Of a stretch of DNA of 64,000 nt, positions 1 to 64,000 are shown piece after piece. Where the stretch lies: assembly GCA_030431975.1 (NCBI GenBank), contig JAUIHP010000004.1:190001-254000 (forward strand), written 5' to 3'. Source of the DNA: a bacterium. GTDB taxonomy: Bacteria > Eisenbacteria > RBG-16-71-46 > CAIMUX01. Both the position numbers and the translations under genes were made by a program. The notes beneath the pieces were generated by a model. The model made no database searches. It was not told the DNA's origin and was given only the letters and a program-made list of their open reading frames with translations. Every line of letters starts with the position of its first letter. Positions within the stretch are counted from its first letter, which is position 1.

Positions 1-975
1 ATTGTTGTCGTCGAGTCCTCCACAGCCGTGATCAGCTTCTGTCACGTTTACGGGAACGGTGGAACCGGGATTGAAGTCCTGCCGTCGACGGCAAGGGTTG
101 TCGATTGCGAGGTCGTGGGGAACGCCGGCTCGGGCATCTACATGGTGACGGGCCTGGGTATCGCGCGATGCGAGCTGCGAGGCAACCACGACTGGGGGTT
201 CGTCTTTGGCGGATGGAGTGGGGTGTCGACTTCAGCCGTTGACTGCCTGGTCTCCGGAAACGGGGCCGGCGGGGTTCGCGTCGCGGGCGAGTCGGGACTT
301 TCTCTTACCACTTCGACCGTCATGGACAACGGAGGGATTGGAGCCTGGACGGACGAAGGTTGGCTCCACATCAATCGATCGATCCTGTGGGGCAATTGCG
401 GCAGCCAGGCCCAGAATGACGACGGCTCCCGCTTTTCCGAGTTGAGCCTGACCTGCTCGATTTTCAACGTGGGTGGGATCATCGGCGGATCGCTCGGTCC
501 CTCCAACTCCAACGATGACCCTCTTGTGTGTCGCAGCATCAGCTGCTCGGAAGCGCCCTTTGTCGGTGGGGACTACGGCCTTCTGGCGGGATCGCCGGCC
601 CTTCCATCCGGAAGCGCCTGTGGGGAACGGATCGGAGCCTTCGGGGAGGGGTGTTCACCGGCCTCGACTCCTGACTGGATCGATGCGGCCGAAGCAGCCG
701 GCTGGAGGACCCGTATTCAGGTCAATCCGAATCCAGTACGACGAGACGCCGCGATCCGTTTCCAGCTTCCAGAGAGCGCTCCGGTGCGTCTGGAGTTGAT
801 GGACGCTTCCGGCCGACGTTTGGATACCTTGGTTGACGAGTACCTTCCCGCAGGGGACGTCGAAGTCTGGTGGTCAGCGTCCGACCTACCCCGGCAGATC
901 AGCGGAGTTGCATTCCTCCGGCTCACGTCCTCCGGAAAGCTCCTCGCTCGTCAGAAGGTCTCCTTCTTGGAGTGA
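1..975 (+). CDS. Secreted right-handed beta-helix protein with FlgD-like C-terminal domain (5' truncated)
   Basis: The reading frame is already open at base 1, so the N-terminus lies outside the window; the GTG at 28 is an internal codon, not a start. Roughly the first 200 visible residues show the repeating pattern of parallel beta-helix proteins (short Gly/Asn-rich turns such as GNGGTGIEV and GNAGSGIYM, each coil ending in a hydrophobic strand). The last ~85 residues form a FlgD-like / T9SS type A-like beta-sandwich: NPNPVRRDAAIRFQLP, then LELMDASGRRLDTLVDEYL, then GVAFLRL. In FCB bacteria this C-terminal domain acts as an export or surface-anchoring signal. The protein is probably extracellular; its substrate, if any, cannot be told. 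No partner gene is visible upstream. Confidence 0.8.
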   Translation: MVVVESSTAVISFCHVYGNGGTGIEVLPSTARVVDCEVVGNAGSGIYMVTGLGIARCELRGNHDWGFVFGGWSGVSTSAVDCLVSGNGAGGVRVAGESGLSLTTSTVMDNGGIGAWTDEGWLHINRSILWGNCGSQAQNDDGSRFSELSLTCSIFNVGGIIGGSLGPSNSNDDPLVCRSISCSEAPFVGGDYGLLAGSPALPSGSACGERIGAFGEGCSPASTPDWIDAAEAAGWRTRIQVNPNPVRRDAAIRFQLPESAPVRLELMDASGRRLDTLVDEYLPAGDVEVWWSASDLPRQISGVAFLRLTSSGKLLARQKVSFLE

Positions 976-1010
976 GTCAGTTAGTCAGTGTGAGTCAGTG
1001 TGAGTCAGTG
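973..1010. repeat. 10-bp tandem repeat TGAGTCAGTG (about 3.5 copies)
   Basis: Imperfect repeats of TGAGTCAGTG begin at the stop codon of the beta-helix gene and run into the intergenic space. It is one of many short tandem arrays in this window. Confidence 0.8.
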
Positions 1011-1034
1011 CGTCCTGTGGTTTTGTGCTGGTAT

Positions 1035-1058
1035 CCCCGCCCCGTCTGAGGGGCGGGG
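1035..1058. terminator. Hairpin between convergent genes
   Basis: Perfect 9-bp GC stem (CCCCGCCCC / GGGGCGGGG) with a 6-base loop. It lies 1 base after the stop of the ATPase gene (minus strand) and about 60 bases after the beta-helix gene (plus strand). No U-run follows on either side, so intrinsic termination is plausible but not certain. Confidence 0.5.
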
Positions 1059-1059
1059 T

Positions 1060-3312
1060 TCAGGCCGAAGCCGAGGTGGGCCATGCCCCCGATCGGTCTG
1101 CCATTTGCCGCTGTCGCAGAGACTCGACCTGGGCGAGAAACGCGTCCGGGTGAAACCGGTTCGAAAGCACCGCATCCGCGCCCAATCGAAGAAGTGTCGC
1201 GAGGGACGCCTCCGCGTCCGCAACGCCCACGCAAAGAATGGCTGAATCCGGGGCAAGTCGCCGGACCGCTGGAAGCCAGTCCTGAGGCGTGGATTGGATT
1301 CCGCTGAGGTCGGCTACGATCAGGCGGGGTGGAGTGACCCAGTACCGGGCGTCGGACGGCATCTCCATCGGCAGGTCAGCGTCACCCAAAAGGTGGCAGA
1401 CGACGTCTCGGAGCGGTGTGTCGGCCCCGATGAGGGCCACCGAGCCCTCGGCCCCGGTTTCTTCCGAACTCGCGACGACGTGGCTGGCAGAGGCACGACC
1501 CTCTGGGGAGGCACTCAACGAGATTCCTCCGACGACCGTCGGCCTTCCCTGCCCTTGGCCGTCCGGGCATTCATTTCGTTCGCGACAAAGCCCGGCGTTT
1601 GCGCCCAGGACTCGTTCGACTTCATCAAACGTCGTCTTTCCCGCCTCGACTCGCATCAGAGCGGATTCCAGGAGGCTGTTCATCCCGGCGGCTTCGGCCA
1701 CTCGGCGCACCTCGTCGCTGGCGGCATCTTCCCGGACGGCCTGCTCGAGTTCCGGCGTCATCCGGAGGATCTGCAGAATGGGAATCCGGCCGAGATAGCC
1801 GGTCTGTCCGCAAAGATCGCAGCCCACCGCGCGGACTCGGGGATGGCGACCGAAACGCTGAGAAAACATCTCTTCTCTTTCGGTCATGACCGTAACGCTC
1901 TCGGCACAGTTGGAGCAGATACGCCGCGCCAGCCGTTGGGCCACGGCTCCCCGCAAGGTCTCACAGATCGCCGTCGTATCGAGACCAAGGTCAGAGAGCC
2001 GACGGACTGTGCCGACAGCGTCGTTCGTGTGCAGAGTGCTGAGGACCAGGTGGCCGGTCAGCGATGCCTGCACTGCGATCTCGGCGGTCTCCGCGTCCCG
2101 AATCTCCCCGACCAGCACGATATCCGGGTCCTGTCTCAGGATGGCCCGAAGCGAGCTCGCGAAGGTCACCCCCCGCTTGGTCTCTACCTGAATCTGAGTG
2201 AGTCCGGACAGTTCGTACTCCACGGGGTCTTCCACGGTCATGATGTTGACGGAGTCATGCATCAACTTGCGGAGTGCGCCGTAGAGCGTCGTCGTCTTGC
2301 CGGATCCGGTCGGACCGGTCACCAGGAGGATGCCGTTGCGATTCCGCAGCAGCGCATCGAGCTGAGTGAGTTCCTCAGGAAGGATGCCGAGGTTCTCGAG
2401 CTTCGCAGATCCTTCCGGATCCAAAAGACGGATGACGGTCTTCTCGAGGCCCCGAGTCGGCACTGAGGAGATTCGGAGGTCATAGCTGCGACCTCGGACC
2501 GTGATGCGGGCTCGACCGTCCTGAGGACGAAGCCGGTCGGAGATATCCATCCCACCAATGATCTTGATGCGCGAGGTGACACGGGCCAGCACCGGTAGCG
2601 GTAGCTCCATATAGTTGCGGAGGACCCCGTCAACTCGAAAGCGGACGGTACCGCCGCCGGACGTCGGCTGAATGTGGATGTCCGTGGTCCGCATTTCCAC
2701 CGCATCGCGAAGGATGAGGTTGGCCAGCTTGACGACCGGACCGCTCTCCAGCTCTTCGGCATCGACTTCCGGAGTCTGCGCGCGCCCGATCTCGTCTGCG
2801 GACTTGATGTCGATGGCGAGTTCCGACTCGCTTTTCTGCAACGCGTCGGCGGGAGTCGCCAACTCTTTCGGCTCTTCCGTTCCGTAGACCCGTTGCAGCG
2901 CCTCGCGAATACGGGCGGGAGAACCGACCTCGACAATGGGGCGCGTTCCGGTCAGAAAGGAAATGTTTTGCTCAGCGTCGTGATCCGTCGGGTTGGCCGT
3001 GGCTACGACGATGCTTCGTCCGTCCTTCCGAAGCGGGGCGACGCAGAAACGTTGCGCCAGCTCGATCGGGACTCGCTCGGCCGCGGACGGATCCACGTTC
3101 TCGAGTTGGGCGGCATGCAGATCGAAACGGCGGGCGACCAGGGCGGTCAGTGTGTCCTCGTCCAGACCAAAAAGCTCCATCGCCTTGGCCCATGCCTCAT
3201 CGACGGACAGCATCGGATCCAGCGTCGCTTCCGCCGGTTCTGGGGCGAGCCCGGCCTGAACAAGCACGTTGAAGAGCCAGTGGGTGCGGACCGACATGGC
3301 ATCAGAGCTCAT
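1060..3312 (-). CDS. GspE/PilB-family secretion or pilus assembly ATPase with C-terminal pseudo-receiver domain
   Basis: Cytoplasmic hexameric ATPase that powers pseudopilus or type IV pilus extension. The N-terminal ~150 residues contain an MshEN/GspE-N-like domain (APLRKDGRSIVVATANPTD). The T2SSE core follows: Walker A GPTGSGKTT near residues 333-341, Walker B-type LVGEIRDAET near 397-406, and the GHLVLSTLHTND His-box. Two Cys pairs (CSNC near 465 and CDLC near 498) form the usual GspE zinc site. The usual family length is about 560-600 residues; here an extra ~110-residue tail (about 625-735) resembles a response-regulator receiver (SVALIGAD, then RLIVADLSG, then GADAVLSNRF) but has Asn where the conserved Lys should be. 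The start overlaps the pseudopilin stop by 11 bases, so the two are translationally linked. PilB and GspE cannot be separated from one gene. Confidence 0.9.
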   Translation of the reverse strand: MSSDAMSVRTHWLFNVLVQAGLAPEPAEATLDPMLSVDEAWAKAMELFGLDEDTLTALVARRFDLHAAQLENVDPSAAERVPIELAQRFCVAPLRKDGRSIVVATANPTDHDAEQNISFLTGTRPIVEVGSPARIREALQRVYGTEEPKELATPADALQKSESELAIDIKSADEIGRAQTPEVDAEELESGPVVKLANLILRDAVEMRTTDIHIQPTSGGGTVRFRVDGVLRNYMELPLPVLARVTSRIKIIGGMDISDRLRPQDGRARITVRGRSYDLRISSVPTRGLEKTVIRLLDPEGSAKLENLGILPEELTQLDALLRNRNGILLVTGPTGSGKTTTLYGALRKLMHDSVNIMTVEDPVEYELSGLTQIQVETKRGVTFASSLRAILRQDPDIVLVGEIRDAETAEIAVQASLTGHLVLSTLHTNDAVGTVRRLSDLGLDTTAICETLRGAVAQRLARRICSNCAESVTVMTEREEMFSQRFGRHPRVRAVGCDLCGQTGYLGRIPILQILRMTPELEQAVREDAASDEVRRVAEAAGMNSLLESALMRVEAGKTTFDEVERVLGANAGLCRERNECPDGQGQGRPTVVGGISLSASPEGRASASHVVASSEETGAEGSVALIGADTPLRDVVCHLLGDADLPMEMPSDARYWVTPPRLIVADLSGIQSTPQDWLPAVRRLAPDSAILCVGVADAEASLATLLRLGADAVLSNRFHPDAFLAQVESLRQRQMADRSGAWPTSASA

Positions 3313-3733
3313 ACAAGAGCCATAGATACGAGGGGCCGACGACTCGATGGTGAGCCTGCATCGTGTCGCACCGATCGATTACGTGTGGAGGAGCCACGAC
3401 GACCGGGCCCGCTACGGTCGTACCCTGCCATGTCGTTGTCAGCCAGTTGTAGTAGATCCCGTTGTACTCAAACTCGAAGTCCGGGGGCAGATAGGATGCC
3501 AGTTCCGCGGGACTCTGCCCAAGTTCGCTCGTCGAGGGAAATGACTGAGTGGTCGCGTAGTAGTCAAACCCGGCCAGCCGCAACGTGTTCAGGTCGTTCA
3601 TAACGCGAGCGGCGTCGGCGCCACTGCGCGCGTCCTGAACGTAGGGGACGAGAAGGTTGGCGATCATCCCGAGGATGACAAGGACGACGGCGACCTCGAC
3701 AAAAGTGAATCCCGACTCTTTGTGCGACTTCAT
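3302..3733 (-). CDS. Type IV pilin-like protein (pseudopilin, GspG-like)
   Basis: A 143-residue protein with a class III (prepilin) signal. A short basic leader ends in Gly8, with cleavage before Phe9 (SG|FTFVEVAVVLVILGMIA), the conserved Glu at mature position 5 and a hydrophobic helix over about 14-30. The remainder is a small polar domain with two Trp-rich stretches (YYNWLTTTWQ). It would be processed by a prepilin peptidase (not in the window) and assembled by the downstream ATPase. The 11-base overlap with the ATPase gene and the 33-base gap to the upstream membrane-protein gene indicate one operon. A minor pseudopilin or pilin role is equally possible. Confidence 0.85.
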   Translation of the reverse strand: MKSHKESGFTFVEVAVVLVILGMIANLLVPYVQDARSGADAARVMNDLNTLRLAGFDYYATTQSFPSTSELGQSPAELASYLPPDFEFEYNGIYYNWLTTTWQGTTVAGPVVVAPPHVIDRCDTMQAHHRVVGPSYLWLLYEL

Positions 3734-3766
3734 GCGGTGGTCCTCAAACTTGCGGGTTGCGGCGGA

Positions 3767-4519
3767 CTATTTCGATTGCTCTCCGATGAGCTTCCCGGCA
3801 TAGCGATTCAAATCGGGGCGAGCTCCTTTGGAGTCGAAGTAAAGGCTCTGGTTGGGACTTTCGCCCCGAAGCGTATAGCGATTCTCATTGACCTTTTCGT
3901 AGTTCACGGCCATCGGATAGGGAGTGGCCTCTTCCAACACTTGTGGTATGTGGCCGGCCGAGTCGCGGTAAGCCTCGACGAAATGCTGTGCGAGTTGGAA
4001 GCCGAGAACGGTGGACGTTTGCTGCTCGAGTCTTGTCGTTTGGCGGATCGGGTCCTGACGGATGTTTCGATCCCAGAACGTGAGTCCGGCCAGGACAGCC
4101 ACGATGGCGATGAGAACGGGAAGTTTCGTCTTCTGCTTGTGCCGGCCTTCCTCCTGGATGGCCTTCGCTTCCGCAGTTCGTGTCTCCTGGTCCTTGTCTA
4201 CGATGGACTGGACCCAAGCCCCGGCCTTCTCATTGTCGCTGGGGTTCAGTCGTTCTTCGGGTTCCGCGCTCACGGCATTCTCTCCGAGTTGGATTACCCC
4301 GTCGCGTCGCATCATGTTGCGAGGCCGGTCGTCGCAAAGACGGGCTACCTCCTCAATCGGGAAATCAGTGGCGGTTCTTTGCCAATTCGAGAGGGATACC
4401 CGACTTTGCACCCCGCCTGGGCCCGCGGCTCTCACGGAAAGAGTTTCCGACTGTGGAAAGGAATGCTCCCCCGGGATGAGGGCCGGGGCGGACCCGGCGG
4501 ACGAGCGCTCCTCATTCAC
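3767..4519 (-). CDS. Single-pass membrane protein of the secretion/pilus cluster
   Basis: A 250-residue protein with no family I recognise. Residues 1-130 are polar and low in structure, probably cytosolic. One transmembrane helix lies near 131-148 (KLPVLIAIVAVLAGLTFW). The ~100-residue exported part (LAQHFVEAYRDSAGHIPQV, then ENRYTLRGE) loosely resembles the globular part of a pseudopilin. It is first in an apparent operon with the pseudopilin (33-base gap) and GspE-like ATPase, suggesting an assembly or bitopic scaffold role. No strong ribosome-binding site precedes the ATG; internal ATGs near residues 69-70 would still keep the membrane helix. Confidence 0.6.
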   Translation of the reverse strand: MNEERSSAGSAPALIPGEHSFPQSETLSVRAAGPGGVQSRVSLSNWQRTATDFPIEEVARLCDDRPRNMMRRDGVIQLGENAVSAEPEERLNPSDNEKAGAWVQSIVDKDQETRTAEAKAIQEEGRHKQKTKLPVLIAIVAVLAGLTFWDRNIRQDPIRQTTRLEQQTSTVLGFQLAQHFVEAYRDSAGHIPQVLEEATPYPMAVNYEKVNENRYTLRGESPNQSLYFDSKGARPDLNRYAGKLIGEQSK

Positions 4520-4654
4520 GGCTAAGCAATTTCGAGCAGAACCCCAGCCGTCGCGTAACGCCTACCAAAGACTTTGAGCCTACCTTCCCGTCTCATCCAG
4601 CTGCCGGTTGTCCCTAAGCCGGCGAAGACCATCGCAAACGAGGAAAGAATCCCA

Positions 4655-6820
4655 ATGATCAAGAACCTTTCGATCTCCGCATCGAAGTGTTTTCTCTATA
4701 CGGCTTTGGCCGCTTTGCACCTGATGCCGTGGACTCCGGCCAACGCAGGCGACGACGTCGCGTTTCGCCTGACGCTGCTGCACACCAACGACGGAGAGTC
4801 CCAGCTCATCAACGCCGGCGACGGCCTCGAGGACTTCGGAGGCATCGCCCGTTTCGTCACTCGGATGGAGCAGCTGCAAGTGGAAGGCCAACTCGCCCAG
4901 GCTCCGCGCTTCGGTGAACCGGTCGTCGAGCAGGGCGTGGTCACGGTTTCGTCCGGTGACAACTTCCTGGCTGGCGTCGAGTTCCAGGCCAGCTTGGAAA
5001 AGGGTGAGCCCTTCTACGATACGATTGGTTTGTCACGCATTCAGTACGACGCGAAGGCCATCGGCAACCATGAGTTCGACTTTGGTCCGGAAGTCTGTGC
5101 GGCATTCATTCGAGGTTTCCGCGGTCTCGAGTTTGCCGACCTTTCTGCCCGTCCGACGTTCGTCACGGCCAACCTTGGTTTCCAGAATGAACCGGAAATG
5201 CAGGCTCTGGTCGACGCTGGCATCATCCGTAAGTTCCGGGTCATCAACATCGGCGGCACGCAGGTGGGGATCGTCGGTGCGACGACGCCGGCGCTGGGCA
5301 GCATTTCCAGTCCTCGCAATGTCGACATCAACCCGGATGTGGCCGGTGCGGTTCAGGAACAGATCGACATTCTTCGGAACCAACTGGCCGTCGACAAGAT
5401 CATCTTCATCAGCCACCTTCAGAGCGTGAACGAGGACACGGAGGTCATCGCTCATCTCAGTGGTATCGACATCGCTGTCGCTGGTGGTGGTAGTGAACTT
5501 CTGGCCAACGAAGGCGACCTGCTCATCCCGGGGGACGAAGGTGAGATCTTCGGCTCCTATCCGCTCATGGTCGAGGACGCCGACGGCAACATGGTCCCGA
5601 TGGTCACGACGACCGGCGACTACCGCTACATCGGCCGTCTCGTCGTCGGTTTCAATGCAGACGGCGAGATCGTCGAGATCGACGAGCAGAGCGGACCGGT
5701 CCGCATCGCCGGTGGCGACCAGCCGGATGCGGTCGAGAGCGATCCGTTCGTCCAGGCTCGGGTCGTCGACCCGGTGGCCGAGTTTGCGGCCGAGTTGGAT
5801 GCCACGGTTGTCGCGTCGACCGAGGTCGAACTCGATGGACGTCGCGCCCAGGTTCGCTCCGTCGAGACGAACCAGGGCAACCTCTGCGCGGACGCCATCC
5901 TCTGGCAGGCCAACCTGCTCGCGGGTGACTTTGGTGTCGCGCCGGCTCACGTTGGTCTCCAGAACGGCGGAGGAATCCGCAACAACAACGTGTATCCGGT
6001 CGGGGATCTGACGGCTCGAAACACCTTCGACATCTTCCCGTTCGGCAACTTCGTCACCATCGTTCCGAACATTTCAGTCGAGCAGTTCGTCGAGATCCTC
6101 GAAAACTGCGTTTCTGCGGTCGAGGACGGCAGCGGCCGTTTCTCCCAGGTTGCGGGTGTCCGCTTCGAGTGGGATGCGGCCGGTACGCCGCAGGAAGTGG
6201 ACGATGACGGCAACGTGCTGGTCGCAGGCGCCCGCATCGTCAACGCCCAACTCGACGATGCCACGGTTCTGGTCGAGAACGGCGTCGTCAACAACGCGGC
6301 ACCTGACATCAACGTGGCCATCGTCGACTTCCTGGCCCGGGGCGGCGACCAGTATCCGTTCCGCGGAATGCCGTTCACTGCCCTCGGCGTCAGCTATCAG
6401 CAGGCTCTCGAGAACTACCTGGTCGACGCTCTCGGTGGCGTCGTTACTGCGGCCGATTACCCGGAGGGTGGTGAAGGACGGATCACGGAGGTGACGCCTC
6501 CACCGGTCCAGCCTGAGAACCCGGTTCACAGTGCCGGCGCACTTACCATCGACGCGGCGCAGTTCGAGGTTCTCTCGACCGGCGCAGTCGCCCGTTTTGC
6601 CATCGAGGTTCCGCAGACGGCGGCGGTTCGCCTGACGCTCCACGATCTGAACGGCCGCCGCGTTGCGACGGTTATTGACGAGATGCGGAGCCAGGGACGC
6701 CACGAGATCACCTGGAACGGCGAGAACGATCGCGGTCAGAAGCTTCCGACCGGTGTCTACTTCGGCCGTTTCGAAGCCGGAAACACGGTCGAGACGCAGC
6801 GAGTCGTCGTCGTCCGCTGA
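4655..6820 (+). CDS. Secreted bifunctional metallophosphatase / 5'-nucleotidase with FlgD-like C-terminal domain
   Basis: A 721-residue UshA-like enzyme expected to hydrolyse nucleotides or 2',3'-cyclic nucleotides outside the cytoplasm. The ATG at 4655 is chosen because GAGGAAAG precedes it and a signal peptide follows directly (SKCFLYTALAALHLMPWTPANA); the frame is open 27 codons further upstream. Calcineurin-like metallophosphatase motifs are LLHTNDGESQL (about 42-52, with Gly-Glu where many homologues have His) and GNHEFDFG (about 136-143). The 5'-nucleotidase C-terminal domain carries QNGGGIRNNN near 435. The last ~85 residues are the FlgD-like sorting/anchoring domain (LTLHDLNGRRVATVIDEM, then LPTGVYFGRFEAG). 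It is divergent from the secretion operon; a strong hairpin lies 30 bases downstream. Confidence 0.9.
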   Translation: MIKNLSISASKCFLYTALAALHLMPWTPANAGDDVAFRLTLLHTNDGESQLINAGDGLEDFGGIARFVTRMEQLQVEGQLAQAPRFGEPVVEQGVVTVSSGDNFLAGVEFQASLEKGEPFYDTIGLSRIQYDAKAIGNHEFDFGPEVCAAFIRGFRGLEFADLSARPTFVTANLGFQNEPEMQALVDAGIIRKFRVINIGGTQVGIVGATTPALGSISSPRNVDINPDVAGAVQEQIDILRNQLAVDKIIFISHLQSVNEDTEVIAHLSGIDIAVAGGGSELLANEGDLLIPGDEGEIFGSYPLMVEDADGNMVPMVTTTGDYRYIGRLVVGFNADGEIVEIDEQSGPVRIAGGDQPDAVESDPFVQARVVDPVAEFAAELDATVVASTEVELDGRRAQVRSVETNQGNLCADAILWQANLLAGDFGVAPAHVGLQNGGGIRNNNVYPVGDLTARNTFDIFPFGNFVTIVPNISVEQFVEILENCVSAVEDGSGRFSQVAGVRFEWDAAGTPQEVDDDGNVLVAGARIVNAQLDDATVLVENGVVNNAAPDINVAIVDFLARGGDQYPFRGMPFTALGVSYQQALENYLVDALGGVVTAADYPEGGEGRITEVTPPPVQPENPVHSAGALTIDAAQFEVLSTGAVARFAIEVPQTAAVRLTLHDLNGRRVATVIDEMRSQGRHEITWNGENDRGQKLPTGVYFGRFEAGNTVETQRVVVVR

Positions 6821-6849
6821 TCTTCGGTTTCTGCTTGTCGGACCAGACT

Positions 6850-6893
6850 GAAGCTCCACTTGGGCGTCGGGAGAAGACGCCCAAGGGAGCTTC
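6850..6893. terminator. Long bidirectional hairpin between convergent genes
   Basis: Arms 6850-6868 and 6876-6893 pair almost perfectly (GAAGCTCC, then CTTGGGCGTC against GACGCCCAAG, then GGAGCTTC) around a 7-base loop. It sits between the 5'-nucleotidase stop and the stop of the convergent gene at 6899. Confidence 0.7.
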
Positions 6894-6898
6894 CCCCA

Positions 6899-9055
6899 TC
6901 AGTGGTCCTGCCCTGTCATCAGCCAGTTGATGGCCGTCGTACCGGCATCACGGATTGGGTTTTCCTCGAACCAGTAGGGCTGGAAGTTGAGGACGACCGT
7001 CCGACCCTGCTGTGTTCCACGGGCGGTGTCAGCTGCGGTCGCCTGGTATCTCCAACCCACGACGGCGTCCTGGAACCCGGCGTTTACACGTCCCGTCCGA
7101 AGAGTCGAGTCCATGGTCACGGGCGTGTAAAGGGAATCCATTCCCGCCTGCGCTACCGGGTTTCGCTGATCCCGGAATCCTTCCCAGTCAATGATGCCGC
7201 CGCGAAAGTTCTGCCCCTTGTTGACCGGCTCCCACGGATCCCGTTTCATCCGGTCGATTCGAATATCTGGAAAGGATGGGTTGGTAGAGCGCAGACCGAT
7301 GAGACCTGAGGCCTCCCGCTTGGCCGGCGCGCTGTCCGGACCTTCCGTCGCAACGGAGACGATCTCGTTGCGCATTCGCATGAACGTGTAGATGAAGTTG
7401 TCGAACCCGAAGTGAATTCGCTTCTCATCGGAGTCCGGCCCGTTCTTGGGATACTCGAATCCACGGTCATTGAGCAGAGAACTCAGCTGTCCGCCGATCA
7501 TCATGAGCCGCCCGCCCGCCGCGAGGTAGGAACTGAGGAGGCCTTTCTGGTTCTCCACGATGTCGAGCGCCGAGACACTGGAGGTGCTGAGATGTTGCGT
7601 TTGCCAGACGACGTGTTGGTACTGCGCGATCCGCTCCAAGGTCAGGTTGTTGGCTCCGGATGGGAAGCCGCCTTCTCTGGGACCCCAGGCCGCATAATGA
7701 TCCGCCGTCGCGAAGTCTTTGAAGCGCCGGAGCATGACATTGCTCATGAAGTCGTCATGGATCTGATCGGTGATCTGGGCCTGGACGAACTTTGCGTCGT
7801 CGACCACCAAGACCAGTCGCTCGAAGGTGAATGGGACGACTTTGATGCGGACTTCACAAAGACGCTCGGACTCTACCGAGTTGCTAAGATCCCGCACCTT
7901 GACCCACAAGTGGTGCGTCATGTTGGACTGGTCGCTGCCGAAGACCAGCGGCTCGGCCAGCCCCCGCCAATCGCCCCAGCCAATCCAGCCGCCGTAACCG
8001 CGAGGGGCGTTGATTGAGTCGTCGTCCGGGTCCGGAATGTCGATGGCGTAGTTCCAGTTTCCGATGGCGGAACCGTAATAGTCGGCGTCACCTGTCCATG
8101 TGAAATACAAGGGGCGGCCGGATGGAACGGAGATTTCCCAGGCTGAGCTGCCGTCGAAAAAGTGAGAACCCACCGTGCTCTCGTTCATCGTGACGTAGGG
8201 CTCGCTCGGCTCGCCGCTGACGGAGAAGGCGAGCATGTTGCGGCCGATTTCCAGTTCCGGCTCGATGACTCCCGCTTCGTCGACAGCGCGAACACCAAAC
8301 GCCAGATACCTTCCCGGACTCAGGTTGTTGATCCGTACGTTGCGGATGTCACCAGGAACGCGAACCCATGAGGTTTGGTCGCGGAGGCCGGCTCCATCGA
8401 GAAACAGGTTGTTCGCCCGGTGAAGCGAGTCGACAAAGGCTTCCGCCGGATCGACGACGATGTTCCCGACGTAGACAAGTTTGTATTCCCAGGCGATCGG
8501 TTCCTTTCCCGGCTCTGAGCTGTCCAGATCTTCGCCGCCCCATTCGACGATGAAGGTTTGTTGAAGACTGGGACGGGGCCCGAGGCCGGTCGGCCGTGCG
8601 ATGTAGCTGGTTGGAGCGACGGTTCGGGCATTGAAGAACTGTCGAACGGGCGGGGAGACCGCGCCTTCGTTGTCGACTCCACGAAGGTGGAGGGTATGCC
8701 ATTGGGAGAAACGGACGCCGCTGCTGTCGTTGGGATCCGGAAGAGATGCCTCAAAGAGAAAATCCCGGGAGAACTCCGCGGTTCGACTCCATGCGTTCTC
8801 AGAGACCGTGTCGTCGACGGCGTATTCGAAACGAGTGACGACGCCGTCCGTATCGGTGCCGTTCCAACGGAAGTTCACCTTGTAGTCGACGCCGGTCGTG
8901 TCCGATGTCGTGGCGCCGGCCGTGATCCGAACCGACGGTCGCTGGTTGGAGACTCGAGTTCCCGCTCGCTCGTCGTCCGGGGTGAGCAGGCAGCTCCAGT
9001 GCAGGGCAGCCGTCAAAATCGCGGTTAGGTACAGGGCACGGGGAGACCTCATCAT
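6899..9055 (-). CDS. Large exported protein with Ig-like and amidotransferase-like regions, function unknown
   Basis: A 718-residue protein. The start at 9055 (ATGATG) is preferred over one 21 codons upstream because a signal sequence begins there (RSPRALYLTAILTAALHWSC); Cys22 could be lipidated, but the -3/-2 residues His-Trp are unusual for a lipobox. About 40-420 looks like tandem fibronectin/Ig-type beta domains (VNFRWNGTDTDGVVTRFEYAVDD; WEYKLVYVGN). About 430-600 looks like an alpha/beta glutamine-amidotransferase-like fold (RLVLVVDDAKF, then YQHVVWQTQHL, then YLAAGGRLMMIGGQ), without a recognisable Cys nucleophile motif. It ends NFQPYWFEENPIRDAGTTAI. Probably a surface protein; no catalytic claim is justified. 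Confidence 0.6.
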   Translation of the reverse strand: MMRSPRALYLTAILTAALHWSCLLTPDDERAGTRVSNQRPSVRITAGATTSDTTGVDYKVNFRWNGTDTDGVVTRFEYAVDDTVSENAWSRTAEFSRDFLFEASLPDPNDSSGVRFSQWHTLHLRGVDNEGAVSPPVRQFFNARTVAPTSYIARPTGLGPRPSLQQTFIVEWGGEDLDSSEPGKEPIAWEYKLVYVGNIVVDPAEAFVDSLHRANNLFLDGAGLRDQTSWVRVPGDIRNVRINNLSPGRYLAFGVRAVDEAGVIEPELEIGRNMLAFSVSGEPSEPYVTMNESTVGSHFFDGSSAWEISVPSGRPLYFTWTGDADYYGSAIGNWNYAIDIPDPDDDSINAPRGYGGWIGWGDWRGLAEPLVFGSDQSNMTHHLWVKVRDLSNSVESERLCEVRIKVVPFTFERLVLVVDDAKFVQAQITDQIHDDFMSNVMLRRFKDFATADHYAAWGPREGGFPSGANNLTLERIAQYQHVVWQTQHLSTSSVSALDIVENQKGLLSSYLAAGGRLMMIGGQLSSLLNDRGFEYPKNGPDSDEKRIHFGFDNFIYTFMRMRNEIVSVATEGPDSAPAKREASGLIGLRSTNPSFPDIRIDRMKRDPWEPVNKGQNFRGGIIDWEGFRDQRNPVAQAGMDSLYTPVTMDSTLRTGRVNAGFQDAVVGWRYQATAADTARGTQQGRTVVLNFQPYWFEENPIRDAGTTAINWLMTGQDH

Positions 9056-9455
9056 TCGCGTCCTCTTCGTGTCTCCGGTCGCAGAGCGGGCGAGCGGAGG
9101 AGCCTGGAATGGGAACAACGGCCGATGCGACGGGGCCGGATGACGAACCCGTGACGGTCACGTTCTTCCAGGAGAGGTTTGGAAGGAGAGGTAGTTTGGT
9201 TATCGGACTACGAGCGCGGTTTCTTGCCTCGTTTTGCCGCTCCACTTGCGCCGCTGGAGTGGCGACGGTAACCCCCGACTCAAAGAACGTAGCATCGGAG
9301 CCGGAGAAGTGTCAATCGAGGCGCCCGGCGTGGCTATAATGGCCGCTGAATGGCCGCTGCAGGCTGTAGTGGCGCCCAAGGACGGCGCTGTTCCAGCCAT
9401 CGAGTTTCACTGAGCCGGGGCTTCGCTGTTTGCCGAAGAAAGGACAGACCAGACG
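9056..9455. other. 400-bp divergent intergenic region
   Basis: No gene seen. It separates the exported protein (minus) from dinB (plus). It contains a consensus TATAAT at 9335-9340 and a short direct repeat TGGCCGCTG near 9340-9360. Confidence 0.5.
9312..9340 (+). promoter_or_regulatory. Candidate sigma70-type -10 element upstream of the DinB gene
   Basis: A perfect TATAAT at 9335-9340, about 116 bases before the ATG. The corresponding -35 region (TCAATC or TGTCAA) is poor, so this rests on the -10 alone. Confidence 0.35.
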
Positions 9456-9953
9456 ATGATTGCTGAATCCATGCTGCCCGAGTTTGACCAGGAGTTTGCG
9501 ACGGTGCGGAAGTTTCTCGAAGCCGTCCCCGAGGACAAGCTCGACTACAAGCCTCACGCCAAGTCGATGGAGATGGGCCGTCTGGCCGGCCACCTCGCCG
9601 AGATCGTCAACTGGATCGACACGACTGTGAACACGGACGTCCTGGACTTTGCGACGTTCGACTACCAGCCTTGTGTCATGACCGACCGCGCGGAGACGCT
9701 GAAACAGTTCGATGAGTGGGTTGCTGAAGGCCGGAAGATCCTGGCCGGTGCTTCGGACGCGAAGCTGATGGAGCCGTGGACGATGCGGACCGGAGAGGAG
9801 GTCTACTTCACGCTGCCGAAGGTCGCCGTGATCCGGTCGTTTGTCATGAACCACATGATTCATCATCGGGCACAGCTTGGGATGTACCTTCGGATCGTCG
9901 ATGTGGCGCCGCCGAGCGCATATGGTCCGACGGCTGAGGAGATGCCGTCGTAA
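9456..9953 (+). CDS. DinB-family protein
   Basis: A 165-residue four-helix-bundle protein of the DinB/YfiT type. The expected three metal-binding histidines are present: one in GRLAGHLAEI (about residue 47) and two in the C-terminal helix NHMIHHRAQLGMYLR (about 133-140). Family members include thiol-S-transferases and damage-inducible proteins of unknown reaction, so no substrate is proposed. There is no signal peptide, so it is cytoplasmic. It stands alone, flanked by a hairpin just downstream (9978-10004). Confidence 0.85.
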   Translation: MIAESMLPEFDQEFATVRKFLEAVPEDKLDYKPHAKSMEMGRLAGHLAEIVNWIDTTVNTDVLDFATFDYQPCVMTDRAETLKQFDEWVAEGRKILAGASDAKLMEPWTMRTGEEVYFTLPKVAVIRSFVMNHMIHHRAQLGMYLRIVDVAPPSAYGPTAEEMPS

Positions 9954-9977
9954 GTCGGCGTGAAAGCGGAGACCGGT

Positions 9978-10004
9978 GGGAGGTAGGGTTTGGACCTGCC
10001 TCCC
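9978..10004 (+). terminator. Hairpin downstream of the DinB gene
   Basis: Arms GGGAGGTAGG and CCTGCCTCCC (one G-T pair) around a 7-base loop, 25 bases after the stop. It is followed by TTCCC rather than a clean U-run. Confidence 0.45.
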
Positions 10005-10118
10005 TTCCCGCATCCTTGCCCCGCCGCCTCATCGCGGTTCCCGCGCCGCGTCGCTTGCCCTGCTGAAGTCGAGCTCGTGACCCGCCAAGTCGGAAGGCCT
10101 GCGGGGGCGAAGATCGTT

Positions 10119-11588
10119 CTACCGAAGGATTCGCACTCCTGCGGATTGGACTTCAGCACCATTCAACTGGCGTCCGCGAATCCAATAAAGTCCGCTCGGA
10201 ACGGGGCGGCCGCTGCCGTCGTTTCCATCCCAAGACTGCGCATTGCCTGTGAGTCTGCGGATCATCCGGCCGGATGAATCGAAGACTCCAAGAGCAACGA
10301 GATCTTCTTGCATGCCGCTCCACCTCACCTCCGAGGGACTTGGATTCGGGAAGACCTTCAGAGCACTCCGCGAAGTGGATTCCCAAGCGACATCCGAGGT
10401 CGTGGGCCGGACCGGGACAAGTTCGAAGGGCGGCAGCCCGGTAAAGATGGGGCCACTCGTGATCTCTGTGCCGGTCGTCGCCTCGAAGACGCGCACTCCC
10501 GGATCGATGAAGTTGCGATCGGCGAGGTAGAGGTTGCCTTCCGCGGCGGTGATCACGCAGTCGGCGAAGTCGAATCCGCTTCCGCAGGCGACGGGGGCGC
10601 CGATCGCCTCTCCGGTCCGAAGATCGAATCGCAAGAGACACGTCACGAACGAGGCGTCGGCGACGATGGCGTAGCCCGTACCGTCCGAGTGGATCGCAAA
10701 GTGAAGAGGGTCTCCACCCAGCTGCGTTCCGGTGGTCGCAAAACCATCGTTGCGCCACTGCGACGGCTGAATGTGGATGCGCTCGAGGGCACCATCGTTG
10801 ACGAGAGTAAAGGCACCGGACGTCGGGACGAGAAGGTCTCCCGTCGTGATGTCGATGTCCATGGCGCCGTTCGGATTCGTTGTTTGCAGCAGGATGCCCT
10901 GGGTTCCCGCGGTGTCGTCATCGAGGTCCAACACAGAGTTGTCGCGAGTGTCGACGATACCGATGTAGGAGACGTCGACGGGCTCGTAGAAACTGTTGGA
11001 GTCGAGGCGTTGGATCTGAATGTAAAGGTAGGGCGCACGGAAGTGCATCCGTGACATTTCCGGCAGGCCGTCGGCGTCCGCCATGACCGAGAGATCGACG
11101 GAATCGATGCGAGCACCGGTGGTCGGGTCGATCTCCAGCAGCCAGGGCGAAGCATAGCGCGTGACGTAGGCGCGGTTCGGGGAAGCAAAGGCGATGTCCT
11201 GGGGATTCGTGCCCGGTCCGACCGAGAACTCTCGCAGGGTGGCGTATGTCTCCGCGTCGAGGACCTGAATGTTGTCACAGCCCAGACGATTGACGACGTA
11301 GATCTCGTCTCCCTGCAGTCTGGCCACGGCGTCGGGACAGAGAGGAGCGACATCCAAGTCCGCGTCGAAGGGGGAGTCCAGATCGACGACGCTGCTGGAA
11401 CCCGTGCTGAAGTCGGTCGTCACGACGAAGAGTTCGTCGGCGTTTGCACTTGATGTTAAGAGCGGACTGAGGGCAAGCGCCGCAGCGGCTACTCTGACAA
11501 CGACCTCGATCCGTGTGCGCAGGGGCAGGCGCGGTTGCGCAGTTCCTGCCCTCTCGTGTACGTCGTCTCTCCTGGTGGGCACTGTCAT
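10119..11588 (-). CDS. Secreted YncE-like beta-propeller protein, partner of the cobalamin-regulated TonB receptor
   Basis: A 489-residue exported protein. The ATG at 11588 is chosen for its AAGGAA site; a frame extending 28 codons upstream runs into the receptor gene. The signal peptide ends near LTSSANADE. The body has repeated propeller-blade units (GDEIYVVNRLGCDNIQVLD; PNRAYVTRYASPWLLEID; GTGYAIVADASFVTCLLRFD). The last ~80 residues are a FlgD-like C-terminal domain (KVFPNPSPSEVRW, then LGVFDSSGRMIRRL, then PSGLYWIRG). It starts 35 bases after the TonB receptor and is presumably co-transcribed under the B12 riboswitch, which suggests a surface role in corrinoid capture. That role is inference from context. 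Confidence 0.75.
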   Translation of the reverse strand: MTVPTRRDDVHERAGTAQPRLPLRTRIEVVVRVAAAALALSPLLTSSANADELFVVTTDFSTGSSSVVDLDSPFDADLDVAPLCPDAVARLQGDEIYVVNRLGCDNIQVLDAETYATLREFSVGPGTNPQDIAFASPNRAYVTRYASPWLLEIDPTTGARIDSVDLSVMADADGLPEMSRMHFRAPYLYIQIQRLDSNSFYEPVDVSYIGIVDTRDNSVLDLDDDTAGTQGILLQTTNPNGAMDIDITTGDLLVPTSGAFTLVNDGALERIHIQPSQWRNDGFATTGTQLGGDPLHFAIHSDGTGYAIVADASFVTCLLRFDLRTGEAIGAPVACGSGFDFADCVITAAEGNLYLADRNFIDPGVRVFEATTGTEITSGPIFTGLPPFELVPVRPTTSDVAWESTSRSALKVFPNPSPSEVRWSGMQEDLVALGVFDSSGRMIRRLTGNAQSWDGNDGSGRPVPSGLYWIRGRQLNGAEVQSAGVRILR

Positions 11589-11623
11589 GACCGGTTCCTT
11601 CTTCCTTGGATCGTTGTCTTGTT

Positions 11624-13786
11624 TCAAGGCCGGACCCCGGCGAGTGGGCGCGAGATGAGTTCGACGATCCACGTTCTGCCCGGGAGCGGGTAGCCATCGA
11701 TGTCGCTGACCTGGCGGTCAGTCGCGTTCTGGACTTCGACCCGAATCGTCAGGTGTTTCTTCCAGAGATCTCTTTCCACGGTTGCGTCGTGCAGTGCGTA
11801 TCCCGGCGCCCTCTTGCGTGCGCTGTTGTACCGGTCGCGGTAGGCAGCGGAGCGGTAGGCGACTCCGTAGGCCAGGTGCCACGCGTCGGTCCGGAAGCCG
11901 ACACTTCCGTACGACTCGTAGGACGGAAGGTTGGGAAGATCTTTGCCGCGGTACGTACGGCTCTGTCCGACGTCTTTGGCCTCCTGCCACGTCAGGTTGG
12001 TTTCGATCTCCAGATCACCCGGCCCTACGGGGGCGTGCATCGCGAATCGGTTCTCGAGTCCGTGGGTCCACGTCCGGTCCAGGTTGAAGGCTTTGACCGT
12101 GCGCTGGCTGTTCTGAAGCAGCACGATCTTGTCATCGGTTCGGGACTCGAAGTATGCGGTCTCCCAGGTGACGAATGGGTTTGGCTCGAGAACGAAACCG
12201 ACGTCCCACTGCAGTCCGCTTTCGGAGAGAAGCTCCGGGTTGCCGTGCTGGACCCCACTGGTTCCGAACAGCTCGACGAAGGTCGGCCGCCGAAGAAACT
12301 TTCCGCGATTGGCCCGCAGCGCGAACCCGGGGACGATGTCCCAGCGGGTACCGAAGACCGCGCCTTCATGGCGAATGACACGATGGGATGATGGTTCCGG
12401 CTCCTGCCCGAAGACGACGGAGCCCGCATAGTTGTCGCGATTCCGTTCCCATCGGTAGGCCGCGTCGAAGCGAAACGGTCCCGGTGTCCACGAGGATGAG
12501 GTGACCGTCGTTCTCGTCTCGCGACCTCGGGTGAAGCCGCGGACGTCACGCAGCCGGTCGTATGGGGTCCACTCTTCGTCCTGACGGTGGTGAAGCGCGC
12601 CGAGTTCGAGGTTCCAGGGGACGAACGGCAGCCTGCTCTCGACGAGAAAGCCCTTCATGTCGGTTTCGTCGTGCGTGTCGGCGCGGCCCAGTCCCACCTC
12701 GCCGTCGCGGTTCGAGAACTCGTCGTCGGAGTGGTCGATAAAGCCTTGCAGCTGAAAACTCGGGCGTCCCCAATGGTCTCGCCGACCGAACCACTTCGGC
12801 TTCCATTGGGCCCCGGCCTGATGGCGATCGCGGTGGTGGGTTTCGCGGACGGACTCGGTTTGCAGGTTCTCGGTTCCCGGGATCCCGCCGTCCCTACGGA
12901 ACTGCTGCCATGCGTAGTCGAGGGTGACCGACGAGGTCAGCTTGGCCGAGGTCTTGGCGAGCCAGCTTTGCGATTCGAACTGGTTGTTGGATCGATCGAC
13001 CTCCCGGTCATCGTCCGGGTTGTTCGGGGTTCCGAACCGGTTCAGGTACGGATAGTCGCCGTCCGACCGAGTCCATTGGGTGGACACGAGGTAGGAGACG
13101 CGTTCGTCCGTTCCCGGAACCATGCCGCTTCCGTGACCACGGAAGGCGCGCGTTCCGTAGCTGCCTGCGGTGGTGGCCAGGGTTAGCTGGGAAGGACCGA
13201 GGTTGGCCGTCGTCAGGTCGATCGTGCCCGCGGATGGCGGTCCGGCCATTGCCGTCGCCTGTGCGCCTCGGCGGACGACCGCATGTTCGAAAGCGTGAAG
13301 GGGCAGTAGGGAGAGGTTCTGCACTCCGCTGCGGGCCGAGGTCACCGGCACGCCGTCGATCAGAACGACGACTTGCGATGACGTGCTTCCCCGAACGCTG
13401 GCCGACGCGAACGCGCCGAGACCGCCGTATCGGTGAATCTGGAGGCCGGCGGTTGTTTCCAGCAGGTCGGCCAGGTCGTTCCCTGCGCTGACCTCCGGGC
13501 CCAGGGGTACGAAGGACCCGAAGCTCGTGCCTCGCTCGAGATCTTCGGCAACTCCGCGGCGTCCCGCGTCAACGTCGAGTGTGTCGACGACGTCGGGATA
13601 GAAAGGGACGGATTGTTCCGGCGTCGAAGCCTTGGTCGAAGCCGAAGCCGAAGCCGAAGCCGAAGCCGACGCCGATGCCGATGCCGACGCCGATGCCGAC
13701 GCCGGGACGGGGGAGAAGAACTCCATAGCCACGCCTACGACGACTGCTGCCGCGAAGACGCGCTCGATTGCGGATTTCGAGCCCAA
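11624..13786 (-). CDS. TonB-dependent outer-membrane receptor, probable cobalamin/corrinoid transporter (BtuB-like)
   Basis: A 720-residue outer-membrane receptor. The start is a TTG at 13786 with GGAGGG seven bases upstream. A signal peptide (AIERVFAAAVVVGVAMEFF) is followed by an unusual Ser-Ala dipeptide run (about residues 30-50) encoded by a GCCGAN hexamer array. The plug domain is clear: DLADLLETTAGLQIHRYGG, then ASVRGSTSSQVVVLIDGVPV, with the VVRRGAQ strand. The rest is a beta-barrel with alternating aromatic strands and a typical terminal strand region (VEVQNATDRQVSDIDGYPLPGRTWIVEL). Regulation is by the cobalamin riboswitch at 13914-14110, the main reason to assign B12 as the ligand. 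No TonB, ExbBD or ABC genes are in the window. Confidence 0.85.
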   Translation of the reverse strand: MGSKSAIERVFAAAVVVGVAMEFFSPVPASASASASASASASASASASASTKASTPEQSVPFYPDVVDTLDVDAGRRGVAEDLERGTSFGSFVPLGPEVSAGNDLADLLETTAGLQIHRYGGLGAFASASVRGSTSSQVVVLIDGVPVTSARSGVQNLSLLPLHAFEHAVVRRGAQATAMAGPPSAGTIDLTTANLGPSQLTLATTAGSYGTRAFRGHGSGMVPGTDERVSYLVSTQWTRSDGDYPYLNRFGTPNNPDDDREVDRSNNQFESQSWLAKTSAKLTSSVTLDYAWQQFRRDGGIPGTENLQTESVRETHHRDRHQAGAQWKPKWFGRRDHWGRPSFQLQGFIDHSDDEFSNRDGEVGLGRADTHDETDMKGFLVESRLPFVPWNLELGALHHRQDEEWTPYDRLRDVRGFTRGRETRTTVTSSSWTPGPFRFDAAYRWERNRDNYAGSVVFGQEPEPSSHRVIRHEGAVFGTRWDIVPGFALRANRGKFLRRPTFVELFGTSGVQHGNPELLSESGLQWDVGFVLEPNPFVTWETAYFESRTDDKIVLLQNSQRTVKAFNLDRTWTHGLENRFAMHAPVGPGDLEIETNLTWQEAKDVGQSRTYRGKDLPNLPSYESYGSVGFRTDAWHLAYGVAYRSAAYRDRYNSARKRAPGYALHDATVERDLWKKHLTIRVEVQNATDRQVSDIDGYPLPGRTWIVELISRPLAGVRP
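13635..13703. repeat. Hexanucleotide array (GCCGAA/GCCGAC/GCCGAT) inside the receptor gene
   Basis: About eleven copies of GCCGAN near the 5' end of the TonB receptor gene, encoding (Ser-Ala)n just after the signal peptide. Copy-number changes of six bases would keep the frame and only alter linker length. Confidence 0.9.
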
Positions 13787-13793
13787 TACAAAA

Positions 13794-13820
13794 CCCTCCG
13801 GTCATTGCAGTACCGGAGGG
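13794..13820 (-). promoter_or_regulatory. Hairpin sequestering the receptor ribosome-binding site (riboswitch expression platform)
   Basis: Perfect 9-bp stem: CCCTCCGGT (13812-13820 on the minus strand) with ACCGGAGGG (13794-13802) around a 9-base loop. The 3' arm contains the GGAGGG ribosome-binding site for the TTG start at 13786. TTTTGTATT follows, so it could also act as a weak terminator. Confidence 0.75.
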
Positions 13821-13913
13821 CAAGTCGAAGAGCCAAGTCTGGAGAGGCCGCGTAGACGGATTCCGTCCCCAGGTTTGCTCCGTCGCACCTTGCCCTCGAA
13901 GGTCGACAGTGAA

Positions 13914-14110
13914 CTCCCGGAGGTCGGTCTCCTGGCTTGCGGGTCGTCCTAGTCCACGACTCTTCCCGATCGGTTGTCCCGGTGAGGGCTCAAGGCGAAT
14001 TGGCCTTGCTTGCCTCGTGGGGTCGATCAGTGACCACGTCGTGTTTCGTCACCGCTTACAGTGGCGGGGCCGCGTCGGATTTGCACCGACTTCCGGTGGA
14101 CCGCCGGGAG
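13914..14110 (-). promoter_or_regulatory. Cobalamin (adenosylcobalamin-type) riboswitch
   Basis: The minus strand carries the class-defining elements in order: GGTGCAAATCC followed by GCGGCCCCGCCACTGTAA (about 14045-14090), then the B12 box AAGCCAGGAGACCGACC (about 13922-13938). The closing P1 stem is CTCCCGG (14104-14110) with CCGGGAG (13914-13920), extended by CGGTC/GACCG. It lies upstream of the TonB receptor and beta-propeller genes. With cobalamin bound, such switches lower expression; here the downstream ribosome-site hairpin suggests translational control. Confidence 0.93.
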
Positions 14111-14286
14111 TGGCCCGATGTCAGTCGGGCCCGCGAACGAAAGACTTGATAGAGACCATCGGTGTCTTGGAGTCTTTCCTTCACTCGTCAGTGGGAGAAG
14201 ATGCATCCGGAGGGCGTTGGCGGTCAATGAGAATGTGACGGGGTCCTCGGACGAGTCGGAAACAGTTTTGGTCAGGAGGCTTTGCG

Positions 14287-15538
14287 ATGATCGGTGGCGG
14301 ACGGTGGTGGTTCGCATTCTGTTGCTTCGCTTGGTTGTCCCCGGGTGAGGTCATGGCCGCCGACTGGACGGTTGACCCGGGCATAGGAACCATATCGGCC
14401 CTGGTCGAAACCTTTGCGGCGCCGGGGGACACGCTGACCCTCCGTGATGGGGTCTTTCTTGACAATGTCGCCTTGCCGGATGGGGACTGGACAATTCGTG
14501 CGGCCAACCCTGGGGGCGCGATCATTGACGGCAGTGGAGCGGATAGTGCCGCGGTCGTGATGTCAGGGAATCTTTTTCTGCGAGGTCTCGAGGTGCGTGG
14601 GGGAAAGGGGCACGTGGTCCTGGAGATCTTGGGAACGAAAGGTGGGGGAGGGGTCTGTATCCTGGGCCAACACGTGCTCAGCTCCTTGGGGTGCAAAGGA
14701 CTGTGTCTTCCGGGACAACGAGGTTCGGGGGGATCTGGACTGGCACGGTGGAGCGGTGTTGGCGGATGTCATCCAATCGCTTCGCCTTGAGAAGTGTGTC
14801 TTCGAAAACAACTACGCGTCCGGACTTGGCAGTGCCGTCAAAGTGAACGGGCCGACCGATGTCGAGATAACGGAGTGCGAGTTCCGTGACTCCGACTCGG
14901 CACCGGAGCAGTCGGTGTTTCATGGGGCGCCATCTGGTGTGCAACGGATTCGGGACTGCGAGTTCTTTGGGCCCGGGGCGTATGCATTTCCCGGTGGCGA
15001 CACCGTCGTTCGGAACTGTGACTTCGTTGGTGCCGTGCTGTCTTTCTCGGACAACCTTTCGTCACCTGGCGGGCGAATCGAGTGCTCAGAGAACATGCTC
15101 TTGGGTGTGAATGGGGGCGCCGTCGCATCCTTGGTCAGCAACTCGGTGCTTCAGTTTCGTGGAAACACATTCGTGCGGCAGGATTTCAGTATCAGTACGA
15201 GAGCGGTCGGCGGGGTCACGTTCGACTCGAACATCGTCTTTGAGTCGGAAGGCTACGTAGCCTCAGCGTTGTCGGGAGTACTCAGTTGTTCCGTCTTCTG
15301 GCCGAAGCTGTTGGATGATCCTTTCGAAAACCTCATTGTTGACTCGACGGTCGCTGTTGCCGATCCCCTGTTCTGTGACGACGTAGCATGGAAGCTTTCC
15401 GACGAAAGCCCCTGCCTACCCGAGAACAGCCCGAGTGGCTGCGACGAGGTGATCGGCACGAACGGAGCTTGTTCGGAAGTGCCGACGCTTCGGCGATCTT
15501 GGGGGGACCTCAAGGAACTCTTTCGAACCGGTAGGTAA
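14287..15538 (+). pseudogene. Secreted beta-helix protein, frameshifted (or sequence error)
   Basis: A good ribosome site (CAGGAGG) precedes the ATG at 14287. The first frame encodes a signal peptide (WWFAFCCFAWLSPGEVMA) and the start of a parallel beta-helix (ADWTVDPGIGTISALVETFAAPGDTL; IIDGSG; LFLRGLEVRGGKG). Around 14688-14691 (a GGGG run) homology passes to a second frame that starts cleanly with AKDCVFRDNEV and continues through more beta-helix coils to 15538. The first frame instead degenerates and stops at 14790. Repairing one base would give a protein of about 415 residues. It ends in SWGDLKELFR, close to the end of the secreted protein at 43315-43980. A real inactivation, programmed slippage or assembly error cannot be distinguished here. 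Confidence 0.7.
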
Positions 15539-15643
15539 AAGGGTCACGCCACTCTTCCAACAGTGAATGCGCACCCCCAACCGCAGTGCGAAGCAACTGG
15601 CGGTCGTCCCATAGTTGACGAATTGGCGAATGGGTGAGTTGCC

Positions 15644-15667
15644 GAGTAGACGAGTAGACGAGTAGAC
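15644..15667. repeat. 8-bp tandem repeat GAGTAGAC (3 copies)
   Basis: Three perfect head-to-tail copies in the intergenic region immediately before the terminator hairpin. Confidence 0.8.
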
Positions 15668-15668
15668 G

Positions 15669-15705
15669 AACGGCCCCGCCCTTGCTGAGCAAGAGCGGGG
15701 CCGTT
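15669..15705. terminator. Strong bidirectional hairpin between convergent genes
   Basis: AACGGCCCCGC (15669-15679) pairs with GCGGGGCCGTT (15695-15705), enclosing an inner CTTGC/GCAAG stem. It lies between the frameshifted beta-helix gene and the convergent tldE. The flanking 15539-15741 holds no gene. Confidence 0.65.
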
Positions 15706-15741
15706 CAGGTCGGAACGATTTGGGCCCAGGAAACTACGCGA

Positions 15742-17070
15742 TTACGCGCCCGCTACCGTCACCGCATCGAACACCAAAGTCGGGGTCCGCATCGAACTGT
15801 ACGGATACGGATCGTTCCCCGTTCCGATGAGTTGGTGCCAGAACTCCAGATGGTTTCCGGCGATGTTCAGCTCATTGACCGGGCGCACGATCTCGCCGTT
15901 CTCGAAGAGGAAGCCGTAGACGCCGGTGGAGAAGTCGCCGGTGGAGCTGTTGGAGTTTCCACCGATGAAGCCGGTCACGAGTAGACCGCGGCCGAGTTCC
16001 TTCATCCACTGTTCCTGCGACTTGTCTCCGTAGTCGAAGACGACGTTGGACGGTCCGCCGGTGGTCGGCTCCATCCCGAGCTTTCGACCGTAGTAGGTGT
16101 CGATGTAGTAGTTCTTGAGCACGCCCTTTTCCAGGATCGGCAGCTTGCGGGCAGCGATGCCTTCGCCGTCGTAGTGACGGGAGCCTTGTCCGCGCGGGAT
16201 GAGCGGATCGTCGTAGACCGACAGGAGCGGAGACGTGATCTGCTCACCGACCTTGCCCTCGAGATAAGACGTCTTCTGCTGTAGCGCACGTCCGTAGAGG
16301 CCGTTGCCCATGAAACGCAGCAGGCGCCCGCCGGTGCGGTTCTCGATGACCAGGGGGATCTTCTCCGTCGGGATCTTCTCGGCGCCGACACGGGCCAGAG
16401 CGCGTTCCACGGCTGAACGGCCGATGGCCTCGGGGTCCGCGATGCCGCCGCGATTGCAGTGGCCTTCCCACCACCAGTCGGAGGGACGCTTGTCGCCCTC
16501 GTCCTTGGCGGTGACCGAAGCGCCGGTCCAAAAGTCAGTGCGGGAGCTCTCACCCACGAAACCGTTCGATGCCACGAGCGTCGACTGCGTCGTGGAGTCG
16601 TAGTAGCCCGCCTCGACGGAGATGATCTTGTCTCCGCCCGCTTCCAATGCGGCGGCTTCCACCGTCCGCACCATGTGGTGACGGTCTTCGGGGGCAATCT
16701 TGTCGTAGTGGCCGTCGCTCAGTTCCAGGTCCCTGTCGCTGCGACCTTCGTAGTACTTGGGGTCGGGCAGAAGACGGTAGGGGTCCTGTTCCAGGTACTT
16801 GGTCATGGCGACGCCCTGCTCGATGAAGCGTCCGAGCGCGTCCTTGCGGAGGTCGCTCGTGCGGTGTCCGGAAAACTTGCCGTCGGCAAAAATGGAGATT
16901 CGGAGACCGTTCTCCACGGACTCTTCCAGCTTTTCGACGCGCTTCTCACGGTAGTCGATGGAGACGTAGCGGGTGCGTTCGACGGAGACCCGGGCGTCGG
17001 ACGCTCCGGCCTCCGTGGCTTTCTTCACGGCCCACTGGGCGAGTTCGAGACGATCGTTGTTCATTGGCAT
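15742..17070 (-). CDS. pmbA: TldE/PmbA-type metalloprotease partner subunit
   Basis: A 442-residue member of the TldD/PmbA (U62) family. In this family a TldD-TldE heterodimer cleaves peptides or modified peptide precursors, with the metal site in TldD. The sequence shows the family N-domain (AQWAVKKATEAGASDARVSVERTRYVSIDYREKRVEKLEE) and conserved C-domain parts (IPLVIENRTGGRLL; GSRHYDGEGIAARKLPILEKGVLKNYYIDTYY, where the full motif spans about 285-320; LLVTGFIGGNSNSSTGDFS). It lacks the HExxxH motif, as expected of TldE. It starts 15 bases after tldD with a GGGAGGG site, so the two form an operon. The target peptide is unknown; no RiPP genes are nearby. Confidence 0.88.
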   Translation of the reverse strand: MPMNNDRLELAQWAVKKATEAGASDARVSVERTRYVSIDYREKRVEKLEESVENGLRISIFADGKFSGHRTSDLRKDALGRFIEQGVAMTKYLEQDPYRLLPDPKYYEGRSDRDLELSDGHYDKIAPEDRHHMVRTVEAAALEAGGDKIISVEAGYYDSTTQSTLVASNGFVGESSRTDFWTGASVTAKDEGDKRPSDWWWEGHCNRGGIADPEAIGRSAVERALARVGAEKIPTEKIPLVIENRTGGRLLRFMGNGLYGRALQQKTSYLEGKVGEQITSPLLSVYDDPLIPRGQGSRHYDGEGIAARKLPILEKGVLKNYYIDTYYGRKLGMEPTTGGPSNVVFDYGDKSQEQWMKELGRGLLVTGFIGGNSNSSTGDFSTGVYGFLFENGEIVRPVNELNIAGNHLEFWHQLIGTGNDPYPYSSMRTPTLVFDAVTVAGA

Positions 17071-17085
17071 TTCGTCGTCCCTCCC

Positions 17086-18663
17086 TTATCCGCGGTATCC
17101 GCCGCCGTCCGTACCACCGACCGTGACCGAGCCGTCGATCTTGACTGTGGGCAGGCCCTGGCTGACGGGGACGCTCTGGCCGTTCTTACCGCAGGTCCAA
17201 CCACCGACCGAGATCTGGAGGTCGTTCCCGACGAGCGACACGTTCTCGAGGGCTTTGGGGCCGTTCCCGATGAGGTTGACGTCCTTGATCGGAGCGGTCA
17301 GCTTGCCGTTCTCGATGAGATAGCCGGCGCTGACATAGAAGGAGAAGTCTCCGGCGCCGATCTGGACCTGACCGTTGGTGAACTCCTGGCAGTAGATGCC
17401 TCTGTCGACGGTCTTGATGATCTCTTCGGGGTCGTGCGGGCCGTTCTCCATGAAGGTGTTGCGCATACGCGGCATGATCGTGTGGCGGAAGGACTGACGG
17501 CGGCCGCTGCCCGTGGGCTCGACGCCGTAGTGCTTGGCGCTGATCCGGTCGTGCATGTAGCTGCGGAGGATTCCGTTCTCGACCAGGATCGTTTTCTCGC
17601 TCGGGTTGCCTTCGTCGTCGACGTTGATCGTTCCGCGAAGGTGCGGGTTCGTTCCGTCGTCGACCACGGTGACGTTTTCATTGGCAACCTTGCGGCCGAT
17701 CATGTCGGCGTAGATCGACACGCCCTTGCGGTTGAAGTCGGCTTCCATTCCGTGACCGATGGCCTCGTGCAGAAGGACTCCGGAACCGCCGGGGCCGAGG
17801 ACGACCGGCATTTCACCGGCCGGAGGCGTGACGGCTTCGAAAAGCTTGACCGTCCGGCTGACGGCGAGGTCGGCGATCTCTTCGATTTCGCCTTCGGCGT
17901 AGCTGTGAATGTCGCGACGTCCGGCGAGGTTGTAGCCGTTGCGCTCTTTGCGACCTTCCTGCTCGGCTACGACGCTGGCGCCGATCGAGGAGGCGGGCTG
18001 ATAGTCCTCGACGGCAAGTCCATCGGAGTTGATGACGAGAATGCGGCCGGTCGCGTCGGAGAAGTTGATCGTCGCCTTCTTTACGCGCTGGTCCTTGGCG
18101 AAAATCCGCTCGTTGATGTCGGTAAGGAACGGGATCTTGCGATCGATGCCGACTTCTTCCCAAGCCGTCTCGATGGGATAGAAGTTGTTTCGACCGGCAA
18201 CCTTGTAGGCGTCCGGAGCCTTGCGGGCGTCACCCTGCGCGATGGAGGCGGCGGTCATGGCCGCATCGACGATCGAGCGCTCGCTGAGCTCTTCCGTGAA
18301 TGCGAAGCCGGTCTGGTCACCGACGATAACGCGGACGCCGACGCCGAGGTCGACCGAGGAGTAGGCGCGGTTGACGGCGCCGTCTTCCAAACCGACGTAG
18401 TTGCTGACCTGGTGCTGGAAGAAGAGATCCGCGAATTCCCCGCCCTTGGAGAGCGCCGCGTTCATGGCCTTCCGGATGGTCGACTGGTCGACGCCGAAGT
18501 TTTGGGCGAAGTAGGTGGCGTTGAGATTGAGGGCCGGAGTGGCCACGCCGGGTTCAGGGGTGGCGAATACGTTCCCCGTGCGGGTGAGGAACGAAGGGAT
18601 GACGACCATTCCGAGGCCGCCGGCCGCTCCCTTGAGAAAGTCTCTCCGGTTCCAGTTGGACAT
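17086..18663 (-). CDS. tldD: TldD-type metalloprotease with twin-arginine signal
   Basis: A 525-residue catalytic subunit of the TldD/TldE protease. The zinc motif HEAIGHGMEAD (HExxxH) lies near residues 298-308 and is intact. The N-terminus carries a twin-arginine-like signal (NRRDFLKGAAGGLGMVVIP, Arg6-Arg7), unlike E. coli TldD, so this copy is predicted to be exported folded through Tat. Family blocks include SSVDLGVGVRVIVGDQTGFA and GSGRRQSFRHTIMPRMRNT. First gene of the tldD-tldE pair. An exported pair implies extracytoplasmic substrates. TldE has no matching signal, so it may be co-exported or remain behind; that point is unresolved. Confidence 0.88.
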   Translation of the reverse strand: MSNWNRRDFLKGAAGGLGMVVIPSFLTRTGNVFATPEPGVATPALNLNATYFAQNFGVDQSTIRKAMNAALSKGGEFADLFFQHQVSNYVGLEDGAVNRAYSSVDLGVGVRVIVGDQTGFAFTEELSERSIVDAAMTAASIAQGDARKAPDAYKVAGRNNFYPIETAWEEVGIDRKIPFLTDINERIFAKDQRVKKATINFSDATGRILVINSDGLAVEDYQPASSIGASVVAEQEGRKERNGYNLAGRRDIHSYAEGEIEEIADLAVSRTVKLFEAVTPPAGEMPVVLGPGGSGVLLHEAIGHGMEADFNRKGVSIYADMIGRKVANENVTVVDDGTNPHLRGTINVDDEGNPSEKTILVENGILRSYMHDRISAKHYGVEPTGSGRRQSFRHTIMPRMRNTFMENGPHDPEEIIKTVDRGIYCQEFTNGQVQIGAGDFSFYVSAGYLIENGKLTAPIKDVNLIGNGPKALENVSLVGNDLQISVGGWTCGKNGQSVPVSQGLPTVKIDGSVTVGGTDGGGYRG

Positions 18664-19223
18664 GACCGGTTCTCCTATCGGTTGCGTGAGTGAGTGAGCA
18701 GTCTCCTACCGACTTGTTAAGACGGGGACTTACGTCGATTTGTTCGAACAGTTTTCCTCAACCTCTCCCATGCTGGAGATTAGCACAGGTGAAGCTAGGC
18801 GGGCGATTCGCAGGAATGCCGGGTGTGGGGTGGTTGAGGAGGGGGCTGGCGGGGTGTTTTGAGCGGGTGGTTGGTCCCTACGAAACCGTTCGTATTTTGC
18901 GAGCGTACGACCTCCGCTGGGGCGGCCTGGAATCTTCAAGTTTCTGGCGGTCGCTGGGATTGGTCCCCGGCATCGGCCGCCGGCTCCGCTCCCTCCTCCC
19001 CTGGAGCGGCTTGAAATCTTCAAGTTTCTGCTCCTTTTCCTCATCCGCTTTTCCTTTGGCGACGTAGCCCCCATGAATCGCGATTCCCCGAAACGAATTG
19101 GACAGGTTACGGAAGCCGGCCCCTCGGTCGCTCCCGTACCTGCCTGATGCTGCCGCCTGCAACGCCCGGACCTGATCGGGGCGGGGGGCGGTAGTCCCGA
19201 AAACAAACGTCGAGGAGGACGAG
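18664..19223. other. 560-bp intergenic region with a ~24-bp direct repeat
   Basis: No convincing gene. Two near-identical copies of the element containing AATCTTCAAGTTTCTG lie near 18925-18950 and 19008-19034, about 84 bp apart. Small open frames here lack ribosome sites and recognisable domains. Promoters for tldD (minus) and the DUF4331 gene (plus) must lie in it but were not pinned down. Confidence 0.5.
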
Positions 19224-20969
19224 ATGAAACGCGCCTTGTGTCGTGTTTCCGTGTGGGCGGGAATGACGGCGATGCTAGCTGGTGGTACATGGGCTTCCAG
19301 CCACCGGGAGGCTCCGGGGATCATGGCCGATCCTGCTGCGGACAATACCGATACCTACGTCTTTGTCAGTCCGGACAATCCGGACAACCTGGTCTTCGTC
19401 GGTTGCTGGTGGCCGATCGAGGATCCTGCTGGTGGACCCAACTTCTTTCACTTTGATCCGGAAGCGGAGTACGTCTTTCACGTCGATAACGACGGAGACG
19501 CTCGCGAAGAGATCACTTTCATCTTTCGATTTGATACGGAGATCCAGGACGGGAACACGTTCCTTTACGCGAAGAACACTATCGACAGCCTGGACGATCC
19601 GGACTGGAACTTCCGCCAGTCCTACGACGTGCTGAGAGTCGAAGGTATTTTCGGAGAGACCACGGTTCTTGGAGAGGACCTCGTCGTGCCACCGGCCAAC
19701 ATCGGGCCGCGGACCACGCCGAACTATGAGTCGCTGGCTGCCGGCGCGTACTACGAGTTCGACAACGGAATCAAAGTGTTCGCCGGTCAGCGGGACGATC
19801 CCTTCTTCGTCGATTTGGGAGCTGTCTTCGATCTACTCGCCTTCCGGTCGGTGCCTGGAAACATGGGCGAAGGTCAGGATGATCTTTCGGGGATGAACGT
19901 GCAGGCGATCGCCCTGGAAGTTCCGATCTCCATGTTGACGAAGGACGGCAGTTCCCCGACCGATCCCGCAGATGCTGCGGCTGTCATCGGAACGTGGGCC
20001 ACGACCCGACGGATGAAGGCTCCGGGAAGCCCGGTGGCCGGTGTCGAGCAGGTCTCGCGTTTGGGGATGCCGCTCGTCAACGAAGTGGTCATTCCGCTCG
20101 GTAAGAAGGACGCTTTCAACGCGTCGCGGCCGATCCACGATCCGCAGTTCCTCGACTTCGTCGTCGATCCGGAGCTGCCTCAGATCATCGAAGCGCTCTA
20201 CGGCGTGACGGCGCCTCCGGCACCGCGTTGTGACCTGGTCAGTGTTTTCCTGACGGGAGTTCCCGGTCTCAACCAACCGCCGGATGTTGTCCCTGGCGAA
20301 ATGCTGCGGGTCAACGTGGCGATCAAACCGGATGATTCGAACAGTCGCTTCGGTGTGTTGGCCGGAGATCTCGATGGCTTCCCCAACGGTCGGCGTCTCT
20401 ATGACGACGTCGTCGATATCGCGGAGCGCGTGGTGGCGGGAGTGCTCTATCCGGCGTTTTGTGATGATGACTTCATGCCTCATCCGCTGGCGTCGCAGCT
20501 TGGGGACGGGGTCGACCGAAATGACCTCGAGTTCTCGGACAAGTTTCCCTATCTGGCTGTGCCTCATCAGGGCTTCATGCACGAACACCATCGCGTCGAA
20601 GACCCTCATCCGCCCGAGCTGCTTCGGGGCGTTCGCGGTCGCAAGCAGGTTGCGGCGCCGGCTGCTTCGAAGTCGGATGTCGGAGCTATGGGTGAGCTCG
20701 AACTTTCTCCGCCGGTTCCGATCACCGACGGAGTGCGTTTCTCGTTCGCGCTGCCTCAGGCGGGTCACGCTCGGCTGGATGTGTTCGACGTCTCCGGACG
20801 CCGTGTAAGCACGGTCCTGGACGACGGACTTTCTGCAGGGAGTCACACCGTCGACTGGGACGGCACGGATGCTTCGGGTCGTGCTCTCCAGACTGGAATC
20901 TACTTCTCTCGACTGGACGTTGACGGAGCCCGGGCCGAGAGCAAGGTGCTCGTCGTCCGTCCCTCCTGA
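19224..20969 (+). CDS. Secreted DUF4331 protein with FlgD-like C-terminal domain
   Basis: A 581-residue exported protein. A GAGGAGGACGAG site precedes the ATG. The signal peptide (RVSVWAGMTAMLAGGTWA) is followed directly by the DUF4331 hallmark SSHREAP and DNTDTYVFVSPDNPD. DUF4331 covers most of the protein (GPNFFHFDPEAEYVFHVDND; LGMPLVNEVVIPLGKKDAFN; FPNGRRLYDDVVDI). The domain is common in environmental bacteria and its biochemical role is unknown. The last ~85 residues are the FlgD-like sorting/anchoring domain (LDVFDVSGRRVSTVLDDGL, then LQTGIYFSRLD). A large stem with a T-run follows the gene. It may be regulated with the downstream DUF4198/ECF unit, but this is only proximity. Confidence 0.85.
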   Translation: MKRALCRVSVWAGMTAMLAGGTWASSHREAPGIMADPAADNTDTYVFVSPDNPDNLVFVGCWWPIEDPAGGPNFFHFDPEAEYVFHVDNDGDAREEITFIFRFDTEIQDGNTFLYAKNTIDSLDDPDWNFRQSYDVLRVEGIFGETTVLGEDLVVPPANIGPRTTPNYESLAAGAYYEFDNGIKVFAGQRDDPFFVDLGAVFDLLAFRSVPGNMGEGQDDLSGMNVQAIALEVPISMLTKDGSSPTDPADAAAVIGTWATTRRMKAPGSPVAGVEQVSRLGMPLVNEVVIPLGKKDAFNASRPIHDPQFLDFVVDPELPQIIEALYGVTAPPAPRCDLVSVFLTGVPGLNQPPDVVPGEMLRVNVAIKPDDSNSRFGVLAGDLDGFPNGRRLYDDVVDIAERVVAGVLYPAFCDDDFMPHPLASQLGDGVDRNDLEFSDKFPYLAVPHQGFMHEHHRVEDPHPPELLRGVRGRKQVAAPAASKSDVGAMGELELSPPVPITDGVRFSFALPQAGHARLDVFDVSGRRVSTVLDDGLSAGSHTVDWDGTDASGRALQTGIYFSRLDVDGARAESKVLVVRPS

Positions 20970-20980
20970 CGGCGTAGCGT

Positions 20981-21086
20981 AGGACCGACACCGGGCAACA
21001 GGCGGATGCACCAAGCGGCGGGCGTTCGCTTTCCGGCCGGTACCGGCCCCGGCTGGGCGGAGCTCGGTGTCGGTCCTCTTTTTTCG
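20981..21086 (+). terminator. Long-range terminator stem or structured RNA
   Basis: AGGACCGACACCG (20981-20993) pairs perfectly with CGGTGTCGGTCCT (21065-21077), followed at once by CTTTTTT. The 71-base interior contains its own palindrome (GGCCGGTACCGGCC, about 21035-21048). It could terminate the DUF4331 transcript or be a multi-helix regulatory leader of the next gene. Confidence 0.6.
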
Positions 21087-21166
21087 ATGTGATGGAGTGG
21101 CGAAGGCGAAGAGCGGGAGATGGGAACGATGAGGAGGGGCGGGGACAATGATGAGGGGAGGGGACA

Positions 21167-22210
21167 ATGATGAGGAGAGAGGGAAGGCTCATGAGGAAAG
21201 AGGGAACGATGAGGGATGAAGGCGTGGCGTCGAGTCCAGCGGGCAATGGCGCTGTCGGAGCAGAAGCTGTGAGTCCTGAATCGCACCGAACTGTCCGAGC
21301 TGCCCGAGCTGGCCAGAGTTGCCGGAGTGTCTGGAGCGGCCGGAGTCTCTGGAGTTGCCCGAGTGCCTGGAGCGGCCGGAGTGGCCCGAGCGGCTGGATT
21401 GCCGCGGGACTGGTCATGTTGTCCACCCTTGTAACTTCGGCGGATGCCCATGAGTTCTGGTTGCACGCGAGTCAAACAGAACCTGACTCGGACAGGCTTA
21501 CCGTCTCGGCGTTTGTCGGCGAGGGCTTGAAAGGTGAACCGGTCCGGTATTCCGACTTCCTCGCGGACCGGCTGGCTATCGTAGGTACGGAAGCCGTGGA
21601 CCTGAGGCCGCGGGCCGGTCACGGCAAGTGGCAGTTTGCGGAGCTCGGTCCGGCGGAGTCCGGGTGGGTTCTTTATGAGTCCCGATTCTCCGAGCATGAG
21701 ATGCAGCGCGATGACTTTGTGGAGTATCTGCACACGGACGGGTTGGAAGCGATCCTGCCGGATGTTGACGATACGGGTAAGCGAGTGCGGGAGCGGTACC
21801 GTCGGTCGGCGAAACTTTGGACAGGTGGGCCCAGCGAGCGGACCACGGAACTTGGAGAACAGATCGTGACGGAGCCGGCGGGGCTGGCCATGGAGATCGT
21901 TCCGGCGAAAGATCCCGTCGAGACTACCGGTGAGGTCACGTTCCGCGTAGACTACCTCGGTCGGCCTCTGGCCGGATGTCTCGTCCGGGCCTGGAGTGCG
22001 GAGGATGCGTCGACGGTGAAGTCGCCATCCGATCGACCTCAACTTGCCGAGGTGCCGATTTGGCGAGGCCGGACCAACGAGCACGGAGAGATCGTCCTGC
22101 CCCTCGACCGACGTGGGGAATGGATGATTGCGGCCGTCCACATCGTTCCCAGCGAATCCTCGGATCACGATTGGGACAGTACCTGGAGTTCCTTGAGTTT
22201 CCTTCGCTAG
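21167..22210 (+). CDS. Exported DUF4198 protein
   Basis: Up to 347 residues. The conserved domain starts after a signal-type helix (WIAAGLVMLSTLVTSADA) with AHEFWLHAS, the DUF4198 hallmark found in periplasmic proteins sometimes linked to nickel/cobalt handling. A second conserved end block is LAEVPIWRGRTNEHGEIVLPL. The start is uncertain: about 75 residues before the signal helix are low-complexity (RSVWSGRSLWSCPSAWSGR), encoded by imperfect 9-bp repeats, and ATGs at 21167, 21191 and 21209 all lie in a purine-rich repeat. The ECF sigma gene begins 3 bases after its stop, so it is the first gene of that unit and could be the process that sigma factor monitors. Confidence 0.7.
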   Translation: MMRREGRLMRKEGTMRDEGVASSPAGNGAVGAEAVSPESHRTVRAARAGQSCRSVWSGRSLWSCPSAWSGRSGPSGWIAAGLVMLSTLVTSADAHEFWLHASQTEPDSDRLTVSAFVGEGLKGEPVRYSDFLADRLAIVGTEAVDLRPRAGHGKWQFAELGPAESGWVLYESRFSEHEMQRDDFVEYLHTDGLEAILPDVDDTGKRVRERYRRSAKLWTGGPSERTTELGEQIVTEPAGLAMEIVPAKDPVETTGEVTFRVDYLGRPLAGCLVRAWSAEDASTVKSPSDRPQLAEVPIWRGRTNEHGEIVLPLDRRGEWMIAAVHIVPSESSDHDWDSTWSSLSFLR

Positions 22211-22213
22211 AAC

Positions 22214-22762
22214 ATGCCCAACGAGATCGCACACATTGCCGAGCGTTTTCGGGCAGGCGAGGAGTCTGCCCTCTCGGAACTCTACGATCAGCACAGTGAT
22301 CTCGTGTTCTCGCTTATCCTGAGAATCGTTCGTGACGAAGGCGAGGCCGAAGACGTCCTTCAGGAATGCTGGGTCGAGGCATGGCGCCGACGCACACAGT
22401 ATGAACCGGCCCGCGGTTCGTTTGCCGCGTGGATCGTCGTCATGGCTCGAAGTCGAGCCCTCGACCGGGTTCGGCGGAGAGACTCGCGTGACCTGAAGCT
22501 CGAGCTGGCTCAGCTCGAGACCGCACCGGTGCCCTCGACGGATGAGTCTTTGGAGCGGGACGAAACCTCGCGACAGGTCCGGGAGGCGCTCGACACCCTG
22601 GAGCCGAAGCGGCGCGAGGCCATCGAGCTGGCGTTCTGGGACGGCCTGTCCCACTCCAAGATCTCGGATGCACTGGACCAGCCGCTCGGAACCGTGAAAT
22701 CCTGGGTTCGATCCGGGCTTCACGAAATGAAAAAGACCCTGCCGAGGGAGGAGCAATCGTGA
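22214..22762 (+). CDS. ECF-family RNA polymerase sigma factor (SigK-like)
   Basis: A 182-residue sigma factor. Region 2 contains YDQHSDLVFSLILRIVRDEGEAEDVLQECWVEAWRRR, given here as one ~37-residue block at about 27-63 with the DVLQECW core. Region 4 is EALDTLEPKRREAIELAFWDGLSHSKISDALDQP with the helix-turn-helix GLSHSKIS and GTVKSWVRSGL. No extra C-terminal domain. It is preceded by DUF4198 (3-base gap) and overlaps the anti-sigma start by 4 bases (GTGA), so the pair is translationally coupled. It probably responds to a cell-envelope or redox signal through the RskA-like partner. Confidence 0.92.
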   Translation: MPNEIAHIAERFRAGEESALSELYDQHSDLVFSLILRIVRDEGEAEDVLQECWVEAWRRRTQYEPARGSFAAWIVVMARSRALDRVRRRDSRDLKLELAQLETAPVPSTDESLERDETSRQVREALDTLEPKRREAIELAFWDGLSHSKISDALDQPLGTVKSWVRSGLHEMKKTLPREEQS

Positions 22763-23697
22763 TGCAACACCACGATCACTTCCTCGAACTCTGTACGGGT
22801 TATCTGCTCGACTCACTGGATCCTGCAGAGCGGAGAGAATTCGAGGCCCACTTGCGTGACGGTTGTTCCATCTGCGAGTCCGAACTTCGGACCTTGGGAG
22901 AGGCCTTTGCCGATCTCGCGGAGTTGGCGCCGCGAAAGGCAGCCCCGAGCGCGGTCAAGGCGAGGGTGCTGGGTGAGATTCGTGGCGCGAGTGCGGAGGC
23001 TCGGTCCGAGAGCCGCGGCCTTGAGTCCGAGACGAACATGCAGTCGACGTCGGACGACTCCGGCGCACCGGCCGACAGTGGGGCGGAGGATGCGGATCGC
23101 ACGGACCGCATGACGCCGCCGTCGTCTTCTTCGTCGCCGTCCAAGGTCATTGAGTTCAAGGTGCCGGCGTGGGTGAAGGTTGCGATGCCGACCCTGGCTG
23201 CGGCGTGCCTACTCCTGTTGGTCGATGGAACCCGGATTCGTTCGGACCGGGATCAGCTCGAAGGCCGTCTGGAAATCGTTCGCGCTCGGATCACGGAACT
23301 CGAAGCGGAGCGCGACGAGCAGGCCAAGTGGGCCAGCCTCATCGAGTCTTCGGAGGTTCAGGTTGCCGAACTCGGAGCGACGGGTTCGGACACTCCGGAC
23401 GGGCTTTCCGGTTGGGCTGTTTACGAACCGACGAGCCGCCAGGCGGCTGTGCTTCTGCGGAACGCGACGCCGCCGGCCGGATCGGACTTCCAGCTGTGGG
23501 CGATCGACGGAGACGGCCCGCGGAATTTGGGTGTCGTCCAGCTCGATGCAAACGGTCAGGGTACGGTCCGGGTTGATCGGGTAACCGGAGAGGCGGACAT
23601 TGCGGCCATCGCGGTTTCCCTGGAGCCTGCGGGTGGGTCGCCCAATCCGAATGCGCCGTCAGGACCTGTTGTGCTGGTGGGTAGTCTCGGCGACTAG
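22759..23697 (+). CDS. RskA-type membrane anti-sigma factor
   Basis: A 312-residue anti-sigma factor. The N-terminal cytoplasmic domain (about 1-75) carries the zinc-finger-like anti-sigma signature (HHDHFLELCTGYLLDSLDPA, then HLRDGCSICESEL). A Ser/Asp-rich linker (about 80-125) precedes one transmembrane helix (VKVAMPTLAAACLLLLVDG, about 138-156) and a short coiled coil. The exported C-terminus matches the RskA domain (GWAVYEPTSRQAAVLLRNATPP, at about 214-235; SDFQLWAIDGDGPRNLGVV). It starts at GTG 22759 or ATG 22762, overlapping the sigma stop. It is expected to hold the sigma factor at the membrane until the signal releases it. Confidence 0.9.
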   Translation: MMQHHDHFLELCTGYLLDSLDPAERREFEAHLRDGCSICESELRTLGEAFADLAELAPRKAAPSAVKARVLGEIRGASAEARSESRGLESETNMQSTSDDSGAPADSGAEDADRTDRMTPPSSSSSPSKVIEFKVPAWVKVAMPTLAAACLLLLVDGTRIRSDRDQLEGRLEIVRARITELEAERDEQAKWASLIESSEVQVAELGATGSDTPDGLSGWAVYEPTSRQAAVLLRNATPPAGSDFQLWAIDGDGPRNLGVVQLDANGQGTVRVDRVTGEADIAAIAVSLEPAGGSPNPNAPSGPVVLVGSLGD

Positions 23698-23722
23698 ATC
23701 GGCGATCGGTTCTCCGGACCCC

Positions 23723-26700
23723 TTACTGTGGAGTCCACGTGGCGACGTGGGTCGCGACCTCTTCCACCGTCATACGGTCGCCCTCGTTGATGAGGACCAG
23801 ATAGCGAGCCTCTCCCAGTACGTCCCGGAGCCTCTCTTGCGTCGCGGAGACTCCCTCCCGGTGGGCGTTGTCAAGTCGCACACCGAAAGACTCCATCAAT
23901 CGGGGACCAGCCGATGTGATCGGTGTCACCCACTCTGCGTACGACTCGACTTGAGGAAGTTGGCTGATGATGAGCAGTGTGTTTCCGAAGAACGTGCGGG
24001 ACTTTGCTTCGTGCAAAACCTCTGCGGCTTCGACCAGGAGCCGTAGAGCGCGCTCGAGATCATTCTCGCGTCCCGCCAAGTGTCCAAGGTTGGAAAGGGC
24101 GATCCCGATCGACGCCTCGTCACGCACTTCGCGAAACAGGGCCAGGCACTCTTCGTGATAGGCACGGGAGGCCTTGTAGTCCTTGAGCTGTTCGGAAACG
24201 TTTCCGAGTCCGCTGAGGGTGATGGCGAGACTTCGTTTCGTTCCGAACTCACGCATGAGTTCCAAGACTTCAACGAGATGGGCGCGAGCTCGCTCGGTGT
24301 CGCCGCGGGCGACGAAGACCGAACCCAAGTTTTGCATCATCTCGGTGGCGGTGCGCCGGTTACCGACCTTTTCGAAAAGCTCTTTGGCCGATCGGAAGTG
24401 CGCTTCCGCGTCCTCGAATCGTCTGCGGTTGATGGCGAAGATTCCCAGGCTGTTGAGGGTGCGGGCGAGATCCTCGTCGAATCCTCCTGCACGAAAGGTC
24501 TCGGCCGCGCGGCTCAACAGATCCTCGCACTCGTCGGAAAGTGACAGTTGTTCCGCGAACGATCCTGCTTGGAAAAGAGCTCTTCCCACCCAACGATCGT
24601 CGACTCCCCGAGTGTCTTCCAGCAGGTCGGCGAAGGCATCGAACCCTTCCTGTGGACGGCCCCTTGCCGCCCAGTAGCCGGCGACACGATCGGCCAGCTG
24701 AATCGCCTCGGTCAGAGCCTGGGTGCGTTCCTTGCGGCTCCGCGCTCGGTCGGCCGTGGATTGACGAAACTCGAGGGCCGCGCGAATGTTGGCTGCCTCC
24801 CGGTCCAGCGTTTCCACGGCGATCTCTTCGTCCCCGCTGGTCAGCTTGGGAACGTACTGGTTGGCGACAGCCGTGAAGTGTTCAGCGTGGCGCTCCGAGA
24901 CTCGTCGGTGATGGGCCGCTGACATCTTTCCCTCTGCGAAGACGCGGACGGTTTCGAGAAGGCGAAATCTCGGCCTTTCGCCGAAGGCTGAAACGACGAG
25001 TGACGAATCGACGAGTTCGGCGAGAAGGTCGCCGGCCAGAGCCTCGTTTGAGGTCACCTCGGCGGCACCAAGATCGAATCCTCCACGGAAAACGGAAAGC
25101 GAGACGAAGAGCTGCTTCGTCCTCTTGTCGAGCATTCGGTAGCTCCAGTCGATGACACCGGACATGGTCCGGTGCCGCTCAGGGCGCTCGTCGGCCGCAT
25201 CCGCAAGGTCAATTCGCCGTTGAAAGCGCCGAAGGATATCCGCCGGACTGAGAACCGACACTCGCGCTGCGGCCAACTCCAAGGCCAGGGGCAACCCTTC
25301 GAGATGGCGAACCAGATCGGCAATCGCGGAAGCGTTTCTGGGCGTCAATTGGAACTCGGGCTCATGCTCGCGGGCGCGGTCCAGGAACAGCTGGACGCTT
25401 GGACTCTCGGAGAGCTTCTTGCCAAAACCGTTCGTTTCGGGAACCGGAAGCGGGGCCAGCGGGAAACGTTGCTCGCCTTCGATACTGACCGGCCGTCGCG
25501 ACGTGACCAGGGTGACCGTGCGTTCGAGACGTCGAGTCAGTTCACTGAGGACCGGGGCCGCGTCGGGGAGAATCTGTTCCAGATTATCCAGAATCAGAAC
25601 TGACTTCTCTGCGCTGAGGTGTTGGGTGATGGCATCGATCCATTCTCCGGACCTGGGGACGCCGAGTTCATCGGCAATGCGCTGTAGGACGAGGGAGGGA
25701 TCTCTCGTCGCTTCGAGTCCGACGAACCATGCGCCCCCTGGCGCGATGTCGTCGACCCGGCGGGCGAGTTCTCGGGCCAACCGGGTCTTGCCTGTGCCGC
25801 CGACGCCTTGGAGTGTGATCAGAGGCGCACCCGATGCGACGAGGGCACGGAGCTTTTCGAGTTCTGTTTCCCGTCCAAAGAACCGCGAGCGGTGGCGAGC
25901 AACGTTGGTGCGAACGGATCGCTCTGCTTTGGTGGAGTCATTGAACGCATTGCTGTCGCCGAGGTCAGACGGACTGGCGAGGTCGCGGTCCGGGAACCTT
26001 TCGTGCGGGGACGAGAGTGCGATGGCGGCAGGGGTGGCGACCGTTCTACCCGGGCGCGTGACATCGACGGTTCGGAGGAGAGCCGCGATCCGTTCGCCGT
26101 GGAACTGTCCATCTCTGAATGTGGCATCGACGATGTCGAGAGCAATGGTTGCCGGCTCGGACCGGCTCTTTCTGGCCGTGGCGGCGTCAAGTTTCCGAAA
26201 CGTGGTGATGGCCGCGATGGCCTCCGGCACGCGAAAGAATCCGACGAGTTTGCGCGTGTCGGAAACGGAAGCCAGTAGTGCCCGCGGACCGCAGCCCTGC
26301 AAGGTACGCTGCAGCGCGGAGACTCCCCGTCCGTGGAGTTCGATCGCTGCCAGGCAGAACGTGGCGCCGTCCTCTACTCGGAAGGCCGGGTTGCGGGGTG
26401 CTGCCGGCCGGCGAGAACTCGGTCCGGGTCGTGACCGGATGGACGCTTCGGTGTCCGGTTCCGGGTCGACGTCGAGATCCACTCGCAATCGCTCCGCCAA
26501 GGCTTCGTAGAGGCGCCTGGCTTCGGGTTCGCGGCCGGCCTCCGAGAGCAGCCGAAACCAGGTGGCGTGGGCGGGTTCGTCATAGGGGTCGATGGCGGCG
26601 GCGCGGCGGGCCAGATCGAGGGCACGCTCGGGGTCACCCTCTTCGATGGCCGCGTCTCTGCGTTCTGTGAGGATGCCGGCGGCACACTTTTCGTACTCGT

Positions 26701-27154
26701 CCCGAAGCGGGAGGACCCAGTCCTCGTGACGGCCTTCGAGCAAAGGACCCTGGTAGAGCGAGATCGCTCGATCGAGATGTTGGTCCCGCTCCATTCGTGT
26801 TGTGGCCTCAGCGGCGGCGTCAATCGCGGTTCGGAAAGTGAGGAGGTCTGAATCCACGGCGGGTGCGAGGCCGATGGAGTCGCGATCGGCAAGGATGCGG
26901 GCGCCTCTGGATCTCTGGTCGGGCTCCATGACCTGGCGCAGCGAAGAGAGGGCCTGGCTGAGCCGGCCGCGAGTCCGGGAAGGGTCTCCTCCGGGCCAAA
27001 GGATTTCGAGCAATGTGTCGCGTGACGTCGGTCGATCCCGGTGGCAGACAAGGTAGGCCAGAAGACCTGCCACGTGTTGTGTCCGGAACTTCCGCGTTTG
27101 GCGAGTTCCCCGTCTGACGGAGAGTTCTCCCAGGGCGTCAATGCGTAGCTTCAC
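23723..27154 (-). CDS. AfsR/SARP-like regulator: BTAD, degenerate cyclase-like region, NB-ARC ATPase and TPRs
   Basis: About 1,143 residues from a GTG at 27154; the frame remains open 58 codons upstream, but that part is encoded by a 14-bp repeat array whose period is not a multiple of three. Domains in order: OmpR-type winged helix (about 1-90; KLRIDALGELSVRRG), bacterial transcriptional activator domain (about 95-245), a region resembling a degenerate class III nucleotidyl cyclase (about 260-400; LDIVDATFRDGQFHGERIA), NB-ARC/STAND ATPase (Walker A GVGGTGKTRLA near 449-459; SVLILDNLEQIL), winged helix, and C-terminal tetratricopeptide repeats (about 850-1100). It should be a signal-integrating activator of unknown targets. 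Convergent with the anti-sigma gene, 25 bases apart. Confidence 0.85.
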   Translation of the reverse strand: MKLRIDALGELSVRRGTRQTRKFRTQHVAGLLAYLVCHRDRPTSRDTLLEILWPGGDPSRTRGRLSQALSSLRQVMEPDQRSRGARILADRDSIGLAPAVDSDLLTFRTAIDAAAEATTRMERDQHLDRAISLYQGPLLEGRHEDWVLPLRDEYEKCAAGILTERRDAAIEEGDPERALDLARRAAAIDPYDEPAHATWFRLLSEAGREPEARRLYEALAERLRVDLDVDPEPDTEASIRSRPGPSSRRPAAPRNPAFRVEDGATFCLAAIELHGRGVSALQRTLQGCGPRALLASVSDTRKLVGFFRVPEAIAAITTFRKLDAATARKSRSEPATIALDIVDATFRDGQFHGERIAALLRTVDVTRPGRTVATPAAIALSSPHERFPDRDLASPSDLGDSNAFNDSTKAERSVRTNVARHRSRFFGRETELEKLRALVASGAPLITLQGVGGTGKTRLARELARRVDDIAPGGAWFVGLEATRDPSLVLQRIADELGVPRSGEWIDAITQHLSAEKSVLILDNLEQILPDAAPVLSELTRRLERTVTLVTSRRPVSIEGEQRFPLAPLPVPETNGFGKKLSESPSVQLFLDRAREHEPEFQLTPRNASAIADLVRHLEGLPLALELAAARVSVLSPADILRRFQRRIDLADAADERPERHRTMSGVIDWSYRMLDKRTKQLFVSLSVFRGGFDLGAAEVTSNEALAGDLLAELVDSSLVVSAFGERPRFRLLETVRVFAEGKMSAAHHRRVSERHAEHFTAVANQYVPKLTSGDEEIAVETLDREAANIRAALEFRQSTADRARSRKERTQALTEAIQLADRVAGYWAARGRPQEGFDAFADLLEDTRGVDDRWVGRALFQAGSFAEQLSLSDECEDLLSRAAETFRAGGFDEDLARTLNSLGIFAINRRRFEDAEAHFRSAKELFEKVGNRRTATEMMQNLGSVFVARGDTERARAHLVEVLELMREFGTKRSLAITLSGLGNVSEQLKDYKASRAYHEECLALFREVRDEASIGIALSNLGHLAGRENDLERALRLLVEAAEVLHEAKSRTFFGNTLLIISQLPQVESYAEWVTPITSAGPRLMESFGVRLDNAHREGVSATQERLRDVLGEARYLVLINEGDRMTVEEVATHVATWTPQ

Positions 27155-27186
27155 TCGCTCGGATCCTTCGGGCTGGGCATTCCCAC

Positions 27187-27242
27187 CTGGCACGTTCCAC
27201 CTGGCACGTTCCGTCTGGCACGTTCCGTCGGGCACGTTCTGT
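27187..27242 (-). repeat. 14-bp direct repeat array upstream of the AfsR-like gene
   Basis: Four head-to-tail copies of a 14-bp unit with the invariant core GAACGTGCC (minus strand), at exact 14-bp spacing, about 33-88 bases upstream of the preferred GTG start. SARP-type proteins bind direct repeats, so this could be an autoregulatory operator, but 14 bp is not the classical SARP spacing. Confidence 0.75.
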
Positions 27243-27391
27243 CTGGATGGCTCTGGAAGCCAGGGTTCCATTGTGGACTGCGGGGCCTTCGTTACGCCAG
27301 CGCTTGGCCGCCGAGGCTGGATGCTCATGGGCGCGCATCGGATCTGTTACATTTCCGACGCCTCATGGAACGAATGAACCCAGGAGAGACG

Positions 27392-27769
27392 ATGACCTTC
27401 GAAGAGACGCTGGAGAAGCACCTGACCGCTGTTCGGACCCGGGACCTGGAGTCCTTTCTCGAGACCGTTGCCAAGGATGGCACTCTGACGGTGATTCTTC
27501 CCAACGGTCGTCTGCTTGGCGAGTTCTCTGAAATCGAAGAGCTTCACCATGATTGGTTCGGCGACGGTGATTGGCGGATGCACTACGAGGTCGTGTCCAC
27601 CCATGAGGCGGAAGGTTTCGGCACGGCGCTTCTAAAGGTGCGCTATCTCGACGTGGACGCGCACGGAGATCCGTACGAGATGCACTACTTCCTCTACCTG
27701 GTTTTCGAGCACCGGGGAGGGGAGTGGCTTCTCATCCACGATCAGAACACGACGTTCGAGCCGTCGTAG
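27392..27769 (+). CDS. SnoaL-like / NTF2-fold protein
   Basis: A 125-residue protein. The ATG at 27392 is chosen because AGGAGAG lies five bases upstream; two earlier in-frame ATGs (27365, 27374) have no such site. The sequence has the SnoaL/DUF4440 pattern: helices FEETLEKHLTAVRTRDLESF, then DGTLTVILPNGRLL, and a curved beta-sheet ending FEHRGGEWLLIHDQNTTF. Proteins of this fold are enzymes or ligand-binding proteins; no catalytic residues can be assigned. No signal peptide. It lies alone between the AfsR-like gene (divergent) and thrS (convergent, 17 bases away). Confidence 0.75.
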   Translation: MTFEETLEKHLTAVRTRDLESFLETVAKDGTLTVILPNGRLLGEFSEIEELHHDWFGDGDWRMHYEVVSTHEAEGFGTALLKVRYLDVDAHGDPYEMHYFLYLVFEHRGGEWLLIHDQNTTFEPS

Positions 27770-27786
27770 TCCTTCGTCGTAGTTCT

Positions 27787-29823
27787 TCACAGTTCCGCCG
27801 TGTGCAGCGCGTCCATCTTTTCCTCGACCGACTTCGGTCCGAGGCTTTCGATGAACGCGTCGAAGGCCAACTCCCCGAGCTCTCCGTCGTCGCGGGAGCG
27901 GACGTTGACCGTTCCGTTCTCCTTCTCGGAACCGCCGACGACCAGGACGTAGGGAAGCTTCTGCATCGTTGCCGCGCGGATCTTGTATCCGAGCCGGTCG
28001 TCCTGCAGGTCGCAGGTGGCACGAAGTCCCAGTGCGAAGAAGCGATTGCGCAACTCTTCTGCGTAGTCGAAGAAGGCGTCGGCGACCGGAATGATCCGGA
28101 TCTGCTCCGGCGAGAGCCAAAGCGGGAACGCACCGGCGTAGTGCTCGAGGATGATTCCGAAGAACCGTTCGAGCGACCCGTAGGACGCACGGTGAATCAT
28201 GACCGGAGTGTGCCGTGCGCCGTCCTTGCCCACGTACTCCAAGCCGAAGCGTTCCGGCATGGAGAAGTCGAGCTGGATCGTTCCGCACTGCCAGGTGCGG
28301 CCGATGGCGTCACGAATGTGGAAGTCGATCTTCGGTCCGTAGAACGCACCGTCGCCGGGATTCAGCTTGTAGCCGTGGCCGCAGTTGTCCATGACGCGCT
28401 TCAGCGCCGCCTCCGCGGTTTCCCAGACCTCGTCCGAACCGACCGATTTCGCTGGACGGGTCGAGAGTTCCAGGGCGATGTCCGAGAGGTCGAAGGCGTG
28501 GTAGATCTCGAAGAAGAAATCGATGAGAAGCTGGATCTCACCTTCGATCTGCTCGGGCGTGCAGAAGTGATGGGCGTCGTCCTGCGTGATGTGCTGCACG
28601 CGGAAGAGGCCGTGACGGACTCCGGAAAGCTCGCGTCGGTGAACCACTCCCATTTCCGCCATGCGGATGGGCAGCTCCTGATAACTGTGGAGACGGTGAG
28701 CGTAGATCTGCGTATGTCCCGGGCAGTTCATCGGCTTGACCGCCATCTGCCGGCCGGTCTCGATGTTGTCGACGACGTTGTCCGGGTCGTTCTCGTCCCG
28801 CTCTTTGAACTTGGTGAAGAACATGTTCTCCAGGTAGTTGTCGTAGTGGCCGGACTGGTGCCACATCTGATCGCTGTAGATGATGGGCGTCCGCACTTCC
28901 TGGTAGTTGCGCCGCGAGAGCTGCGCCTTCATGAACTCGACGAGCAGGTTGAAGATCTTGGCGCCCTTGTCATGGAAGAACGGCATGGCCGGGGCGTGGT
29001 CGTTGAAGTGGAAGAGGTCCAGTTGTTCGCCGAGGAGACGATGGTCCCTCTTCTTCGCTTCTTCCAGCCGCTTCAGGTACAGCTTGAGTTCGTCCTTGGA
29101 GAAGAAACAGGTGCCGTAGACGCGGGTCAGCGGCTCGCGTGAGGCATCGGCGCGCCAGTAGGCGCCGCTGGCCTTCATGAGCTTGAAGTTCTTGAGCCAG
29201 CCCGTCGAAGGGACGTGCGGTCCGCGGCAAAGGTCGATGAAGCGGCCGCTGCGGTAGAAACTGACTTCGGGCGCTTCGTCTTTGCCGGTGAAGGCGCCGT
29301 TGTCGATGAGCCCGTCCATGAGCTCTTTCTTGAACTTGTTGTCGCCGCCGTCGATGGCCCAGTACTGCTTGTAGATGTCGTCGCTCTCGGAAACGGCGAC
29401 CAGGCGTTCGAAAGAGGCGTCCTGCTTGAGCAGCTCCTTCATTCGCTTCTCGATCTTGGGGAACGACTCTTCGGTGATGCGCTCTTCGCCTTCCGGCAGA
29501 TAGATGTCGTAGTAGAAGCCGTCGTCGACGGCCGGGCCGATTGTGAGTTGCGCTTTCGGGAACTCGTCGAGAATGGCTTCGGCCATGAGATGGGCGCAGG
29601 AGTGACGGAGGGTGAAGAGACCTTCTTCATCCTTCTTCGTGATGATGCGCACTTCGTCGCCGTCGGAGAGGGTGTGGTAGAGGTCGACCTGCTTGCCGTT
29701 GACCTCTCCGATCACGGCAGCCTTGGCCAGCCCCGGGCCGATCTTCTCGGCGAGGTTCTTGACGGAGGCGCCCGCCTCGAGCTCGAACTGAGTTCCGTCT
29801 GGAACGCGAACCTGAATCGACAT
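27787..29823 (-). CDS. thrS: Threonyl-tRNA synthetase
   Basis: A 678-residue enzyme charging tRNA-Thr. The ATG at 29823 is preferred: AAGGTGA lies just upstream and the protein then begins with the TGS domain (SIQVRVPDGTQFELEAGASV). The editing/SAD domain carries HSCAH (about 83-87). The class II catalytic core contains motif 2 (RRELSGVRHGLFRVQ region), NCPGHTQIY, and motif 3 (HRASYGSLERFFGIILEHY), followed by the anticodon-binding domain (QIRIIPVADAFFDYAEEL). Full length for the bacterial family. Regulation is likely by attenuation: a Thr-rich leader peptide and terminator/antiterminator lie at 29919-30022. No T-box sequence was found. Confidence 0.97.
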   Translation of the reverse strand: MSIQVRVPDGTQFELEAGASVKNLAEKIGPGLAKAAVIGEVNGKQVDLYHTLSDGDEVRIITKKDEEGLFTLRHSCAHLMAEAILDEFPKAQLTIGPAVDDGFYYDIYLPEGEERITEESFPKIEKRMKELLKQDASFERLVAVSESDDIYKQYWAIDGGDNKFKKELMDGLIDNGAFTGKDEAPEVSFYRSGRFIDLCRGPHVPSTGWLKNFKLMKASGAYWRADASREPLTRVYGTCFFSKDELKLYLKRLEEAKKRDHRLLGEQLDLFHFNDHAPAMPFFHDKGAKIFNLLVEFMKAQLSRRNYQEVRTPIIYSDQMWHQSGHYDNYLENMFFTKFKERDENDPDNVVDNIETGRQMAVKPMNCPGHTQIYAHRLHSYQELPIRMAEMGVVHRRELSGVRHGLFRVQHITQDDAHHFCTPEQIEGEIQLLIDFFFEIYHAFDLSDIALELSTRPAKSVGSDEVWETAEAALKRVMDNCGHGYKLNPGDGAFYGPKIDFHIRDAIGRTWQCGTIQLDFSMPERFGLEYVGKDGARHTPVMIHRASYGSLERFFGIILEHYAGAFPLWLSPEQIRIIPVADAFFDYAEELRNRFFALGLRATCDLQDDRLGYKIRAATMQKLPYVLVVGGSEKENGTVNVRSRDDGELGELAFDAFIESLGPKSVEEKMDALHTAEL

Positions 29824-29918
29824 CGATGTCACCTTTTGTCTGTGGTAGCCGCCTGTAGGAGCCGTCTGTCGTTGCCGTCTGAGGTCGCCGGCACGACAGT
29901 TTCCGTCACAACTCGTCT

Positions 29919-29953
29919 CAAAAAGAAAACCCCCGGGCATGACGACCGGAGGC
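29919..29953 (-). terminator. Attenuator terminator in the thrS leader
   Basis: On the minus strand CCTCCGG (29946-29952) pairs with CCGGGGG (29930-29936) across a 9-base loop and is followed immediately by TTTTCTTTTT (29929-29920). It lies about 100 bases before the thrS start and 31 bases after the leader-peptide stop. Confidence 0.85.
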
Positions 29954-29979
29954 ACGCAACATGACGTTGGCGTCCTCCG
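29947..29979 (-). promoter_or_regulatory. Antiterminator hairpin of the thrS leader
   Basis: CGGAGGACGC (29970-29979) pairs with GCGTGCCTCCG (29947-29957), leaving one bulged G, and the loop can add AAC/GTT. The CCTCCG arm is the same one needed for the terminator, so the two structures exclude each other. Region 29974-29979 is only 5-10 bases beyond the leader stop codon, where a terminating ribosome would cover it. Confidence 0.8.
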
Positions 29980-29983
29980 CGTA

Positions 29984-30022
29984 TCACCCGGTGGTGGTCG
30001 TTCCCGTATGGGTTGCAAGCAT
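29984..30022 (-). CDS. thrL-like: Threonine-rich leader peptide controlling thrS
   Basis: A 12-codon frame, MLATHTGTTTTG, with six Thr codons (ACC, ACG, ACG, ACC, ACC, ACC), four of them consecutive. It is followed by an antiterminator/terminator pair and thrS. Ribosome stalling at these codons when charged tRNA-Thr is scarce would leave the antiterminator free to form; fast reading through to the TGA would allow the terminator. There is no Shine-Dalgarno sequence, but a promoter-like pair at 30029-30058 would place the transcript start at the A of this ATG, so it may be translated leaderless. The peptide itself has no expected function. The known E. coli thr leader controls the biosynthetic operon, not thrS. 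Confidence 0.8.
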   Translation of the reverse strand: MLATHTGTTTTG

Positions 30023-30028
30023 CCGTGA

Positions 30029-30058
30029 ATCTTAGTGGAGGGCGGGCGGGGATGGCAA
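30029..30058 (-). promoter_or_regulatory. Predicted promoter of the thrS leader transcript
   Basis: TTGCCA (30053-30058) and TAAGAT (30029-30034) on the minus strand, 18-base spacer. The expected start, about seven bases past the -10, coincides with the ATG of the leader peptide at 30022. Confidence 0.5.
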
Positions 30059-30183
30059 GGGTGTGGGTGATTCGGGGTTCGGGGTTTCACGGACGGCTTC
30101 GTCCTTTTCGGCGGCCTTCGGCTTCTGGCATTCTTCCGCGACACTCTCGAAGAAGCGCTATACCCGCGAAGGAGGAGGACCCG

Positions 30184-30597
30184 ATGACCGGCGAGCAAGG
30201 GCGCTACGGCGTGACCATGAAGACGAAGCTGAGCTATGAGAAAGCCCTGGAGCGGACGGTGGACGCGCTCAAGGACCAGGGTTTCGGCGTGATCACGGAG
30301 ATCGACGTCAAGATCACGATGAAAGAGAAGCTCGATCTGGAGACCCGTCCCTACAAGATCCTGGGGGCCTGCAATCCGGCGCTGGCGCATCAGGCTTTGA
30401 CGGCGGATCCCGACATCGGACTGCTGCTGCCGTGCAACGTCATCGTTCGGGATGAGGACGACGGCGCGACGGTCGGCTTCGTCGACCCGTCCATGATGGC
30501 CGAGCTGAGTCCTAGTCCGGAGTTGGGCCAGGTGGCTCGGGAAGCTCGGGAGCGCCTCGAGAAGACGTTGGAGGCCGTCGCGGCGGCAAAGGCCTAG
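30184..30597 (+). CDS. DUF302 family protein
   Basis: A 137-residue protein. The ATG at 30184 has a strong AAGGAGGAGG site; the frame extends upstream without one. It matches DUF302: YEKALERTVDALKDQGFGVITEIDVKITM (about 19-47), LETRPYKILGACNPALAHQAL, and LLLPCNVIVRDEDDGATVGFVDP. The domain forms small alpha/beta homodimers of unknown function, sometimes in sulfur-related loci. No signal peptide. It ends inside the first base of a perfect hairpin (30597-30639). Confidence 0.85.
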   Translation: MTGEQGRYGVTMKTKLSYEKALERTVDALKDQGFGVITEIDVKITMKEKLDLETRPYKILGACNPALAHQALTADPDIGLLLPCNVIVRDEDDGATVGFVDPSMMAELSPSPELGQVAREARERLEKTLEAVAAAKA

Positions 30598-30639
30598 CTG
30601 GGCGCTTCCAGCCAGAACGTCTAGCTGGAAGCGCCCAGC
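30597..30639. terminator. Perfect 16-bp hairpin between convergent genes
   Basis: GCTGGGCGCTTCCAGC (30597-30612) and its exact reverse complement (30624-30639) with an 11-base loop, starting in the stop codon of the DUF302 gene and ending 9 bases before the stop of the convergent dehydrogenase gene. No U-run; it may protect or terminate both messages. Confidence 0.65.
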
Positions 30640-30648
30640 CGGAAACCG

Positions 30649-31689
30649 CTAGCTGGACTGGTATCGGTCCCGGATCCTTGGGACCAAGTACTCGCTGAAG
30701 GCTTTGTCCAGATCGTAGTCGGGAGCGAATCCCCACTCGGCTCGGGCTGCCGAATCGTCGACCGTGGCCGGCCAGCTGTCCACGATCCGCTGTCGATTTT
30801 GATCTGGGGCAAATGTGATGTCGGCATCGGGGAAGTGCTTCACGACCTGATCCCGGAACTCGGCCGCGGTCAGGCTGAAACTCGTGATGTTGTAGACCGT
30901 CCGCGTCAGTTGGGATGCGTCCGCTTTGGCCAGGCGAAGTAGGGCGTGGACGGCGTCGGGCATGGCCATGAACGGGATGGTGGTGTCCTCCCGGACGAAG
31001 CACGGATACGGCTCGCCTGAGGCGGCGGCGTGGAGCATCTCCGGTCCGTAGTCGCTGGTTCCGCCGCTGGGCACGGTGTCCGCGCTGATCAGTCCGGGGA
31101 ACCGAATCGAGCGGAAGTCGATCGAGGGGCTGTCCTCGCTGGCGGCCAGCTGACGGTAGTACCGCGAGTAGTATCTTCCCAGGTTTTCACAGTAGAGCTT
31201 GTTGCAGCCGTACATGGTCGTGGGGGAAGTCCACTCGTGCTCTTTGATCGGTCCCCAGGTGGACTTGGTTTCCGCATCGGGCATCCCGTAGACGGCGATG
31301 GAACTCGGGAAGAGAAAGCGCACACGGTCCCCTCGCCAGCTCGAGCTGTCGATGGCGAGCTTGAGGAGACCGTAGGTCCCGTCGACGTTGACCTTGTGGG
31401 CCGTTTCGGGAGTGAATTCCGCACGTGTCGAGAGGAGCGCTGCGAGGTGATAGATCTCGCGGACGTCGAATCGGCTGGTGATGCGGGCGATGAGGGTCTG
31501 GTCGAGGATGTCGCCCTGGAAGGTTTCCAGGCAGCGCGAGGAGATGTCCTCGTCGATCGGATTGAGGTCGAGAGCCAGGATCCCGTCGTGGCCGTTCCTG
31601 CTCATCTCGCGGATGAGGCCCTGTCCCAGCTCACCGTTGGCGCCGGTGATGAGAGCGACTTCGTGCCGGGTGGTTGCTTTGATCGTCAT
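30649..31689 (-). CDS. Extended SDR, L-threonine 3-dehydrogenase-like (NAD-dependent epimerase family)
   Basis: A 346-residue cytoplasmic oxidoreductase. The Rossmann NAD site is ITGANGELGQGL (about 14-25). The catalytic Ser/Tyr/Lys are visible as FPSSIAVYG and MYGCNKLYCE (YxxxK). The segment RFPGLISADTVPSGGTSDYG and FVREDTTIPFMAMPDAVHALL match the short-chain (UDP-galactose-epimerase-like) threonine dehydrogenases, which oxidise L-threonine to 2-amino-3-ketobutyrate. Length is slightly above the ~315 typical. A nucleotide-sugar epimerase is the main alternative but lacks support in context. The proximity of thrS fits a threonine theme but proves nothing; no 2-amino-3-ketobutyrate CoA ligase is nearby. 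Confidence 0.75.
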   Translation of the reverse strand: MTIKATTRHEVALITGANGELGQGLIREMSRNGHDGILALDLNPIDEDISSRCLETFQGDILDQTLIARITSRFDVREIYHLAALLSTRAEFTPETAHKVNVDGTYGLLKLAIDSSSWRGDRVRFLFPSSIAVYGMPDAETKSTWGPIKEHEWTSPTTMYGCNKLYCENLGRYYSRYYRQLAASEDSPSIDFRSIRFPGLISADTVPSGGTSDYGPEMLHAAASGEPYPCFVREDTTIPFMAMPDAVHALLRLAKADASQLTRTVYNITSFSLTAAEFRDQVVKHFPDADITFAPDQNRQRIVDSWPATVDDSAARAEWGFAPDYDLDKAFSEYLVPRIRDRYQSS

Positions 31690-31715
31690 ATCGGGGTTCC
31701 TAGTTTCGCGATTGC

Positions 31716-34700
31716 CTAGCTGGAGGCCCCGGTTGAGGCCATCTCCTCGGTTTCAGGAAGGGCCCGGCGACCGGACCGGGTCAGTGTCCGGGCGGCCCAT
31801 TCCCGCAGGGAATCTAGCAGGGAGTAGGTCACAGGGACCACGACGAGAGTGAGGAAGGTGGCGACGGCCAGCCCCCAGATCACGGCCACGCCCATGGGTC
31901 CCCACCACTGGCTCGACTCTCCTCCGATGATGAAGACCCGGCCCCAGTCACCGCTGAAGAGTCGTCCGAAGTCGACGGAGAGTCCCGTCGTGAGAGGGAT
32001 CAGTCCCAGAATGGTCGTGATCGCCGTGAGGACGACCGGGCGGAAACGAGTTCGGCCCGCTTCGATGATGGCGTCGACCTTGCTGCTGCCGCGTTCGCGA
32101 AGTTGCAGGGTGTAGTCGAGGAGCACGATGGCGTTGTTGACGACGATCCCGGCGAGCGATATGACGCCGACTCCGGTCATGATGATTCCAAACGGTGTGC
32201 GCGTGACGAGCAGACCGACGAAGACGCCGATCAGGGAGAGAATGACGCTGGTCAGGATGACGAGCGGGACGAGGACGGAGCTGAACTGTGTGACCAGGAT
32301 GATGAAGATGAGAAGAATGGCGATCTTGAAGGCGTTGGAAAGGAACGCCGACGCTTCCTGCTGTTCTTCCAGTTCACCGGTGAAGGCAAGATCGTACCCG
32401 GGCGGCATGGGGAAGCTTTCCAGATCCTTCATGACGACGCCGAGGACCGCGTTGGCGTTGGCGCCGGTCGTGACGTCTGCGGAAACCGTAACGACGCGTC
32501 GGGAATCGAGCCGGTTGATGGCGCCGATTCCGGATTCGAAGCTGATGTCGGCGAAGGCGCTGAGCGGGATGTCCTGTCCTTCATAGAACACGGTCAGGTT
32601 TTCCAGGTCTTCGACGTTCTTGCGGGCGTCAGCGGCGAGGCGAACGACGATGTCGTACTCGTCCTCTCCGACACGGTACTTGGAGACGTCCTGACCGCGA
32701 ATGGCGGTACGGATGGTGCTGGCCACGTCCTGGCGGCGGAGGCCGTAGCGGGCGGCCTTTTCCAGGTCCGGCCGGATGCGGATTTCCGGGCGGCCGCGGT
32801 CATAGTTGTCGGTTAGGTCGACAAGGTCCGGGACTCCGCGGATTCGGTCTTTGACCTGGTCGGCGAGGTTGCCGAGGGTGGCGAAGTTTTTCCCCGAGAT
32901 CTCGATGTTGATCGGCTTGGCCGACGACGGGCCTTCTTCCTGCTTGGCCACGATGATTTCCGCACCGGTGAAGCCGGAGAGGGCGGTTCGCAGATCATCG
33001 AGTTGCTTTCTCGATGACTTGGTTCGCTCTTCCAGCTTGAGGAACTCGAGACTGATGAGGCTGAGGTGCGGCGGCGCTTCCGTGGCGAAGCCCATGTCGT
33101 CCGATCCGGCGCCGACCTGGGTCACGTAGGCGGTGAGGTCGCTCATTCCCTCGATCGACTCTTCCACGGTGCGGGCGAAGCCGTCGCTGACCTCGATGCG
33201 GGTTCCGGAGGGGGCTTCGATCTTTACGGACGCGTAGGTCGGCTCGACATCCGGGAAGTACTCGACGCCGGCGTTGAACATTCCGAAGACGACGACGACG
33301 ATGGCAAAGACGACGAAGGAGAAGGTCAGGGTTACGGCCCGGTGTCGCAACGCCCAGCGCAGGGTCGGCTCGTACGAGTCCAGTCCGAAGTTCATGAGCC
33401 GATCGCCGAATCGTGGCTTCTGGCCTTCCGGTTTCGGCTTCGGAACGCGCATGAACTTGCCGCACAAGGTCGGATTGAAGACCAGCGCAACGACGAGTGA
33501 CGCCATCAGTGAGACGATGACCGTGATCGGCAAGTATTTCATGAACTCGCCCATGATTCCCGGCCAGAAGGCGAGCGGCAGGAAGGCGGAGACCGTCGTT
33601 AGGCACGACGCAATGACCGGCGCTGCGACCTCGTGGGTTCCGTAGCTGGCCGCTTCCATCCCTCCCATACCTTCGCTGCGGTGTCGGAAGATGTTCTCGA
33701 CGATGACGACCGCGTTGTCGACCAGCATTCCCAGGGCGAGGATGAGCGAGAAAAGGACGACCATGTTCAGGGTCAGGCCCATCGCCTGAATGATGATGAA
33801 CGAGATCAGCATCGAGAACGGAATGGCCGCGCCCACGAAGAGCGAGTTCGTAAACCCGAGGAAGAGGAAGAGCACGGCGACGACAAGGACGAGACCGGAG
33901 AGAATGTTGTTTTGCAGTTCGCCAACCATGTCGCGCACGGTCACGGACTGATCGCCGGTGATGACGTAGCGCGTTCCTTCGGGGAAGGTGGCTTCCATTT
34001 CCTTGAGCTTCTCGCGGACTTCGTCGGCGATGCGGATGATGTTTTCGCCACTTCGCTTCGAGACCGAGAGGGTCACGGCCTGAACGCCGTTCTTGCGTGA
34101 GATCGTTTCCCGGTCTTTGAGGCCCAGGCTGACCTCGGCGATGTCCCGCATGTAGACCGGTGACATCGACGCCGGGTTGACGAGTACGGATGAGATCTCG
34201 TCGACGGAGGTGAACTCGCCGGGAACGCGAACCTGGTACTCATAGGATCCGAGGGCGACCTCGCCTCCCGGGAACGTGACGTTTTCCAGAGCGATTGCGT
34301 CCATGACGTCCTGAAGAGAGAGCCCGTAGAACCGCATGGCCGCCGGGTCGACGTCGATACGAACTTCGCGCTCGATGCCGCCGGTGAGGTCGACGGAGAG
34401 CACTCCCGAGATTTGCTCGAGTTCTTCCTGGATGTCCTCGCCGACTTCTTTGAGAGCGATCTCGCCGTAGTCGCCGGAGAGGACGACCTGCATGATCGGC
34501 CACTCTTCGGAAGAGATCTCCTGGACGAGCATGTCCTCGCGCACGTCCTGCGGCAGTTCCGGCTTGGCCAGTTCCACGGCGTCACGGACCTTCTGGAGGG
34601 CGTCGCTCATTTCCGTATCGGCGTCGAACTCGAGAACCACGGAGGAGACGCCTTCGGACGAGCTGCTGGTCATCTCCTTCATATGGTTGAGACCCTTGAG

Positions 34701-34910
34701 CTGTTTTTCGAGCTTTCGGGTGACCAGGTTCTCCATGTCCTCGGGCGAGGTGCCGTAGTACGGCGCGTAGACCATGACGAAGGGGATCTTGATCTCGGGA
34801 GACGACTCGACCGGAAGGCCGCGATAGGCGGACACGCCCATCAAGGTCACCGCGATCATCATGACGAAGACCGTCATGGATTTTCTGAGGGACAGGTCGG
34901 TAAGTTGCAT
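31716..34910 (-). CDS. RND-family inner-membrane efflux transporter (HAE1-like)
   Basis: About 1,064 residues from the ATG at 34910, four bases after the adaptor stop; a frame start at 34949 would overlap that gene and delay the first helix. The RND topology is clear: first membrane helix (SLRKSMTVFVMMIAVTLMG), large periplasmic loop, helices 2-6 (GLVLVVAVLFLFLGFTNSLF), the helix-4 signature GMLVDNAVVIVENIF with its proton-relay Asp, a second periplasmic loop and helices 8-12 (GVGVISLAGIVVNNAIVLLDY). The twofold internal repeat and length match drug/solvent exporters driven by the proton gradient. Last gene of the tetR-tolC-adaptor-RND operon. The substrate cannot be told. Confidence 0.93.
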   Translation of the reverse strand: MQLTDLSLRKSMTVFVMMIAVTLMGVSAYRGLPVESSPEIKIPFVMVYAPYYGTSPEDMENLVTRKLEKQLKGLNHMKEMTSSSSEGVSSVVLEFDADTEMSDALQKVRDAVELAKPELPQDVREDMLVQEISSEEWPIMQVVLSGDYGEIALKEVGEDIQEELEQISGVLSVDLTGGIEREVRIDVDPAAMRFYGLSLQDVMDAIALENVTFPGGEVALGSYEYQVRVPGEFTSVDEISSVLVNPASMSPVYMRDIAEVSLGLKDRETISRKNGVQAVTLSVSKRSGENIIRIADEVREKLKEMEATFPEGTRYVITGDQSVTVRDMVGELQNNILSGLVLVVAVLFLFLGFTNSLFVGAAIPFSMLISFIIIQAMGLTLNMVVLFSLILALGMLVDNAVVIVENIFRHRSEGMGGMEAASYGTHEVAAPVIASCLTTVSAFLPLAFWPGIMGEFMKYLPITVIVSLMASLVVALVFNPTLCGKFMRVPKPKPEGQKPRFGDRLMNFGLDSYEPTLRWALRHRAVTLTFSFVVFAIVVVVFGMFNAGVEYFPDVEPTYASVKIEAPSGTRIEVSDGFARTVEESIEGMSDLTAYVTQVGAGSDDMGFATEAPPHLSLISLEFLKLEERTKSSRKQLDDLRTALSGFTGAEIIVAKQEEGPSSAKPINIEISGKNFATLGNLADQVKDRIRGVPDLVDLTDNYDRGRPEIRIRPDLEKAARYGLRRQDVASTIRTAIRGQDVSKYRVGEDEYDIVVRLAADARKNVEDLENLTVFYEGQDIPLSAFADISFESGIGAINRLDSRRVVTVSADVTTGANANAVLGVVMKDLESFPMPPGYDLAFTGELEEQQEASAFLSNAFKIAILLIFIILVTQFSSVLVPLVILTSVILSLIGVFVGLLVTRTPFGIIMTGVGVISLAGIVVNNAIVLLDYTLQLRERGSSKVDAIIEAGRTRFRPVVLTAITTILGLIPLTTGLSVDFGRLFSGDWGRVFIIGGESSQWWGPMGVAVIWGLAVATFLTLVVVPVTYSLLDSLREWAARTLTRSGRRALPETEEMASTGASS

Positions 34911-34914
34911 CTGA

Positions 34915-36132
34915 CTAGAGGCCCTTTCCTGTCTCGGTCGTCGTGTCACTGTAGTCGCGGGCTCGTACTTCGTCCGGGTCGGACTTGAGGGAGCCGTCTC
35001 GGTTGGACGTGCGTTCCTTGATGTCGATTCGGCTGCCGTCGACCAGGTCGCGGTGGCCGCGCACGATCAGTTCGTCTCCGGCTTCGACGCCGCGGCGGAC
35101 TTCGACGAGCAGGCCCTGGTCGAAGCCCAGTTCCACTTTGCGTTGTCGGGCGCGGCCCTTTTCGGCGACGAAGACGACCGGGCCGTCCGGTGTGGGAAGG
35201 ACTGCGTCGCGGGGGATGGCCAGGACGTCGGCGTGGGCCTGTTTCTCCACGCGGGCCCGGCCGAGCAGTCCCGCGCGCAGGTTGAGGTCGCGATTCTCGA
35301 CGGAGATCTCGAGTGGGATCTTGCCCGTCATTTCATCGGCTTCGAAGCCGACCCAGGTCACTTCGCCGTCGACGCGCTGACCCAGCCCTTCCAGGTGGAC
35401 TTTGACGGAGGCGCCGGTGCTGATGAAGGACACTTCGCGCTCGGTCAGGGTTCCGTGGAGTTCGAGGCGATACGGATCGATGATGCGCATGACCGGTGTG
35501 CCGGGATTGACGTACTCGCCGACTTCGACGTAGCGGTCGGCGACGATGCCGGCGAATGGCGCCGGGAACGAGGCTTTCTCCAGTCGAACTTTGGCGATGG
35601 CTGCCTCCGCTTTGGCCTGCTCATGCTCCGTGTGGACGATGAGCATTTCCTGTCCGCTGACGGAGTTCTCATCGAAGAGCTTTTGGGTGCGTTCTTCGTT
35701 GAAGCGTCTGAGCGTTTCCGCCGCTTCTGCTGCCGTGGACTGCGCGGCGAGAATGCGAGAGTCCAGGGCGACGACCGGTTCGCCGCGTTTCACGTAGGCG
35801 CCCTTTTCGCGGAGGACGCGGGTGACGACTCCGGACTCTTCGGCGGCGACGTCGGCGGCACGAGCGGGTTGGAGGGCGCCGGAGACGACGAGATACTCGG
35901 TCAGGTCTCCTGTCTGCAGACCGAGAACGCGGACGTTCTTCGGCGGGGCTTCTGTGGCGTTCGCGCCGTTTGCGGAGCTCGCGCTGTTCGCGGAATTCGC
36001 GCTGTTCGCACTGTTCGCGCTGCTCGAACCGGCGCTCTGGGCTTCCGCCTCGTCACCTCGGGAACATCCTGTGCCGCTGAACAAGGCCAGCGAAGCTGCG
36101 AGAAGGAGACAGGAAAAGATCGACTTCGTCAT
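34915..36132 (-). CDS. RND efflux periplasmic adaptor lipoprotein (MFP/HlyD family)
   Basis: About 405 residues from the ATG at 36132, which opens a lipoprotein signal (SIFSCLLLAASLALFSGTGC, lipidated Cys23). The frame also opens at 36258, overlapping the tolC stop by four bases (ATGA), but that would add 42 residues of low-complexity Ser/Lys sequence encoded by a GACGCC-type repeat. After the lipobox comes an Asn-Ser-Ala repeat (about 36-55). Then typical adaptor parts: lipoyl half-motifs around a helical hairpin (AAEESGVVTRVLREKGAYVKRGEPV, at about 95-120; FPAPFAGIVADRYVEVGEYV, at about 190-210) and beta-barrel/membrane-proximal domains. It bridges the RND pump and TolC. Confidence 0.88.
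   Translation of the reverse strand: MTKSIFSCLLLAASLALFSGTGCSRGDEAEAQSAGSSSANSANSANSANSASSANGANATEAPPKNVRVLGLQTGDLTEYLVVSGALQPARAADVAAEESGVVTRVLREKGAYVKRGEPVVALDSRILAAQSTAAEAAETLRRFNEERTQKLFDENSVSGQEMLIVHTEHEQAKAEAAIAKVRLEKASFPAPFAGIVADRYVEVGEYVNPGTPVMRIIDPYRLELHGTLTEREVSFISTGASVKVHLEGLGQRVDGEVTWVGFEADEMTGKIPLEISVENRDLNLRAGLLGRARVEKQAHADVLAIPRDAVLPTPDGPVVFVAEKGRARQRKVELGFDQGLLVEVRRGVEAGDELIVRGHRDLVDGSRIDIKERTSNRDGSLKSDPDEVRARDYSDTTTETGKGL
35945..36035. repeat. 9-bp-periodic repeat in the adaptor gene
   Basis: Imperfect copies around CGCGCTGTT and GCGGAATT encode repeated Asn-Ser-Ala directly after the lipidated cysteine, forming a variable-length linker. Confidence 0.75.
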
Positions 36133-36186
36133 GAAGGGCTCCCGTTTCGTGAGGTTCGGATAGGGTTCCGGTTTCGATACTAGTTC

Positions 36187-36236
36187 CGATTTCGATTTCA
36201 ATTTCGACGCCGACACCGACGCCGACGCCGACGTCG
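36187..36236. repeat. Hexanucleotide array (GACGCC/GATTTC-type) before the adaptor start
   Basis: Runs of GAYNNC hexamers lie between the tolC stop and the preferred adaptor start; if translated from 36258 they would encode Ser-Ala/Ser-Lys repeats. Confidence 0.7.
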
Positions 36237-36254
36237 AGGACATGTTCGAAGGCT

Positions 36255-37685
36255 TCATTGGACGTCTCCCGGGAAGGGGAGCGATGGGTCCAGTCCCAAG
36301 GCGCGCTTGAGTGCGACGGTCAGGGTGAATACGTCCGAACGCGCGCGGATGAGTTCTGAGCGTGCCTGAAATCGGTCGGATTGAGCGGTGAGGACTTCCA
36401 GGTATTCCGCCTTACCGAGTTCGTAACGTTGCGTCATCTGGGTAACGAGAAGCTCGGCGCGGTCCGCGTTGAGTCGACTCGCTTCCAGGCTTTGCCGGGC
36501 GGCGTCCAATTCTCCCTGGATGCGGCTTACTTCCTGGAAGGCCCGGCGGGAGGCTTCGTCGATTTCGTGATCGGTGCGGACGATGGACGCTTCCGTTTCC
36601 CAGACACGACCCTTGGTCAGAAATCCGTCGAAGACGGGGATGCTCAGGGCAACGCGGGTGGACCAGAAATCGTGGCCGTCGTCGGTCAGGGTTTCGAGGT
36701 CGCGGCCGACGAAGCCGTAGCTTCCTTCCAAAGTCAGGTAGGGGCGATGGGAGGACTTTCGAGCGCCGCGGGTCTTTTGCAGGACTCGCTTTGCCAGACG
36801 AAGTTCAGTCAGATCGGGCCGGTCCTCGAGCATCTGCTTGATCCCTACATCGTCGAGGGACACCGACGGTGGGGTCGGGGTGTCCTCGATGGTGAGCGCC
36901 TGATCCGGCTCCCGGCCGATGAGAATGTTGAGGTCGGCGCCCGCATCCCGAAGGTGCTGCGATGCGCGGCGCCTCTCCGGTTCCATGTTGGCCAGGGAGA
37001 CGGCTGCCTGCAGCGTGTCCAGGGATGTCGCCAGGTCCAGCTGGAAGCGACGCCGGGAGACGGCGAGGGCTTCCGACCGCGTCATCATCTCGGACTCGAC
37101 GGCGTTCAGGGCTTCGCCCGCAACCCAGACCGCGTCGTAGGCGACGAGAACGTCTTGAATGAGGTCGAGTTCGCGGGCGCGGACTTCCTCTTCCTGCCGG
37201 CGATAGGTCAGGCCGATTCCGGCGATGGCGTTGTAGATGCGGCCCGGGTTCAGCTCCCACCGGGCGTCGATGCTGGTGCGCCAGTAGGTTTGGGCCGGGA
37301 TCTCGGTTGGGGACAGGAGGAAGCCGGACGACGTCGAGTCCGAGGACGCGTCATCGCTTCCTCCGCCGAAGGTCTCGTCGAGGGCGAAGCTCGGGTCGCG
37401 ACTTCGGCTCCATGCGCCGGTGATATCGACGCTCGGGAGCGCTTCGGAGATCGTCTGGCGCCCCTGGCCTTTGACTTCTGCCAGTCGGGCGGACTCGCCG
37501 AGAAACCCGGAGTTTTCGGTTCGGGCGAGGCGGACGCATTCGTCCATGGAGACGATTTCCTGAGTCTGGGCTCCGTCATCCGGGATCGCCGTGATCGAAT
37601 CGCCCACGGCCAAGGTCGGGGACCCCAGTGTGAGCAGGACGAGAGCGGAGAGAACGGGAATGGACAGAACGACGGCTCGGTTCAC
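36255..37685 (-). CDS. TolC-like outer-membrane efflux protein
   Basis: A 476-residue outer-membrane channel. The GTG at 37685 overlaps the tetR stop (GTGA) and has AAGGAGG nine bases upstream; the frame upstream of it is an extension within tetR. A signal peptide (VVLSIPVLSALVLLTLGSPTLA) is followed by the twofold OEP repeat: SMDECVRLARTENSG, a long alpha-helical region, then LLEDRPDLTELRLAKRVLQ (given in part), beta strands (YLTLEGSYGFVG; STRVALSIPVFDG) and a second helical half (ELGKAEYLEVLTAQSDRFQ). Length fits the TolC family. Coupled to tetR and the adaptor gene. Confidence 0.9.
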   Translation of the reverse strand: MNRAVVLSIPVLSALVLLTLGSPTLAVGDSITAIPDDGAQTQEIVSMDECVRLARTENSGFLGESARLAEVKGQGRQTISEALPSVDITGAWSRSRDPSFALDETFGGGSDDASSDSTSSGFLLSPTEIPAQTYWRTSIDARWELNPGRIYNAIAGIGLTYRRQEEEVRARELDLIQDVLVAYDAVWVAGEALNAVESEMMTRSEALAVSRRRFQLDLATSLDTLQAAVSLANMEPERRRASQHLRDAGADLNILIGREPDQALTIEDTPTPPSVSLDDVGIKQMLEDRPDLTELRLAKRVLQKTRGARKSSHRPYLTLEGSYGFVGRDLETLTDDGHDFWSTRVALSIPVFDGFLTKGRVWETEASIVRTDHEIDEASRRAFQEVSRIQGELDAARQSLEASRLNADRAELLVTQMTQRYELGKAEYLEVLTAQSDRFQARSELIRARSDVFTLTVALKRALGLDPSLPFPGDVQ

Positions 37686-38320
37686 TGGGCAACGCCTCCT
37701 TGCCGGTCGGTTGGGAGAGGTTCTTTGATTCCGGCTGCTTCCGCGATCTTCGGAGCGGCCACGAGTAGAAGTTGGTCTGCCAGTTCTCGGGTGGGTGCGG
37801 GTTGCGATTTGTCGATGAGCCAACGGGCGCCGCAGAGTTCAATCCCCCCGCCGAGGAGGATGTGGACGTGCGCGACGATGTTCTGGGCGATCAGTCCGTG
37901 GTTTGCGCAGTCTTGCAGGGCGTCTTCCATCAAACACTCTGTGCTTCCGCTCGAGTCTTTGAACTCGGGCAGCTCTACGTCGGTGAGGAAGAGATTGTTG
38001 TAGAAGACTCGCAGGAGGTGGCCCTCTTCTTCGAACAGGACGACCTGGGCGTGGAGGAGACCACGGACCCGGGCCGCGGGGTCGGTTACGCCTTGTACGT
38101 GGGCCACCATTCTCGTTTCGAGGTAGTGTGCGGTGTCGGAGATGGCGGCGTGGAAGAGGCTGGCCTTGTCCTCGAAGTGGTAGTAGAGGCCGGCTTTGGT
38201 CAGTCCGGATTCTTCGGCAATGCGCCTCACGGAGGTGCCGGCGTAGCCGTACCTGGAGAAGAGGGTGAGGGCGGTGCGGAGGATGCGGCTGCGGATGTCT
38301 GGAGCTTCTTCGGGCGTCAT
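37682..38320 (-). CDS. TetR-family repressor of the efflux operon
   Basis: A 212-residue regulator. The N-terminal helix-turn-helix is standard for the family: ILRTALTLFSRYGYAGTSVR, then RIAEESGLTKAGLYYHF, about residues 11-55. The ligand-binding C-terminal domain is all-helical (ALQDCANHGLIAQNIVAHVHIL). First gene of the operon, with tolC starting inside its stop codon, so it probably represses its own operon. A perfect 14-bp palindrome just upstream of its start (38335-38348) is the likely operator. The inducer is unknown. Confidence 0.92.
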   Translation of the reverse strand: MTPEEAPDIRSRILRTALTLFSRYGYAGTSVRRIAEESGLTKAGLYYHFEDKASLFHAAISDTAHYLETRMVAHVQGVTDPAARVRGLLHAQVVLFEEEGHLLRVFYNNLFLTDVELPEFKDSSGSTECLMEDALQDCANHGLIAQNIVAHVHILLGGGIELCGARWLIDKSQPAPTRELADQLLLVAAPKIAEAAGIKEPLPTDRQGGVAQ

Positions 38321-38334
38321 GGGAGAGGCAGCTT

Positions 38335-38348
38335 ACCGACCGGTCGGT
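38335..38348. promoter_or_regulatory. Candidate TetR operator ACCGACCGGTCGGT
   Basis: Perfect 14-bp palindrome 15 bases upstream of the tetR start, in the 133-bp divergent region with lpxK. Size and position fit a TetR-family site. It could also influence lpxK. Confidence 0.65.
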
Positions 38349-38453
38349 CGGTCGCAAAGCAAAGAATTGTAAGTTTCCGGTTTTGCGGGGGACCTGGCGG
38401 CAGCACGAGCGGGCTGCACCTGGAGAAGCCGTTGCGGTAGGCTCGTTTGCACG

Positions 38454-39644
38454 ATGGCTGGAATCCCTTCGAGAGTTCTGGACGAGCTGCGCGGCGATAC
38501 GCCAGGCCTGTGGACCCTTCCACTGGTTCCGTTGGGGTGGTTGGCCGAGGCGGTGATTCGCCGGAGGAACGCGCGTTTCGACCGTGGTTTGGGAGTGCAG
38601 CCGGTTCCGATTCCCGTGGTCTCGGTCGGCAATCTGACGGTGGGCGGGACCACGAAGACGCCGACGGTCTCCTGGTTGGTGCGGCGGTTGGGCGAAGAGT
38701 TTGCCGTGGGGGTCGCCAGCCGGGGATATGGCGGGGGTGGGATCGAGGTATTTCGCGCAGGCGAGGCGAAGCGGGGGCGCGTCGGGGATGAGCCGCTGCT
38801 GCTCTCCCGTCGCCATCCCGAAGTGTGGGTCGCCGTCAATCCTGACCGCGCTGCGGCCGTGGCCGCCCTGGATGGGAAAGGGGTCGAGTGCGCGATTGCC
38901 GATGACGCGTTTCAGCATCGGCGCATGTCTCGCGTGTTCGATCTCGTGCTCGTGGACGTGACTTCGCCGTGGGGGAATGGGCGGGTCCTGCCCGCGGGGT
39001 CCTTGCGTGAGCCGTGGTCCGGGCTGTCCCGTGCGGACGCAGTGATTCTGACTCGATGCGACGAAGTCGACTCGGGAACGGTCGAGGAGATTCGGGGCCG
39101 CGTCGCGGGCGCGATGGGGGCGGCAGGGGCGACTGGCGCGACAGGGGCGGCAGGGGCGACAGGGGCGGCAGGGGCGACAGGGGCGACAGGGGCGACAGGC
39201 TCGGCCTCGATTTACACGTCTCGGCTTCGGCTGGCTCGCTGGTCGTGCCATCGATTCGACCAGCGGTTCGAGAGCGAACAGGGAGGTCGCTCCGAGGAGT
39301 CGCGTCCGGATCCGACCCGGCCGGTCTTTCTGATGACCGCAATCGGGCGCCCTTCCAGTGTGGAGAGAACCGTCCGCGAGTCTGGTTTGAAGGTGGTTGG
39401 TACCGATCACTATCCGGATCATCACCGTTGGACTGCGGCTGAGGTCGAGCGAGTCGTTGCCGCGGCAGTGGGCGCCGGTGCGGCGGGAATCGTCTGTACG
39501 GAGAAGGACATATACAACCTGCCCAGAGAGTTTCGGAGTGAGCTTCCGTTTTGGGTGCCGGTGGTCGAGGTGGAGATCGAGTCCGGTTCCCGGCTGCTGG
39601 ATGCTGTAGCTGGTCGAATTCGTGCAGCGCGAAGCGCGGGCTAG
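38454..39644 (+). CDS. lpxK: Tetraacyldisaccharide 4'-kinase, with low-complexity insert
   Basis: A 396-residue inner-membrane enzyme that phosphorylates the 4' position of the lipid A disaccharide. The P-loop is VGNLTVGGTTKTPTV (about 58-72) and the LpxK signature is present: VASRGYGG, GDEPLLLSRR, CAIADDAFQHRRM, LPAGSLREPWSGLSRADAVILTR (around 180-200), and GTDHYPDHHRW, then CTEKDIYNLP. Conserved DDGFQH appears as DDAFQH. Between about residues 221 and 251 is an insert of repeated Gly-Ala-Thr, encoded by a 9-bp array, that normal LpxK lacks. It shows that the organism makes lipid A. Divergent from tetR. Confidence 0.93.
   Translation: MAGIPSRVLDELRGDTPGLWTLPLVPLGWLAEAVIRRRNARFDRGLGVQPVPIPVVSVGNLTVGGTTKTPTVSWLVRRLGEEFAVGVASRGYGGGGIEVFRAGEAKRGRVGDEPLLLSRRHPEVWVAVNPDRAAAVAALDGKGVECAIADDAFQHRRMSRVFDLVLVDVTSPWGNGRVLPAGSLREPWSGLSRADAVILTRCDEVDSGTVEEIRGRVAGAMGAAGATGATGAAGATGAAGATGATGATGSASIYTSRLRLARWSCHRFDQRFESEQGGRSEESRPDPTRPVFLMTAIGRPSSVERTVRESGLKVVGTDHYPDHHRWTAAEVERVVAAAVGAGAAGIVCTEKDIYNLPREFRSELPFWVPVVEVEIESGSRLLDAVAGRIRAARSAG
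39115..39199. repeat. 9-bp repeat array (GGGGCGACA/GGGGCGGCA) within lpxK
   Basis: About nine copies of a 9-bp unit encoding alternating Gly-Ala-Thr and Gly-Ala-Ala. Length changes would stay in frame. Confidence 0.9.
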
Positions 39645-39675
39645 CGGCCAGGCCCCGGATGAGCACGGGCGGGTG

Positions 39676-39705
39676 CCGAGACCGAGACCGAGACCGAGAC
39701 CGAGC
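39676..39705. repeat. Hexanucleotide repeat CGAGAC (about 5 copies)
   Basis: Intergenic, between the convergent lpxK and HNH genes. Confidence 0.85.
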
Positions 39706-39732
39706 ACTGACAACCCTCTCTGTTCCCCATTG

Positions 39733-42510
39733 CTAGGTCGCCGCACGGCCAAAGCTCCATTTGAGACTCCGGGGTGCGGTTCCCTTTACCCTGATGGACC
39801 CCACGGTGTGGACCCCTTGGAGGTGGCAGGCGGCGCAAAGCGTGATCTTGTTGTCGGTCTCATCCGATCCTCCGTGGGACCGGAAGACGATGTGGTGAAC
39901 GGTGAGATTGCGCCGGGCCGTGCAGAGAGGGCTCTGGCATTGAAACCCGTCGCGGGCCAGGGTCGCGAATTCTGCCGTCCGGCGGCGAAAATCTGCGTCC
40001 TCTTGAGTCCAGCCTGCCTGAACGTGAAGGAAGAGAATCTCGAGGCACCACCAATCCGGCTTGTCGTCGCCATACTTGGCCCGAAGGATGGCAAAGATCC
40101 TGGAGAGTAAGTCGATCGTCTCGGGGGCGATCCGGAACCCGAGAGTTGTCTCCGATGGTGTCGAAGGATCGGGAACGGGAATCGGAACCGGCTTGGAGTC
40201 GAAGAGCGGCGGTGACGGGAGCGCGGTTCTGGAGTCAAGGCTCGTGTCGTCCTCCGACTTCGGGTCGATGCTCGCGCGCGCAGAGAATGTCCGGTTCGCG
40301 GAGATCGTTTCGTGCGCAGAGAATGTCCGGTTCGCGGAGAACGTTTCGTGCGCAGAGAATGTCCGGTTCGCAGAGAGCGTTTCGTGCGCAGAGAATGTCC
40401 GGTTCGCAGAGTACGTTTCGTGCGCAGAGAATGTCCGATCTGCCGATGGCCCTGACGCAGAACACGTCCGGGCGTTCTCCGATTCGGCGAGACAAGTCTG
40501 CGGGTTGCTCTTCATCTTCCGAGCCACGTCCCGAGCCACGTTCCGAACCTGTTCGTGGAACTCTATGGAGCCGATTGCGAGCGGGTCTGCCTGGATCTTC
40601 AACCAGATGTCGCGCCACAACGACTCTTCCGGAGGTAGCAGACTCGGCTCTTCACTTGGGGAAGCCTTCTTCGACTGCAGATTGTTGCTGGCCAGTGCCC
40701 AGTCGACCTGGTTTCTGAAGTCCTTGAGCGGCGACGACATTGCCCGAGCGATCCAAAGACGCAAGGCGGACTCGTTCGTCCCGTTACGCTCCAGCCGTTC
40801 CAGTTGCCTCAGCGCGGGCGTCCTCAACCGAGGATCGGATTCCGCGGCCCGCAGTGTCGGGGACGCGGAAGGTTGGCGGAGCCATCGGCGCACCGTGCGG
40901 GCCGTTCGGCCCACGCGAGTCTCCGCGTACTCATCAAAGTTGGAGAATCCCATCCCGATGAAGGAACGATCCTCGCAAACGTGACGGAGGCATTCCAGAC
41001 GATGACGCTCGAGGACCCGGGTCTCGGCCTCCAGTTCGTGAAGTCGGCGTAGGGTGGCTTCGGAGTCTGATGCTGTCTGTTTTTGACTCGCTTCCGGTTT
41101 CCCCGCGTCCTCCGTGTTCCCGGTGTTCCCGGTGTTCCCGGTGTTCCCCGTGTTCCACGTGTTTGCCGCTTCCTCCGCGTCTCCCGCGACCTCTGCGCCC
41201 CTCATGCTTCCCGCGATGATCTCTTCGAGTTGATCGAGAACCTTCTGCGAGATTGACCGAGCCCGTTGGCCGGGGTTTTCAAACGTGGGTTCTGCGCCAG
41301 ACTTGTCAGGTCGGGTCTCTGCATCCGGACTCGACGGACCCAGCGGCGTGGGCATGGGACGTGACATGACGAAACTCAGCCCGTCCGTTTGATTCTCCGG
41401 GATTCCATTGTAGAAGGCCCAACCTGGGTCGCCTGCATTGGGCTCAGGTACGTTCCGATCGGAAGCCTGCTTCCTCCAGAACGACAGCCACGATCCCGGC
41501 GATTCCACGTCCTGGCCGTCGGCGCGGTACACGTACGTGTCCAACTCGGTCCGCCGATCAGTAGACGGTGCGGAAGGCGCAGAGTTGTGAGACCGGGGGG
41601 CCGGAGCGGTCACAAAGGTTGGTGGCCAGTGGACGCGGCGCTGCAGTCGACCGGAGACTCCTGGGCCGACCTCGGCTAGGAACGAGGCTGCCGCCACATC
41701 GAGATAGTCCTGAGCGCGTGCGCGATAACCGATCCGGCGGCTCACCGTCTCCGCAAAGGAGTGGCAACTCCAAATGGATTGGTAGGGGCAGCGGATGCGG
41801 AGGGTGATGGGAGTGCCACCGGAAGAATCGTGGGCATACTCCTTAGGAACGATGCTCGACGAGGTGACTAAAGAGGCGTCCGAAGAAACGCCGGAAGAAC
41901 CGCCCGAAGGACCGTCCGAAGAACCGTCCGAAGAAACGTCTGCAGACGCAATCGTGGTGGCGGAATCATCGGGCTGCCTGCTGTGCTGTTTAACGGGGCG
42001 TCCGCTGACCTGCGGGCCGGTCGTAGCGTCGGCCGGTGGTGTCGCTTGCACGATTGCTGTCCGAAGCTTGCCGGGTCCGAGGCGAACGGCTCGGCGGAGC
42101 CAGGTCGCTTCGTTCTCCAGCGTCAAGTGCGCGAGAATGGTTGTCAGTTTCGCTGCCGAGACCACCCCTTTCGAAAGAGCCGATCTGGCCGTCGGGAGCG
42201 ACTGCAGACGCTTCCAGACCCGCACGTGTTCCTGCCAGGCGCGATTCGAGATTCCGAGACACTGCTGAGCAAAGTCCTCTCGATGGGAGTAGCCGAGTTC
42301 AATGGGATCGACCGTGGTGTGAACGAACGAGAGGAGCTCGAGACGCTCGGCACGAACGGCAGCTAGTCGCTGTTGAGCCTCCGTCAATGTCTCATCGTTC
42401 CAAATCGGGTGTGGTTGGAACCGACGAAGCGGGGCGTTTCGTGGGACCGGACCACGATCCAATTGTTTGCCGCCGGAGTCCAGCGGAGGTGTGCAAGTTG
42501 TCTTCATCAT
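39733..42510 (-). CDS. HNH-domain protein with duplicated helical domain and 12-residue repeats
   Basis: About 925 residues from ATGs at 42510/42507; the frame is open to an ATG at 42651 but that stretch is AT-rich and promoter-like. The C-terminus has an HNH nuclease motif (QSPLCTARRNLTVHHIVFRS, then ITLCAACH). The N-terminal helical domain (RLELLSFVHTTVDPIELGYS, then FAQQCLGISNRAWQEHVRVW, about 50-150) recurs near 520-630 (RLECLRHVCEDRSFIGMGFS, then YAETRVGRTARTVRRWLRQP), so it is an internal duplication. A 12-residue repeat FSAHETxSANRT precedes the HNH part. Low-complexity Ser/Asp/Gly and Asn-Thr-Gly tracts separate the copies. A DNA nuclease is likely; the biological role (defence, mobile element remnant, repair) is unknown. 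Confidence 0.7.
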   Translation of the reverse strand: MMKTTCTPPLDSGGKQLDRGPVPRNAPLRRFQPHPIWNDETLTEAQQRLAAVRAERLELLSFVHTTVDPIELGYSHREDFAQQCLGISNRAWQEHVRVWKRLQSLPTARSALSKGVVSAAKLTTILAHLTLENEATWLRRAVRLGPGKLRTAIVQATPPADATTGPQVSGRPVKQHSRQPDDSATTIASADVSSDGSSDGPSGGSSGVSSDASLVTSSSIVPKEYAHDSSGGTPITLRIRCPYQSIWSCHSFAETVSRRIGYRARAQDYLDVAAASFLAEVGPGVSGRLQRRVHWPPTFVTAPAPRSHNSAPSAPSTDRRTELDTYVYRADGQDVESPGSWLSFWRKQASDRNVPEPNAGDPGWAFYNGIPENQTDGLSFVMSRPMPTPLGPSSPDAETRPDKSGAEPTFENPGQRARSISQKVLDQLEEIIAGSMRGAEVAGDAEEAANTWNTGNTGNTGNTGNTEDAGKPEASQKQTASDSEATLRRLHELEAETRVLERHRLECLRHVCEDRSFIGMGFSNFDEYAETRVGRTARTVRRWLRQPSASPTLRAAESDPRLRTPALRQLERLERNGTNESALRLWIARAMSSPLKDFRNQVDWALASNNLQSKKASPSEEPSLLPPEESLWRDIWLKIQADPLAIGSIEFHEQVRNVARDVARKMKSNPQTCLAESENARTCSASGPSADRTFSAHETYSANRTFSAHETLSANRTFSAHETFSANRTFSAHETISANRTFSARASIDPKSEDDTSLDSRTALPSPPLFDSKPVPIPVPDPSTPSETTLGFRIAPETIDLLSRIFAILRAKYGDDKPDWWCLEILFLHVQAGWTQEDADFRRRTAEFATLARDGFQCQSPLCTARRNLTVHHIVFRSHGGSDETDNKITLCAACHLQGVHTVGSIRVKGTAPRSLKWSFGRAAT
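40281..40446. repeat. 36-bp tandem repeat array in the HNH gene (about 4.6 copies)
   Basis: Units beginning CAGAGAATGTCCGGTTCGC start at 40281, 40317, 40353, 40389 and 40425, exactly 36 bp apart. They encode the 12-residue repeat FSAHETxSANRT. Confidence 0.95.
41113..41156. repeat. 9-bp repeat GGTGTTCCC in the HNH gene
   Basis: Five copies encoding Asn-Thr-Gly repeats in a linker of the HNH protein. Confidence 0.9.
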
Positions 42511-43314
42511 GTCAGTGTTCTGTGGACTGAAAAGTCTTGGTGCTCGCTCTAACTGGCTACTCGTCACTCCGTGCAATGAGGGCGGCGGAGTCGGTCTCTT
42601 CGAAGAAGTAGGACGTAAAAGTAGCACAGAAGTTTCGTCAAACACGAACAAATGTTTGTTTATTTTCTTGAGGAGTCCAATTGCGGCTGGTCTGGATTTT
42701 GCAGGCTGGGCCGTTGGCGTGAGGCCGTAGAGGTCGCTGCACGAGTGCCGTCGCAGGGCGGCGGGCGCAGATCCCAGTCAGGACGCGCTGTCTGTAGTGG
42801 ATGTAGGTCGGACGCGCAGATGCTGGTCAGTGGCCTTGCCGTCGGCTGGCATGCATCTCGATCAGGTGGGTTGAGATCGCTTCTCGCCGATCCCGTTCTG
42901 GCGGGTGGCGATCGCTCCTCGTCCATCCCGCTCAGGCGGGCGGCGATCTCTTGTCGTCCATCCCGCTCAGGCGGGTGGTGATCTTTTGTCGTCCATCCCG
43001 CTCAGGCGGGTGGCGATCTTTTTCTCATCCATCCCGTTCAGTCAGGTCGCGATCTCTTGTCGTCCATCTCGTTTGGACGTGATGTTCCGACCGTGGCGTC
43101 CATCACGAATACAGGTGGGGATTCGGGCTCACCTTCAACGGCGGCCGCTGCCGCCCGGGCACGGAGCCCAGGGTCGGGGGGATCCGTCGCCTCGTCTTAT
43201 GATCGACCTGCGCCTCTCGGTCAGGTCCCATCAACAGTCGCGTTGTAGATCGACCTGGTCCACGGACTGGATAGCAGCGTCGACGCCCGTCGAGAGCCGG
43301 GTCGATCAGCCTTC
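42511..43314. other. 800-bp region without a credible gene
   Basis: Holds the probable promoter of the HNH gene (AT-rich around 42600-42665) and, from 42875, a tandem array of 35-bp units. Open frames crossing it lack ribosome sites and are repeat translations. Confidence 0.6.
42875..43078. repeat. 35-bp imperfect tandem repeats with internal palindrome
   Basis: About 5.5 head-to-tail units of 35 bp starting GATC. Each contains a small inverted repeat, best seen as CCCGC-TCAG-GCGGG. Units differ at several positions and have no unique spacers. Confidence 0.85.
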
Positions 43315-43980
43315 CTAGCGGAAGGTGCTTTTCACCGATCCCCAGCTCTCGGACTGGGTCGGAGTTGGGTCCTGCGGACAGGGGAGCCGTCCCGCCATGT
43401 TGAAGCCGATGGCTCCGTAGTCGACGATCTCGTCTTCGGCTGGGGGGACGGCGTCATCGAGGAACACACCGCCGAGGGAGGGGTGAGGAGTCACTTCGAA
43501 GAGGCGCGACTCTCCGTAGTATTCGTACCCGACGAAGAAGTAGGCGAGTTCAAGGGTGCCTTCGCGAGGTTGGTCGAAGGCGAGGACGGTTCCGGTTCCG
43601 GGAGCGGGCCAGCTTCCGTCCGGGGTCTCTACGTCTGCACAGCCTCCGAAGTCTGAGAGGAAGATCGAGGTGTTGTCGTAGTCGACCCCGAATCGGACTT
43701 CTTTGACGCGTGGCGTCGAGGCCTGCGGGAACGCCATGTAGGTCCACATGGCATAGAGGTCCGACGAGTCGGCTTCGGTGTCCGCATCATCGCAGGACTC
43801 CAGGTCCGAGCACTCGCAGAGATCGGCTCCACCGAACGAACACTCACCGGGGAGGTTGAGGTAGAACTCGCGATGGAGAATGAGGACGCCGTTCTCGTTG
43901 GGGCCGGCGAAGGAAACGTTGCTCTCGGCCAAAATCAGTACGGCAAGAAAGAAGGCGGAAATCAGAGTTGCTCGTTGCAT
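43315..43980 (-). CDS. Small secreted protein ending in SWGSVKSTFR
   Basis: A 221-residue exported protein of no recognised family. The signal peptide is LISAFFLAVLILAESNVSFA. The N-terminal third is Cys- and Asp-rich (CSFGGADLCECSDLESCDDA). The rest resembles a beta-sandwich (VRFGVDYDNTSIFLSDFGGC; GTLELAYFFVGYEY). It lacks a FlgD-like C-terminal domain and instead ends in a short motif (SWGSVKSTFR) also found at the end of the frameshifted beta-helix protein at 14287-15538. That motif may be an alternative export or anchoring tag; this is inference from two cases. A GGGAGC-type ribosome site precedes the ATG. Confidence 0.7.
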   Translation of the reverse strand: MQRATLISAFFLAVLILAESNVSFAGPNENGVLILHREFYLNLPGECSFGGADLCECSDLESCDDADTEADSSDLYAMWTYMAFPQASTPRVKEVRFGVDYDNTSIFLSDFGGCADVETPDGSWPAPGTGTVLAFDQPREGTLELAYFFVGYEYYGESRLFEVTPHPSLGGVFLDDAVPPAEDEIVDYGAIGFNMAGRLPCPQDPTPTQSESWGSVKSTFR

Positions 43981-44428
<448 letters not shown>

Positions 44429-45664
44429 TTAGCTCTTCACCGACTTCCTCCACGTCTGGATCCGATCGAAGAAGATCTCGGTGAACTCCTCATGCTCGTG
44501 CGCCGGGAACAGCGCTTCGACCTTTGCCCGCACTGCGGCCTTGGCCTCATCGGTACCGAAGAACTCCCAGAGCTCTTCTCCGAGGTGCCCGAGATGATTC
44601 CAGCAGAACTCCTCGAACTGCGCCTTCTCCAACCTCTCGTCGGCCAGCTCCGCATAGGCGTCGAGCTTCTCTTCGAAGCTGCGATCGCTGCGGCCGATCT
44701 CGAAGAAGGGACCCCAGTCGAGGTTCTGGCGCATCTTCCGCCTCGTCACCGCGCAGTAGATGGCCCAACTGAGTTTGGCGCCGATGAGCCAGGGGAAGTG
44801 GAAGTGAAGTGATGTGACCTGCGAGTCGGGGCAGGGGTTGGCGAAGTCGATGGGGTGCCAGACGCCGCCGCTGTGCAGGCATTCGCACGAGTTGAAGTCC
44901 CACCCGAAAAAGGCGTTGATGACGTGGGTGATCTTTCGGAGGTGCTCGGACTCGGCGTCATTCACGAAACCGGTGTCCATGGTGTAGCGATCGTGAAGTG
45001 CGGCGGACGGATCGTAGCGGACGATTCTCAGCTGGGGGCCGACGCCGACGCAGCGGACGAATCGGTCCCAGTTTTCGACGGCACGTTGCAGGTGCATGAC
45101 GTGCTTGCCGCTCTGCTCGTACGCGGCTCGTAATGCGGACTCGTTTTCGATCATGCTGACGCCGACCCAGCCGCCTCCGTCATACGGCTTCATGAACATT
45201 GGATAGCCGAGCTTCTCTCCAACCTGTCCGAGATCGAAAAGGCGCGCGTACCGCTCGAGCGTGGGCTGCAAGTCGTCCTTGGGGTCGTACTCCTTCGGCG
45301 GAACGAGCCATGTTTCGGGAATCGGCAGGCCGAGCTTCATCATCGCGGAGTAGCTGGTGTGTTTCTCCATCGACTGGACGGACCACGGATTGTTGAAGAC
45401 GTAGAGGTCGTCCATCAGGACGGACTTCTTGATCCACTCGCGGCTGTGGTGATACCAGTGCGTCAGCCGGTCGACGACCAGGTCGTAGCGACAGTCCTGC
45501 TTGAGATCGAAGGGCTCGATGGAGAGGCGTTCGACCTCCACGCCGACCGAAGCTCCGTCCCACGGGATGTCGAGTTGAAGCCGTTTGATCATGGCTTCGA
45601 AGCAAAGCGGCCAACAAATGTCGGCTCCGAGGGAAAGTCCGATCCTACGGGTTTCGGTGGGCAA
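44429..45664 (-). CDS. ATP-grasp family ligase
   Basis: About 411 residues. The TTG at 45664 is preferred because GAGGAGG lies five bases upstream; a GTG 11 codons earlier has none. The ATP-grasp fold is recognisable: an N-terminal Rossmann-like part ([20 protein letters not shown]), the hinge and ATP-lysine loop ([20 protein letters not shown], about 155-175), and the metal-binding strand [12 protein letters not shown] (about 270-282). Such enzymes join a carboxylate to an amine or thiol using ATP (RimK, glutathione synthase, D-Ala ligase types). The exact acceptor is unknown. It ends a three-gene unit behind an esterase and an S51-like peptidase, so a small peptide or conjugate is a plausible product. 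Confidence 0.75.
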
Positions 45665-45750
45665 GGGAACCTCCTCGTCAATGGTCGAAGACTTCACGCG
45701 TCCACGTTGCGAAGTCGTCCGGGAACGTAGTTGCGAAGTCGTTCAGGATC

Positions 45751-46914
45751 TTACTCGTAAACCATCCAAAGCGGGCCGGGGTAGAGCCAGGAAAGTCCAC
45801 CGCGGAACGTGTCTCGCCAGTTCTCCCAGTTGTGTCCGTCCCGGGACTCGACGAACCTCACGTCCATTCCTGTCGATTGCAGGATGGGAAGGAGCGAGCG
45901 GTTCTCATAAATCAGGGACTCGTAGACACCGCAAGTCAGATAGACCTTCTCGGCGAGCGGGAAGGGTCGCTTGCGGTAGCTGTTGACGAACTCGACGACG
46001 GGATCGAAGGCGGGACCGCGTTGATGCGGTCCGATGTCGGTGAAAGCAAAAGATCCCGACTGCAGGAAGAGTCTTCCAAAAGCATCCGGGTAGCGCGCGG
46101 CCGTCGAGAGTGACGCGACGCCGCCGAAACTTGCGCCGAGCAGTCCCCGGGTCGACGGATCATCCAACAGTGGATAGGTCTTCTCGAGATGTGGAATGAG
46201 TTCTTCGACGACGAACTTCGCATGGTTTTCGTCGTTGGCGTACTCGCGCAGGCGTGCGCGCGGGTGCGTCAGGGCGACGATCATCGACGGAATCTCGAGA
46301 CGATGAATCAGATTGTCGAGAACCGTTTTGAATCCCGAGTACTTCACATAGTCACCGCCGTCGTGGGCGATGAGAAGCGCGTACCGACGGTCCGGACGGT
46401 AACGGGCCGGCAGGTAGACGCTGACCCCTCGAGGCTCACCGAATGCCTTGCTGTCGATCGTGATCTCTTCGACCTTGCCCGTGCGAGCCTCCGGATCCGG
46501 CTCTGTCCAATCCGGAACTTCATAGCCGGCGCCGTGACAAACCGAGTTGGCGCCGAACGGATCGCGAGCCAATGCCGTATTCAAAGGATCCTGAATGAGG
46601 CGGTGCGTCCGGCCTTCGACGACTTCGAGTTTGTACTCGATGCGGGACTTTTCCGGAATCTCCTGCGCGAGGTACCAGAGATCGGTCTCCTTGAGCCGCG
46701 CGAAGGGTTGAGCCGAAGGCATTCCGTAGATCCACTGGTGCAGATAGACCGCGTCGGCCGGACCCCGAAAGACGAAGGTCACGAGGTTCCCCTCCACGAG
46801 AGGGAACGACCGCGAAGCCAGAAACTCATCGATGACCTTCGGCGTGAGGTCGGTGCGATCGGAAAGCTCCTGCAGAGCGAGAGGATGGTCGGTGCTGTCG
46901 ACTCGGGTGATCAT
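45751..46914 (-). CDS. Alpha/beta-hydrolase esterase (enterochelin esterase/Fes-like)
   Basis: A 387-residue enzyme. The N-terminal ~150 residues form a CBM48/E-set-like beta-sandwich (GNLVTFVFRGPADAVYLHQW). The hydrolase domain follows: EEITIDSKAFGEPRGVSVYL, nucleophile elbow GLLGASFGGVAS (Ser near residue 260), and His in SRDGHNWENWRD near the end, with an Asp/Glu expected between. The layout matches enterochelin esterases and related putative esterases. No signal peptide. The start overlaps the upstream gene's stop by four bases (ATGA) and has GGAGGAG upstream. The substrate is unknown; siderophore genes are absent. Confidence 0.8.
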   Translation of the reverse strand: MITRVDSTDHPLALQELSDRTDLTPKVIDEFLASRSFPLVEGNLVTFVFRGPADAVYLHQWIYGMPSAQPFARLKETDLWYLAQEIPEKSRIEYKLEVVEGRTHRLIQDPLNTALARDPFGANSVCHGAGYEVPDWTEPDPEARTGKVEEITIDSKAFGEPRGVSVYLPARYRPDRRYALLIAHDGGDYVKYSGFKTVLDNLIHRLEIPSMIVALTHPRARLREYANDENHAKFVVEELIPHLEKTYPLLDDPSTRGLLGASFGGVASLSTAARYPDAFGRLFLQSGSFAFTDIGPHQRGPAFDPVVEFVNSYRKRPFPLAEKVYLTCGVYESLIYENRSLLPILQSTGMDVRFVESRDGHNWENWRDTFRGGLSWLYPGPLWMVYE

Positions 46915-47837
46915 GGGCGCATCTCCTCCAACTCTCCCGTCGCAAGTAGCCGCCGGGCTCGTTCGACATCGCGCTTTCCCTTCCGGTCGAAGCGAAGGTG
47001 CGAACCCTCATCGAAGGCGATGCACTGCGAGTCCTGAAAGCGGCGTGCAAACAAGGACACGCGCGTGCGGTCATAGAGCCGAAGTCGACGCCTTGCGTGA
47101 GGCAGGGGGATCAATCCCTTCACGCAGCCCAACCCCACCTCGAGTACTTCCGGATTGCCCTGTCCCTGCGGCGGCGAGTCGTGAAAGAGGACGACCCGCT
47201 CCGAAAACGCCATCGCCCCCGCGGACCAGAGGAAGAGTGGCATCTCTTTCGAAGCCTTGGCGACGTCGAGCAGTCGAAGGCGGTTGAGAAGAATCGCGAC
47301 ATGTCCACCCGCTACGGCCAACGCCGCGCACTCGGAAAGCGTCTTCTGAACTTCTGCCCGATGCTTCGCCACTTCCTCGTGGGTGTCGAGAGAGTGTTCA
47401 TGTTCGAAGTCATCATGGATGCGGCGAACGCGGTGAAGGTGGCTTTGATCGAGCCGGCGAAGGTCCTCGAGAGCTGCCTCCTGCTGGTCGAGCAGAATGT
47501 CGCCGTCACCTTCGACCGCCAGAAGGTCGCGGGCCGCCTGCAGCTCGTGACCGAGGCGAAGGCGATAGAGCTTCTGCAGCTCTTTGAGGCGGTTCTGGCG
47601 ATCCCGAAGCGCATCATGGAGCTTCGGGTCGGCTTTCATAATGGCCGCGGTGCGGTGGTAGAGCCGTAGGTTGACGGTCTTCCCGCCGAGGTGCTCATCA
47701 AGCTCCTCGTCCTCGTCTTCCCGCTCCTGCCAACCCGCGGTGACCGTTGCGATCGAGCCTTTGATTTTCAGCGCCTTCACCGATTCGATGATGGTCGGTT
47801 TCAGTCGCTGCGGGCCCAATAGAGTGATGGGGCGCAA
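46911..47837 (-). CDS. Peptidase S51 / cyanophycinase-like protein
   Basis: About 308 residues from a TTG at 47837 with GGAGGAGG nine bases upstream; the frame runs 63 codons further back, without a site, in low-complexity sequence. The start ITLLGPQRLKPTIIESV, the motif AVAGGHVAILLNRL (the S51 Gly-Gly loop), and LFLWSAGAMAFSERVVLFHD (Ser nucleophile in SAGA, about residue 205) fit the class I amidotransferase-like fold of aspartyl dipeptidases and cyanophycinases. A long charged helical insert (about 60-170) is unusual. First gene of the three-gene unit. The reaction cannot be fixed. Confidence 0.7.
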   Translation of the reverse strand: MRPITLLGPQRLKPTIIESVKALKIKGSIATVTAGWQEREDEDEELDEHLGGKTVNLRLYHRTAAIMKADPKLHDALRDRQNRLKELQKLYRLRLGHELQAARDLLAVEGDGDILLDQQEAALEDLRRLDQSHLHRVRRIHDDFEHEHSLDTHEEVAKHRAEVQKTLSECAALAVAGGHVAILLNRLRLLDVAKASKEMPLFLWSAGAMAFSERVVLFHDSPPQGQGNPEVLEVGLGCVKGLIPLPHARRRLRLYDRTRVSLFARRFQDSQCIAFDEGSHLRFDRKGKRDVERARRLLATGELEEMRP

Positions 47838-48227
47838 TGTGGTCTGTCCTCCTCCTACAGAAGTGGATGAGGATACGATTTGCCGGGCCGAGAAGCCAGC
47901 GATGTCGCGTGGAGGAAGGGCCGGGCTTTCTGACCCGAGGGGAACCGAAGCGGCTGGCCCGCGAGCCCGAGACCTGGTCTCCTTCGTCTCGCGGGCCCGG
48001 GACGTGCGGCTCGAAGCGTCTTCCAAAGGAGGAATCAGCCCGGAGCTTCTGCGCCCCGGTGTGCTAGAGTCAAGTTACCCCCTCTTTACGCCCGCTGTTG
48101 TCGCGGAAACGTTCGACAGCAGCGTACCGGTGATACGCGGTCACGGATACGCGGTCACGGATACGCGGTCACGGACCTGCGGCTACGAAACGCGGTTACG
48201 GATACGCCGCTGAAGTAGGGAGGGAAC
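47838..48227. other. 390-bp divergent intergenic region
   Basis: Separates the S51-like gene (minus) from the first large secreted paralogue (plus). It holds a 14-bp repeat array (48132-48211) and otherwise no recognised feature. Confidence 0.5.
48132..48211. repeat. 14-bp repeat GGATACGCGGTCAC upstream of the first paralogue
   Basis: Three perfect and two or three degenerate copies end 17 bases before the ATG at 48228. The unit length equals that of the array before the AfsR-like gene, but the sequence differs. Confidence 0.85.
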
Positions 48228-51200
48228 ATGTTCGCAAACCTGTCCTCAATGATTCGACGATCTTCCACGGCCGAGATTTCTTTCGGCTCGCGTCCGAAAG
48301 CGACCTTCGCATTCCCCCTCGTCTTCGGATGCCTACTTGTTTTCACGTTCGCTCCCGGGGCCTCTATCGCGGAAGCCGCGAAGAAGCTAAGCCCGCTACC
48401 CCTGGATCTCGCGCGACCTGCCGGCGAGGACTCGTTCGACCGGCCTCCCGCGGTCAAAGCCGCCCAGAGCCGGTTCGCCCCGGGTGACACCGTCACGTTC
48501 GGTTACGTCGATGCGAACGGGTTTGCTGTCGAAGGGGAAGTGTGGACGTTCGACCACGGCCACTCGGATCCGTTCGAGGGTTGGTACGCGACCGACCTCA
48601 CTCTCAACACCGAGACCTACTTCCGGCGGATCACCGCGGCGGAGTGGATTGCGGATCCGAACAACATGGTTGCGCCTCCCGTCTTGTCTGGGACCGGCTC
48701 CGCCTGGTGCGGCGCTTTCGGAACGGAGGCGAACGACCTGTGCTGGGAGTCCGGGCTCGGCTACGGAAACTCCTGGTGCCAGCGTCTGGTCAGTCCGACT
48801 TTCGTTCACGACGGTTCCAGTTCCGTGTCCGCGAGCTGGCTCCATTTCAACGACACGGAGGCTATGTACGATTTTACGACGGTCTACCTGAAGACGCTTC
48901 CAAGTGGGGACCGACTGGAGCTTGCCCGCTACGACGGCATGATCGGTGTGGCTCCGGATCACCCGGACTCCCCGCCCGTTGGAGCCGGCGACAACGTAAC
49001 TCTCGATCCCGCGGACTTCGGAGGGGAAACCAGCTATCAGATCGTCTTCGAGATGACCTCGGACCATGGCTGGTCGGACTCCGATGGCTTCGCAACGACC
49101 GAGTATGGACCCTGTGCGTTCGACAACGTGGACATCGACGGGACAGTATTCGACTTCGAAGCGGACCTGCAGGGTTGGGTTCCCGAGGTTTGTCCCGGGT
49201 TTGGAAGCCAGTTCGGTGTCGCCAACGTTGGCGATTACCTGATCGAGGATGCGTGCGGGTGCAAACTGTCCGGAAACGTCCTCGAATTCCACGACGAGAG
49301 CCGGGAGCATCCCTACGGGCAGCGAGTCGAGGCGCGCTCCGCTCCGGTCGACCTTCTGAACGCAACGGAACCCGCAGGCGATGGCAACCTTTCGATTCTC
49401 TCGAGGTGGGCTCAGTACTCCGAGCTGCCACAGGCGAACGGCGTGTTCTACCGGCCGGGTTGGGATTTCTACCCGTTTGAATGTGTGCTGACCGGGGCGG
49501 AAGGATGGTCCGGGCGCGTCGGCCAGAACTCCTTCTTCTTTGTTGGGGAAGATCCTGCCTGTACCCAGAACGTCACCGTCGCGACTGAGGTCGATCGACC
49601 GGTTCCAGTGACTGCCGAACAGGTGCGCTTCATCTTCGAGATCTTCGCTTCGTGTGATGCCTTCACCATCCCCGGCGATGTCTGCACAAACCAGACCAAC
49701 TTCACACCTCTTATCGACAACATCGTCATCGAAACGACCAAGGTTCCCGACGCGCCGGCAATCTCCTTCGACAACGGTTTGCGTTACCAGGATGGCTACT
49801 CGCAGGACCCTGTGAACTACTGGTTCGGTCCGGGGAATGCGGACGTGACGCGAAATCGAAACTTCGGGAATACAACGCCGGTCGTGCTTGGAGACTCGCT
49901 CTACGTTTCCGGGCCTTTGGCGGGGCCGGACCCGGAGTCCCAGTGGGAGGCCAAACTCTGGTTCCAGATTCCCAGAGTCGGGCCGCTCCTGAACGATCCG
50001 TACATGGAGTGGAGGGACCGGGTTCGCGATGGTAAGAACATCGATCCGGACCTCGGTGGAGACGACATCGAGTGGACGTTCGCCTTCATGGACTCCTATC
50101 AGGTCGGCACGAACGTCGCCAACAACAAGTACGTGTCCTATTTCCGGGAGGACGACGACGATTTCGTGCCGGGAGAAGAACTGAAGGATGCCAACGAGAT
50201 CATCGCCGACGGCGTGCTCTCGCCCGGAACCCAGGTCAACTACTTCGTCAGCTCGAACTTCATCGGCAACAGTCAGCAGTTCTTGTTGCCGGATACGACC
50301 GGCGGATTTTCATTGGAATTCGAGATCCTGCCTCGATGGCGGGAGACCGAGAACGGTTTGAAGTTCCCCGCGACCCTCTATATCGATGCGGCCAATGACG
50401 GCGCCCAGTTCTTCGTCGAAAGTGCGCTCGACAAACTCGGGATCGAAGTGGACCGCTACGACTATCTCGATGCTACGTCCAACTGGAAGGCTCCGTTCCG
50501 GAGAGGTTTGGAAGCCGTTTCCAACAACGGGTGCACGATTCTTCAGCTTCGAGACTACCGGACGATCATCGTCAATTCCGGCGAGGCGAGAACGACCTCG
50601 ATCATGTGGCCGGATGACTATCTGCATTTCGCGGACTGGATGGAGGCCATCTGTTCGTTCAGCAATCGTGGATTCATCGCGAACGGTAGCGGACTCGCTT
50701 CGTCGATGAAGACCCAAGCCCCGGCCTTCCTCTGGCAACTGGGAGGAGATCTCGTCAGCGACTCCTACTCCGAATATTCGGGAGACCAGAGTGACTGCGT
50801 CCGGCTGGAAACCGAGGCTGGGTCGACCCCGGCGTACGGCACCAGCAACAGCCTGGGCGACTATGAATACGACGCCTACGGAAACTGGTGTCCGACGAAC
50901 CACCGGTTCGACGTTCTCGGCCTGGCGCCCGGTCAGGGAGGCGTGGGCAACCGTGTCTATCTGGACGTCGACGACCTTGAGACAGAGGTTCCGTATGCGC
51001 AGGTTGCGAACGAGTACGAGTACCTCGACGGCTTTGTGACCCGAACGGTTCTGGACGGTACCTCCTACCATCTGCTATCTGACGTCGATCCGCTCCTGGA
51101 GTGCGTTTCGGACTCGGCCCACATCGTCACTGCGGCAGCCAACGAGCTACTTGCGGCCATGGAATGGATCTGGGGAGTTGGTCAGATCCCAATCCTGACG

Positions 51201-51536
51201 GATGACTCCCCCTGTCGTGTCTCCGATGCTCCCAATCCCCATGGACATCTGGCGTCGGATGTAACTGCAATGTATTCCAGTTTTCCCAACCCCTACAACC
51301 GCCGGACGACCTTGCGTTTCGCCCTCGCGCAATCCGGCGAGGCGAAGGTCGCGATCTATGACGCCGCCGGACGTCTCGTTCGCACGGTGGTCGACGGTCT
51401 GCATGATGCCGGGCTCCATCAAGTGATTTGGGACGGAACCGATGACGGAGGACGCGAGCTTCCGTCAGGGGTTTACTGGGCACGAGTCTGGGATGGCATT
51501 CAGGAGTCGAGTGCGAAGCTCGTCAGTCTAAGGTAG
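48228..51536 (+). CDS. Large secreted protein, paralogue family copy 1, FlgD-like C-terminal domain
   Basis: A 1,102-residue exported protein with GGGAGGG before the ATG. The signal helix is FPLVFGCLLVFTFAPGASIA. The conserved body begins RFAPGDTVTFGYVDANGFAV, then EVWTFDHGHSDPFEGWYA; further family blocks are GSAWCGAFGTEANDLCWESG, VFEMTSDHGWSDSDGFA, FFREDDDD-type loops (YVSYFREDDDDF), and an alpha/beta-looking segment around residues 720-900 (FFVESALDKLGIEVDRYDYL; YRTIIVNSGEA). Cysteines are conserved between copies, suggesting disulfides. The C-terminus is a FlgD-like domain (SSFPNPYNRRTTLRFALA, then AIYDAAGRLVRTVVDGLHDA, then GVYWARVWDG). No known family recognised; possibly a cell-surface or outer-layer protein. 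Two hairpins follow the gene. Confidence 0.85.
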   Translation: MFANLSSMIRRSSTAEISFGSRPKATFAFPLVFGCLLVFTFAPGASIAEAAKKLSPLPLDLARPAGEDSFDRPPAVKAAQSRFAPGDTVTFGYVDANGFAVEGEVWTFDHGHSDPFEGWYATDLTLNTETYFRRITAAEWIADPNNMVAPPVLSGTGSAWCGAFGTEANDLCWESGLGYGNSWCQRLVSPTFVHDGSSSVSASWLHFNDTEAMYDFTTVYLKTLPSGDRLELARYDGMIGVAPDHPDSPPVGAGDNVTLDPADFGGETSYQIVFEMTSDHGWSDSDGFATTEYGPCAFDNVDIDGTVFDFEADLQGWVPEVCPGFGSQFGVANVGDYLIEDACGCKLSGNVLEFHDESREHPYGQRVEARSAPVDLLNATEPAGDGNLSILSRWAQYSELPQANGVFYRPGWDFYPFECVLTGAEGWSGRVGQNSFFFVGEDPACTQNVTVATEVDRPVPVTAEQVRFIFEIFASCDAFTIPGDVCTNQTNFTPLIDNIVIETTKVPDAPAISFDNGLRYQDGYSQDPVNYWFGPGNADVTRNRNFGNTTPVVLGDSLYVSGPLAGPDPESQWEAKLWFQIPRVGPLLNDPYMEWRDRVRDGKNIDPDLGGDDIEWTFAFMDSYQVGTNVANNKYVSYFREDDDDFVPGEELKDANEIIADGVLSPGTQVNYFVSSNFIGNSQQFLLPDTTGGFSLEFEILPRWRETENGLKFPATLYIDAANDGAQFFVESALDKLGIEVDRYDYLDATSNWKAPFRRGLEAVSNNGCTILQLRDYRTIIVNSGEARTTSIMWPDDYLHFADWMEAICSFSNRGFIANGSGLASSMKTQAPAFLWQLGGDLVSDSYSEYSGDQSDCVRLETEAGSTPAYGTSNSLGDYEYDAYGNWCPTNHRFDVLGLAPGQGGVGNRVYLDVDDLETEVPYAQVANEYEYLDGFVTRTVLDGTSYHLLSDVDPLLECVSDSAHIVTAAANELLAAMEWIWGVGQIPILTDDSPCRVSDAPNPHGHLASDVTAMYSSFPNPYNRRTTLRFALAQSGEAKVAIYDAAGRLVRTVVDGLHDAGLHQVIWDGTDDGGRELPSGVYWARVWDGIQESSAKLVSLR

Positions 51537-51545
51537 CCGAAGGTC

Positions 51546-51580
51546 GTTCGAGACGCGCTTCTGGGGAGCACGTCTCGAAC
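51546..51580 (+). terminator. First hairpin after copy 1
   Basis: GTTCGAGACG pairs with CGTCTCGAAC (10 bp) across a 15-base loop, 10 bases after the stop. Confidence 0.5.
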
Positions 51581-51593
51581 TCTCAGTGTTCAT

Positions 51594-51636
51594 GCATGAA
51601 GCCCGAGTCCAATGGGATCCGGGCTTCATGCTTTTC
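51594..51636 (+). terminator. Rho-independent terminator of copy 1
   Basis: GCATGAAGCCCG (51594-51605) pairs with CGGGCTTCATGC (51620-51631), with an inner TCC/GGA stem, followed by TTTT. It lies between copy 1 and the convergent metalloprotease-like gene. Confidence 0.8.
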
Positions 51637-51652
51637 CACCTTTTTCGCTCCG

Positions 51653-54600
51653 CTACCGAGTTTGAACGACCTTGACCGTTCGCTCGTCGGTCCCGGCTCG
51701 GAGCTTCGCAAAGAACACTCCCGAACCTGCGTTCGACCCGTTCTCATCCCGTCCGTCCCACGAGATGGAATGGATGCCGGCGTCCAGCGACCCGTCGTTC
51801 AAGGTGCGAACGTGACGGCCCGCGACGTCGAAGACCTCGAGCTTCACGGCTGCCGCGCCCGGAAGTGACAACTCGAATTCCCGATGATCCGAAACCCCAC
51901 CCGTGACCCGCAGATCGAGAGCGGTCGGCGTATCCAGAACCGGGCCGTCCGGCGCATCCGCAGCCGAACTCTCTGAGATGATGACTTCGTACAGTCCCGG
52001 TGTCGCCGAGGCGTTCGAGACGGTCAGGCCATAGACGTCCGGATGGACCGAAACGAAGACCGCACTCTCGGCTTCTCCCTCACCGAACGACTGCGAGGCG
52101 GCGACGTAGTCGCCGGAGGCCTGGTAGTAGTCACCTTCACGGGAGCTGTGAATGCGGACATCGACGTCGAGATTCGGGGAGAGCGGACGAACCGTGACTC
52201 GGACCGGCGTCGCAGCGAGGCCGACGTTCAGGTCCCAGATCTGGACCGCTTCGTTCCCAGCGAACTCGCGTTGATGGACGACGACGTCACCCAGGTCGTT
52301 GAACTCGATGTCCTCCGACGCGATATCAAAGGTCAAAGCCCGACTGACCGTCCCCGAGGTGCGGTCCGTGCGGCTGTAGTAGCTCTGCGCAGGCGCGTGA
52401 TTCCCGTCGATGACCATGTAGGGCATCTCCGAAGCGCCGTCGAGCCCGAGGAAACACGAGATGTCTTCATTCTCGCAGCTCCACAGTCCGAATGCAGACT
52501 CGGCATCGCCCTTGGGGAGTATGCCGACGACCGCCCAGGAGTCTTCCTCGGTCAAGAGCTCCGAGAAGATGATCTCATCGGGGAGCGTGACCGGCTGTTC
52601 GTCCATGAGTTCGATCGACGGCCCCATGCCGAGGAAGTAGTCCGTTGTCACTTCTTCTTCCGCAGCGAGGACGGCTCCGTACCAAAGGGATTCTTCGGGA
52701 GTGAACTCGAACCAAGTACTCCAGGCGTTGCCGGAGGCCTCGACTTCCATGTTGGCGCGTCGCTGATACGGCCACAGCCCGTGTGAGTTTGCCAGGGCCA
52801 GCTTCATGTCCGGGTCCGGGCCTACAGATCCGTAGTACTGAAACCGGTAGGTCGTCCCTTCGTTCAGGTAGGCGTCCCAGATCTTGGCCACATCTCCGTT
52901 CTCCCAGGTCTCGCTGTACCAACCCGAGAGGATCTCCGAGCCCTGCTCCCACTCTGTGGTGTGGGCTCCGGCGCCGCTGATCCGGGGAACGCGAACGGCG
53001 TTCGCTTCCTGGCTCCATCGGTAGTCGACGGCGACGAACTCGACTCCAGCGTACTGATCCGATCTCGTGAGCTCCCAGTCGTAGGTCAGGTCATAGAAGA
53101 CGCCCAAGGAGACGTCGGTCCCGCCGTCGGGGCGGACACCGACGATCGACCAGGTGGGTGTCTGCGGCGTGTAGTGATAGAGCCGAAGGTCTAGTACTGA
53201 AGAGAAGGATTCGTCATCGATCAACTCCAGTGGTGTGGGGCCGATCTTGATCGAGTAGGGACCCGACTCGACGTTGTTGGCGAAGACGACGAGACCATAG
53301 ACGTCGTCCTCGGGAACAACAAACTCCATGACCTCGTCCAAACCGCCGGGCCACGCGTCCGCTTCTACCATGGATTGCGATCGCGGGGCATAGTACTGGC
53401 TTCCCTCGGAAGAAAAGAGTGCCATCCCCAGGTCGAGATCCGGGTCGTCGACGTCCAGTTCGATGCGGATCGTTTCTCCGGCGAAGAGTGGGACGTTGAA
53501 GGCCTGGACGACTTCGTTGACGCCGAAGTGGTCGTTGTAGGTCTCGCCGTTGGCGTAGATGGTTTGAACGTTGGTCGCGTAACCCAGGTCATAGAAACCG
53601 GCTCCACCCGAGTTTGAAAGCCGGATGTAGTCCCGGCCCAACGTCGAGTGATGGAAGTCGGCCACGACGAACTGGGTGCCCGTCCCGATCGCGGACTCGG
53701 CGAGGAGGTAGTTGTTGTTGTTGTCCCCAAAGACACTCATGTTCCAGTCCGCGTTGTCCCGCGATCTGACGCCCATCACCGCCCACGTCTCTGCGTAGTG
53801 ATTCGCTGCCCAGCCCAACGAGCCGTTGGCATCCGTGAACGCGTCGTGCCGGCTGAGTTCGTGCACCTCGTACTCTGAGTTTGACCCAGGCTCGCGGGCG
53901 ATCGTGTTGTCGACGACGTCATTGCCATCCATGTCGGCCCAGCCCCAGTTGCGGCGGGTGTACTCGCAAGGCGGACCGCCAACCCAACCACCGCGCATCA
54001 GGCACTCGTCGCTGTCCGCACAGGATTGGCAGTTGCCGTTCGGGACTTCGTCGACCAGGTATTCGCTCTGGCAGATGTCGTCGCAGAGGATGTTCTCGCA
54101 CCCGGACGTGGTTCCACCTTCGGCGCATCCACCGAAGTGCCGGCCGATGAGGTAGGCCCACACGGAGTGGTGCATGTCGTGACTGAGAATCGACCAGGAG
54201 GACGGGCCGCCGACCTGGATCGAGTTGAAGGAGACGTCTGCCGGAATGAACATGACGATGACGTTGTCCGAGTTTCCGAAGTAGTTCTGCACCTCGATCG
54301 CCAAGTCATCGATGATGTCGCCGTCACCATCGTCATCGGTGAACCCGATCTGGGCGGCCGCGTCCTGGGCCATCCAACCCTGGAAGCTGCCCCAGTCTGA
54401 AACGTCGTATGGAAGCTCCGGGTTGTAGTGGGCGAAGGCGAACCCGTCCTCTCCAAGCCGGAAGCGCAGGGCGTTTTCCGGCGCGTACTGCTTGAAGTAG
54501 TCCTGGGCGGCGTGCAGCTTGTCTCGCTGGGCCCGAATCTCATCCTGCTCCCACTGTCCGCCGGCGTGATCGACGAGGATGGTCTGGATGAAGACGGAGC

Positions 54601-54886
54601 CACGAGCGTAGTGCGAAGTGTCGTTGTCGCCACCACCCCCTCCGCGTGATTGGCTTCCGAGGTGAACGACTTCGATGTGTCCACCGTCGCGGAAGGGCGA
54701 TGCCTGGTGCTCGGGGGAGAGGGCGAGGCTCTCTGTACTCGTCGAAGAAGTTTCGACCAAGGGCAGGATCGGAGTCCGGGCCTCGACTGTCGTCCAGCTC
54801 GCCGGAATCGCTGCGGCGCCGAGAGCGACGGCCGCAAGAACCCCGGCTACCGTCCGATTGGGGAAGGAATGGACTACGGACTTCAT
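51653..54886 (-). CDS. Secreted metalloprotease-like protein with degenerate zinc motif and FlgD-like C-terminal domain
   Basis: A 1,077-residue exported protein. The ATG at 54886 overlaps the upstream stop (ATGA) and has AAGGAG nearby; a frame running 165 codons upstream overlaps the partner gene. The signal is NRTVAGVLAAVALGAAAIPA. The region around 180-330 resembles a family of secreted metalloproteases in which HExxH is followed by a Cys-rich DEY/NxNC segment: here SHDMHHSVWAYLIGRHFGGC (about 235-254), then VPNGNCQSCADSDECLMRGG. The Glu of HExxH is Asp, so activity is doubtful. The middle has repeated pre-peptidase/beta-sandwich units (WSIVGVRPDGGTDVSLGVFY; WAVVGILPKGDAESAFGLWS). The end is a FlgD-like domain (LEVFDVAGRHVRTLNDGSLD). 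Flanked by the tandem secreted paralogues. Confidence 0.75.
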   Translation of the reverse strand: MKSVVHSFPNRTVAGVLAAVALGAAAIPASWTTVEARTPILPLVETSSTSTESLALSPEHQASPFRDGGHIEVVHLGSQSRGGGGGDNDTSHYARGSVFIQTILVDHAGGQWEQDEIRAQRDKLHAAQDYFKQYAPENALRFRLGEDGFAFAHYNPELPYDVSDWGSFQGWMAQDAAAQIGFTDDDGDGDIIDDLAIEVQNYFGNSDNVIVMFIPADVSFNSIQVGGPSSWSILSHDMHHSVWAYLIGRHFGGCAEGGTTSGCENILCDDICQSEYLVDEVPNGNCQSCADSDECLMRGGWVGGPPCEYTRRNWGWADMDGNDVVDNTIAREPGSNSEYEVHELSRHDAFTDANGSLGWAANHYAETWAVMGVRSRDNADWNMSVFGDNNNNYLLAESAIGTGTQFVVADFHHSTLGRDYIRLSNSGGAGFYDLGYATNVQTIYANGETYNDHFGVNEVVQAFNVPLFAGETIRIELDVDDPDLDLGMALFSSEGSQYYAPRSQSMVEADAWPGGLDEVMEFVVPEDDVYGLVVFANNVESGPYSIKIGPTPLELIDDESFSSVLDLRLYHYTPQTPTWSIVGVRPDGGTDVSLGVFYDLTYDWELTRSDQYAGVEFVAVDYRWSQEANAVRVPRISGAGAHTTEWEQGSEILSGWYSETWENGDVAKIWDAYLNEGTTYRFQYYGSVGPDPDMKLALANSHGLWPYQRRANMEVEASGNAWSTWFEFTPEESLWYGAVLAAEEEVTTDYFLGMGPSIELMDEQPVTLPDEIIFSELLTEEDSWAVVGILPKGDAESAFGLWSCENEDISCFLGLDGASEMPYMVIDGNHAPAQSYYSRTDRTSGTVSRALTFDIASEDIEFNDLGDVVVHQREFAGNEAVQIWDLNVGLAATPVRVTVRPLSPNLDVDVRIHSSREGDYYQASGDYVAASQSFGEGEAESAVFVSVHPDVYGLTVSNASATPGLYEVIISESSAADAPDGPVLDTPTALDLRVTGGVSDHREFELSLPGAAAVKLEVFDVAGRHVRTLNDGSLDAGIHSISWDGRDENGSNAGSGVFFAKLRAGTDERTVKVVQTR

Positions 54887-55320
54887 CGTGCATCTCCTTC
54901 GGGATCCGTGGTCATTCCAGGGCGCGCATCCAACGGGATCGGCTCCGTTTGCTTGCGGATCGATTGCATCTGGGCTTCGTTGGCTTCCAGTTCCGAAGGC
55001 GTCCATTCCTTGGCCGCTTGAGCCGGTGGAAAAACCCAACGCGTACCCGCCGCTTCGGCTTCTTCCTGTTTGGTCCTGGCCATGCCCAGGAGTTCGCGTT
55101 CTTTTCCCGTCAGACCGGGTGCGGGATCGTTGCCCGAGCGTGATGTGAAGTGATCCGTTTCGCCGTTGGGATCCGCGGCCGTTTCCTGCAGTAGGGCCGT
55201 TGGCGTCAAAGCATCCGACATCGTCTGGACGTGCTGCCAGGCGCCTGCGGTTGCGGCACAAGCCGCAAAGAGGAAAAAGCCGACCGACGCGTACCGCCCT
55301 GCTCGCTTCCTGTCCTTCAT
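54883..55320 (-). CDS. Small membrane-anchored or exported protein coupled to the metalloprotease-like gene
   Basis: A 145-residue protein from the ATG at 55320 (AAGGAG upstream); a frame open to 55524 lacks a site. It has one N-terminal hydrophobic helix (ASVGFFLFAACAATAGAWQHV), then a polar, probably helical region rich in Glu/Gln (GKERELLGMARTKQEEAEAA; SELEANEAQMQSIRKQ). I do not recognise it. Its stop overlaps the start of the metalloprotease-like gene by four bases, so the two are made together; a chaperone, inhibitor or anchor role is conceivable but unproven. Confidence 0.65.
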   Translation of the reverse strand: MKDRKRAGRYASVGFFLFAACAATAGAWQHVQTMSDALTPTALLQETAADPNGETDHFTSRSGNDPAPGLTGKERELLGMARTKQEEAEAAGTRWVFPPAQAAKEWTPSELEANEAQMQSIRKQTEPIPLDARPGMTTDPEGDAR

Positions 55321-55583
55321 ATGACGTTCTCCTTGTTCTCGGACGGTCGCGCCCGATTGGGGTCCGATCGGTAGTGCGCAAGGGGCGGGGAAGGTGTAAC
55401 CCGGGGGAGGAAAAAGCTCTTGTTTGTGGAGACGACGAAAGCGAAAGAAGTTTCGTTGCCGGCGGCGTGAACGTGGTAATATTCCCGCTATCCCCCCTCT
55501 CTCACGGACGAAGATGCCATTCAACTACGTGGCAGCAGTGTGAGGGCAACAGATCGGCAGACTTCTGCCGGGGTAAGGGAGGG

Positions 55584-58500
55584 ATGATGCATCTCTACAC
55601 GATTCAGCGCTCCAGTTGGGGTCTTTCCCCCAGGGTCGGATTCGGCTTTGCAGCCGCGGCCCTGGTCTTCGCGGCTCACTTCATACCCAGTGTGGCGGAG
55701 GCAAAGGACGCGCCCTTGCCTGCGGCTGCGGCTCCAGTTTCCAGCCAAGACATTTTCGACCGCGGTCCGTCCGAGGCGCCTGCCGTCGGAGAACGGTTCG
55801 CTCCCGGCGACACCGTCAGTTTCGGCTACGTCGATGCCAACGGATTCGCCGTCGAGGGCGAAGTCTGGACCTTCGACCATGGCCACGCAGATCCATTCGA
55901 AGGCTGGTACGCCACCGACTTCAGCGAAAACGCTGCGGCGTATTTTCGACACATGACGGCTGCCGACTGGGGGGCGGACCCGTTCAACACGGTGCCCGCT
56001 CCGGTCCTGTCGGGAGCCGGTTCCGCCTGGTGCGGGGTCACGGGGTCAGAAGCCAGAGACCTCTGCTGGGAGGCGGGGCTCGGATACGGGAACGGCTTCT
56101 GTCAGCGTTTGGTCAGCCCGACCTTTGTCCATGACGGCGTCAATTCCGTCGACCTCAGTTGGCTTCACTTCAATGACACCGAACCGAGCTTCGACTACAC
56201 CAACGTTCATTTGAAAACGCTCCCGAGCGGGGAGGAGATGCCGATCACGCAGTACGACGGCCAGATCGGGCTCGCTCCGGACCATCCTGTTTCACCTCCC
56301 ACGGGCGTCGTCGCCAACGAGACTCTTGATCCCGGAGACTTCGGAGGCGAAGTCACCTACCAAGTGATCTTCGAGATGACGTCGGACGCTGGCTGGTCCG
56401 ACTCGGACGGTCTTTTCGCGACGGAGTACGGACCCTGCGGCTTCGACGACGTTTCCATCGACGGGAGTGTCTTTGCCTTCGAGTCGGACCTCGATGGCTG
56501 GACGGCGGAAGTCTGTGGTGGCTTCGGAACCCTCTTCGGAGTCAACGATATCAGCAACTACGTGATCGAAGATGCGTGCGACTGCAACCTCGCCGGCAAC
56601 GTCCTCGAGTTTCATGACGAGGACCTCGAGCATCCGTACGGTCAGCGGGTTCTGGCGCAGTCGCCTCCGGTCGACCTGGCGAACGCGACGCCACCCAGCG
56701 GAGATGGTGCTCTCTCGATCCTGGCGCGCTGGACGCAGTATTCGGTTCTTCCTCAGGCCAACGGCGTGTTCTATCGCCCTGGTTGGTCCTATTTTCCCTA
56801 CGAGTGCCCTGTGAGCGGGGAAGACATCTGGAAGATCGAGATGCAAACCACGTTCTTCTTTTTCTCCGAGGATCCGATCTGTGCGGAGCTCCTCTATTCC
56901 GCAACGGAGGCGAACAACGCGATCCCGCGCGACTCCGAGCAGGTCCGCTTCGCCTACGAAGTCTTTGCATCTTGTGATGCTTTCAGCATTCCCGAGGACG
57001 TCTGTACCGGCGAAACGAACGCCACGCCATTGATTGACAACGTGGTCGTAGAAACGACGCGAATCCTGGATGCCCCAGCCATCAGCTTCGACAACGGCAC
57101 TCGTTTTCAGGATGGTTTTGCGCAGAGCGCGGTCAACAATCCGAGCCAGCCGGGAAACGCTGACGTGACCCGGAACGTCAACTTCGGGGCCGCCGAGCCC
57201 GTGATCCTGGGTGACTCCCTCTATGTGAGTGGACCGTTGGCGGGAAGCAATCCGTGGGAGGCCAAGCTCTGGTTCCAGATCGAAAAGGTTGGCCCCTCCT
57301 TTGACAGTCGTTACACCGTCTGGCGGGACCAGGTCGCGGATGGAAAGGACATCGAAAACGGCGAGTGGACCTTCGCATTCATGGATTCGTTCCAGATCGG
57401 AACCAATGTCGCCAACAACCGTTTCGTTTCCTACTTCCGCGAGGACGACGATGACTTCGATGGTGGAAGTCCCGAACTGACCGACGCGCAGGAGATCATC
57501 CCGGATGGCGTGCTCTTCCCGGGAACTCAGGTCAACTACTTCGTCAGCTCGAACTATGTCGGGAACTCGCAGAACTTCCTGCTGCCGGACACGTCCGGCG
57601 GGTTCTCGCTTGAATTCGAGATCCTTCCAAACTGGCAGGACGACGGTGGCACGCTGAAGCATCCTTGTCTCCTCTATGTAGACGCAGCCAATGATGGCGC
57701 GCAGTACTACATCGGGAATGCTCTGACGTCGCTGGGACTCGAAGCCGACCGCTATGACTATCTCGATGCGACATCGAACTGGAAGGCTCCGCTCGCCAGG
57801 GGAGCCGGCAGTGGATCCAACAACGGCTGCACCTTGGCGCAGCTGCTTGGATATCGAGGCATCGTGGTCAACTCGGGGACGAGCAATGCGTCGACCCTTA
57901 TGTGGCCAACTGACTACTTGTTGTTCCATGACTGGCTGGACGCCGATTACACCTCCTGTCAGGTCGACGGCCTGATTCTCAACGGCCACGGAATCGCGAC
58001 GAGTCTGACGGCGCAGGCGCCCGTCGTCGCCGCCGCCCTCGGTGTCTCCGTCGTCTCGGGGAGCTACACCGACTTCTCCGGTGACACGAACGACTGCGTC
58101 GTTCTGGAAGCGCCAAGCACCGGGTCGCCGAAGTATGGAACGGTCAATTCCGGGGGCGACTACTCCTACGAAGCGTTCGGCAACGGTTGTCCGACTCAGT
58201 ACGGTTTTGACGTCCTCGGAACCGTCGGATCCGGCGTTGGGAACCGCGTCTTCGTGGACTCCGGGGATCCGGAGAGCGAGGTCGAGTTCGCCCAGGTTGT
58301 GTCCGAGAATCTCAGCCCGACTTCGAGCGGTGTCTACCGCACTGTGGTCGACGGCACTTCGTACCACACGTTGACCGATCCGAGCCTATCCCCGGGATGT
58401 GCCGTCGGTTCGGCCAGCATCGTGACCGCCGCCGCCAACGAATTGGCCGCCGCTCTGGAGTGGATCTTCGACGGCAGTGTCCCAACACTCTGTGAGGAGT

Positions 58501-58826
58501 TCCCTCCGTGTGCCGGTGATGCTCCGGACGGTTCGGTTCTGGGCGGTGCCACGACGAAGTTGCACCAAAGTCTGCCCAATCCCTACAACCAGCGCACAAA
58601 GCTACGTTTCTCTTTGGCTCATTCCGGACGGGCCAAGGTCACGATCTACGATGCAGCCGGGCGGCAAGTCCGGACGGTCGTCGACGGCGAACTGGACGCC
58701 GGACTCCATGAGATCAACTGGGACGGCACGGACGAGAACGGTCGATCGCTTCCCGCGGGAGTCTACTGGGTTCGTCTTCACGATGGTGTCCAGGAGTCGA
58801 GCGCGAAGATCGTCAGCATTGAGTAG
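55584..58826 (+). CDS. Large secreted protein, paralogue family copy 2, FlgD-like C-terminal domain
   Basis: A 1,080-residue exported protein. The start at ATGATG 55584 follows AAGGGAGGG; the frame is open far upstream but only through the divergent intergenic region. The signal is VGFGFAAAALVFAAHFIPSVAEA. The body matches copy 1 block for block: RFAPGDTVSFGYVDANGFAV, GSAWCGVTGSEARDLCWEAG, YVIEDACDCNLAGNVLEFHD, CDAFSIPEDVCTGETNATPL, FVSYFREDDDDFDGGSPEL, FLLPDTSGGFSLEFEILPNW, DRYDYLDATSNWKAPLARGA. The C-terminus is NPYNQRTKLRFSLAHSGRAK, then GVYWVRLHDGVQESSAKIV. Divergent from the 145-aa/metalloprotease-like pair. Confidence 0.85.
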   Translation: MMHLYTIQRSSWGLSPRVGFGFAAAALVFAAHFIPSVAEAKDAPLPAAAAPVSSQDIFDRGPSEAPAVGERFAPGDTVSFGYVDANGFAVEGEVWTFDHGHADPFEGWYATDFSENAAAYFRHMTAADWGADPFNTVPAPVLSGAGSAWCGVTGSEARDLCWEAGLGYGNGFCQRLVSPTFVHDGVNSVDLSWLHFNDTEPSFDYTNVHLKTLPSGEEMPITQYDGQIGLAPDHPVSPPTGVVANETLDPGDFGGEVTYQVIFEMTSDAGWSDSDGLFATEYGPCGFDDVSIDGSVFAFESDLDGWTAEVCGGFGTLFGVNDISNYVIEDACDCNLAGNVLEFHDEDLEHPYGQRVLAQSPPVDLANATPPSGDGALSILARWTQYSVLPQANGVFYRPGWSYFPYECPVSGEDIWKIEMQTTFFFFSEDPICAELLYSATEANNAIPRDSEQVRFAYEVFASCDAFSIPEDVCTGETNATPLIDNVVVETTRILDAPAISFDNGTRFQDGFAQSAVNNPSQPGNADVTRNVNFGAAEPVILGDSLYVSGPLAGSNPWEAKLWFQIEKVGPSFDSRYTVWRDQVADGKDIENGEWTFAFMDSFQIGTNVANNRFVSYFREDDDDFDGGSPELTDAQEIIPDGVLFPGTQVNYFVSSNYVGNSQNFLLPDTSGGFSLEFEILPNWQDDGGTLKHPCLLYVDAANDGAQYYIGNALTSLGLEADRYDYLDATSNWKAPLARGAGSGSNNGCTLAQLLGYRGIVVNSGTSNASTLMWPTDYLLFHDWLDADYTSCQVDGLILNGHGIATSLTAQAPVVAAALGVSVVSGSYTDFSGDTNDCVVLEAPSTGSPKYGTVNSGGDYSYEAFGNGCPTQYGFDVLGTVGSGVGNRVFVDSGDPESEVEFAQVVSENLSPTSSGVYRTVVDGTSYHTLTDPSLSPGCAVGSASIVTAAANELAAALEWIFDGSVPTLCEEFPPCAGDAPDGSVLGGATTKLHQSLPNPYNQRTKLRFSLAHSGRAKVTIYDAAGRQVRTVVDGELDAGLHEINWDGTDENGRSLPAGVYWVRLHDGVQESSAKIVSIE

Positions 58827-58866
58827 AAGCCGGTACTGAGTCAGTCAAGATTCGGGGGTGGGTACA

Positions 58867-58897
58867 TGCCTCGGCGGCCGCACGTGGCGCCGAGGCA
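58867..58897 (+). promoter_or_regulatory. Hairpin in the leader of copy 3
   Basis: TGCCTCGGCG pairs perfectly with CGCCGAGGCA across an 11-base loop, ending 16 bases before the copy 3 ATG and just upstream of its GGAGG. There is no U-run, so it may end the copy 2 message or affect translation of copy 3. Confidence 0.5.
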
Positions 58898-58913
58898 ATA
58901 CTTGGAGGTCAGA

Positions 58914-61900
58914 ATGATCAGGATCCGTCAGTCACAGTCGAGTGAAGTGGTACATAGGTTCGCGAAGACAATCTTCGCGGTCGGTGTCGGACTCTCCCTG
59001 GTGGTTCCTTCCCCGGACACTGCCCAAGCCAAGTCCGACGAACGGCCGCTCCTCCGGCAGTTGGGACCATCAGACTCGCAGCAACGCTTTGACGCTCCTC
59101 CGGCGGCGATGCGGGCTCAGCAGCGTTTCGCCCCCGGCGACACGATCACCTTCGGCTATGTCGACGCCAACGGCTTTGCGGTCGAAGGGGAAGTGTGGAC
59201 TTTCGACCATGGCCACTCGGATCCATTGGAAGGCTGGTACGCAGAGGACTTGACCGAGAATCAGGAAGCCTACTTTCGTCACATCACGGTCGCGATCTGG
59301 GACGCGGATCCGAACAATGCGGTGGCGGCGCCCGTCCTCAGTGGGGACGGTTCCGCGTGGTGTGGAGTCTTCGGCTCCGAAGCCAACGACCTCTGCTGGG
59401 AGTCGGGCCTCGGCTATGGCAATCGCTTCTGTCAGCGGTTGATCAGCCCGGCGTTCTCTCATGACGGTTCGAGTTCGGTCGGTCTGGATTGGCTTCACTT
59501 CAATGACACCGAAGAGGACTTCGACTACACGAACGTCTACCTGAAGACGCTGCCCAGCGACACGGAGACTCTGATCCGGGAATACACGGGGCAGGTCGGA
59601 CTCGCCGGCGATCACCCGCTTTCACCTCCCACGGGGGTCTTCGACAGCGAGACTCTGATGGCGGTCGACTTCGGAGGAGAATCCGACTATCACATCGTTT
59701 TCGAGATGACATCGGACGGCGGCTGGTCGGACTCGGACGCGTTGTCCCCGACGGAGTACGGCCCGTGTGCCTTCGACGATGTGAACATCGATGGAGCGAA
59801 CTTCGACTTCGAGTCGGATCTTGACGGCTGGACAGCGGAGGCCTGTCCCGGATTCGGTACGTACATCGGGGTCAACGATCTGAGCAACTACTCGCTCGAG
59901 GATCTCTGCAACTGCAACCTCTCGGGGAACGTTCTCGGGTTCCACGATGAAAACCAGGAACACCCGTATGGTCAGCGAACCTACGCGCGTTCTGCGCCGG
60001 TCGATCTGGCCAATGCCACGGATCCCAACGGACCCGGCCAGCTCGAGATTGCGGCACATTGGTCGCAGTATTCAGATCTCCCCACGGCCAACGGAGTCTT
60101 CTATCGCCCAGGCTGGACGTATTTCCCGTTTACGTGTCCTGTCACCGGCGAGCAGGGCTGGTCCGGGCGTGTCGGACAAGTGAGTACGTATTTCTTCGAG
60201 CCCGAGGGGTGTTTCGAGAATCGGACGTTCGCGACGATTGGCGACAATCCTGTCCCCAGGGACGCCGAGCAGGTTCGATTCCTCTATGAGGTCTATGCTT
60301 CCTGCGACGCCTTCCAGATTCCCGAAGACGTATGTACCGAAGAGACCAACGCGACACCGCTGATCGACAACATCACTATCTTCACGACTCGGATCGCCGA
60401 CGCCCCGCAGGTATTCTTCGACAACGGACTTCGCTACCAGGATGGTTTCGCTCAGGGAACTGAAGTCAACCTGCCCGATTTCCCGGGGAACGCAGATGTG
60501 ACTCGCAATCGAAGCTTCGGCAACATTGAACCGATCATCCTCGGAGACTCTGTCTATGTCGCCGGCCCCCTTGCGGGCAGCGACCCGGCGACACAGTGGG
60601 AAGCCAAGTTGTGGTTTCAGATCGAGAGGGTGGGGCCGGCCGCGGACTCCCGTTACACGACCTGGCGGGACCGGGTTCGGGATGGGAACAACATCGATCC
60701 CGATCTCGCGGGTGCAGGCCCTGTCGAGTGGACCTTCGCATTCATGGACTCGTTCGAGGTGGGTACGAACGTCGCAAACAACAAGTTCCTCTCGTACTTC
60801 CGCGAAGACGACGACGACTTCGACGGAGGGTCCGGCGATCTGACCGAGCCGCAGGAAATCATTGCCGACGGAGTCCTCTTCCCGGGGACGCAGGTGAACT
60901 ACTTCGTCAGTTCCAATTTCATCGGGAACCCGCAGCGGTATCTGTTGCCGGACACGGCTGGAGGTTTCTCGCTGGAGTTCGAAATCCTACCGAGTTGGCG
61001 GGATGACGGGGGTGTCCTCAAGTACCCGGCTTTGCTCTACATCGACGCGTTCAACGCCGGCGCCGAGTTCTTCATCGAGAGCGCGTTCGACGCTCTGGGC
61101 ATCGAAGCCGACCGCTACGACTATCTGGACTCCACTTCCAGCTGGAAAGCTCCCATGGCCAGAGGGAACTCGTCTGGATCGAACAATGGTTGCACCCTCT
61201 TCCAGCTACTGGGCTATCGGGGAATCCTCCTCAATTCCGGGAGCTTCAATGTCTCGTCGCAAATGTGGCCCAGCGACTACGTGCTCTTCAGTGATTGGTT
61301 GACAGCTGAGATTTGCGATGCCGAAACGGGGCGCCAAGGTCTGATCCTCAACGGGAACGGAGTTGCCAACGCGCTGAATGCCAATGGCGGCGCTATCCTC
61401 TCTCAGCTTGGGGTCACTCATGTGGCGAACCGATACAGCACCTTTTCGGGAGACCTCAATGATTGCGTCCGCGTCGAGAGCCCGGCCGGTGGTGGCGAGG
61501 ACTTCGGAACCAGCAACTCGCTCGGAGACTACGAGTACGATGTCTACGGCAACTGGTGCCCGATTCAGTACTCCTTTGATGTTCTTGGAGTGACCAATTC
61601 AGGCGTCGGAAACCGCGTCTACCTCAACGCCAGCGACCTCGAGACCGAGGTTCCCTTCGCGCAGGTCACGAACGAGTTCGCCAACAACCGGACGATCGTC
61701 GACGGAACTTCGTATCACAACCTCTCGGATGTGGATCCCATTCAGGAGTGCGTCAGCGATTCGGCCCACATCGTCACTGCAGCGGCCAACGAGATCCTGG
61801 CCGCGCTGGAGTGGATCTACGGTGTGGGGCAGGTCCCGGGGCTGATCGAAGACCCCTGCGAAGGCGTGGTTGCCGACGCGCCCTGGACCGCACCGAGCGG

Positions 61901-62177
61901 AATCACGCGGATGTACGCGAGTACTCCCAATCCCTACAACCAACGGACGACGGTGCGCTTCTCACTGGCGCAGAGCGGGCAGGCCCAGGTCGCAATCTAT
62001 GATGCGGCCGGTCGCCGGGTTCGGACGATCGTGGACGGAGAGCTGGATGCCGGAGCCCACGAACTCGTCTGGGACGGAACGGACGATGCCGGACGCTCGT
62101 TGCCGGCCGGGGTGTACTGGGCACGCCTCGATGATGGAGTTCAGGAGTCGAGTTCCAAACTCGTCAGTTTGAGATAG
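58914..62177 (+). CDS. Large secreted protein, paralogue family copy 3, FlgD-like C-terminal domain
   Basis: A 1,087-residue exported protein. The ATG at 58914 is chosen for TTGGAGG and the signal helix that follows (AKTIFAVGVGLSLVVPSPDTAQA). The body shares all family blocks: RFAPGDTITFGYVDANGFAV, GSAWCGVFGSEANDLCWESG, YSLEDLCNCNLSGNVLGFHD, FLSYFREDDDDFDGGSGDLT, LLPDTAGGFSLEFEILPSWR, DRYDYLDSTSSWKAPMARGN, ECVSDSAHIVTAAANEILAA. The C-terminus is STPNPYNQRTTVRFSLAQSG, then PAGVYWARLDDGVQESSSKL. It follows copy 2 by 87 bases on the same strand and may share its transcript. Confidence 0.85.
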   Translation: MIRIRQSQSSEVVHRFAKTIFAVGVGLSLVVPSPDTAQAKSDERPLLRQLGPSDSQQRFDAPPAAMRAQQRFAPGDTITFGYVDANGFAVEGEVWTFDHGHSDPLEGWYAEDLTENQEAYFRHITVAIWDADPNNAVAAPVLSGDGSAWCGVFGSEANDLCWESGLGYGNRFCQRLISPAFSHDGSSSVGLDWLHFNDTEEDFDYTNVYLKTLPSDTETLIREYTGQVGLAGDHPLSPPTGVFDSETLMAVDFGGESDYHIVFEMTSDGGWSDSDALSPTEYGPCAFDDVNIDGANFDFESDLDGWTAEACPGFGTYIGVNDLSNYSLEDLCNCNLSGNVLGFHDENQEHPYGQRTYARSAPVDLANATDPNGPGQLEIAAHWSQYSDLPTANGVFYRPGWTYFPFTCPVTGEQGWSGRVGQVSTYFFEPEGCFENRTFATIGDNPVPRDAEQVRFLYEVYASCDAFQIPEDVCTEETNATPLIDNITIFTTRIADAPQVFFDNGLRYQDGFAQGTEVNLPDFPGNADVTRNRSFGNIEPIILGDSVYVAGPLAGSDPATQWEAKLWFQIERVGPAADSRYTTWRDRVRDGNNIDPDLAGAGPVEWTFAFMDSFEVGTNVANNKFLSYFREDDDDFDGGSGDLTEPQEIIADGVLFPGTQVNYFVSSNFIGNPQRYLLPDTAGGFSLEFEILPSWRDDGGVLKYPALLYIDAFNAGAEFFIESAFDALGIEADRYDYLDSTSSWKAPMARGNSSGSNNGCTLFQLLGYRGILLNSGSFNVSSQMWPSDYVLFSDWLTAEICDAETGRQGLILNGNGVANALNANGGAILSQLGVTHVANRYSTFSGDLNDCVRVESPAGGGEDFGTSNSLGDYEYDVYGNWCPIQYSFDVLGVTNSGVGNRVYLNASDLETEVPFAQVTNEFANNRTIVDGTSYHNLSDVDPIQECVSDSAHIVTAAANEILAALEWIYGVGQVPGLIEDPCEGVVADAPWTAPSGITRMYASTPNPYNQRTTVRFSLAQSGQAQVAIYDAAGRRVRTIVDGELDAGAHELVWDGTDDAGRSLPAGVYWARLDDGVQESSSKLVSLR

Positions 62178-62373
62178 GGAAGTTGGATACCGGGTCGTGT
62201 TTCCGGATCGGGTCCGCGACCCGACCCGGCGCGACCCGACCGACCGCGGCCCGGCAAACCGCGGCCCGGCAAACCGCGCCCTGGCAAGCCTGCCCGGCCA
62301 GCTCCGATGGGAAGGTTCACACCGGCGCCGGCGGCTATGCTCGGCGAACCAACTTGAAGGGGGAAATGTTTCC
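62178..62373. other. Intergenic region between copies 3 and 4 with 15-bp repeats
   Basis: About 62249-62290 holds 2.7 copies of the unit ACCGCGGCCCGGCAA. No promoter was pinned down. Confidence 0.6.
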
Positions 62374-64000
62374 ATGAGCGAGTTTCTGCGTCCTCGTCGC
62401 CGAGAAGTGCCCCACGAACAAATGCCCCACGAACAAATGCCCTACCGAGACAGGCCCTACCGAGACGATCCTTACGGAGATGTGTCCCGCCGAGGGCTTT
62501 CCGGCCAACCGCAGGGCCGAGGACCGTCGCTCCGAGTGTTGCCGTTTCGACGTGTTCTCACCGTGGGACTCGCTTTGCTTGCGGTGTCCGTCCAGGTACT
62601 GCCGGCCACGGCGGTGGAAAAAGACTCACCGCGCCTTATTGACTTGGCGCCGGCCGATCCGCAACAGCGATTCGATGCTCCTCCCGCAGCTGTGCGTTCG
62701 GCGCAGCGCTTCGCTCCGGGTGACACCATCACGTTCGGCTACGTCGACGCCAACGGCTTTGCTGTCGAAGGAGAGGTCTGGACCTTCGACCATGGTCATT
62801 CCGACCCATTTGAAGGCTGGTACTCGATCGACTTGACTGAGAACGCCGAGACGTACTTCCGGCACATCAGCGATAACATCTGGGATGCGGATCCAAACAA
62901 CGTTGTGCAGGCGCCCGTCCTCAGCGGAATGGGGTCGGCCTGGTGTGGAGCCTTCGGATCGGAGGCCAATGAACTCTGTTGGGAGTCCGGCCTCGGATAC
63001 GGCAACAGCTTCTGCCAGCGGCTGACCAGCCCGAGTTTCTTTCACGACGGTTCGAGTTCGGTCGACCTGAGCTGGCTGCACTTCAATGAGTCGGAGCTCG
63101 ATTTCGACTATTCCAATGTCTACCTGATGACGCTCCCCAGCGAGACCGAGACTCTTCTTCGTGCCTATTCCGGGGAAATCGGTCTCGCCCCGGACCACCC
63201 GGCGTCACCTCCGACCGGCGTGAGCGACATGGAGACTCTTACCGCCGCGGAGTTTGCCGGCGAAACCACGTACCAGATCGTCTTCGAGATGACCTCGGAC
63301 GGGGGATGGTCGGATTCGGACGGGCTCTCCCCGACGGCGTATGGTCCGTGCGGTTTCGATGATGTTTCCATCGACGGGACAAGCTTCGGATTCGAGTCGG
63401 ATCTGGAGGGATGGACGGCCGAGCCCTGCGACGGCATCGGGTCGTTCATCGGCGTGAACGACCTCAGCAACTACATGCTCGAGGACCCGTGCACCTGCCG
63501 TCTGGAAGGGAATGTGCTCGGGTTTCATGACGAGAACTTCGAACACCCCGAGGGGCAGCGCGAGCGGGCAAGCTCACCCATCGTGGATCTGACATCTGTA
63601 AGCCTACCGGAGGGGGAGGCTCGAACGATCTTTGCGCGGTGGTCGCAGTACGCCGTCCTTCCTGAGGCGAACGGCGTCTTCTACCGGTCCGGCTGGTACT
63701 ACTTTCCCTCTGTCTGTCCGGTGACCGGAGTGGAACAGTGGGAGTTCACGCCGACGCCCTTGCCATGGTTCCCCGACGACCGGGCTTGCACCGAGAACAT
63801 TGCCAACGGCACCTCGAACGACATTCCCATTCCCCCGGATGCAGAGCAGGTGCGATTTGCCTACGAGATCTTCGCATCCTGCGACGCGTTTGCCATTTTG
63901 AAGGACGTGTGTACGGACGTGACCAACTTCACCCCCGTCATCGACAACATTCGCGTCGGAGTCACTTCGCATCCCGTTGCGCCTCCAATCTCTTTCGACA
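62374..64000 (+). CDS. Large secreted protein, paralogue family copy 4 (3' end beyond window)
   Basis: The frame opens at the ATG 62374 (AAGGGGG upstream) and is still open at base 64000; about 542 residues are visible. The N-terminus is longer than in the other copies: residues 10-40 are repeats of His-Glu-Gln-Met-Pro and Tyr-Arg-Asp-Asx-Pro encoded by 12-15-bp repeats, then a signal helix (VLTVGLALLAVSVQVLPATA). The body then aligns with the family: RFAPGDTITFGYVDANGFAV, GSAWCGAFGSEANELCWESG, VFEMTSDGGWSDSDGLSPTA, CDAFAILKDVCTDVTNFTPV. It diverges more from copy 3 around residues 430-500 (EFTPTPLPWFPDD). Confidence 0.85.
   Translation, partial: MSEFLRPRRREVPHEQMPHEQMPYRDRPYRDDPYGDVSRRGLSGQPQGRGPSLRVLPFRRVLTVGLALLAVSVQVLPATAVEKDSPRLIDLAPADPQQRFDAPPAAVRSAQRFAPGDTITFGYVDANGFAVEGEVWTFDHGHSDPFEGWYSIDLTENAETYFRHISDNIWDADPNNVVQAPVLSGMGSAWCGAFGSEANELCWESGLGYGNSFCQRLTSPSFFHDGSSSVDLSWLHFNESELDFDYSNVYLMTLPSETETLLRAYSGEIGLAPDHPASPPTGVSDMETLTAAEFAGETTYQIVFEMTSDGGWSDSDGLSPTAYGPCGFDDVSIDGTSFGFESDLEGWTAEPCDGIGSFIGVNDLSNYMLEDPCTCRLEGNVLGFHDENFEHPEGQRERASSPIVDLTSVSLPEGEARTIFARWSQYAVLPEANGVFYRSGWYYFPSVCPVTGVEQWEFTPTPLPWFPDDRACTENIANGTSNDIPIPPDAEQVRFAYEIFASCDAFAILKDVCTDVTNFTPVIDNIRVGVTSHPVAPPISFD
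62407..62465. repeat. 12-15-bp repeats at the 5' end of copy 4
   Basis: Two copies of CCCCACGAACAAATG followed by two copies of CCCTACCGAGAC, encoding the charged N-terminal stretch before the signal helix. Confidence 0.85.

Follow-up and report, generated by a model that had tools for sequence, protein, structure and literature searches.

Upstream of thrS, the gene for threonine–tRNA ligase, we identified a leader that we read, with a probability of about 0.88, as a ribosome-mediated transcription attenuator predicted to adjust thrS expression to the availability of charged tRNA-Thr. The gene (P0001) lies on the minus strand of the window, the 64,000-nucleotide stretch of DNA analyzed here. 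It spans positions 27887–29823 (the translated part; the frame continues to 27787), matches TIGR00418 with 629.5 bits, and is single-copy, with TGS, SAD, core, and anticodon-binding domains. The mechanism class is known; the thrS leader is a newly recognized conserved instance of it, whose parts, conservation, stop-codon spacing, and predicted switch are established computationally.

The minus strand carries, 160 nt upstream of thrS, a promoter and an ORF of 12 codons, then an antiterminator arm followed by an intrinsic terminator; the Thr-rich ORF, the alternative hairpins, and thrS are all present as the preliminary description had claimed. The promoter-like site (30029–30058) combines a -35 box, TTGCCA (30058–30053), with a -10 box, TAAGAT (30034–30029), across an 18-nt spacer and is the sole such site on this strand in the region (shuffle mean 0.0). 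Transcription starting downstream of 29984 had been named beforehand as an outcome that would count against attenuation; the predicted promoter is instead upstream of the peptide. The leader peptide, MLATHTGTTTTG*, runs from ATG 30022 to TGA 29984 (29984–30022, minus strand), and six of its 12 codons specify Thr (ACC ACG ACG ACC ACC ACC), those at positions 8–11 being consecutive. At a Thr usage of 5.6%, six Thr in 11 codons corresponds to p = 1.1e-5. The four-Thr run (TTTT) is unique to the thrS leader among the 1,644 short-ORF starts of the window; these window-wide counts, together with conservation in relatives, rule out a chance Thr run.

Downstream of the peptide, the minus strand carries the elements of two alternative hairpins. 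The 5' arm of the antiterminator (segment 2, CGGAGGACGC, 29970–29979) starts 5 nt past the stop codon, so a ribosome parked at the stop would cover it. Segment 3 (GCGTGCCTCCGG, 29946–29957) can form the antiterminator with 29979–29970 or the terminator with 29936–29930. In the antiterminator, CGGAGGACGC is able to pair with GCGTGCCTCCG: CGGAGG (29979–29974) and ACGC engage GCGT-G-CCTCCG (29957–29947), and CAAC/GTTG lengthens the stem. In the terminator, CCTCCGG (29952–29946) pairs with CCGGGGG (29936–29930), followed by TTTTCTTTTT (29929–29920). The complete intrinsic terminator (29920–29952) reads CCTCCGG, TCGTCATGC, CCGGGGG, TTTTCTTTTT, and the thrS start codon, ATG 29823, is located ~96 nt downstream of its U-tract. 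Since both structures draw on segment 3, they are mutually exclusive, as in an attenuator. Direct folding gave the terminator -13.7 kcal/mol (z = -2.4); the automatic terminator rule missed it because its loop is 9 nt and the rule allows 8. From the start codon through the U-tract, the window leader has a folding z of -2.1.

The effect of ribosome position was modeled in nine leaders (the window and eight relatives): a ribosome footprint was placed either at the stop codon or on each of the codons in the Thr runs, and the nascent RNA was folded. Segment 3 was already paired with a probability of 0.80–1.00 for a ribosome on Thr codons and 0.00–0.49 for one at the stop. Averaged over the nine leaders, the difference between Thr and stop positions was 0.77 versus 0.14 ± 0.09 in controls that shuffled the sequence linking the stop codon to segment 3 (z = 7.3). 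The window leader also flips its end state, with terminator pairing of 0.94–0.99 at the stop and 0.00–0.66 at the Thr codons. For most relatives, the full-length RNA favors the terminator at equilibrium even with a stalled ribosome; the switch in these leaders must thus be kinetic, with the order of folding mattering. By computation alone, whether the ribosome sits on the regulatory codons or at the stop decides the fold, which is the behavior that marks an attenuator.

From these features, we infer the transcription start, termination, and Thr response of the leader. The transcript would begin at or beside the leader AUG, and the peptide would be made with no Shine-Dalgarno sequence to guide the ribosome. 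Given ample Thr-tRNA, the ribosome would pass the Thr codons, reach the stop, and mask segment 2, leaving segment 3 to pair with segment 4 (the 3' arm of the terminator) and RNA polymerase to terminate ahead of thrS. A shortage of Thr-tRNA would instead stall the ribosome on the ACC/ACG codons, and the free segment 2 would capture segment 3 as the antiterminator, allowing thrS to be transcribed.

The genes flanking thrS bear on a second reading, in which the hairpin simply separates neighboring genes as an ordinary terminator or insulator and the Thr-rich frame is there by coincidence. In the window, the neighbor just upstream of thrS is a divergent DUF302 gene (30184–30597, plus strand). The terminator accordingly serves no adjacent co-directional gene there, which excludes its being the terminator of a neighbor in the window. 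The arrangement in the family mate G002 is friendlier to this reading, as an epimerase gene lies directly upstream of thrS in the same orientation, separated from it by 420 nt, a gap too small for a DUF302 gene plus leader. Against it, relatives have kept the Thr codons together with both the promoter spacing and the alternative arm, and we regard an ordinary terminator as very improbable. Elsewhere on the minus strand, the window holds a cobalamin riboswitch (13905–14120; RF00174, 83.9 bits).

The leader set comprised nine loci: the window, G002, and seven genomes of Myxococcota. Relative to the window, ThrS is 77% identical in G002 and 63–67% identical in the seven leader-bearing Myxococcota. 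Outside the window phylum, the nearest ThrS proteins come from the class of Myxococcales bacterium FL481 (62–67% identity), where 7 of 17 have a Thr leader. The same four-part layout accompanies all nine ThrS of this clade, across two phyla. The encoded peptides are MLLQGQTLVATTTTTG in G002, (GTG)DIRTTTTTTDTA in FL481, and MLFASTTTTTIDTA, MFLLSTTTTTTIDTA, MTMHARIHTTTTTDSA, MHARIFMTTATTDTA, MFRAQRRLTTATTG, and the weak MYAVKAIYAMTTAG in the other Myxococcota. Thr codons are enriched at p of about 0.005 or lower in eight of the nine, window included; enrichment is clear in seven, moderate in G048 (4/13, p = 0.005), and weak in G150 (2/13), which has two Thr codons and no more. Segment 4 is CCGGGGG in eight leaders and GCGGGGG in G150. 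A scan of 60 other Polyangia regions upstream of thrS revealed the leader layout in none. One locus flagged by a loose scan (L112) was rejected: its TTT lies in a longer frame 350–400 nt upstream and its T-run hairpin at -111, and this distance between the two led us to judge it a chance match.

Segments 2 and 3 co-vary, with an A-U pair in the window and G002, an A-U pair shifted by one position in FL481, and a G-C pair in the others. Segment 4 is invariant at the covarying positions, so the terminator takes up the changes in segment 3 as G-U pairs. Covariation was counted on arms registered by hand, because a MAFFT alignment of whole leaders misplaced segment 2. In this hand-set register, compensatory changes are few (three cells, from three sequences, in two paired columns) and alone do not exceed shuffles, making covariation on its own weak evidence for the two hairpins. 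Relatives nonetheless retain the Thr-rich frame and both hairpins with these few compensatory changes, which lends support to the ribosome-mediated attenuation through a Thr-rich leader that the preliminary description had proposed.

Initiation of the leader peptide also follows a common pattern. A TAnnnT box ends 6–7 nt ahead of the leader start codon in seven of the nine leaders, compared with 1.15% in shuffles; in the window, the gap is 6 nt, and no Shine-Dalgarno sequence is evident. This spacing, together with the lack of an evident Shine-Dalgarno in the window, suggests that the leader peptide is probably translated from a leaderless transcript, with its start at or within 1–2 nt of the predicted 5' end. 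Of the remaining leaders, G162 has a 4-nt gap between the -10 box and the start codon, and G050 is an exception, having its -10-like box 16 nt from the start codon as well as an SD-like GAGGA, indicating that leaderless initiation is not universal in the clade.

A real Thr leader could also act without a terminator switch, the stalled ribosome chiefly altering access to the mRNA or its translation (by RBS exposure, reinitiation, or mRNA decay). Leaderless polycysteine leaders of mycobacteria, which are reported to affect translation, offer a precedent. In Streptomyces, thrL–thrS lacks a U-tract (PMC8079986), which also favors this reading. In the leader clade, however, a near-constant U-tract terminator (CCGGGGG-T4+) is present in all nine leaders, 45–123 nt upstream of thrS, and the start region of thrS is free of any conserved hairpin. 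We consequently hold an effect mainly on mRNA access or translation to be improbable and favor transcription attenuation.

Leader-peptide control of this general kind has several precedents. The pheM–pheST system of Escherichia coli is the classic case of leader-peptide transcription attenuation of an aminoacyl-tRNA synthetase; it resembles the thrS leader in its type of target gene and differs in its Phe codons, its SD-led leader, and the gene itself. E. coli thrL–thrABC (Thr_leader in Rfam) likewise combines a Thr-codon-rich leader peptide with alternative hairpins, but it regulates threonine biosynthesis and senses Ile as well, and the window leader is unmatched in Rfam. Synthetase leaders described in Streptomyces lividans include leuL2–leuS, trpL2–trpS, alaL–alaS, and a weak, leaderless thrL–thrS, and leaderless transcription is reported for several Streptomyces leaders (PMC8079986). 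The S. lividans thrL–thrS pair shares with our leader a short ORF of cognate codons upstream of the synthetase gene and a leaderless thrL. Compared by description, it differs in that just two of its 18 codons specify Thr, a single hairpin is present with no U-tract, and termination is unclear (PMC8079986), whereas peptides of the leader clade contain as many as seven Thr and are followed by clear alternative antiterminator and terminator hairpins. His leaders precede hisS paralogues in bacilli (PMC2965389).

A further Thr leader was observed in Lysobacteraceae (L165–L196), where an 8-codon frame, typically MSTTTAHR, occurs upstream of thrS in all 30 loci read, roughly 115–180 nt before the gene. 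A CGAGG-type arm is present in 29 of these loci and a GGCGCC-loop-GGCGC-T terminator in all 30, and the Luteimonas leader stretch was matched in 105 of 149 sampled genomes. We propose the Lysobacteraceae leader as an independent candidate thrS attenuator. No published description of a Thr leader before thrS was found for Myxococcota or Lysobacteraceae, although a survey of attenuation in aminoacyl-tRNA synthetase operons (Lopatovskaya et al. 2010, Mol Biol 44:128) may include some cases.

The closest ThrS outside the leader clade are preceded by a different type of RNA. In the last ~150 nt before thrS of 13 such loci (L022–L024, L105–L114), hairpins just ahead of the start codon display 6–7-nt loops whose central triplet is NGU, as in tRNA-Thr anticodons (e.g., CU-CGU-AU, GC-GGU-AU, and UU-GGU-AU). 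By a strict rule, 8 of the 13 loci contain at least two NGU-loop hairpins, where shuffles predict 0.035; the hairpin occurs in none of the nine leader-clade genes and before 1 of 50 other Polyangia ThrS. An Rfam search of nine sister-clade leaders returned no match. In E. coli, the thrS operator is a tRNA mimic: ThrRS binds its anticodon-like hairpins and blocks translation. That operator has the same target gene and look-alikes in the sister clade but differs from the leader clade, where such hairpins are missing. By extension, ThrRS or tRNA-Thr might bind the leader RNA directly in the window as well, through an E. coli-type operator or a T-box-like element. The absence of the NGU-loop hairpin from every leader-clade member argues otherwise, and a search of Rfam 15 with the window leader and its relatives matched neither T-box nor any other family, so T-boxes and known Rfam leaders were dropped. 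Direct binding accordingly has a very low probability beside peptide-mediated attenuation. The sister-clade hairpins resemble the E. coli type of operator, which the leader clade may have lost on gaining the peptide attenuator, and the sensing system of this thrS lineage seems to have been swapped.

The ThrS phylogeny bears on the origin of the gene. In a maximum-likelihood tree, the nine leader-bearing ThrS form one clade with 100/100 support, nested within Polyangia ThrS, with the window and G002 sister to the seven Myxococcota; the remaining ThrS of the window's own order group in a separate clade. Among 47 sampled genomes of the window phylum, only the window genome and G002 encode this type of ThrS, and the best of the others are at most 49% identical. 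The arrangement is therefore rare in the phylum, as the preliminary description had suggested; its alternative wording, "undescribed", does not hold in general, given the Lysobacteraceae leader and the leaderless Thr leader before thrS in S. lividans (PMC8079986). The neighboring epimerase is 70% identical in G002, in the same gene order, whereas Polyangia homologues reach at most 44%. This shared epimerase and gene order make the thrS locus look native to the window family rather than a product of contamination. Taken with the tree, the neighboring genes suggest horizontal transfer of thrS together with its leader. Another family mate, G001, carries a much more distant thrS (C130:64752–66587) and yields no P0001 match at 1e-100, a pattern that fits thrS replacement inside the family. 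We lean toward a scenario in which, within one ThrS lineage, a leaderless Thr-peptide attenuator took the place of an ancestral operator mimicking two anticodon arms of tRNA-Thr, after which gene and new sensor were transferred together from Polyangia (Myxococcota) to the window phylum.

These results add a well-supported Thr leader on a synthetase gene in lineages for which we found no earlier report. They also render two modes of tRNA-Thr sensing, tRNA mimicry and ribosome stalling, comparable on close ThrS homologues, and they point to leaderless initiation of leader peptides beyond Actinobacteria.
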